Below are positions 1 through 32,426 of a stretch of 32,426 bases of DNA, in pieces; position 1 is the stretch's first letter, and each line of letters begins with the position of its first letter. The position numbers and the translations under genes were made by a program. Source of the DNA: Pseudomonadota bacterium (lineage in GTDB: Bacteria; Desulfobacterota; Desulfobulbia; Desulfobulbales; SURF-16); the NCBI GenBank assembly GCA_018897105.1, contig JAHILF010000126.1, positions 1-32,426 on the forward strand. Direction: 5' to 3'. The notes under the pieces are model-generated. The model was not told where the DNA came from and searched no databases. It was given only the letters and a program-made list of their open reading frames with translations.

Positions 1-2164
1 CGCATCCATTATCCGTAATCTGGCAGAAGGCATAACGGCCTTTGGCAAGGTCGCTTCCCCTGAAGGGCGTGGGCAGATCCTCCAGCTTTTCAAATGAGTA
101 ACCAGTACTGACAGTGATCTGCCCGTCAGCGTGGCCGATAGACTCACTGGCATTTAAGACAAGATTATGGATAACTTCCTGAATCTGTCCCATATCAAAA
201 TTGCACAAGACTGGCATGGCGGCGTGATTGACAATAAGGTTCACCGTCGGGGAAATATTGTTGCGCAACAAATCCTCCATATTCTTCACCAGAGCAGCAA
301 GATCATTGGGCTTCATATGCAGCTCCTGTTGCCCCACATAGGCAAGCATGGACCCGGAAATGTTCGAGGCCCTTTTTGCTGCCTTGATTGCCTGACTGAC
401 CATGTGTTCTGTTTTGGCATCATGAGGCAGCTGGAGTTCTATGAGCTGCAGGTTTCCCTGCACCGCCATCATGATATTGTTGAGATGGTGGGCAAAGGCA
501 CCCGCCATGACATTGAGACTTTTATAGCGCTGCGCCTGCTCCAGCTGATGAGCCAGCATGAGCTTCTCCTCCGCAGCTTTGATCCGCTCGTTAATGTCTT
601 GGATGATCCAGATGACCCCCTGGGAGATGTCATCCCTATTTAACAGACGACCGCAAAGATGACACCATATGCTGGCGCCGCCTTTTTTGACAAAGAGATG
701 ATCCGCCTCATAGGTATCGCCACGCAACAGAACAGGATAAACCGTTTTACCAAAGGCCTCATAATCATCCTCGTCAGGAAAGAACGGAGCGGTCGTCCTG
801 CCGACCAGCTCATCCGGCCCATAACCTGTAACGCGTAGTATTTCCGGGTTGACCCGATTAATAGTTCTCTGTGCATCCATGAAGAAAATGCCCACAGGTG
901 AGTTGTTGACCAGGGTCTCAATCTCTGTGCCGCGCAGCTCGAGACGGCGGGCCGCTTCTTCCGCCAGCTCCTTGGCGGAATTCAACTGGGCTGTGCGGAT
1001 CAGCACCTTTTGCTCCAGGGCATCCTGCGCCTGCAGAAGCTGCTCTTCCGCCCTTTTCCGGCGCTTGATATTAATGATCAGGACAACAATCGCCACACCT
1101 AATCCGCTGACAAAAACAGTCACCCCCCAGACCAGTGCCTGATATTCTTCATAAAACGAGAAGGGTTTATTAATGATAATGCTGTCCGGCGGTAATTTGT
1201 TTTGCCTGATTCCCCAGTGTTCAAGCTGCTTGAAATCAAACATGTTGCGGTTGGTGCCATATTTCACCACGGCAATGCTATCCGGCGCCTCGCCTGCCAG
1301 GATGCGATTGGCAAGCATTGCCGCTGCCTCGCCCTGGAAATAACCGGAAATGAGGTTGCCTCCCACCATGCCGTTGCCCAGATAAAAATTCAGCAGGCCG
1401 TACACCGGCACCGGACTGGCCGCAGAGATGAAGCGTATACTCTCCTGTTCCTGGTAATAATGGTCTAAGCGGTCACGGAAATAGACCCCGAAGAGGACAA
1501 TGGTATCAGCTGACAATGTCCGCAACTGCTCCTGCAGTTCTTGCATGGACAGGTTGTCGGCATAGCGGATGTCGAGGCGTCCGGCATAGCCGGCCAGCTG
1601 CTGCTTTATGGTGCGCATCCATGCCAGGCCGGTGGGCAGGTAGTCGTTAATGACAAAGACTTTTTTCGTCTGCGGGTGGATCATCAGGGCAATATTTATG
1701 GTGGCGGCCGCATCAAAAATTTCGGCAACGCCGGTAATACCGGGGAGACCGGCAATCATCCTGTCATCATAGAAGTTGACCCCGCAAAAGACCATAGGAA
1801 CACCGGGAAAAAGAGTATCGCGGAATTCCCGCATGAAGTTGAAGGCATTGTCGTCGGTGGCAATGATAAGGCGCAGAGGCGTATCCGCATATTTGCTGCG
1901 ATACAGTTCAAGCAGTTGCTGCTTGTATTGATCACTGTAGGGAATACGCTTGGTGTCCATGTTTTCCACATGGATCTCGATATGGTATTGATCAAACTCC
2001 AGCACATCCTGAAAGGCTTGAAACATATTCTGCTCCCACACCAGGCTCTGATGATAGGAGTTCAGGATGAGGATATGGGTGTTTGTATGAGAGGCATGTG
2101 CAGCGGCGGCCAAGATGAGAGTGGCAAAACACCACAAGATAACGCACAGCACCTGACGGATCAT
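1..2164 (-). CDS. Sensor histidine kinase with ABC-type periplasmic binding domain, PAS domain and kinase core (3' end cut by window edge)
   Basis: The reading frame is open from an ATG at 2164 to the window edge (about 721 codons). The protein starts with a signal peptide (about residues 1-21, hydrophobic, AAAAHA). A region resembling the ABC-transporter substrate-binding sensor family (ABC_sub_bind) follows, opening with THILILNSYH and containing TDDNAFNFMRE. One membrane helix lies at about 344-366 and is followed by KRRKRAEEQ. A coiled linker and a PAS domain come next (about 412-530, SPVGIFFMDAQRTINRVNPE). The H-box GAFAHHLNNIMMAVQ has its histidines at 559/560, and an N-box (NLVLNASESIG) comes before the cut. 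The frame ends inside the ATP-binding domain near ITDNG, so a receiver domain may follow outside. Likely role: membrane kinase sensing a periplasmic small ligand. The ligand is unknown. No transporter for it lies beside the gene. Confidence 0.88.
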   Translation of the reverse strand, partial: MIRQVLCVILWCFATLILAAAAHASHTNTHILILNSYHQSLVWEQNMFQAFQDVLEFDQYHIEIHVENMDTKRIPYSDQYKQQLLELYRSKYADTPLRLIIATDDNAFNFMREFRDTLFPGVPMVFCGVNFYDDRMIAGLPGITGVAEIFDAAATINIALMIHPQTKKVFVINDYLPTGLAWMRTIKQQLAGYAGRLDIRYADNLSMQELQEQLRTLSADTIVLFGVYFRDRLDHYYQEQESIRFISAASPVPVYGLLNFYLGNGMVGGNLISGYFQGEAAAMLANRILAGEAPDSIAVVKYGTNRNMFDFKQLEHWGIRQNKLPPDSIIINKPFSFYEEYQALVWGVTVFVSGLGVAIVVLIINIKRRKRAEEQLLQAQDALEQKVLIRTAQLNSAKELAEEAARRLELRGTEIETLVNNSPVGIFFMDAQRTINRVNPEILRVTGYGPDELVGRTTAPFFPDEDDYEAFGKTVYPVLLRGDTYEADHLFVKKGGASIWCHLCGRLLNRDDISQGVIWIIQDINERIKAAEEKLMLAHQLEQAQRYKSLNVMAGAFAHHLNNIMMAVQGNLQLIELQLPHDAKTEHMVSQAIKAAKRASNISGSMLAYVGQQELHMKPNDLAALVKNMEDLLRNNISPTVNLIVNHAAMPVLCNFDMGQIQEVIHNLVLNASESIGHADGQITVSTGYSFEKLEDLPTPFRGSDLAKGRYAFCQITDNGC

Positions 2165-2373
2165 ATAAAGTCCCAATTAATGAGATGTGAGCACAGGGTG
2201 CGGGAGAACTAACTGATAATATTAAATCACTTTATATAAGTTGGCGACAGACATAAATCATTTTCTTTCCTCCTGCTCCAGGCAATGGGTAAATCATATC
2301 GCAGTTGACAAGAGGTGAAATAGGCAAAGAACGGACGGCAGGCCATCTTTTCCTGCACAGGTCCGAGTTTGTA

Positions 2374-2400
2374 TTGAATCGAAATGAATTTAACGATAAT
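2374..2400 (+). promoter_or_regulatory. Tentative promoter for the IF-2-like gene
   Basis: TTGAAT (2374-2379) and GATAAT (2395-2400) are separated by only 15 bases, so this is a weak match to sigma-70. Its predicted start site falls next to the palindrome at 2411-2424. This is a tentative call. Confidence 0.25.
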
Positions 2401-2410
2401 ATCGCCTTAT

Positions 2411-2424
2411 TAAGGAGCTCCTTA
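2411..2424. promoter_or_regulatory. Perfect 14-base palindrome in the leader of the IF-2-like gene
   Basis: TAAGGAGCTCCTTA equals its own reverse complement. It lies 23 bases before the chosen start codon and contains a Shine-Dalgarno-like AAGGAG that its other half could pair with. It could be a repressor site near the transcription start or a decoy/regulatory RNA element. The palindrome is seen; the role is inference. Confidence 0.45.
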
Positions 2425-2434
2425 CAAATCACAT

Positions 2435-2440
2435 GGAGGT
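2435..2440 (+). promoter_or_regulatory. Ribosome binding site that fixes the start of the IF-2-like gene
   Basis: GGAGGT sits 7 bases before the ATG at 2448. An upstream in-frame ATG at 2433 would place this strong site inside the coding region and leave AAGGAG 15 bases away, which is too far. The start is therefore set at 2448. Confidence 0.7.
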
Positions 2441-2447
2441 TCTGCAA

Positions 2448-3188
2448 ATGGGTCACAAATCGAAAACGCACCACCAGCATAAAACAAGTAAACACTCCCC
2501 TAACCTCCCGGCATCGGCAACGACCTCTGAACAGGAGCACAATCCAACGCTTGCCATTGTTATCAAGAGTGATACTGACGGCTGTGAGCAGGCGGTTTGT
2601 GCAACCATTACCAAAAACACTATCGAGGGTCTGCCCGTGGAAATTATCCACAAAGGTGTGGGCGATATCTGCAAGACAGACGTCATGGCCGCAGCCACCG
2701 GCAGCAGACTGGTCCTTGGTTTCAATGTCAATGTGCTGCCCAGGGTTGCGGAACTCTGCAGTGAACAGAATGTCGAGGTGCGCCTCTACTCGGTTATTTA
2801 CAAACTGCACGAGGATCTCAGGGAGATCGCCGTCACACTCCTGCCCCGGGAAGCAGAGGAAAAGATTCTGGGCAAGGCCAAGGTCATTGCCCTGTTTAAA
2901 AGCAGCAGAAAGGGCATCATCATCGGCTGTGAGGTTGAGACAGGCAGACTGCAGCGCGGGGACCGCTTCCGCATCATCTCGGCAATGGGACCTGTCTACT
3001 CGGGCACCGTCTCCTCACTGCATATTGAAAAAGACAGCGTCAGCAAGGCCACGCCCGGGCAGCAGGTGGGCATGAAAATAGAAAATTTCAAGAATGCCCG
3101 CATCGGCGATCTGGTGGAGTGCTATCAGACCATTGCCAGCGGTAAGAACAGAAAATGGCAGCCGAGCGGAAAAATTCTTCATCTTTAA
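2448..3188 (+). CDS. Stand-alone IF-2 C-terminal domains (C1-C2), no GTPase domain
   Basis: The protein has 246 residues. Residues 1-33 form a basic, His/Lys/Ser-rich tail. Residues 34-133 match IF-2 domain III (C1): HKGVGDICKTDVMAAATGSR, GFNVNVLPRVAEL and VEVRLYSVIYKLHEDL line up with the conserved HSGVG..SDV, GFNVRPD..A.ELA and VDIRLYSVIY stretches of true IF-2. Residues 138-228 match domain IV (C2): ILGKAKVIALFKSSRKGIIIGC and KIENFKNARIGDLVE. The N-terminal domain, G domain and domain II of IF-2 are absent, so it cannot bind GTP as IF-2 does. From memory of the Bacillus IF-2 pocket, the fMet-reading segments (SLKRFKDDV and YECG) appear here as SLHIEKDSV and QQVG, so the key Arg, Glu and Cys are replaced. 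It is therefore probably not a working initiator-tRNA carrier. A membrane-protein gene follows 18 bases downstream. Confidence 0.82.
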   Translation: MGHKSKTHHQHKTSKHSPNLPASATTSEQEHNPTLAIVIKSDTDGCEQAVCATITKNTIEGLPVEIIHKGVGDICKTDVMAAATGSRLVLGFNVNVLPRVAELCSEQNVEVRLYSVIYKLHEDLREIAVTLLPREAEEKILGKAKVIALFKSSRKGIIIGCEVETGRLQRGDRFRIISAMGPVYSGTVSSLHIEKDSVSKATPGQQVGMKIENFKNARIGDLVECYQTIASGKNRKWQPSGKILHL

Positions 3189-3206
3189 GAAAGCGACGAA
3201 CCGATC

Positions 3207-3869
3207 ATGGGAAATGACCAACCAAACAGCACCGCCAAAGAAGATGTTTTAAAGCAGTATGAAAGGCTTCTGCTGCACGAAAACCAGTTCAACACCCACA
3301 TTGCGGAGATCAGGAAAATTGCCTCCGCCTGGCTGCTCGCTGACATGGGCGCCATGGCCTATATCCTCAAAGGCGCGCAAAACGGCATACTGAACCCTCT
3401 CGATCAGAGCATGATCCTTTTGGTCGGCCTGCTCGGCGCCATCGGCCTTGGGGTCCTGTGGATCATGGACCGGCTGGTGTATGCCCAACTTCTGGACGCC
3501 ACCATCTTTCTGGCGCTCAAAATGGAACAGGACCATGCCAATGAGCTTCCCCAGATCAGATCGACCATTCTGGCCTATTCCAGCTATGTGGGCAGCTACA
3601 TCAGCGCCTATTATTATGTGCCCGTTACCGCTCTCGTTTTCACCGCCTGCCTTTTCAAATTCAATGCCCTGATTGCAATCGTTGCCGCGGCAGGCATCTG
3701 CACAGTGATGGCCTTAGCCAGCCGTCCGAAAAAATTTTCAGACATGGCCGCACTCGGCGATGACATGGAGTTCGCCGCTTATCTGCGAATACTGGAAAGT
3801 GCGGAAAACAAGATTAAAATGAACCGCCTGCTCACAAAGATATCATGCGGAATCAAGTCAAAAAATTGA
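3207..3869 (+). CDS. Membrane protein of unknown family, about four helices
   Basis: The protein has 220 residues. A soluble N-terminal segment (1-37) is followed by predicted helices at about 39-55, 68-87, 136-151 and 153-171. An amphipathic charged stretch (about 89-118) lies between helices 2 and 3, and a charged C-terminal tail (about 173-220) contains MEFAAYLRILESAENKIKMNR. I do not recognise the family. The two helix pairs separated by a cytoplasmic-looking segment recall small integral membrane effectors or scaffolds, but no motif proves this. It starts 18 bases after the IF-2-like gene on the same strand, so the two are probably co-transcribed. No hairpin terminator is visible after it, only a T-rich run. 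Confidence 0.75.
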   Translation: MGNDQPNSTAKEDVLKQYERLLLHENQFNTHIAEIRKIASAWLLADMGAMAYILKGAQNGILNPLDQSMILLVGLLGAIGLGVLWIMDRLVYAQLLDATIFLALKMEQDHANELPQIRSTILAYSSYVGSYISAYYYVPVTALVFTACLFKFNALIAIVAAAGICTVMALASRPKKFSDMAALGDDMEFAAYLRILESAENKIKMNRLLTKISCGIKSKN

Positions 3870-4024
3870 AACTTTTCCTTCCTCTTTTTGTCTTTATTAT
3901 TTCGATTACTTAGAAAAAATGCATCCCGTTTCGTCAAGGTACGATTCGTTATGACCGAATAAAGCTAACCATAGTCCGGCAATGCTTCCACCACTGCCGT
4001 TCAACATTTTGCAAACCCGACATT

Positions 4025-4957
4025 ATGATTGAAGTAAAAAATTTATGTAAAAGCTATGATGATGTTCCGGCCTTGGACAAGGTCACCTTTTCCGTGCAGG
4101 ATGGAGAGGTCATAGGGCTGCTCGGCCCCAACGGGGCCGGTAAGACCACCCTGATGAAAATACTTACGGGCTTTCTCCAGCCGGATGCGGGAAGCGCCCG
4201 CATTGCAGGACTCGATGTCCTGGACCAGAGCGCAGCCATCCAGCAGATGATCGGCTATCTTCCGGAAAACGCCCCCCTCTACCCGGAACTCACCGTGCAA
4301 TCCTATCTGCGCATGATTGCCGATCTGCGCAATGTCCCCGGAGAAATACAGCAGCAGAGAATTTCCGCGGCCGTTATCAGCACAGGCCTTGCCGGTCGGC
4401 TCACCCTGCCCATCGGCACATTGAGCAAAGGGCTCCGGCAAAGGGTTGGGCTGGCCCAGGCCATTCTCCATCGCCCCAGTCTGCTTATCCTGGACGAGCC
4501 GACCAATGGACTTGATCCCACCCAGATTGCCGAGGTGCGTCATCTGATCAAAAAACTCGCCGGACAGAGTACGGTTATCATCTCCACTCATATTTTGTCC
4601 GAGGTGGAGGCGACCTGTGACCGGGCCATTATCATCATAAAAGGCCGGATCAAGGCCGATGCCAGGCTGTCGGAGCTTGCCGCAACCAGCAATGCCCGCC
4701 TTATTCTGGAGACCACTGATCCGGAAGGTCCCAGACAAATTCTCGCCGACCTGCCGGCAGTAAAACAGGTCAGTTATGACAAAATAAAAAAAGGACGCAT
4801 CTCCTATCTGATCATGACTGACAGCGACCAGGATCTCTGCCCGGCCATATTTACCCTGGCCAAAGAGCATGACTGGCAGCTGTGCGAATTACGCCAGGAG
4901 GCCAGGACCCTTGAAGCGGTATTTAATGAACTGGCCGCGGCGGGAGGTGAAAAATGA
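4025..4957 (+). CDS. ABC transporter ATP-binding protein (GldA/NosF-like)
   Basis: The protein has 310 residues. It is the energy-coupling subunit of an ABC-2 type transporter. Visible motifs are Walker A GPNGAGKTT (about 34-42), the signature LSKGLRQRV, Walker B LLILDEPTNGLD directly after it, and the H-loop histidine in STHILSEVE. The C-terminal about 80 residues are the usual DUF4162-like extension of this subfamily. Its last codons overlap the ATG of the next gene by 4 bases (ATGA, 4954-4957), so the two are translationally coupled. The downstream permease-GldG and DUF4340 genes indicate a Gld-type system rather than a drug or copper exporter. The start is the first ATG of the frame; the 155 bases upstream hold no clear promoter. 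Confidence 0.93.
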   Translation: MIEVKNLCKSYDDVPALDKVTFSVQDGEVIGLLGPNGAGKTTLMKILTGFLQPDAGSARIAGLDVLDQSAAIQQMIGYLPENAPLYPELTVQSYLRMIADLRNVPGEIQQQRISAAVISTGLAGRLTLPIGTLSKGLRQRVGLAQAILHRPSLLILDEPTNGLDPTQIAEVRHLIKKLAGQSTVIISTHILSEVEATCDRAIIIIKGRIKADARLSELAATSNARLILETTDPEGPRQILADLPAVKQVSYDKIKKGRISYLIMTDSDQDLCPAIFTLAKEHDWQLCELRQEARTLEAVFNELAAAGGEK

Positions 4958-7881
4958 AACAGATTCTTGCCATCTGCGGCAAAGAGATGAAAACCTATTT
5001 CGGCACGCCCATGGCTGCCATTTTCATCGGCTTTTTTCTGCTCTGTTCCCTTTTTTCCTTTTTCTGGCTGGAAACCTTCTTTGCCAGAAATACGGCGGAT
5101 ATCCGTCCCCTGTTTAACTGGATGCCCATGCTGATGATTTTTCTGGCGGCAGCCCTTACCATGCGCCAGTGGAGCGAGGAGCAGAAGATCGGTACCCTGG
5201 AGGTGCTTCTCACCCTGCCGGTGCGCCTGCACCAGCTGGTGCTGGGCAAATTCCTGGCCGTGCTGGCCCTCACTTCCTGCGCCTTGCTGCTCACCATCGG
5301 CCTGCCGATTTCCGTGGCCATGATGGGCAATATGGACTGGGGTCCGGTCATCGGCGGCTATCTCGGCGGCCTGCTCATGGCGGCAGCCTATATCAGTATC
5401 GGCCTTTTTGTCTCGTGCCGCACCGATAACCAGATTATCTCGCTCATGCTCACCGTCCTGCTGGCCGGCCTGTTTTTTCTTATCGGCTCAAGCGGTATTA
5501 CCGATTTCTTCGGCAATCAGGCTGCCGACTTTCTCCGCAACCTGGGCACGGGCAGCCGTTTTAGCAGCATCGAACGCGGCGTCATCGACCTGCGCGATGT
5601 GTTTTACTACCTGAGCCTTGCCGTGTTCTTCCTGACCTTGAACATCTACTTTCTTGACCGCACGCGCTGGAGTTTCGGCGAAAATACCGCAGGCTACCGG
5701 AGAAAGGCCGCAATCACCGTGCTGCTGATTGCAGTCAATCTCCTTGCCGCCAACATCTGGCTGTCCAGGGTGAGCTCAGCCCGGCTTGACCTCACCGCCC
5801 AGCGGGAATACTCCCTGTCCCGGGCCACCCGGGAGATCATCATTAATCTGCCCGAACCGCTGGTCATGCGCGGCTATTTCAGCGCCAAGACTCATCCCCT
5901 GCTCTCCCCGCTCGTGCCGCGCATCAAAGACCTGATGACCGAATACGGCATTGCCTCCCGTGGCAACATTCAAGTCTCCTTTGTCGATCCCAAGCTTGAC
6001 GAACAGATCGAAACCGAGGCCAACCAGCAGTATGGCATCAAACCGATTCCCTTTCAGGTGGCCGGCCGTTATGAGGCATCCGTGGTCAACTCCTATTTTC
6101 ATATACTGATCAAATACGGCGATCAATTTGTCACCCTGGGTTTTGATGATCTCATCGAGGTCAAACCGCGACCGGACGGCCAGCTCGACGTCTCTTTGCG
6201 GAATCTGGAATACGACCTCACCCGATCCATTAAAAAGGTGGTCTACGGCTTTCAGTCGCTGGCAACGGTTTTTGACGGCAATCCGGCCGGCTATAAATTA
6301 ATAAGCATCATTACCCCCCGTACCCTGCCGGAACCATTCCAGGCCATGCCCGATACCATCAAAAAGGTGGCCGGCGATCTTGAGCAGGAATCGGGCGGCA
6401 AGCTGCTCTTTGAAGAAAAAGACCCGGATGGGCTATCAGCCGCCGAACAGCAGAAGATGAACGACCAATACGGCATTGAACCGATCAGGATCTCTCTGTT
6501 TGCCGACGACACCTTCTATCTGCTTCTGCTGCTGCAGACAGGGGACAACATTGAACGGCTCTACCTCACCCCGGACATGGGGGAGGCGGAGCTGCGCCAG
6601 GAGATCGAGGGCGCCATCAAGCGCAACGGTTCCGGCTTCACCAAAACCATTGGCGTCTGGGCACCGACAGCGGGTCAACAATCCCCCCTGGCCATGATGG
6701 GGCACGGTGAACCCAAGGACAATTATCAGATCATGGAGCAGTTGCTGCGGGAAAACTATAATCTGCAGAAAGTCGATCTGGGCCCGGGCAGGATTCCCGG
6801 CGATATCGATGTTCTCCTGCTGCTGGCTCCCCATGACTTAACGGATGTGGAACGATTGGCAGTTGACCAGTACCTGATGCAGGGAGGGGCAGTCACAGTG
6901 CTTGCCGGCAACTATCTGCTCGATATGTCCCCGGAAGCCCAATCCCTGCAGGTCAGCAAGGTCAAGGATGGGCTGGCCGGACTGCTCAGTCATTACGGTA
7001 TCACTGTGGGAGAATCTCTGGTCATGGATAAACAGAACGAGCCGTTTCCCATACCGGTAAGCCGCAATATCGGCGGCATGACCATCCAGGAAATCCAGCG
7101 CATCGACTATCCCTTCTTCGTTGATGTGCGGCCGGAAAACATGGCCTCTGACAACCCCATCACTGCAAGTCTTCCTGCCGTGACCATGAACTGGGTGTCA
7201 CCGCTCTCTCTCGATGACCAGAAGTTACAGGGCAAGAAAGTCGCCATCCTGCTCAAGTCAAGCAATGAGTCCTGGCTTGCTCCATCGCCAATAATCGAAC
7301 CTGACTTCGACCATTTCCCTGGTAACGGCTTTGCCCCGGGCCAGAATTTGGAGCAGTACAATCTTGCCGTGGCCATAACCGGCGATTTTGCCAGCTTCTT
7401 TCAAAACAGCCCCGATCCCAGGCTGCAACAAAACGCCAATAAAGAAAAAAGCGGACATGATGAAAGCATGGAAGAAGAGCACACGGAACCTGAGCACACG
7501 CAGAAAAACAGGGACCTGCCGCCCATGCCGATCATCAACCATTCCCCCCCGTCAGCACGCCTGGTGGTCATCGGTTCGGCTGAATTTGTCAGTGACACGG
7601 TCATCAGCATGTCCCAGGGGCTGGGTGCGGACCGCTTCTTAAACAGTCTGGGCTTTATCCAGAATGTCATCGACTGGAGTGTGGCGGATGAAGATCTGCT
7701 GACCATCCGCTCTCGCGGTTCCCACGCCAGACTGCTCAAACCCATGACCAGACAGGAACAAACCTTCTGGGAATGGCTCAATTACGGAGTTGCCCTGGCA
7801 GCCTTGGCTGCAGTGAGCATCTTCGGGGCAAACCGCCGCAGAAAGGAAAAACCCATGCAGCTTGTGGAAGAAACGCCATGA
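4954..7881 (+). CDS. ABC-2 permease fused to GldG-type auxiliary domain
   Basis: The protein has 975 residues. Residues 1-245 are an ABC-2 permease with about six hydrophobic segments (FIGFFLLCSLFSFFWLETFF, GGLLMAAAYISIGLFVSC, LLAGLFFLIGSSGI). A further helix near 255-275 leads into a GldG / ABC_transp_aux region: RLDLTAQREYSLSRATREI is the usual entry motif, and a large periplasmic part follows. A last helix (about 935-955, YGVALAALAAVSIFGA) ends in NRRRKEKP. In the gliding-type systems I know, the permease (GldF) and GldG are separate proteins; here they are one chain. An acidic and His-rich insert (about 828-855) interrupts the GldG part. The gene overlaps its upstream and downstream neighbours by 4 bases each. 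The substrate is unknown. Confidence 0.9.
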   Translation: MKQILAICGKEMKTYFGTPMAAIFIGFFLLCSLFSFFWLETFFARNTADIRPLFNWMPMLMIFLAAALTMRQWSEEQKIGTLEVLLTLPVRLHQLVLGKFLAVLALTSCALLLTIGLPISVAMMGNMDWGPVIGGYLGGLLMAAAYISIGLFVSCRTDNQIISLMLTVLLAGLFFLIGSSGITDFFGNQAADFLRNLGTGSRFSSIERGVIDLRDVFYYLSLAVFFLTLNIYFLDRTRWSFGENTAGYRRKAAITVLLIAVNLLAANIWLSRVSSARLDLTAQREYSLSRATREIIINLPEPLVMRGYFSAKTHPLLSPLVPRIKDLMTEYGIASRGNIQVSFVDPKLDEQIETEANQQYGIKPIPFQVAGRYEASVVNSYFHILIKYGDQFVTLGFDDLIEVKPRPDGQLDVSLRNLEYDLTRSIKKVVYGFQSLATVFDGNPAGYKLISIITPRTLPEPFQAMPDTIKKVAGDLEQESGGKLLFEEKDPDGLSAAEQQKMNDQYGIEPIRISLFADDTFYLLLLLQTGDNIERLYLTPDMGEAELRQEIEGAIKRNGSGFTKTIGVWAPTAGQQSPLAMMGHGEPKDNYQIMEQLLRENYNLQKVDLGPGRIPGDIDVLLLLAPHDLTDVERLAVDQYLMQGGAVTVLAGNYLLDMSPEAQSLQVSKVKDGLAGLLSHYGITVGESLVMDKQNEPFPIPVSRNIGGMTIQEIQRIDYPFFVDVRPENMASDNPITASLPAVTMNWVSPLSLDDQKLQGKKVAILLKSSNESWLAPSPIIEPDFDHFPGNGFAPGQNLEQYNLAVAITGDFASFFQNSPDPRLQQNANKEKSGHDESMEEEHTEPEHTQKNRDLPPMPIINHSPPSARLVVIGSAEFVSDTVISMSQGLGADRFLNSLGFIQNVIDWSVADEDLLTIRSRGSHARLLKPMTRQEQTFWEWLNYGVALAALAAVSIFGANRRRKEKPMQLVEETP

Positions 7882-8834
7882 TCCGAAAAAAAATAAATCT
7901 CATTCTGCTCATCCTGCTGATCTGCCAGGTGCTGCTGATCGCCTTCCTTTATCTGCCAAGTGGCGAAAAGGGGCAACCGGTGGTGGAACTTGTCCCCGGT
8001 CTCACTGCCGGCACGGTTGCCGAGTTGTCCATCACCGATGTAACCGGCAAGACGCTGTCCCTGAAAAAAGAGAACGATGGAAACTGGCTGATTGATGATG
8101 GCAGTCCTGACATGTTCCCGGCCGATGCCGGTCAGATCCAACATATTATCACTAACCTTACCTCTCTCCAGTCACAGCGGCTGGTCACCAGGACCCGGTC
8201 AAGCCATATCCGTCTCCAGGTGGATGACAAGGTTTTCGTTAAAAAGATTGTTCTCAAGGCCAAAGACGGCAAAACCCAGACCCTCTTGCTGGGCAGTTCC
8301 TCCGGGCCGCAGACAATCCATGTCCGTCCGCAATCAACGGATAATGTCTATCTGGCCAGAGGCATTTCCACCTGGAACCTTGATACCCACAAGGAATCAT
8401 GGTGGCAGAAACTGTATGTGCAGGTTGACAGGAACAGACTGCAGGAGTTGACCCTGAAAAACAGCCACGGCAGCTTTACCTTGCGTAAAGACGGGGAAAA
8501 GTGGCAGGTGAGCGGTGACGAATCCCAACAGGAACCGGAGCCGGCCGCCCTTGACAATTTCCTGCAGAAAGTCACCCATATTGTCATCAACAGCTATCTG
8601 GGCAAACAATACCAGGGCAAACCCCTTGATACTGCCGTTCTCACCCTGACCACGGACAAGGAAACCGTGACCGTCAACATCGGCCCCAAAGAAAGCGGAG
8701 AAGACGATGACCATATCTTCAAGTCGTCGGCCTCACCCTTTTTTGCCACGGCAGGCAGCTTTCAGATCGATCCTCTGACCGGTATGAAAAAAGAGGATTT
8801 CTATAACAAAGGGGAAGAAAAAGAACAGCAATAG
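7878..8834 (+). CDS. DUF4340 membrane-anchored periplasmic protein
   Basis: The protein has 318 residues. The start is the ATG at 7878 that overlaps the previous stop (ATGA), which gives a proper N-terminal anchor MIRKKINLILLILLICQVLL. A start further upstream in the same frame would place this helix internally. The rest is repeated beta-rich halves typical of DUF4340, with the hallmark SWWQKLYVQVDRNRLQELT in the middle. DUF4340 genes commonly follow GldG-type ABC genes, so it is probably a periplasmic partner of the transporter. Its biochemical role is not established. It converges with the lipoprotein gene 37 bases downstream. Confidence 0.88.
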   Translation: MIRKKINLILLILLICQVLLIAFLYLPSGEKGQPVVELVPGLTAGTVAELSITDVTGKTLSLKKENDGNWLIDDGSPDMFPADAGQIQHIITNLTSLQSQRLVTRTRSSHIRLQVDDKVFVKKIVLKAKDGKTQTLLLGSSSGPQTIHVRPQSTDNVYLARGISTWNLDTHKESWWQKLYVQVDRNRLQELTLKNSHGSFTLRKDGEKWQVSGDESQQEPEPAALDNFLQKVTHIVINSYLGKQYQGKPLDTAVLTLTTDKETVTVNIGPKESGEDDDHIFKSSASPFFATAGSFQIDPLTGMKKEDFYNKGEEKEQQ

Positions 8835-8871
8835 CACAGCCTGCAGGGGTAGCGACGGCGGTCCGCCATCA

Positions 8872-9567
8872 TTACAAAGCGATGGTCAGAAAAATCGTGG
8901 ACATGCGGAACATGTACTTGTTGGCCAGGCCGCCGCGCATAGAGATGTCATCTTCGATGCGGGTCAGAATCCTGGTCATCAGCACCTCGTAACCCATATT
9001 GATATAGCCGTTCTCGCCCATGCCGTTGGTCAGAAAAAGCAGGTTTCCCGCCTGATCCTTGTATGTTTTCAGCCGCCAGTTCACCTGGCTCAGATTGAAA
9101 TGCAGCCGCTGCAGCCGCTCAAGGGGCACCTGCAGACCTGACCAGAAAACATCGATTTCATCCAGCCCGTATGCTTCTTTTATGCTTTTTACCAGCCCCT
9201 GCCCGAGAAGATATATCCGATCCTCTCCTGCGCTGGCCGGGCTGAAGGCGGCGGAGAGCAGCTCAGCCGATGACTTTCCTTTCCTCAGATGTTTGGCAAA
9301 GAAACCCCTCCGGAAAATGGCATCGATCTTCATCTGCCGACGCTTAGGGTCCTTCTCATATTTCGGGTTGCGGGCATAGAGCCGGGTAATAAACTCCTTC
9401 AGGTCTGCCTGGTAAGACCGCACATGGTACTCAATGATGGTGGCGTCTGTGGGCGTGACCACATCCCTGACCGTGGCGTCCTTATTATACTGGACGGTGC
9501 AGCCGGCCATCAGCGGGCCTGCCAGACAGACGGCTGCCAGCAAATTGACAAAAGGTTTACACTGCAA
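8872..9567 (-). CDS. Lipoprotein of unknown function
   Basis: The protein has 231 residues. The N-terminus (about 1-22) is a lipoprotein signal with lipobox LMAGC, lipidated Cys at 23. The start is a TTG at 9567: AGGAAAG lies 7 bases upstream, a stop codon (TAA) occurs four codons before it in frame, and no ATG exists before the signal peptide. The mature part is alpha-rich and charged ([21 protein letters not shown]) with a conserved-looking central segment [18 protein letters not shown] and a hydrophobic end. I do not recognise a family. The first 11 bases overlap the end of purC, so translation is probably coupled to purC although no functional link is obvious. Confidence 0.72.
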
Positions 9568-10456
9568 AACTCTTTCCTGTTATCCGTGCAAGCGCCTCCA
9601 GGTATCGTTTCCTGGTTTTGATGATGATATCATCCGGCAGCTTGGGAGCCGGCGGAGTCTGCGGCCAGTCAAGGGTAAGGAGGTAGTCCCGCAGGAACTG
9701 CTTGTCGAAACTGGCCTGTCCTCTGCCGATCTGGTATTCATCCGCCGGCCAGAATCTGGAAGAGTCCGGGGTGAGCACCTCATCGATCAGCAGCAGCTCT
9801 CCCTCATACCAGCCCAGCTCAAATTTCGTATCGGCAATGATGATACCCTGGCTGCGGGCATAGTCAGAGGCCTTGCGGTACAGTTCGATGCATACGTCCG
9901 CGATCTTTTCCATCTCCGCACGACCAACAATCTCCGCCATCCTGTCTAGCGAAATGTTCTCATCATGCACACCCAGTTCCGCCTTGGTGGACGGGGTAAA
10001 GATTATCTCCGGCAGCTTTTCCGATTCCTTCATCCCGGCCGGCAGGGCAAAACCGCAGACCGTTGGGTTCTTTTGGTAAGCCTTCCAGAATGACCCGGAC
10101 AGATAGCCCCGGACAATACATTCCACCGGCAGCGGTTTGGCCTTTTTCACCAGCATGCTCCGCCCTCTGAGCTCATCCCGGTAGGGGGCGCAGACGGCAG
10201 GATAATAAGCCGGATCAGCGGAAATGAGATGATTGGGAACGATATCCTGCAGATAATCAAACCAGAAAAGGGAAAGGCTGGTCAACACCGCCCCTTTATC
10301 AGGGATGGGATCACCCATCACCACATCAAAGGCGGAAATACGATCCGTTGCCACCATGAGCAGTTTATCTTCCACTTCATAGAGATCGCGCACCTTGCCG
10401 CGATGGATCAACTGCAAATCTGCAAAATTTGTTTCTGTAACCGGGTCAGTCTTCAT
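9557..10456 (-). CDS. purC: Phosphoribosylaminoimidazole-succinocarboxamide synthase
   Basis: The protein has 299 residues and catalyses the ATP-dependent joining of CAIR and aspartate to give SAICAR in purine synthesis. Family motifs are clear: [11 protein letters not shown] near the start, [20 protein letters not shown], the substrate segment [16 protein letters not shown], and [11 protein letters not shown] with [16 protein letters not shown] in the catalytic half. It is longer than the roughly 240-residue enterobacterial form and matches the about 300-residue type. A GAGGA ribosome site lies 7 bases before the ATG. It is followed by an overlapping lipoprotein gene. A purD-purE fusion lies 13 kb away in the window, not in one operon with it. 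Confidence 0.96.
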
Positions 10457-10545
10457 TTGTTCATCCTCAATTCGGCAATTTGATATAAAAAATTTGCAAG
10501 AAACGCATAATGATAAACTCTATGTCGTTAACTTAAGAGCGAGTT

Positions 10546-10601
10546 ACCGAGGGGACGGAATGATTTGCGCCAAAACCGCGAAAAAATCCAGTCCCCTCGG
10601 T
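10546..10601. repeat. REP-like palindromic element between mutL and purC
   Basis: A perfect 11-base inverted repeat, ACCGAGGGGAC (10546-10556) and GTCCCCTCGGT (10591-10601), encloses 34 bases. GGACGGAATGATTT on the inner left and AAATCTGTCTCCCGTCC on the outer right (about 10616-10632) resemble each other as inverted copies. Such GGGGAC..GATTT palindromes are typical of extragenic repeats mobilised by single-strand (RAYT/Y1) transposases. No transposase gene is nearby. It could also act as a transcript end or mRNA-stabilising hairpin after mutL. Confidence 0.5.
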
Positions 10602-10672
10602 CCGGAGGAAAATTAAATCTGTCTCCCGTCCTTAATAATCATCAGAAAGGCTCCCATATTCTACCCTTTGTC

Positions 10673-12541
10673 CTACCTGAAAAACCATTTTTTTATCTCT
10701 GAGGCACTGAAAATTTTCACCACCGGCCGCCCATGGGGACAGTGGGAAAAGACATCCGCCGCCTCCATCTTCCTGAGCAGCTCTTCCCCCTCCTCGCGCT
10801 GGAGAATATCATGGGCCTTTACCGCTGCCTTGCAGGCCATGACGGCCAGCATATCATCCATGCGCATGGCCGCCCCTTTTGCTCTGCCCTCCCTGCTGAG
10901 GAAATGCTCAAAAATCCCTTTGATGATTTCCTGGGCTCCCAGATGGCTGAGGATGGCCGGTACCGCCTTGATGACATAGCTCTGGCCGCCGAACTCCTGG
11001 ACGACCAGACCGATCCGGGCGATCTCCTGGTCGTATTTTTTCAGCACATCGATCTGCTCGGGTGTGCATTCGATCATCTCGGGGAAAAGCAGGGTCTGAC
11101 CAGGCAGGTCCATCGCCTGATACTGTTTTTTCAACTGCTCGAAAAGCAGCCTTTCATGAGCTGCATGCTGGTCGATCACGGCAATGCCGTCCTCTGTCTC
11201 GCAGAGCAGATAGCATCTCATGAACTGGCCGACATAGCGGAAATGAGTGCTCCGAGGCTGAGCCGGAAAATGGAAGGGAGAAGGTACATCTTTCTGTTCA
11301 CTGCCTGACCGCTCAGCAGCCTGCTCAGCAGCGGGCAGGACTTTTGCTGCCGGCCTGGCAACTTCCGACCCAGGCAGATCCCTTGCGGCAAAGGGAAGAG
11401 GAACTTTCGTTATTTCAGACCGCTCAACAGGGGACGGTTCATTGAGCTGCCAGGAGACGGCGGGAGATTGCGGTTGTTCCGCAGGTCGGGATTCCGAGAA
11501 ATTTTCGTCGGCAACCGGTCTGCCGAATACCGCATGCTGCATCTGGCGCTGATAGCGCTGCATGGCCTGGCCAACGGCCATGACAATCTGCTGATGAATA
11601 TTCTGGGACTGATGGAAACGGATTTCCTGCTTGGTCGGGTGCACGTTGACATCAACCAGCTCCGGGTCAAGTTCGAGAAAAACCGCCCCAGCCGGGCGGC
11701 GCCCCTTCATGAGGAAATTGTGCATGCCTTCGGCCACTGCATGGTTGATCATCCGGTCCCGAACCGCCCGCCGGTTGACAAAAATCCGCAGCCTGGCTGC
11801 CGCCCCGGCGGCTTCATCCGGCGGCAGCAGATAGCCATGGACCGACAAGCCATCCAAATGACAGTCAAGCTGGATCATCTCGCCTCTCAGCTGCAGTGCC
11901 ATGATGTGCTGCACCCGGGAGGCAAGAGTATCCCCGGTGGGGGCAAAGGACCAGACATCCCTGCCGTCCACCGTATAGGTCAGGCCCAGCTGCGGCATGG
12001 CCAGGGCACTGTTGATGATGATTTCGTCGATATGGGAAAGCTCTGTGCGCGACGTCTTGAGAAACTTTTTGCGGGCCGGAACATTGCCGAAAAGATCGCG
12101 GACCTCCATCACCGTGCCTTGGCTGCAACCCATTTCATGAACCTTGCGCAGCTGACCGAAACGGATATCGGCCTGGTTTCCCAATTCGGCACCGGCAACT
12201 CTTGAGGTTATGGTCAGACGGGAAACCGAGGCGATGCTGGGGATGGCTTCCCCGCGAAAACCCAAGGTGAGGATGCGGGGAAGCTGATCGGCAGTCTGCA
12301 GCTTGCTGGTGGCGTGACGCTCCAGGGAAAGGAGGATATCATCCTGGTCCATCCCCTCGCCATCATCAATAACCCGGATCAGCCTGTTGCCACCGCCTTC
12401 AACCACTACGGTGATCCGGCTTGCCCCGGCATCAATCGCATTCTCGACAAATTCCTTGACCACGGAAGCCGGGCGCTCGACAACCTCGCCAGCGGCAATC
12501 TGGTTGGCCAGATTTTCAGAAAGAATTTTAATTTTTGACAT
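10673..12541 (-). CDS. mutL: DNA mismatch repair protein MutL (endonuclease type)
   Basis: The protein has 622 residues. The GHKL ATPase part shows ENAIDAGAS (about 33-41), DDGEGM (59-64), ERHATSK and LGFRGEAIPSIASV, followed by GTVMEVRDLFGNVPARKKF. A Pro/Glu-rich linker covers about 340-430. The C-terminal dimerisation domain carries the nicking-endonuclease motif DQHAAHERLLFE (457-468, DQHA-x2-E-x4-E), plus ACKAAVKAHD (579-588) and CPHGRP (601-606), so this is the self-nicking type found in organisms without MutH. No MutS is in the window. No strong ribosome site precedes the ATG. The M23 peptidase gene lies upstream on the same strand, separated by a terminator-like hairpin, so mutL likely has its own promoter. 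Confidence 0.97.
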   Translation of the reverse strand: MSKIKILSENLANQIAAGEVVERPASVVKEFVENAIDAGASRITVVVEGGGNRLIRVIDDGEGMDQDDILLSLERHATSKLQTADQLPRILTLGFRGEAIPSIASVSRLTITSRVAGAELGNQADIRFGQLRKVHEMGCSQGTVMEVRDLFGNVPARKKFLKTSRTELSHIDEIIINSALAMPQLGLTYTVDGRDVWSFAPTGDTLASRVQHIMALQLRGEMIQLDCHLDGLSVHGYLLPPDEAAGAAARLRIFVNRRAVRDRMINHAVAEGMHNFLMKGRRPAGAVFLELDPELVDVNVHPTKQEIRFHQSQNIHQQIVMAVGQAMQRYQRQMQHAVFGRPVADENFSESRPAEQPQSPAVSWQLNEPSPVERSEITKVPLPFAARDLPGSEVARPAAKVLPAAEQAAERSGSEQKDVPSPFHFPAQPRSTHFRYVGQFMRCYLLCETEDGIAVIDQHAAHERLLFEQLKKQYQAMDLPGQTLLFPEMIECTPEQIDVLKKYDQEIARIGLVVQEFGGQSYVIKAVPAILSHLGAQEIIKGIFEHFLSREGRAKGAAMRMDDMLAVMACKAAVKAHDILQREEGEELLRKMEAADVFSHCPHGRPVVKIFSASEIKKWFFR

Positions 12542-12584
12542 ACAGTATCAACTGCAGAGTCGGGTTTAATATGAAGGGTTGTGG

Positions 12585-12659
12585 AAAAAAGACAGGCGCA
12601 GAGAAACATCAGCTGTTGCGGGATCATAACTGACGTCTGCTCAACAGCATCCCTGCGCC
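12585..12659 (-). terminator. Likely intrinsic terminator after the M23 peptidase gene
   Basis: On the minus strand a two-part stem (GGCGCAG/CTGCGCC outer, 12595-12601 with 12653-12659; GCTGTTG/CAACAGC inner, 12612-12618 with 12642-12648) is followed by TGTC and six T residues (12585-12590). The bulges make it imperfect, but the orientation and the T run fit the end of the peptidase transcript, ahead of mutL. Confidence 0.5.
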
Positions 12660-12728
12660 CAAACAAAATTTCAAACCGCGAATGTTAAACTTTAAAAACC
12701 TTAAACTTCAGGTTTCGGGCCGTCCCTA

Positions 12729-14096
12729 TTACTTCAGATAATTGAGAATATGCAGCTGCACCCAGCTCTCGTCCCACCACTCAATAGGATTCACCAGCAC
12801 GCCGTTTACCAGCATACTGAAATGGAGATGATCGCCTCCCGCCATGCCGGTGGTGCCGGTAGAGGCAATCACTCCGCTTTTTTCCACCAGATCGCCGACA
12901 GCCACATCAATGCCCGAAAGGTGGGAGTAGAGACTGAAAACCCCCAGACCGTGGTCAAGAATCACCATATTACCGTAGATGCCCAGATATTCGGCAAAAA
13001 TAACCTTGCCACTGTTTGCCGCCTCCACTTTGGCGCGCTGGGTTGAGGCAAGATCAATGCCCAGGTGAACCTGTTTATCAATCTCCTGACCATTATAGTA
13101 ATAGGTGCGGTGGTCGGCGTAGCCTGCCCTGGTGCTGCTGCGGGGCATACGTTCAAAGGCGCCGTGCCAGAGCTGTTCCGGCAAGGATTTGCTGCAGATC
13201 TCGGCAATCCTGCTATTATTGGCTACCCGCACCTTGTTATTAATATACAGATACTTTTCCAGGGGGGTACCGGTCATCTCCGGATAATACTGGGAAAACT
13301 CAGGAATTTTCAGATCAAGAAAACTATCGGGCACGTTTATCTTGTCGGATTTGAAATTCACCTTCTTGAAAATCATGCCGAATGGGGCCTTACCGATATT
13401 GCCCGCCGCATCTTCAGCCTCCACATGGGCATCCTTGATCTGTTCGGTATCATAGGGAAGGCCGATGATGGCGCCGAACAGCTCCTTCTTGTTCGGCACA
13501 GGGAAACCGGGATGGAAATAACCGTTCACCACCACCCCGTGCCGAGTTACCGGTTCACTGATTTTATAAATGACAATTCCCGCGCCGCCCGGCTTGATGT
13601 ACTGGGGCGAATCCATTCTTGTCACCTTCGGGGGTTGGGTATCAAGCTTTACAGGGAAAACAAACTGCACTATGTTGCCGCGCAGCAGGTTCCAGTAAGA
13701 AAAGTCCTGGGCAGTGAAAATGATTTCAGCCATACCATCTTTCAAGCCAAAGGCATCGGTATCAATATTGATCTGTCCCTCAACGCGGTTCGGCCCGGCA
13801 GAACGGAAATAACTCAGCCTGGGGAAATTCTGTTCATAGACCACCTTCTGCGTGTCGCCTTGGCGGATGAAGACATCAATATGACGCAGGCCGCTCTTCA
13901 TATCCGTAACGGCAAAATTGATCTGTCGCTGGGTGCCGATCAGATCAAGCTTGCCGGCAACCTCAATCTGCGGCTTTTCCCTCTCAAGCAGGATGACCGC
14001 TGCAACGACCCCGGCAACCAGCAGCAGAGCGCAAAGAATAAATAAAAAGAAAGGCTGCTTTCTTGACGATCTATCCAAACGTAATGACCTTGACAT
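12729..14096 (-). CDS. Membrane-anchored M23 (LytM) peptidase
   Basis: The protein has 455 residues. After a short basic N-terminus there is one membrane helix (about 16-36). A long periplasmic part with beta-rich repeats (about 45-250) follows, then the LytM domain (about 340-435). The zinc ligands are visible as H344 and D348 in HLGIDLA and H425 in HLHFS, with H392 (SHLSG) and H423 as catalytic histidines. All the catalytic positions are present, so it is likely an active murein endopeptidase or cell-wall remodeller, not an EnvC-like inactive form. An AGGGG site lies 9 bases before the ATG. It is divergent from the flavoprotein gene; the 149 bases between them must hold promoters for both. 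Confidence 0.92.
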   Translation of the reverse strand: MSRSLRLDRSSRKQPFFLFILCALLLVAGVVAAVILLEREKPQIEVAGKLDLIGTQRQINFAVTDMKSGLRHIDVFIRQGDTQKVVYEQNFPRLSYFRSAGPNRVEGQINIDTDAFGLKDGMAEIIFTAQDFSYWNLLRGNIVQFVFPVKLDTQPPKVTRMDSPQYIKPGGAGIVIYKISEPVTRHGVVVNGYFHPGFPVPNKKELFGAIIGLPYDTEQIKDAHVEAEDAAGNIGKAPFGMIFKKVNFKSDKINVPDSFLDLKIPEFSQYYPEMTGTPLEKYLYINNKVRVANNSRIAEICSKSLPEQLWHGAFERMPRSSTRAGYADHRTYYYNGQEIDKQVHLGIDLASTQRAKVEAANSGKVIFAEYLGIYGNMVILDHGLGVFSLYSHLSGIDVAVGDLVEKSGVIASTGTTGMAGGDHLHFSMLVNGVLVNPIEWWDESWVQLHILNYLK

Positions 14097-14245
14097 CGTA
14101 AAAAACCCCTGGACCGGCGATGCCGGAAAATAGTAAAAGATTCAAAAGCAATGCTCAACGGGGAAAAACACTACCACATCCGGCAGCAAAATAAAACCTT
14201 TGCGGCTCCACTTCTTTGCGTTACATTCTTTTTTTATTTTTCATC

Positions 14246-15271
14246 ATGACATCCGACAAACATTTCCATACCATTATCATCGGTGCCGGTCCCGGCGGAC
14301 TTGCCTGCGCCGCAGTGCTGGCCCAAAAGGGCATTGATGTTCTCGTGCTTGAACGTAGCAGGCGCATCGGCCCCAAGGTTTGCGCCGGCGGTGTCACATG
14401 GTCAGGCCTCGCCCGCCATCTGCCTGACGAACTGGTTGAAAAACACTTCAACAGTCAACATATCCGCACCGGCCGCCAGAAAACGGTTATCACCTCACCG
14501 GAGCCTATCATCTCCACCATCAACCGGGAAAACCTCGGCCAATGGATGGCGGCCAAGGCCAGCCGGTCCGGGGCAACCATCAAAACAGGAACCCATGTTA
14601 CGGCGATCACCGAAAAAGAGGTGATCACCAGCTCCGCCCGCTTCACCTACGATTTTCTGGTGGGTGCTGACGGCAGCAACTCCCTGGTGCGGCGTTATCT
14701 GCAGATACCTGTTGTGCATATGGGTGCCGGGGTGCAATATCTGCTGACCGGCAATTTTACTGACATGGTCTGGCATCTTGATCCCGATCAGTTTGCCACA
14801 GGATATGCCTGGATTTTTCCTCATAAGGATTGTGCCTCAGTGGGAGCTTACGCCAATCGGGCCGATATGTCCCCCAAGGTTCTCCAGGAAAAATTACACC
14901 ATTGGATGGCTAAACATGGTATGAATACGGCAGGACTCAAAGCCGAGGCGGCCACCATCAATTTTGATTTTCGGGGCTGGCACTTCGGCAACAGATTTCT
15001 GGTGGGCGACGCGGCAGGACTGGCTTCAGGACTGACCGGCGAGGGTATTTATTCCGCGGTCTGTTCCGGAGAAGCTGCAGCCCGGACCATCATGGATCCG
15101 GTCCATAAGGACGTGCAACTCGCCAAGCTCATTAAAAAGCACCGGAGGCACACCCGCTTGCTTCACCTCTGCGGCGCCAACAACCAGTTTGCCCAAATTA
15201 TCCTGGAGACCCTTGTTGCCGCTCTCAGAGTAAAAATTATCCATTTCAGCGCCCTTGAAATGGGAGAATGA
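14246..15271 (+). CDS. FAD-dependent oxidoreductase, geranylgeranyl reductase family
   Basis: The protein has 341 residues from the ATG at 14246. A TTG at 14216 would only add a short hydrophobic leader, without a ribosome site. The FAD-binding loop is IIIGAGPGGLACA (about 10-22), followed by VLVLERSRRIGPKVCAGGV, which carries the KVCAGG signature of geranylgeranyl/archaeal-lipid type reductases. The second FAD motif is FLVGDAAGLASGLTGEGIYSA. These enzymes saturate isoprenoid chains (menaquinone tail, lipids, chlorophyll phytyl). Without photosynthesis genes in view, a quinone or polyprenyl substrate is my guess. A diheme cytochrome gene follows 87 bases downstream and may be linked to it in electron transfer. 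Confidence 0.88.
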   Translation: MTSDKHFHTIIIGAGPGGLACAAVLAQKGIDVLVLERSRRIGPKVCAGGVTWSGLARHLPDELVEKHFNSQHIRTGRQKTVITSPEPIISTINRENLGQWMAAKASRSGATIKTGTHVTAITEKEVITSSARFTYDFLVGADGSNSLVRRYLQIPVVHMGAGVQYLLTGNFTDMVWHLDPDQFATGYAWIFPHKDCASVGAYANRADMSPKVLQEKLHHWMAKHGMNTAGLKAEAATINFDFRGWHFGNRFLVGDAAGLASGLTGEGIYSAVCSGEAAARTIMDPVHKDVQLAKLIKKHRRHTRLLHLCGANNQFAQIILETLVAALRVKIIHFSALEMGE

Positions 15272-15358
15272 ACCACTCGGATCTTTAAAACGGAACTTTC
15301 ACACCTTTTTTGGCATCCTATTGATCAACACCAATAAAGCAGACAGGACAATTTCATT

Positions 15359-15631
15359 ATGGCGATGAGCATGAAATCAAAAAAGACCCTTATCTACAAC
15401 CTGATCTTCCTTGTTTTCTACGGAGGGGTTTTCTTTTTTCTGTGGAGTGCTCCCCCGGAAACCACAGCCTTTCTCCCCCATGATGAGAAGCATGAACGGT
15501 TTTTCCCCATGGGAAAAAAAGAGGCGGAAAAATTCTGTGAAAGCTGCCACAAGCCGGACGGAGAGGCTCCTCTGCCGGCAGACCATCCCCCCAAATACCG
15601 TTGCCTTTTCTGCCATAAGAGAACCAAATAA
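15359..15631 (+). CDS. Small membrane-anchored diheme cytochrome c
   Basis: The protein has 90 residues. An N-terminal uncleaved-looking helix (about 10-30) anchors it to the membrane and faces the rest to the periplasm. Two covalent heme sites are present: CESCH (60-64) and CLFCH (82-86). H41, H45 and H76 are available as distal ligands. The gap between the hemes is only 17 residues, so they would lie close together. The family is not one I can name. The position between a flavoprotein and tsaE suggests a redox partner for the flavoprotein, but that is inference. ATG codons at 15365 and 15371 are possible alternative starts. Confidence 0.85.
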   Translation: MAMSMKSKKTLIYNLIFLVFYGGVFFFLWSAPPETTAFLPHDEKHERFFPMGKKEAEKFCESCHKPDGEAPLPADHPPKYRCLFCHKRTK

Positions 15632-15651
15632 AATCCTTGTCCGTTTCCCTC

Positions 15652-16122
15652 ATGAAACCCTCCGTCAACCTCATCCTCGACAATCTGGCCAAAACGGTTC
15701 ATTTCGGCCGCCATTTAGGCAACATGGCCCGAGCCGGTGATATTTTCACCCTGTCAGGCGACCTCGGCAGCGGCAAAACAACCCTGACCCAGGCTATTGG
15801 ACAAGGCCTTGCCGTGCCGACCGACTGTTTCATTACGAGTCCGACCTTCAGCCTCCTCCACGAGTATCCCGGCCGTATTCCCCTGTATCACATGGATCTT
15901 TACCGCCTGGCATCAGCCGATGAGGTCGCCGAACTGGGGTTCGAGGATTATCTCTACGGCAACGGCCTGACGGTCATCGAATGGCCTGACCGCCTGCAGG
16001 ACCTTATGCCTGCCGACCGCCTGGACATCCACCTCACCTGGACCTGCGAAAACAGCCGCCTGGCTGTCCTCACGGCCTACGGCAATATGGTACCCCGCCT
16101 TACATCTTTCCAGCCCGAATAA
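15652..16122 (+). CDS. tsaE: tRNA t6A biosynthesis ATPase TsaE
   Basis: The protein has 156 residues from the ATG at 15652; a TTG at 15637 would add five residues. TsaE is the ATPase partner of TsaB/TsaD in making N6-threonylcarbamoyladenosine at tRNA position 37. Walker A is GDLGSGKTT (about 36-44), and the family motifs SPTFSLLHEY, LYHMDLYRL and VIEWPDRL are present. The C-terminal tail is ordinary. The gene starts 20 bases after the cytochrome gene. tsaC, the first enzyme of the same pathway, is at 22753-23415, but tsaB and tsaD are not in the window. Confidence 0.95.
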   Translation: MKPSVNLILDNLAKTVHFGRHLGNMARAGDIFTLSGDLGSGKTTLTQAIGQGLAVPTDCFITSPTFSLLHEYPGRIPLYHMDLYRLASADEVAELGFEDYLYGNGLTVIEWPDRLQDLMPADRLDIHLTWTCENSRLAVLTAYGNMVPRLTSFQPE

Positions 16123-16172
16123 AAAAAAATGACTTTTTGAAGCTGAAAAGAAAATACTATTCTTTATTCACT

Positions 16173-16206
16173 AAAGGTCGCCCCAAAACAAAGGTCGCCC
16201 CAAAAC
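16173..16206. repeat. Tandem 17-base direct repeat
   Basis: AAAGGTCGCCCCAAAAC occurs twice end to end (16173-16189 and 16190-16206) in the gap between tsaE and the response-regulator remnant. It is an exact duplication, probably a replication slip or a deletion scar. No function is apparent. Confidence 0.8.
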
Positions 16207-16218
16207 CTACAGCGGTCA

Positions 16219-16388
16219 ATGGAAAGCAAACAGCAGATTACCATCCTCATCGTTGACGACACCCCGATTAATCTGAAATTCCTGCAGATTTCACTGGAGA
16301 GGGAAGGGTACAAGGTCATCTCTGCCAGTATGGCATACTGGCCCGGGAACTTGTCCTGAAATACCTGCCCGATCATTTGCAAAACTGA
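16219..16388 (+). pseudogene. Response regulator remnant (receiver N-terminus, then frameshift)
   Basis: An ATG at 16219 opens 46 codons whose product (MESKQQITILIVDDTPINLKF..) is the first beta strand, acidic pair and helix of a CheY-like receiver (DD at about 13-14). The frame then breaks at about residue 36: the receiver's phospho-acceptor Asp and lysine are missing and the text becomes unrelated, with a stop at 16357. Another frame (16338-16388) continues as LARELVLKYLPDHLQN and a stop, possibly the original C-terminus of the lost protein. So an internal deletion and a frame change probably removed most of the gene. No ribosome site is visible. Confidence 0.65.
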
Positions 16389-16414
16389 CCGGAGAGGGCT
16401 TGCTTAATACTGCA

Positions 16415-18061
16415 TCATTTTTTCTTCTGCAACACCTCGTTGATTGCCGCCCCCACCTGTTCGGCGGTAAAAGGCTTTGCCAGGATCATATTGACACCCA
16501 CCTCATAGGCCTCCCGATGGTCAGTGCTGTCACTCTGGGTCGTCACCATGATAATCGGCAACTCCTGGGGAGAGTAAAGCGCCCGCAGCTGACGGGTCAA
16601 CTCGATACCGGTAATGTCAGGCATGTTCAGATCAGTCAGCAGCACGTCCGGCTTATGGGCAATGGCCTTTTCAATGGCCGAGGCCGGAAACTCAAACAGC
16701 TGCGATTCCATGCCAAGCTGAAACAGGGTATTTTTGTAAATAGAGAGAATCATCCTGGAATCATCAACCGCAAAAACCAACACTTTCTTCTCTTCCCTGC
16801 CGATCTTTTCAGCCGCCAGTTTGTCTGCCAGATCAGCATAGCCTTTGTCCCTGAACAGTTCCGCATAGCGCTTTTTCATGTCAGGATGGGCCTTGCTGTT
16901 TAGAAATTTCACGGCCAGTTCCTGAAAGGCGGGAAGATCGATAATGCTGAAAACAATTTTATGGGATTCGGAATTGAGAAAGGCCTCGACCACATATTCG
17001 GCTTCCCGGCCGCCCTGCCCCACCAGATTCTGCACGCCGGCAATCAGGATATCGTCGCAGTTCCACTCAATGGCCTTGGCTGCGGCAATGCGCACCTGAT
17101 CAACCGGATCGGTGAGTCCTTCCGCCAGCACATAGGCCCCCTTGGCCAAGGGCATCATGCCCAGGGATTCATAAGCGGCAAAGCGAACATTGGCATCTGT
17201 CGGTTCCTCGTGCAACAACTTGCGCATCGCCCGCACTGCGCTGAGATCGCCGATGTAACCAAGCACGTTGAGAGAATGGACCAGCAGATCAGCATCCGGG
17301 CTTGCCAGATTGGCAACCAGCATGGGAATGGCCTTAGCGCCGATCTTGGCCAGCCTGCTCTTTACATGATTTCTGATATAGGCATACGGTGAGTTGAGTT
17401 CTTTATTGAGCTGTTCCAGGGCAAGGGCATCCTGCAGGTTGGCCAGTGCGTCAATGATGATGAGGTCAAGATCACTGTCCGTGCCCATTCGCTCAACCAG
17501 GCGCTGCACCGAGGTAGGCGTATCGATGTTGGACAGGGCATTGATGGCGGCGATAACCAGCTCCCGGTGACCGGAATAGAGAAAATCACTCAAGGTGTTG
17601 GTCGGCGCCGGATCGCCTATATTGCCCAAGGCAATGAGGCAGGACTTCATCAGAGCCAGGTCATCGGTTGTGGTGGCGAGTATCTCTTCCAGAACAGGGA
17701 TGGCCTCGTCATACTGAATTTCTCCGGCAAGTTCGACAAATACCTGTTTCTGCCGCACCTGTTCGCTGGTCAACAGAGTCAACAGCTGCCGTGGGCTCTT
17801 CATTACCCGACCCAGCAACAGATTACGGATAACCGCTTGCGGTATGGCAATCTCCTTTTCAGTAACAAGAAGCCTGGCCAGCAGGGTGATAACAAACTCC
17901 CCTTCCAGCCCTGCAAGATGAGCAAGAAACTGATTCTTGCCTTTGGCATCAAGTTGATCAAAATGATTTAAGAGAATGGTGCCCTTGATGATGTCGCCTG
18001 CGGCAACAACATGCCGCAGCTCGATCAGCACATCATCAAGTGGTATATTCTGTGTCATCAT
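16415..18061 (-). CDS. HEAT-repeat protein with C-terminal CheY-like receiver
   Basis: The protein has 548 residues, starting at the ATG at 18061 (AGGA ribosome site 9 bases upstream; a second ATG follows directly). Residues about 20-410 are helical pairs with HEAT/armadillo-type periodicity, e.g. ALMKSCLIALGNIGDPAP, VIAAINALSNIDTPTSVQ and LLVHSLNVLGYIGDLSAV. Residues 425-545 are a complete receiver: D433/D434 acidic pair, D477 phosphorylation site (LLTDLNMPD), T507/T508 and K529 (LAKP). It is likely a protein-binding scaffold whose contacts are set by phosphorylation, last in the Hpt-HDOD-kinase-CheB operon. The probable phosphodonors are the hybrid kinase and Hpt of this operon. Confidence 0.88.
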   Translation of the reverse strand: MMTQNIPLDDVLIELRHVVAAGDIIKGTILLNHFDQLDAKGKNQFLAHLAGLEGEFVITLLARLLVTEKEIAIPQAVIRNLLLGRVMKSPRQLLTLLTSEQVRQKQVFVELAGEIQYDEAIPVLEEILATTTDDLALMKSCLIALGNIGDPAPTNTLSDFLYSGHRELVIAAINALSNIDTPTSVQRLVERMGTDSDLDLIIIDALANLQDALALEQLNKELNSPYAYIRNHVKSRLAKIGAKAIPMLVANLASPDADLLVHSLNVLGYIGDLSAVRAMRKLLHEEPTDANVRFAAYESLGMMPLAKGAYVLAEGLTDPVDQVRIAAAKAIEWNCDDILIAGVQNLVGQGGREAEYVVEAFLNSESHKIVFSIIDLPAFQELAVKFLNSKAHPDMKKRYAELFRDKGYADLADKLAAEKIGREEKKVLVFAVDDSRMILSIYKNTLFQLGMESQLFEFPASAIEKAIAHKPDVLLTDLNMPDITGIELTRQLRALYSPQELPIIMVTTQSDSTDHREAYEVGVNMILAKPFTAEQVGAAINEVLQKKK

Positions 18062-18464
18062 TCGCTCTCTTCCTGATCCAGGCCGCCCTGATATTTTACC
18101 ACATTGTACAGTGGGCCGGTGGAACAGGCGGCACTCCAGATATTTACTGATTTGCCTCCTGCCCGGCACGGGAGATGGCATCCAGCACATCTGGAAAAAT
18201 CTTGAATTTCAGCAGTTCAAAGGGCCGCTGGTCCCGGAAGAATGATGTCTCATTGGTGCTGATGGCGTCAATGATGCGATTTGCCATTGCCGGGTTGCGC
18301 ACCACCTGATTGTAAAGATCGCCGAATGAGGTAAGATTCTTTTCCCTGAGCAGGGGCAGAAGCCGGGATTCAACCAGATATGCCTTGGAGGAATCGAGGA
18401 CGATACCGCACTTATCATGGACAAATCTGGCAAGCCGCTGCAACTCTTCCGGCATGACCTTCAT
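18058..18464 (-). pseudogene. cheR: Chemotaxis methyltransferase CheR, frameshifted and internally deleted
   Basis: The frame from 18464 to 18144 gives 106 residues that match CheR's N-terminal domain and the start of its catalytic domain (ISTNETSFFRDQRPFELLK). It stops early. In the next frame the sequence continues as AGGKSVNIWSAACSTG, the CheR SAM-binding motif, which should be followed by EPYS and the rest of the methyltransferase. Instead it reads PLYNVVKYQGGLDQEESE and ends in a TGA that overlaps the next gene's ATG by 4 bases, as at other junctions here. This looks like the original C-terminus, so one small frameshift plus a loss of roughly 150 codons fits best. The start overlaps the cheB stop by one base (TAATG). 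Confidence 0.78.
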
Positions 18465-19603
18465 TAGTTAACCCGATGGGTAATTTCTAAGGTGATCTGG
18501 GCCAACGGCACAACCACATCAGTGACTCCTGCCTTGATCGCCTCCATCGGCATCCCGAAAACGACACAGCTTGCCTGGTCTTGGGCAATCACCTGAGCTC
18601 CCTGTTGCTTCATCAACTGCAAACCTTTTACCCCATCCGATCCCATGCCGGTCATGATCACCCCGAGGGCTCTGTTGCCGTACACGGACGCTACGGACCG
18701 AAAGAGATAGTCTACTGACGGCCGGCAATGATTCTCCGGCGGATCATCGGTCAGCTGCAGAAACTCACCGGCAGCCTTCTTCACCACCTTCATCTGTTTG
18801 GCGCCCGGTGCCAGATAGACATTTCCCGGCTGCAACTGTTCCTCATCCCGGGCCTCAATGACGTTTAAAACACTTTTCTGGTTAAGAGAATCAGCCAGGG
18901 CCTTGGTGAAGACCGGCGGCATATGCTGGACAATGACCACCGGCACCCGGAAGTCGCGCGGCAGTTTCGGAAGGACTTCCGCAAGGGCGTTGGGGCCGCC
19001 GGTTGAAACGCCTATGACGACAATGGCGATCCTGCCGCCAGGCGCTGCAGAAACAATCCTGGGCCGTTGCGCGGCCGGAGAAATGCCTGACTTTTTTTTT
19101 GCTTCCATCGCGGCTGCCGCGGGTCGCGCCGACGTTGCCTGCCTTGGTGCAGACGGCGCCTGTGCTCTGCTGAGGGGCGAGCGCAGCAACTTCCGGGTGG
19201 ACACATTTTGAATAACCGGCCGCAGTTGCCGCAACAGGGACTCCCGGTTCTGCTCCAGTGACGTGCTGCCAGGTTTGGTAATAAAGTCAAAGGCCCCACC
19301 TTCCAGAGCCTTAATGGTAACGGCCGCACCCTCACTGGTATGGGCGCTGACCATGACCACCGCCACATCAAGCTTCAACCGTTGCAGTTCCCGCAGGGTG
19401 GCCAGTCCATCCATCTCAGGCATTTCCAAATCAAGGGTCAGCAAATCGGGCTTCAGCTGGTCAATCTTGTCCAGGGCAATCCTGCCGTTATTTGCCGTGC
19501 CGACCACCTCAACGTCAGGAATCTTGGCTAGGATGTCACTTAGTACCGTACGGTAGAGGGCCGTATCATCCACCACAAGAACCCGTATTTCCCGTGAAAT
19601 CAT
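18464..19603 (-). CDS. cheB: Chemotaxis response regulator methylesterase CheB
   Basis: The protein has 379 residues. CheB removes methyl groups from glutamates, and amides from glutamines, on chemoreceptors. The N-terminal receiver (about 5-112) has its phosphorylation Asp at 58 ([12 protein letters not shown]) and K111 (ITKP). An Ala/Arg/Pro-rich linker (about 145-190) follows. The catalytic domain shows S200 in [12 protein letters not shown]227 in [12 protein letters not shown] and D323 in [11 protein letters not shown], so the triad is complete. It overlaps the hybrid kinase stop by 4 bases. Its natural opponent CheR, the next gene, is broken. No chemoreceptor, CheA or CheW is in the window, so the substrate may be elsewhere or the cluster may not control chemotaxis. 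Confidence 0.96.
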
Positions 19604-21402
19604 ATTTTCTGCGACCTTACCTTCTCTATGAGATCGACCAGTTTATCTCTGATAATGGGCTTGGATAGAAAACCGTCCATGCCTGCATCATAACATCGCC
19701 TTTCATCCTCTTTCCGGGCATGGGCAGTGAGTCCGACAACATAGAGCGGTTTTTCGCGGCCGGCAAAGGCAGCATACTCATCCTTGTCCGCCGAGGCCTC
19801 AATCTCCCGTATCCTGCGGGTGGCGGTGTGCCCATCCATATTGGGCATCTGCACATCCATCAGGACAAAATCATACTGATGCTCTTTGAGCATTTCCAGG
19901 GCCTGCAGGCCATCGCCGGCAATATCGGCCTGACAGTCAGCCTTTTTCAGCAATAAGGTTACAAGCCGCTGGTTGACGAGATTATCCTCGACCACCAGCA
20001 CCTTGAGATCACCCTTGACAGGGGCATCCTCTATCCGCTGTTGCGTAGGTTTTCCCTTTTCACCTGCTGCGTCAGATTTTGCAACAGGAGCACCGCTTCG
20101 CAACAGACTGTCTGCCGGGGCAATATCCTTTTGCAGTGAAATGACAAAACTGAAGGTGCTGCCCTTGTTTTCAGCGCTTTCAAGTTCAATCTCGCCGTGC
20201 ATCATGCTGACGAGCTGACTGGTGATGGCCAGCCCCAGGCCGGTGCCGCCGAACTTACGTGTTGTTGAGCCGTCCGCCTGGGTAAACTTCTCGAAAATCG
20301 CCTTCTGCCGATCAGGTGGAATGCCGATACCGGTGTCACTCACCGCAAAACGCAGCTTGACCTGCTGCTCATCTTCCTGAACCTTGTCCGCTTTAATGAC
20401 AATCTGACCCCTGCCGGTGAATTTCATGGCATTGCCCACCAGATTGACAAATATCTGCCGGAGCCTGTTCTCATCCCCGATGATACTTCCCGGAAGAGAA
20501 GGATCAACCTGATAAATCAGCTTGATTTCCTTGCGCAAGGCCTGGGAGCGAAACATAGCCTCCACGTTTTTCATCAGATCCATCAGCTGGAAAGGAGCGG
20601 GATCAAGCTCAAGTTTGCCTGCCTCGATCTTGGCAAGATCAAGAATATCATTAATGAGCACCAGCAAACTCAAAGAGGCCTTGCCAATGGTTTCGGTAAA
20701 TTCCCGTTGTTCAGGGGTCAAATCCGTTTCCTGCAGAAGTCCGCTGAAACCGATGATGGCATTCATGGGGGTGCGCAGTTCATGGCTCATATTGGCCAGA
20801 AACTCACTTTTCAAACGACTTGCCGCTTCAAGACTGGCATTGGCCTCCCGAAGCTGCTTCGTCTGTCTGGCAATCTCACTCTCCAGTTTTTTGGCGTAGT
20901 CCTTTTCTTTCTCCTGGATCAGCAAAAATTGCTGATGGTTGTCATCGAGCAGCTTGGTATGTTTACTGCTGACAACCTGCATACGCCGCGTCAGCTGCTC
21001 ATTTTCGATGAGCGCTTCCTGGTACTGACAGCGCAACATGGCCAGTTTCACCGAATTTTGATACAGGGTGGCAAGCGGGATGTTTCTGCTTAAATCCTCG
21101 TCCAGTCCCTCAGCCTGGAGAACCAGCAGTGTGTGGTAATCGGCCACCTGGAGGCCATGTATCCACCTGTTACCGAGAAGACGGAGGCTGCTGAAACTCT
21201 CCCCCTTGGCGGTACGTTCCTGCAACTGATCAAGTATATCGTCAGAATGTCTTGATTGAGACGGCGGAACAACAGCACCGTTATCTCCATAAAGGGTAAC
21301 GGCTACTTCGGGCAGGACCTCGGCAAGGGCGGAATGGAGTGCGCGTAAATCTTCATCGCCATCGGCAAATTCCGCGAATACGTCATCAATCAGGTTGTTC
21401 AT
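19600..21402 (-). CDS. Soluble hybrid histidine kinase with receiver domain
   Basis: The protein has 600 residues and no membrane segment, so it acts in the cytoplasm. Residues 1-115 are an unrecognised N-terminal sensor, and 115-200 form a long coiled coil. The kinase H-box is [16 protein letters not shown] with His207. ATP-binding motifs are NLVGNAMKF (N-box), DTGIGIP and GTGLGLAI. The C-terminal receiver (about 466-597) has E472/D473, D516 ([11 protein letters not shown]) and K581 (SKP). Overlaps of 4 bases with both neighbours (HDOD and CheB) show translational coupling. A phosphorelay through the separate Hpt protein, two genes upstream, to CheB or the HEAT-receiver protein is the natural reading, but the wiring is inference. 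Confidence 0.95.
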
Positions 21403-22265
21403 TCTTTCTCTTGCTCGGAATCATACAGCTCTTTTGCCTTTGCCATCTCAGCAGGCAAAGCCTTGAGCAGTACCTTGTAATCCGTCATCTTGCTTTTGAG
21501 GTGTCCGGCAAGGTAATCAGGCAAGGGATCACAACGGCCGGCTACCACACCGTAATGCATCTTGCAGGCCATGAATTCGGCCAGTTGCAGAATGCTGATG
21601 ACACTGGGAATGGGGAATTTCTTATCATGATTGTGATGAAAACGGATAGCCTCGATCACCTGCTCCGGCAGATGCCATTCAGTGGCCAGCAGGCGCCCTA
21701 CCTTCGCATGATTGGTGCCGATGACTGAGTCTTCAAGCGCGGTTATCGACTCCTCCTGATCCTTGGCAAGATAATCGCTGCACACCTGCCGCAACTGTGC
21801 CCCGGTCAGCTGATCTTCAATGATCAGCCCGATATCATGGATAATGGAGGCCAGAAAAACATCTTCACCGTCCTCGCCGAAAATACGACGAGAAATCATC
21901 TGGGACAGAATGGCCACCGTCGACGAATGAATCCAGAGATTCTTCCGGGAAAAGATTTCACCCTTCTCCTCCTTATCCCGGAACACGTTGCGCAGTCCTT
22001 CCACGGCCACGAGATTGCGTAGGTGTTTCATGCCAATATACACCACCGCCTTGGCAATGGAATTCACCTGACTGCTGAGACCGAAATAGGGACTGTTGAC
22101 CAGCCGGAGAAGACGGGTTACCAGCACCGGATCAAGTCTGATAATCTCCTCAAATTCCTGCATGGTGGCTGATTCGGTTCCGACCATTTGCGTAACCCGG
22201 ATCGCCACATGGGGCAGTGTTTTCATATCATTGAACTTATCAATGAGATTCTGAGCTGACGGCAT
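21399..22265 (-). CDS. HDOD-domain signalling protein
   Basis: The protein has 288 residues, a single HDOD domain (about 10-220), a non-catalytic relative of HD phosphohydrolases. Signatures are [38 protein letters not shown] and ASIIHDIGL, which keeps the HD dyad. HDOD proteins act in signalling output, often next to two-component or chemosensory genes. The stop overlaps the hybrid kinase start by 4 bases (21399-21402). The 63-base gap to the Hpt gene upstream contains a 12-base palindrome. The C-terminal about 40 residues are charged and not conserved in my view. Confidence 0.92.
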
Positions 22266-22328
22266 AACTGTATCTTAAAGTGAATTTTTTGTAAGAAGCC
22301 TTCGCGCGAAGTGTACGGCGGATTGCTC

Positions 22329-22655
22329 TCAAGTGAGTGATTTGAATTGCAGCAGGAGTGATTCCAGGTCGGGAACCAGCTTTTTTGCCCCATCCAGATC
22401 ACCTGACCGGCCTGCTTCTTCCAGCTCAGCCGCCACGGCGCGGATACTTTCTATACCCAGACTGGCCGCCGCACCCTTGATGCTGTGCGAGGCATCACCC
22501 ATCATGGCAGGATTGCCTTGCGAGGCCCCCTCCTTTATTTTTGCCAGATCACTTGCCGACGAATCGTGGAATAAGTCTATCAATTCCTGAAGCAGTTCCT
22601 CATCATCACTGGCCTGCTCCAAGGCAAAAGCGCGATCCCATCGAAAATTTCCCAT
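22329..22655 (-). CDS. Hpt-domain phosphotransfer protein
   Basis: The protein has 108 residues, all one histidine phosphotransfer domain with H57 in ASHSIKGAAASLG. Such proteins pass phosphate between receivers. It begins the signalling operon, with an AAGGAG ribosome site 6 bases before the ATG. It could take phosphate from the hybrid kinase receiver and pass it to the HEAT-receiver protein or CheB. That assignment is inference from gene order. Confidence 0.93.
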   Translation of the reverse strand: MGNFRWDRAFALEQASDDEELLQELIDLFHDSSASDLAKIKEGASQGNPAMMGDASHSIKGAAASLGIESIRAVAAELEEAGRSGDLDGAKKLVPDLESLLLQFKSLT

Positions 22656-22674
22656 TATCTTCTCCTTTACTCCT

Positions 22675-22719
22675 ATAACTTTACCCTGGTGTAATGAAAT
22701 ATATTTATTGGTAAGTTAT
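22675..22719. promoter_or_regulatory. Imperfect inverted repeat upstream of the Hpt gene
   Basis: ATAACTTTACC (22675-22685) and GGTAAGTTAT (22710-22719) are inverted copies with one bulged base, in the AT-rich 97-base gap where the signalling operon promoter should lie. It is a possible operator or hairpin. No match to a known regulator site is claimed. Confidence 0.3.
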
Positions 22720-22752
22720 ATTAAATAAAAGAATCAGGGACCAGTTTTTTTA

Positions 22753-23415
22753 TTAACTTCCTTGAGTTAGTCGTGCTTTTTCTTGAATTTCGGTAAAACG
22801 GATGACACCTTCCCGGATGAGCGCAAGCCTTCCCTGCCGGAGTCCCACCAGGGTTGAACCCTTTCCCCCCGTGGTCCTGCCACCGTCAAGAACAAAATCA
22901 ATCTGACTGCCGAATGTCTGGCGGACCTCCTCGGCGGTGATTGCGGCAGGTCCCCCGGAAATATTGGCACTGGTCGCCGTTACGGGCTGATCGAGTTCAC
23001 GGACCAAACAATGCGCCAGGGGGTGGGAGGAAATCCTCGCCCCGACTGTTCCGGTTTTTCCGGTGACCAGGGAAGACAAGGAGAAATGCGCGGTAAAGAC
23101 CAGGGTAAGAGGACCCGGCCAGAAATCCAACAGCGGCAGGTATGCTGGGGGTATTTCCGGAGTAAGCGTGCTCAGGTGGCCTGTGTTGGCAATCAAAGTG
23201 AGGAGAGGTTTGGCTGATGGCCTTTTTTTCAGGGTGAAGAGGCGGGAAACCGCCACCTCATTAAACGGATCAACGGCAAGACCATAATAGGTCTCAGTGG
23301 GTATGGCAACCACCCCGCCCTGACGGATGATGACCAGTGCCTGACGTATTTCATTGGTCAAAAGAAAGGAACCGTCCGGCGCGTCAGCTCCTTTTCCCCC
23401 ATTTTTTGCAACCAT
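22753..23415 (-). CDS. tsaC: L-threonylcarbamoyladenylate synthase (TsaC/Sua5/YrdC)
   Basis: The protein has 220 residues, a single YrdC domain. It makes threonylcarbamoyl-AMP from threonine, bicarbonate and ATP for the t6A tRNA modification. Motifs are VVAIPTETYYGLAVDPFN, LKKRPSAKPLL, PGPLTLVF and SANISGGPA, in the expected order and spacing. The length is that of the short TsaC form rather than Sua5 with an extra C-terminal domain. It lies 23 bases after the purD-purE fusion and is probably in the same transcript. tsaE is in the same window at 15652-16122. Confidence 0.94.
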   Translation of the reverse strand: MVAKNGGKGADAPDGSFLLTNEIRQALVIIRQGGVVAIPTETYYGLAVDPFNEVAVSRLFTLKKRPSAKPLLTLIANTGHLSTLTPEIPPAYLPLLDFWPGPLTLVFTAHFSLSSLVTGKTGTVGARISSHPLAHCLVRELDQPVTATSANISGGPAAITAEEVRQTFGSQIDFVLDGGRTTGGKGSTLVGLRQGRLALIREGVIRFTEIQEKARLTQGS

Positions 23416-23438
23416 AAAGAATAACGTTTCCCGTGTGG

Positions 23439-25205
23439 TCAGAAAACAATATTTCTGGCCTTTTCTTCCACCTGGCGGGCCATTTCTGCCTTGAAATCAA
23501 GGAGTTTGCCGGCAAGTTTCTCATCCGCCAGTGCCAGAATCTGGCTGGCGAGTATGGCGGCATTTTTCGCCCCGGACTTGCCGATACCCATGGTAGCAAC
23601 CGGGATGCCGGGCGGCATCTGGACGGTAGAAAGCAGCGAGTCAAGCCCATTGAGTGATGAGGAATCTATCGGCACGCCGATCACCGGCAGGGTGGTATGC
23701 GCGGCTAGAACGCCAGCCAGGTGGGCGGCCATGCCGGCACCGGCAATAATCACCTTGATTCCTCTGCTCCGCGCCGTGGTGGCATACTCAGCCGCACGGG
23801 CCGGGGTGCGATGGGCCGAAGCCACGGTCATCTCGCAGCCGATGCCCATTTTTTTCAGAAAATCGCTGGTCGCCCTCATCACCGGCAGATCCGAATCACT
23901 GCCCATGACAATGCCCACTTCAATATTGTCCTGTGCACGGCGCAGGGCCTTCTGGCCGATATCCTTTCTGCAGAAGCATTGCTCCCAGGAAATAAGATGA
24001 ACCGCTTCATAGGCTCTGGCAATAGCGGCCTGCAGCGTGGCGCCTATGGCCGTAACGCCAAGCACCCGGCCGCCGGTATTGACAAAATTACCGTCCGCAT
24101 ATCCTGTTCCGGCATGAAAAACGACGACATCCTCCATTTTTGCCGCCTGCTCAAGTCCGGTAATGGCCTTCCCTTTTTCATAGGAACCCGGATAGCCGCC
24201 GGAAGCCATCACTACGCATACAGTGGGCCGTGGGTCAATATCCAAGGTTATGTCCGAAAGTCTCTGATCGATCACCGCCTCAAGCACATCCACCAGATCA
24301 TTTTTCAGGCGCATGAGCAGGGGCTGGGCCTCCGGGTCGCCGAAACGGCAGTTGAATTCCAGCACCTTTGCCCTGCCCCGGTCAATCATCAACCCGGCAT
24401 ACAGCATGCCCTTATAGGGGCGGCCTTCAGACTCCATTGCCCTGACCGTGGGCAGCATGACCTCCTCCATCACCTGCCGGTGCAGCTCTTCGCTCACCAC
24501 CGGTGCCGGGGAATAAGCTCCCATACCACCGGTATTGGGGCCTTTGTCCCCATCAAAAACAGCCTTATGGTCCTGGGAGGTGGGCAGAGGAAGAACGGTT
24601 TTGCCATCGGTAAAGGCAATAAAAGAGGCCTCCTCACCCCTAAGAAACTCCTCGATTACCACCTTATTTCCCGCTTCACCAAAGACCTTGTCCGCCATGA
24701 TCAGATCCACCGCCTCACGGGCCTCGGCAATAGTGCCGGCGACAATAACCCCTTTGCCGGCGGCAAGCCCGTCGGCCTTGACAACAACGGGCGCCTTGAT
24801 CCCATCAAGATAGGCCATGGCCTGACCCCGGTCGTCGAAAACCTTGAAAAATCCGGAAGGGATACCATATTTTCCCATGAGATTCTTGGTGAACACCTTG
24901 CTGCCTTCCAGGATTGCCGCCTTGTGGTCTGGCCCGAAAATACGCAGTCCCTTTTCCATGAAACGATCCACGATGCCAAGGGTGAGTGACGATTCAGGTC
25001 CCACCACGGTCAGATCAATTTTTTCCTTCAGGGCACAGGCAAGCAGGCCATCCACATCTGTGGCACCGATGTCCACACAGGTAGCCAAAGAGGCCATGCC
25101 CGCATTGCCCGGAGCACAGTAAATCTTATCCACTCTTTTGCTTTGCGCCAGTTTCCAGACAAGGGCATGCTCTCTCCCGCCAGATCCAACAACTAAAATA
25201 TTCAT
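23439..25205 (-). CDS. purDE: Fused phosphoribosylamine-glycine ligase / N5-CAIR mutase (PurD-PurE)
   Basis: The protein has 588 residues. Residues 1-423 are PurD (GAR synthetase), an ATP-grasp enzyme: VVGSGGREHALVWKLA, the GPNTGGMGAYSPAP loop, and LEFNCRFGDPEAQPLL. Residues 427-588 are PurE class I: GSDSDLPVM (435-443), SAHRTP (463-468), GMAAHLAGVLAAHT with H495, and STVQMPPG. The two parts join in one open frame with only a short linker (WEQCFCRKDIGQKALRR), with no stop or internal ribosome site needed. PurD and PurE act at non-consecutive steps, so this is not a simple channelling pair. A GGAG site lies 9 bases before the ATG. tsaC follows. PurK would be needed elsewhere for N5-CAIR supply. 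Confidence 0.95.
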   Translation of the reverse strand: MNILVVGSGGREHALVWKLAQSKRVDKIYCAPGNAGMASLATCVDIGATDVDGLLACALKEKIDLTVVGPESSLTLGIVDRFMEKGLRIFGPDHKAAILEGSKVFTKNLMGKYGIPSGFFKVFDDRGQAMAYLDGIKAPVVVKADGLAAGKGVIVAGTIAEAREAVDLIMADKVFGEAGNKVVIEEFLRGEEASFIAFTDGKTVLPLPTSQDHKAVFDGDKGPNTGGMGAYSPAPVVSEELHRQVMEEVMLPTVRAMESEGRPYKGMLYAGLMIDRGRAKVLEFNCRFGDPEAQPLLMRLKNDLVDVLEAVIDQRLSDITLDIDPRPTVCVVMASGGYPGSYEKGKAITGLEQAAKMEDVVVFHAGTGYADGNFVNTGGRVLGVTAIGATLQAAIARAYEAVHLISWEQCFCRKDIGQKALRRAQDNIEVGIVMGSDSDLPVMRATSDFLKKMGIGCEMTVASAHRTPARAAEYATTARSRGIKVIIAGAGMAAHLAGVLAAHTTLPVIGVPIDSSSLNGLDSLLSTVQMPPGIPVATMGIGKSGAKNAAILASQILALADEKLAGKLLDFKAEMARQVEEKARNIVF

Positions 25206-25358
25206 CTCATTTTTCTCCGTAACTATATTTGTCCCATAAGATAATGATCCTGACCGATTATTTTCCCCAGCGCCATACCCGGTCTCAGTTCACTCTGCAA
25301 GATTGTAAAAAAAATTCCAGAAACTTTTACCAATATGCAAAAATACGAAATTTTACCC

Positions 25359-25387
25359 TTGACAGAGTGCACATGTATCTCTATCAT
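25359..25387 (+). promoter_or_regulatory. Sigma-70 promoter for the TetR regulator
   Basis: TTGACA (25359-25364), a 17-base spacer and TATCAT (25382-25387) form a near-consensus promoter on the plus strand. The start site would be at about 25394, giving a leader of about 200 bases before the TetR start codon. Confidence 0.7.
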
Positions 25388-25397
25388 ATGACAAAAA

Positions 25398-25413
25398 ATG
25401 AATCATTATTCAT
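25398..25413. promoter_or_regulatory. FadR-like operator (perfect inverted repeat)
   Basis: ATGAAT-CATT-ATTCAT is a perfect 16-base inverted repeat beginning 10 bases after the -10 box, so it overlaps the predicted transcription start. Its half-sites TGAAT/ATTCA match those of the Bacillus FadR (YsiA) box (TGAATGA..TCATTCA) as I recall it, and the downstream gene resembles FadR. Autorepression is the natural inference. Confidence 0.6.
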
Positions 25414-25491
25414 AATAAATACATTATTTCAATTTCACGCAATAACATTTTTCCTGGGAAATTATAGTTTTCCTATTTACTGAATTAAAGG

Positions 25492-25519
25492 TCAGTTGTC
25501 ACACAATAAAAACAACTGA
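25492..25519. repeat. Stem-loop in the leader of the TetR gene
   Basis: TCAGTTGT (25492-25499) and ACAACTGA (25512-25519) are perfect 8-base inverted arms with a 12-base A-rich loop. It could be a second regulator site or an mRNA hairpin. It is not followed by a T run. Confidence 0.45.
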
Positions 25520-25599
25520 TTGATTTCACATATAAAATACAGAAGGATACCTTCTTGTAATTTTTTTTATACTCCAAAAAGCATGTTAGATTCTTACTG

Positions 25600-26190
25600 A
25601 TGAGAGTTTCAGATAAACACCAAAAAATCACTCAGGCAGCTGTAAAGGTTTTTGCCCGCAAAGGCTTTTTCAATGCCAGAATTTCAGATATTGCCAAAGA
25701 GGCCAAAGTGGCTGATGGGACCATATATCTCTACTTCAACAACAAGTATGACATCCTGATTTCACTTTTTGAAGATGAGATAGGCAAAATCATCTTAAAG
25801 GTTAAGCTGCTGCTGGAAAATGAAACAGACCCTTTAAAAATGCTGGAAATTTATGCAATTCACCATATGAGCCTTCTGCAGGATCAAAAAGACTTGGTGG
25901 AAGTGCTGCAAATGGAATTGAGGCAAAGCAACAAGTTCATCAAAGAGTACCGCAACACAAAATTTATCGAATATATTGATATTGTTTCCGACATTGTTCA
26001 CAAGGGACAACAATCTGGTCATTTTCGTCAGGAAGTTATGCCGGGTGTGGTGAAACGAGCGTTTTTCGGCGCACTTGATGAGATGTCCCGTCTCTGGTCC
26101 TTATCGGCAAAACCCAAGTACACCCTTGAGGATACCGCCAGACAGATAACTGATATTTTTCAGCATGGCATTGTGGTTCGCAACAGCTGA
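25600..26190 (+). CDS. TetR/AcrR-family regulator, FadR (YsiA)-like
   Basis: The protein has 196 residues. The N-terminal helix-turn-helix (about 8-52) reads AAVKVFARKGFFNARISDIAKEA followed by VADGTIYLYFNNKYDILISLF. The ligand domain (about 60-190) has LQMELRQSNKFIKEYR and FFGALDEMSRLW. These stretches are close to Bacillus subtilis FadR, which represses fatty-acid degradation genes and releases DNA on binding long-chain acyl-CoA. A matching operator-like repeat sits at its own promoter. No fatty-acid genes are adjacent, so the targets would lie elsewhere. There is no good ribosome site before the ATG. It converges with greA. Confidence 0.9.
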   Translation: MRVSDKHQKITQAAVKVFARKGFFNARISDIAKEAKVADGTIYLYFNNKYDILISLFEDEIGKIILKVKLLLENETDPLKMLEIYAIHHMSLLQDQKDLVEVLQMELRQSNKFIKEYRNTKFIEYIDIVSDIVHKGQQSGHFRQEVMPGVVKRAFFGALDEMSRLWSLSAKPKYTLEDTARQITDIFQHGIVVRNS

Positions 26191-26209
26191 TTTTTCTTCT
26201 TTTGCCTGA

Positions 26210-26232
26210 CAGGGGCCATCCGGTTGCCCCTG
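26210..26232. terminator. Hairpin between the convergent TetR and greA genes
   Basis: CAGGGGC (26210-26216) and GCCCCTG (26226-26232) form a perfect 7-base stem with a 9-base loop, in the 96-base gap between two convergent genes. Neither side has a proper T run, so it may be a weak bidirectional or factor-assisted terminator. Confidence 0.4.
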
Positions 26233-26286
26233 CCAGATCCTATCACACGGTAAAATACCCTCTCCTCTCACCCATCACCGCATCAG

Positions 26287-26772
26287 CTAAGCATCAACCC
26301 CGCTTTTGATATCTATCACCTCAAGCCTACGCACGCCAGAAGGAGTTTTGACCTCAAACTCATCACCAATGGACTTGCCGATTATAGCCTTTCCCCACGG
26401 AGAAAACACAGAGATACTGCCTTTTTTCACGTCCGCTTCTTCGGGTCCTAAAAGTTGGTAAACGATCTCCTGACTGTTATCCAGATCCTCAATGGTTACC
26501 ACAGAGCCAAAAACCGCCCGTTCACAGCTCACTGCAGAGCAGTCAATGATCTCTGCCCTGCCCAGTTTATCTTTCAACTCCATGATCCTACCTTCAATAT
26601 GGCCCTGGCGCTCCTTGGCAGCATGATACTCAGCGTTTTCCTTCAAGTCTCCATGCTCACGCGCCACCCCAATGGACGCAATCACTTCAAGTCGATCAAC
26701 TCTCTGCAGGCGCAGTAATTCTTCCCGCAAGCGGGCATGACCTGTTTTTGACATTGGCACTCGTTCAATCAT
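26287..26772 (-). CDS. greA: Transcription elongation factor GreA
   Basis: The protein has 161 residues. GreA enters the RNA polymerase channel and stimulates cleavage of backtracked RNA. The coiled-coil N-terminal part carries the acidic tip GDLKENAEYHAA (D42, E44), and the C-terminal globular part has FGSVVTIED, ISVFSPWGKAIIGKSIGDEFEVKTPSG, all standard. The AGGAGGT ribosome site lies just before the ATG and directly after a small CCGGC-GAA-GCCGG hairpin (26790-26802) in the leader. A clear terminator separates it from the TPR gene upstream, so it has its own promoter in the roughly 60 bases between. Confidence 0.96.
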   Translation of the reverse strand: MIERVPMSKTGHARLREELLRLQRVDRLEVIASIGVAREHGDLKENAEYHAAKERQGHIEGRIMELKDKLGRAEIIDCSAVSCERAVFGSVVTIEDLDNSQEIVYQLLGPEEADVKKGSISVFSPWGKAIIGKSIGDEFEVKTPSGVRRLEVIDIKSGVDA

Positions 26773-26830
26773 TTATAAAACCTCCTAAGCCGGCTTCGCC
26801 GGTAATCAGCTATCGGCATACCTGTGTGTA

Positions 26831-26859
26831 TAAAAAAAGAAAGATCTCATACGAGATCT
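26831..26859 (-). terminator. Intrinsic terminator after the TPR/barrel gene
   Basis: On the minus strand AGATCTC-GTAT-GAGATCT (stem 26842-26848 with 26853-26859) is followed by TTC and seven T residues (26832-26838). It has classic Rho-independent form and ends the DegT-TPR operon before greA. Confidence 0.85.
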
Positions 26860-26907
26860 GCATTGACATCAGAGTTTTTGAAAGCTTTGTCTTATGGGGA
26901 CATTTTT

Positions 26908-29900
26908 CTACCAACGATAAATGGCTGACAAGGTAAAATCCCTGTCCCGGTATTCATCGGAATTCACCAGTCGCAGGGCGGATTCCAGCATAAAGTTCCT
27001 GGTCAGTTCCAGAAAAAAACTGCCCTTGATCGTCTGTATGACATGCCCTTGGGAATCATAGTCCAGCATGAATTCCGCACTATAATAACTTGGCGTTCCA
27101 CGCTCAAGGGTATCTGCGGATAATTTATGCTTCCACAAAATATTATAACTGTTTTTCCAGTAATTGGACGGGGCCCAGTAGGGATGATCAAGGGCGGCAA
27201 AGCCATCCTCCAGCAGGGGGCCTCCCGTATCTCCCGATTCCCGCGCATCCAAAAATTCATATTTGAACTTGAACTGCAGATAGGTTGGTTCGGGAATAAT
27301 AATATAGGAGGCCCAGATTGAGTAGCCCTTCACCTCGTTTCCATCCGAATAATTGGTATAGCCATAGTCTCCGCCGGTAATCAATCTGGGCAGAATTCCG
27401 AGAAAGAGCCCCCCTTTGTAATTCTCGGCCATAATATTTCGGGTGAGACTGGCCAGGGTATCGGTGACCACGTCTCTGACATAGGTGAATTCACCCTGAA
27501 TCCTGTCGCCTACTTTTCCCGTCAGACCGCATTCAATGATTTCCGTATCATCATATTCTCCCTCCGAAGCCTCCAAGCCGCCGCCCAACCGCACGTCAAG
27601 CCTATCGAAAATATTGGCATCATAGGCAATTACCGCCCGGTTTGCCATCATACTCTTATCAGAATCAACATCACTGTACTTGATGCGCGACAGCGACAGG
27701 TCAACATCAGAACCGGGTTTGAGGGATGCCCAGGAACCGAAATCCGCTGAATCACTGCGCAACCCCTTGTAGCCGCCCCAGCCGTTCTCTTCCTGGTAAT
27801 GATAGGTCATACTGACCCGGGGCATACGTTTCAGCCTGTTTCGTTCGCTGGCCTCAACAAGCCCCGGATAGTCGGGGTCGATCTGGGCAAGACGCTGATA
27901 AAGCAGGGCCTCGTCACCAAGTTTCCCCATTCTGCTGTAAATGCCGGCCAGGTCAAAAAGCAATGATTCATCATCAGGATATTTCTTGGTAAGCTGGATA
28001 AACTGATTGACTGCCTGAAAATCATCCCGTTGCGCAACCAGTTGCCGGGCTACCATCTCAGCGGCGAATCGCTGCTGCCACATGTAACGCGAATAGAGAG
28101 GAATCGCAACCATGTTAACATCTTTCTGCCCGGGGGTTGACATGAAAACAGGGCTCATGACCTGATCAATAAAATGGCCCTTGCCGGATTGGGAGAAAGT
28201 CAGACGCTGCCAGATGGTCGGCTTTGGCTCCTCAGGCAACTGCAGGCTGGCTGCCGAGGACTGTTGTACGAAAAGATCACTGACGGAAGGGGTCAGATAA
28301 TCTTCATAGATTTCAAATGCGTTATTCCACTCCAGCTTACGCCAGTAGACCCTTGCCTTGAGCAGCTCCATATCCGCCCGATCGGGATAGCGGGCCAGTA
28401 CAGAGTCACAGTAGCTCATGGCCTCCTGATTAAAACCCATAATAAAGGCAACACGGGCTGCCAGAGCCTGGATAGCCTGATTTCCAGGGTAATCACGCTG
28501 CAGGGAATTTATCAGATCCCGGGCCTGAGCAAGCTGTCCCGAACCGCTGTAAGCATTGGCCAGACAGAAGGAGGCGCTGAAAGAGTCCTGCCCCATATCC
28601 CGGGCGGCATGGGCCGCTTGTGCCATTTGCGCAATATCACCTGTTGCATGATACAACTTGGTCAGCCTCAGCATTCTGCCCAGGTCCTTGCCGGCCAAGG
28701 CCTTGATCCTATCACCCACCCCGTCGGCAGCCGCTGTATTGTCCTGGGCCGCATAAAGTTTCTGCACCAACAACAGGGTTGGGAAGTCGACGATTTTGCC
28801 TTCAAGAAGCGACTGGCATTGCTTTTCCGCCTCCTCATACTCCTTCATGCCCAGATAGGCCCTGGCAAGTTCAAAAGCGGCCAGGTCAGCCAGCGGGACT
28901 CCCCGGTAACTCTCTGTTGCACCCTGCGTCTGAATCTCCTTTTGCAGCTCAACCGCCTTTCGCATCGCCGCGGCATATTTCCCATCGGCGTTGAACTGCT
29001 TGATCATCATCAACTTCCGCAGCATATCCCAGTCATTTGCTGCTCCGTTCTGCTGGGAAAGAAGCTCCTCAGAACGCATCTGGGCAAGCCAGACGCCGGC
29101 ATCAGCTGAAAGGCCGCTGTGCAACTTCAGATCCACCAGCCGGCACATCACCTCCGCCAGCCTGTCGGCATCGGTAAAAAAGGCAAGTCGCAGCGCCTGT
29201 TCCGCCTCATAAAAAAGGCCCTGCAGCTCATAAGAATCGGCAAGCTCAATATATACCCGGCAGCGCAGCCCCTTATCAAGTCCGGTATCAGTGGTCATTT
29301 TCTGATAGATGGCAAAGGCACTGTCAAAATCACACCCATCACGAAAGGCATTGGCGACAGCCAGCCGTTCCTGCGGGGTTAACGCGGTATTCACCAAAGC
29401 CGTATTATGGCTGCTCGCCTCGCTCAATTTGCCGAGAGAGGCGGCAAGCTGCATGGCTTTGAGCTGAAGATCCGTTCTTTCACCGTGGCTTTTCAGCACA
29501 ACTTCATAATCCCTGAGGGCATGATCGGCCATCTGCAGCGATTCGAATATCCGGGCGCGCATTAAGAGAAGATCGCTTGCCTGCAGCTCAAGGGCTGCAA
29601 CATTTTGAAAAAGGGTTTCCCCTTTAGCGATCTCGCCGGCGGCAATAAAGGAGGATGCCAGACGCAGGGTCACCGCCGTGTCGTCCGGATCAAGTTTATG
29701 AAGCTGCTCAAGCACATAATGCAGCTCCACCGGGCGGTCAAGCCGCAGAAGCAGGTCAAGCATCAAACGATAAATTGTTTTACTGTCCGGCGAAACAGTG
29801 GCAAGATGAGCCCAGACCTTTAATGCCTCCTCATCTTGCCCTACGGCGAGCAGATCCTGGGCCAGCGTCCCGAGAAGCGCATTATCGTCCGGGTTACGCG

Positions 29901-31050
29901 CAAGCAATCGCCGATAAATGGGAATGGCGTCATGATACCTGCCGACTCCGTCATAAAGTCGGGCCGCGCGCCTGAGATTGCTGAGGGAGGGATCAGGCTC
30001 GACCTGGAAATAACGGTCAAGGGCGGCAAGGGTCCCCGACTCATCACCCAGCGAGGCATGGATAGTGACCAGTTGCCTGCTGATCTCCTTGTCCCCTGGG
30101 AAATATTCGAGATACTTTTCATAATAAGGCAGGGCTTTGGCCGGTTCTTTGATTTTCAGATAACAGCCGCCGGTGCGGAGGAGAATCTCCGGATTTTCCT
30201 TATCCTGATCAAGCAGAAAAAGCAGATGCGTGAGCGCCGCGCCACAACTGCCATTTCCTTCAAGATGGGTGGCGAGCCAGGCGTGAGCGCTTTCATCCAG
30301 CGGTGATTTATCCAGCAGCCGGCTCCAGTAACGCTCAGCCAGCTTATCCTGTCCCAGCGCTCCGCAGATCCGGGCGGCAACCTTGAGATTGGTGACCGAG
30401 GCATTCTTGCGGTCTGCCAGCTGAACGGCCAGAGGCAGCGCCTGGTTATAAAGACCCAGCTGCTCATAGACATTGACCAGTTTCTCGCGCAAGCCCGCAT
30501 CATCAGCTCTGCGGGCGTAAAGCTGTTCAAGATAGGGCAAGGCCTCCTGCAATTGCCCCAGGCTTAACAGGCTTTCACTCATGCCGGTCAAGGTAATGGG
30601 GTTTGCTGGCTCAACCTTTTCGGCCTGCTCAAAAAGTTCAACGGCGCGATCAAAGTGCCCCGTCTCCTGCATGGCATAGCCCAGCCCGTTGAGATACTCT
30701 GCCTTATCAGGGAACTCTTCAAGCAGCATTTCCAGGAACGTAGCCGCCCGATCGAATTCATGCTGAGCCAAAAGGATGGAGGCCATCTCCCAACGGGGCT
30801 GAACCATGTCCTTTTTGCTCTTGAGAAAAAGCTCATACTGATCCAGTGCCGCCGGGTAATCACCGTCACGGGCAAGTCTCCGGGCATTCTGCCAGAGAGC
30901 AACCCATGGGGGGCCGCTTTCCTGAGCGGAAATTACTGTCTGTTGGGGCAACCGGGGAGACTGGTAGAAATCTCCCAATGTAACTGCTTGACATACCGCA
31001 GTTGAACCGAGCAAGGCTGCGCAGCAAAACAGAAGAGAGAGTCTATTCAT
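26908..31050 (-). CDS. Large TPR protein with C-terminal outer-membrane beta-barrel (polysaccharide export type)
   Basis: The protein has 1380 residues. A Sec signal peptide (about 1-22, cleavage after VCQA) leads into many tetratricopeptide-like helix pairs (about 30-900 and 1000-1080), e.g. NPDDNALLGTLAQDLLAVGQ and YPDKAEYLNGLGYAMQETG. From about residue 1110 the text turns to alternating beta strands rich in aromatic residues. It ends in YRW, the usual outer-membrane signal. This layout is that of BcsC, PgaA and PelB, which guide and export secreted polysaccharides, but I see no sequence match that picks one. It starts 20 bases after a DegT sugar aminotransferase on the same strand, so the two are co-transcribed. 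No glycosyltransferase is in view. Confidence 0.85.
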   Translation of the reverse strand: MNRLSLLFCCAALLGSTAVCQAVTLGDFYQSPRLPQQTVISAQESGPPWVALWQNARRLARDGDYPAALDQYELFLKSKKDMVQPRWEMASILLAQHEFDRAATFLEMLLEEFPDKAEYLNGLGYAMQETGHFDRAVELFEQAEKVEPANPITLTGMSESLLSLGQLQEALPYLEQLYARRADDAGLREKLVNVYEQLGLYNQALPLAVQLADRKNASVTNLKVAARICGALGQDKLAERYWSRLLDKSPLDESAHAWLATHLEGNGSCGAALTHLLFLLDQDKENPEILLRTGGCYLKIKEPAKALPYYEKYLEYFPGDKEISRQLVTIHASLGDESGTLAALDRYFQVEPDPSLSNLRRAARLYDGVGRYHDAIPIYRRLLARNPDDNALLGTLAQDLLAVGQDEEALKVWAHLATVSPDSKTIYRLMLDLLLRLDRPVELHYVLEQLHKLDPDDTAVTLRLASSFIAAGEIAKGETLFQNVAALELQASDLLLMRARIFESLQMADHALRDYEVVLKSHGERTDLQLKAMQLAASLGKLSEASSHNTALVNTALTPQERLAVANAFRDGCDFDSAFAIYQKMTTDTGLDKGLRCRVYIELADSYELQGLFYEAEQALRLAFFTDADRLAEVMCRLVDLKLHSGLSADAGVWLAQMRSEELLSQQNGAANDWDMLRKLMMIKQFNADGKYAAAMRKAVELQKEIQTQGATESYRGVPLADLAAFELARAYLGMKEYEEAEKQCQSLLEGKIVDFPTLLLVQKLYAAQDNTAAADGVGDRIKALAGKDLGRMLRLTKLYHATGDIAQMAQAAHAARDMGQDSFSASFCLANAYSGSGQLAQARDLINSLQRDYPGNQAIQALAARVAFIMGFNQEAMSYCDSVLARYPDRADMELLKARVYWRKLEWNNAFEIYEDYLTPSVSDLFVQQSSAASLQLPEEPKPTIWQRLTFSQSGKGHFIDQVMSPVFMSTPGQKDVNMVAIPLYSRYMWQQRFAAEMVARQLVAQRDDFQAVNQFIQLTKKYPDDESLLFDLAGIYSRMGKLGDEALLYQRLAQIDPDYPGLVEASERNRLKRMPRVSMTYHYQEENGWGGYKGLRSDSADFGSWASLKPGSDVDLSLSRIKYSDVDSDKSMMANRAVIAYDANIFDRLDVRLGGGLEASEGEYDDTEIIECGLTGKVGDRIQGEFTYVRDVVTDTLASLTRNIMAENYKGGLFLGILPRLITGGDYGYTNYSDGNEVKGYSIWASYIIIPEPTYLQFKFKYEFLDARESGDTGGPLLEDGFAALDHPYWAPSNYWKNSYNILWKHKLSADTLERGTPSYYSAEFMLDYDSQGHVIQTIKGSFFLELTRNFMLESALRLVNSDEYRDRDFTLSAIYRW

Positions 31051-31070
31051 CAGTAAGCATTAACTACATG

Positions 31071-32258
31071 TCATTTTTTATAAAAAGCGCGAATCCGCTC
31101 TACCAGGTACTCCTGCATGTCCGAAGTGAGTTCCGGATAGATCGGCAGGGCCAGGGTCTCAGCGGCTGCCTTTTCCGCCTCTGGGAAAGAAAGACGGCTG
31201 GCCGGCAGGTCGGCGATACACTTCTGCTGATGCAGCGGGATAGGATAATAGACGGCCACGCCGATTGATTGATCCAGAAGATAATCCCGCAGCGCATCCC
31301 GGTCTTTCACCCGTATAACATACTGATTATATATATGGTAATCAACGCCTTTTCCCGCTGCCGCAGCATCCTGATAGATGGCCTGCGGGGTAGCCACATA
31401 GCCTGCCTCAACCAGGCCGGCCTCTTTGAAAAGCGCATTATAAAGGGTGGCGTTCTGCCGCCGGGCGGCATGCCATTTGTGTAAATGCGGCAGCTTAACA
31501 TTTAAAATCGCCGCCTGCAGGGCATCCAGCCGGAAATTTCCGCCGACAACCGTATGCTGATATTTGCTGATATCCCCATGCACCCGGATAAGACGCAGAT
31601 CCTTGGCCATCTTTTCACTGTTGGTGACAACCATCCCTCCATCTCCCATGCCGCCTAAATTCTTACTGGGAAAAAAGGAGAAACAGCCGCAGGCGCCCAT
31701 GCTGCCGGCCTTTTGCCATTGCAGAGCGCCATCTACCGGCATGGGGTAGGATGATCCGATAGCCTGGGCGGCATCTTCCACCACCGGGATTTGCAACTCT
31801 CCGGCCATTTTTAACAGAGGAGCCATGTCCGCGCACTGTCCGAAAAGATGAACCGGCAGGATCGCCTTCAGTTTCGAGGCAAGAGAAGAATCAGAGAGCA
31901 GTGTTGCGACCTGTTCCGGATCGATATTATAGGTGACAGGGTCGATATCGACAAATACCGGCTCGGCGCCCAGACGGAGAATGCTGCCCATGGTGGCAAA
32001 AAAAGTGTAGGGGGTGGTGAGCACCAGATCGTCACGACCGACCCCTAAGGCCATGAGACCGGCCAGCAGAGCATCCGTACCGCTGGAAACACCGACAGCG
32101 GCTTTGGTGCCGCAGTAGTCCGCCACATTTTTTTCAAACAGTTCGATCTGCGGCCCCATGATATAGCAGGTTGAATCTACCGTGGCCGTAATCGCCGCCA
32201 TGATCTCATCACGGATCGGCTCAAGTTGTGCTTTCAAGTCAAGTAAGGGAATATTCAT
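31071..32258 (-). CDS. DegT/DnrJ/EryC1/StrS-family PLP aminotransferase
   Basis: The protein has 395 residues. The family makes amino sugars by transferring an amino group to a nucleotide-bound keto sugar. Motifs are VGVSSGTDALLAGLMAL, PYTFFATMGSILRLGAEPVFVDID, VVEDAAQAIGS and FSFFPSKNLGGMGDGG with the PLP lysine K199. RLDALQAAILNVKLPHL is the standard C-terminal part. The substrate sugar is not evident. It is probably a precursor enzyme for the polysaccharide handled by the TPR/barrel protein. The gene is divergent from a short frame at the right edge. Confidence 0.95.
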   Translation of the reverse strand: MNIPLLDLKAQLEPIRDEIMAAITATVDSTCYIMGPQIELFEKNVADYCGTKAAVGVSSGTDALLAGLMALGVGRDDLVLTTPYTFFATMGSILRLGAEPVFVDIDPVTYNIDPEQVATLLSDSSLASKLKAILPVHLFGQCADMAPLLKMAGELQIPVVEDAAQAIGSSYPMPVDGALQWQKAGSMGACGCFSFFPSKNLGGMGDGGMVVTNSEKMAKDLRLIRVHGDISKYQHTVVGGNFRLDALQAAILNVKLPHLHKWHAARRQNATLYNALFKEAGLVEAGYVATPQAIYQDAAAAGKGVDYHIYNQYVIRVKDRDALRDYLLDQSIGVAVYYPIPLHQQKCIADLPASRLSFPEAEKAAAETLALPIYPELTSDMQEYLVERIRAFYKK

Positions 32259-32303
32259 AAAGTCAGCTAATTTAAATTGTTTATATTATAAGGGACTCGG
32301 AAA

Positions 32304-32426
32304 ATGCCAAAATACCATAACGCATCCCGTCTTCAGGCCATCTTTGGCCGTGCCTCAATCGCAAAATCCTCGCCGGAGCACTGCTACGCCTGCGGTTTTG
32401 CTCAATCGGCGCAACCAAATCTGACC
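32304..32426 (+). CDS. Possible start of a small gene, cut by the right edge
   Basis: AAGGGA lies 8 bases before an ATG at 32304, and the frame stays open for 41 codons to the edge. It reads MPKYHNASRLQAIFGRASIAK and contains a CxxC pair (HCYACG). I recognise no family. The bases CTCAATCG occur twice in it, so it may be part of a repeat element and not a gene. Confidence 0.25.
   Translation, partial: MPKYHNASRLQAIFGRASIAKSSPEHCYACGFAQSAQPNLT

Follow-up and report, generated by a model that had tools for sequence, protein, structure and literature searches.

To our knowledge, initiation factor IF2 is universal. Recognition of the formyl-methionyl end of tRNA is the classic role of its C2 domain. 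The window analyzed here, a stretch of 32,426 nucleotides from a Pseudomonadota bacterium (contig JAHILF010000126.1), contains a gene that appears to encode the last two domains of IF2 and no GTPase. This raises the question of whether the gene is a broken copy of the IF2 gene, infB, or encodes a protein in its own right and, if the latter, what this protein may bind.

Domain composition of the 246-residue protein

The original prediction was a free-standing pair of IF2 domains, C1 and C2, without a GTPase and with a short His/Lys-rich tail replacing the missing N-terminal parts. Domain searches agreed with it. The Pfam family IF-2 (PF11987) matched residues 20 to 124 with an E value of 2e-24 and a score of 86.2 bits against a cut-off of 27, which identifies C1. 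TIGR00487 matched residues 22 to 230 (E value of 1.3e-44) onto model positions 373 to 581 of 587 only; therefore, the G domain, domain II, and the N-terminal part are absent. The score for this model, 153 bits, did not reach the curated whole-protein cut-off of 424.4 bits. No GTPase family was found in the protein with Pfam at an E value of ≤1. When the C2 domain was searched alone, it matched PF03144 (30.6 bits) and PF14578 (24.7 bits). The first 16 residues include 5 His and 4 Lys. Basic, His-rich N termini recur in many, not all, relatives, and the MGHK start is conserved in three close relatives, L003, L004, and L006. At the other end, a conserved Trp was found in 45 and a conserved Pro in 43 of 51 family rows (5 rows have no such tail) and in none of the 29 aligned infB rows. 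From its N to its C terminus, the protein thus has a His/Lys-rich tail predicted to be disordered, the C1 and C2 domains of IF2, and a W-x-P tail that is new (Table 1). The W-x-P end (positions 3156 to 3164) resembles the C-terminal end of human mtIF2, and the alignment with human mtIF2 runs through it.

An AlphaFold2 model built with 15 alignment rows had a pLDDT of 82 and a pTM of 0.51, with two confident domains whose mutual placement is uncertain. Predicted C1 fitted IF2 (9h9h_Y) with a Z score of 15.9 and an rmsd of 1.7 over 104 residues. Predicted C2 fitted both eEF1A domain 2 (1ije_A; Z score of 13.1, rmsd of 2.3 over 87 residues) and the C2 domain of mtIF2 (2crv; Z score of 14.5, rmsd of 6.7 over 105 residues).

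Table 1. Positions of the gene, its domains, and the pocket residues in the window
Feature	Position	Strand	Basis or remark
Stand-alone IF2 C1-C2 protein gene	2448..3188	+	246 aa plus stop; intact frame
Shine-Dalgarno GGAGG	2435..2439	+	8 bases ahead of ATG at 2448; sequence reading
N-terminal His/Lys-rich tail, residues 1-31	2448..2540	+	Predicted disordered, pLDDT <50
C1 domain (IF2 domain III), residues ~33-131	2544..2840	+	PF11987; predicted model fits IF2 9h9h_Y
C2 domain (IF2 domain IV, EF-Tu domain 2 type barrel), residues ~137-230	2856..3137	+	PF03144, PF14578; predicted model fit
Cys161, retained pocket cysteine (E. coli Cys815; B. stearothermophilus Cys668, offset 147)	2928..2930	+	Cys in 49/51 family rows
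His192-Ile193-Glu194 in place of infB Lys/Arg846-Arg847-Phe848	3021..3029	+	Alignment, 51 vs 29 rows
Gln205-Gln206-Val207-Gly208 at infB Tyr/Phe859-Glu860-Cys861-Gly862	3060..3071	+	Alignment, 51 vs 29 rows
C-terminal tail with family-specific W-x-P-x-G motif (W237, P239)	3138..3185	+	51 family rows vs 29 infB rows

Rewriting of the fMet pocket

The pocket was compared between 51 family rows and 29 infB rows; infB row L139 was left out because it is a near-copy of the genome's own infB. Residue numbering was fixed on E. coli infB. It agrees with the correspondence of E. coli Arg847 to Bacillus stearothermophilus Arg700 (PMC8709274), and by the same offset of 147, B. stearothermophilus Gly715 (PMC4236685) is E. 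coli Gly862.

The S-L-K/R-R-F stretch of the 29 infB rows aligned with S-L-H-I-E, and Y-E-C-G aligned with Q-Q-V-G. Position 846, Lys or Arg in infB, was His in 43 family rows, Gln in 7, and Arg in 1. Position 847, Arg in 29/29 infB rows, was Ile in 46, Val in 2, and Ala, Leu, or Arg in 1 each, while position 848, Phe in 29/29 infB rows, was Glu in 34, Gly in 13, Asp in 3, and Lys in 1. In the second stretch, Gln was found at position 859 (infB Tyr/Phe) in 45 of the 51 family rows. Glu860 (29/29 infB rows) was replaced by Gln (35 rows), Lys (11 rows), or Arg (2 rows) and kept in 3, and Cys861 (28/29 infB rows) was replaced by Val (37 rows), Ala (13 rows), or Met (1 row). Gly862 was kept in all 51 rows. 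The trio that reads fMet, Arg847, Glu860, and Cys861, is thus Ile, Gln, and Val in the 246-residue protein. C1 was altered as well: Arg749, present in 29/29 infB rows, is gone in the commonest family states, and Leu stands in place of Ala774 in 51/51 family rows.

As judged from this alignment, the fMet pocket has been rewritten family-wide into another conserved set of residues; the barrel and the core of the 3'-end pocket stay. The replacement of the fMet-reading residues had been proposed for this locus, and the possibility that the pocket is intact when properly aligned was tested and excluded by the two sets of rows. In detail, the "QV" substitution had been named correctly, whereas "IEK" was one residue out of register, since K/R-R aligns with H-I. 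Changing Arg847 to Gly in E. coli IF2 strongly reduces the affinity for fMet-tRNA (PMC8709274); hence, it is fair to infer from the aligned residues that the family has lost fMet reading. The family-wide rewriting also points to a repurposed module for binding tRNA ends or the ribosome rather than to an initiation factor, in line with the original prediction. A natural, conserved C1-C2 protein with no GTPase and a rewritten pocket lends itself to experiments on what the individual pocket residues recognize.

C1 and C2 can be aligned over their full lengths with the same domains of bacterial IF2, at ~33% identity to the genome's own infB, with Gly862 kept throughout and Cys815 in 49/51 rows. 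In contrast to IF2, the family has no G domain, domain II, or N-terminal part, has positions 846 to 848 and 859 to 861 replaced, and carries the His/Lys tail in front and the W-x-P tail behind. TIGR00487 gave 126 to 154 bits in four family members versus 307 to 314 bits in three infB C1-C2 segments, and the archaeal model NF003078 gave 59 to 73 bits versus 43 to 52 bits in the same numbers of sequences. PF14578 scored 19 to 26 bits in five family C2 domains and ≤17 bits in four infB domains; PF03144 scored 19 to 31 bits in five family domains and 31 to 40 bits in four infB domains. Taken together, these scores indicate an origin from bacterial IF2, with a pocket region leaning to the IF5B type. 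A reversion of the pocket to the EF-Tu type was unsupported by Pfam, given the PF03144 scores. Domains III and IV of aIF5B/eIF5B have the same fold, and the archaeal models score the family somewhat above infB; however, the family has no GTPase and is overall far closer to bacterial IF2. The cut-offs of the IF5B models were not reached (NF003078, 63 bits versus 468; TIGR00491, 46.3 bits versus 554.75).

Distribution and origin

In a family-profile search, the stand-alone genes scored >220 bits in short frames, and infB scored at most ~175 bits among the matches listed. With this profile, carriers made up 21/257 genomes in the class of the window, 5/6 in its genus, and 13/395 in its phylum; in Nitrospirae, they made up 10/345 of a phylum sample and 20/200 of a class sample, some of the samples overlapping. 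Fifty-one of at least 54 carriers were aligned (G240, G002, and G004 were left out), and by record titles, these 51 homologues belong to Desulfobacterota and Nitrospirota. A peptide-pattern scan of genome contigs gave 17 loci titled Deltaproteobacteria/Proteobacteria (including Desulfurivibrio) or Nitrospirae; for the distribution outside the two phyla, this is the one scan available, and it misses diverged members. The carriers are some sulfur-cycle and groundwater bacteria that have a normal IF2 besides; wherever both genes were listed for a genome, the host had kept its normal infB. No report of a stand-alone or GTPase-less IF2 relative was found in a search limited to the open-access literature.

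A quick tree combined the 51 family proteins with infB rows for comparison, 29 from the same groups and 5 as the outgroup. The family proteins formed one clade with an SH-aLRT of 100 and a stem of 2.74 substitutions/site. A separate origin in each phylum was rejected (p-AU of 7e-42), and a tree with the Nitrospirae members constrained as one clade fitted better than the free quick tree. Therefore, the family had a single origin and broadly tracks its hosts, with many absences. The dN/dS ratio was 0.10 to 0.21 in 9/10 pairs of relatives, and dS was saturated in the tenth pair. The free-standing IF2 C1-C2 proteins are an old family that arose once and evolves under purifying selection.

That the protein consists of the last two domains of infB would suit a fragment or decaying copy of that gene. 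This explanation can practically be dismissed. The host genome has an intact infB of its own on another contig (G000:C60; open frame of 968 aa), so the gene at 2448 to 3188 did not arise by a frameshift or an assembly break, an outcome that had been named at the outset as one that would refute the prediction. The dN/dS values and the deep single clade also speak against a fragment or decaying copy, and the gene is also present in the single-contig genome G1024 and on megabase-size contigs of G622 and G583.

The reading as a mobile or phage gene was rejected. The viral contigs scanned contained no relative, and phage and plasmid records gave only matches of <60% identity (21 and 49 records, respectively). 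The highest identities were 37.1% for phage (best 20 of 21) and 35.3% for plasmid records (best 20 of 49), and these matches were infB where annotated. PADLOC and PHROGs gave no match.

Gene neighborhood and proposed function

No neighbor gene was common to the whole family. In 6/51 loci, from both phyla, a gene for the small heat shock protein Hsp20 lay no more than 3.5 kb away from the family gene, versus an expectation of 0.40 loci given 222 hsp20 matches over 191 Mb of whole-genome sequence. The corresponding Poisson probability, calculated with rounded genome sizes, was 4e-6 if the loci are independent and 8e-4 when only four are counted as independent; some hsp20-bearing loci are related, L096 and L121 being sisters in the tree. 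By gene order, the P value was 0.02 to 0.04. Because the idea arose from the data, the association is a lead only. In L096 and L116, hsp20 was located upstream on the same strand, at 47 and 56 bases, respectively, and a terminator-like hairpin with a T-run lies between the two genes in L116; hsp20 was further off in L121, L098, L109, and L102 and not nearby in the window's own locus. In an unselective tally (8/51 loci dropped as near-copies; genes of 120 to 700 aa only), HSP20, with 5 members, ranked first of the Pfam families in the 121 near genes. It was outside the top 25 families listed for 121 far genes (of 153), one of which was Hsp20. The greedy gene calls lacked the hsp20 gene adjoining the family gene in L116, which the later hsp20 searches have. 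By eye, none of the hsp20 genes listed lay within 3.5 kb of a SelB gene, used as a control, in the carriers listed for both genes, and no HPF gene (PF02482) was seen at ≤3.5 kb from the family gene in any of the 51 genomes. In three carriers, an HPF-type gene was found within 1 kb of hsp20 (G261:C69, G263:C142, and G270:C85).

The ligands and function of the family are what we infer beyond its observed features, namely, the family itself, the missing GTPase, the pocket switch, the selection, and the single origin. The family may act on ribosomes or tRNA as a stress factor. More specifically, a GTP-independent stress or hibernation factor occupying the ribosomal CCA-end/IF2 site is the reading that we favor over the others, although we consider it somewhat short of probable. 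The protein would bind, without GTP, where IF2 C2 and the tRNA CCA end normally sit; this could be the A-site/peptidyl-transferase side of the 50S subunit or, alternatively, the 3' end of a tRNA that is non-initiator, unformylated, or uncharged. The basic His-rich tail could contact rRNA. In stress, the protein would serve in hibernation or protection, like Balon, a catalytically dead release-factor relative, and since the protein itself has no GTPase, its release would occur by competition or dilution, not by hydrolysis. It is possible, if more tentative, that this family of hibernation or protection factors arose once, when IF2 was cut to its GTPase-free C1-C2 half and the fMet pocket was retuned so as to take another 3'-end ligand or rRNA; this would parallel the origin of Balon from a release factor. 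If the family is such a factor, translation factors have given rise to factors of this kind on more than one occasion.

Balon genes are described as lying near Hsp20 and other stress genes, in surroundings that differ by phylum (PMC10901736). By analogy, both are translation-factor relatives without catalytic parts, with a roaming gene context and hsp20 neighbors, the latter in 6/51 loci of the present family. In contrast, Balon is related to aeRF1, with another ancestor and fold, and its ribosome binding is reported as demonstrated, whereas that of the present family is a proposal. Balon is widespread (23/27 phyla; PMC10901736).

A protein that acts on tRNA only, holding or protecting an aminoacyl or free CCA end off the ribosome as a two-domain counterpart of archaeal Pbp11, is unlikely but carries some weight. 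Pbp11 is likewise a free-standing tRNA-binding barrel of the EF-Tu domain 2 type, which C2 keeps together with the pocket glycine and cysteine, and there is weak similarity to its structure (7anu; profile E value of 5.9e-5) and to its model, NF041207 (15 to 24 bits in four family members). However, these scores, with 23.6 bits for the 246-residue protein, are far below the cut-off of 100 bits, and an infB segment reached 19.3 bits as well. Moreover, Pbp11 is one domain of ~92 to 104 residues, whereas the family also has C1, conserved as much as C2, an indication that binding a tRNA end is not all that is required. Domain IV of archaeal/eukaryotic IF5B reads unformylated Met-tRNA, and the higher family scores with NF003078 and PF14578 would fit a protein of the same specificity that assists or replaces the usual initiation factor or competes with IF2. 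We give this explanation little credence, as the protein is overall bacterial-IF2-like by TIGR00487, has no G domain for GTP-controlled subunit joining, and coexists with a normal infB in the genomes listed for both genes.

Fold matches of the predicted model include mtIF2 in small-subunit assembly intermediates (7pua, 7pub, and 9igt), which would suit a ribosome-assembly factor; the patchy distribution and the failure of any ribosome-biogenesis gene to recur among the neighbor families listed make this role improbable. IF2 itself has chaperone activity, and the neighboring hsp20 genes could also indicate a chaperone-like holdase that partners small heat shock proteins and no longer takes part in translation. 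The new but specific conserved pocket pattern goes beyond the needs of a generic holdase, and we regard this role, too, as hardly convincing. Returning to the reading as a stress or hibernation factor, the original prediction had listed a decoy, a stress factor, and a membrane tether among the uses of a repurposed module. The stress factor found indirect support in the hsp20 loci, and a decoy is conceivable; the membrane tether did not survive. A module tethered to the membrane and working with the next gene (3207 to 3866), on the same strand after a 22-base gap, is very improbable, because the neighbor was significantly matched in just 1/50 other loci, by an 88% identical copy in L003/L124 (one genome). 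The product, likely a membrane protein of 220 aa, had no Pfam, NCBIfam, PADLOC, or PHROGs match. Further downstream (4025 to 8834) are genes for an ABC-type ATPase and a large membrane/gliding-like permease, a pair that follows the family gene in L003 to L006 and not elsewhere.

Upstream signals were also examined. A second in-frame ATG at 2433 overlaps the Shine-Dalgarno sequence. Heat-shock promoter control was rejected: CIRCE was found upstream of 0/49 family genes, and sigma-32-like sites were not enriched (3/49 and 1/49 versus 2.5 expected). Sigma-54-like sites were found in 0/49, and Rfam gave no match. A small hairpin might form at 2410 to 2450 through pairing of GGAGCTCC with the Shine-Dalgarno sequence, and two close relatives are similar; compared with shuffles, its z scores in four relatives (-1.9, -0.9, +0.5, and -0.1) were not significant, and a leader hairpin was not supported.

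Other neighbors were seen at single loci. In L083 only, the family gene is preceded on its own strand, at a distance of 102 bases, by a full SelB gene (6084 to 8012; TIGR00475, 378 bits). SelB was present in 76/80 genomes (40/41 carriers and 36/39 noncarriers) and is therefore not discriminating; a link to selenocysteine was rejected, as was one to pyrrolysine (PylS in 0/80 genomes). Just upstream of the family gene, L108 has a gene for a universal stress protein and L120 one for an HtrA-like protease.
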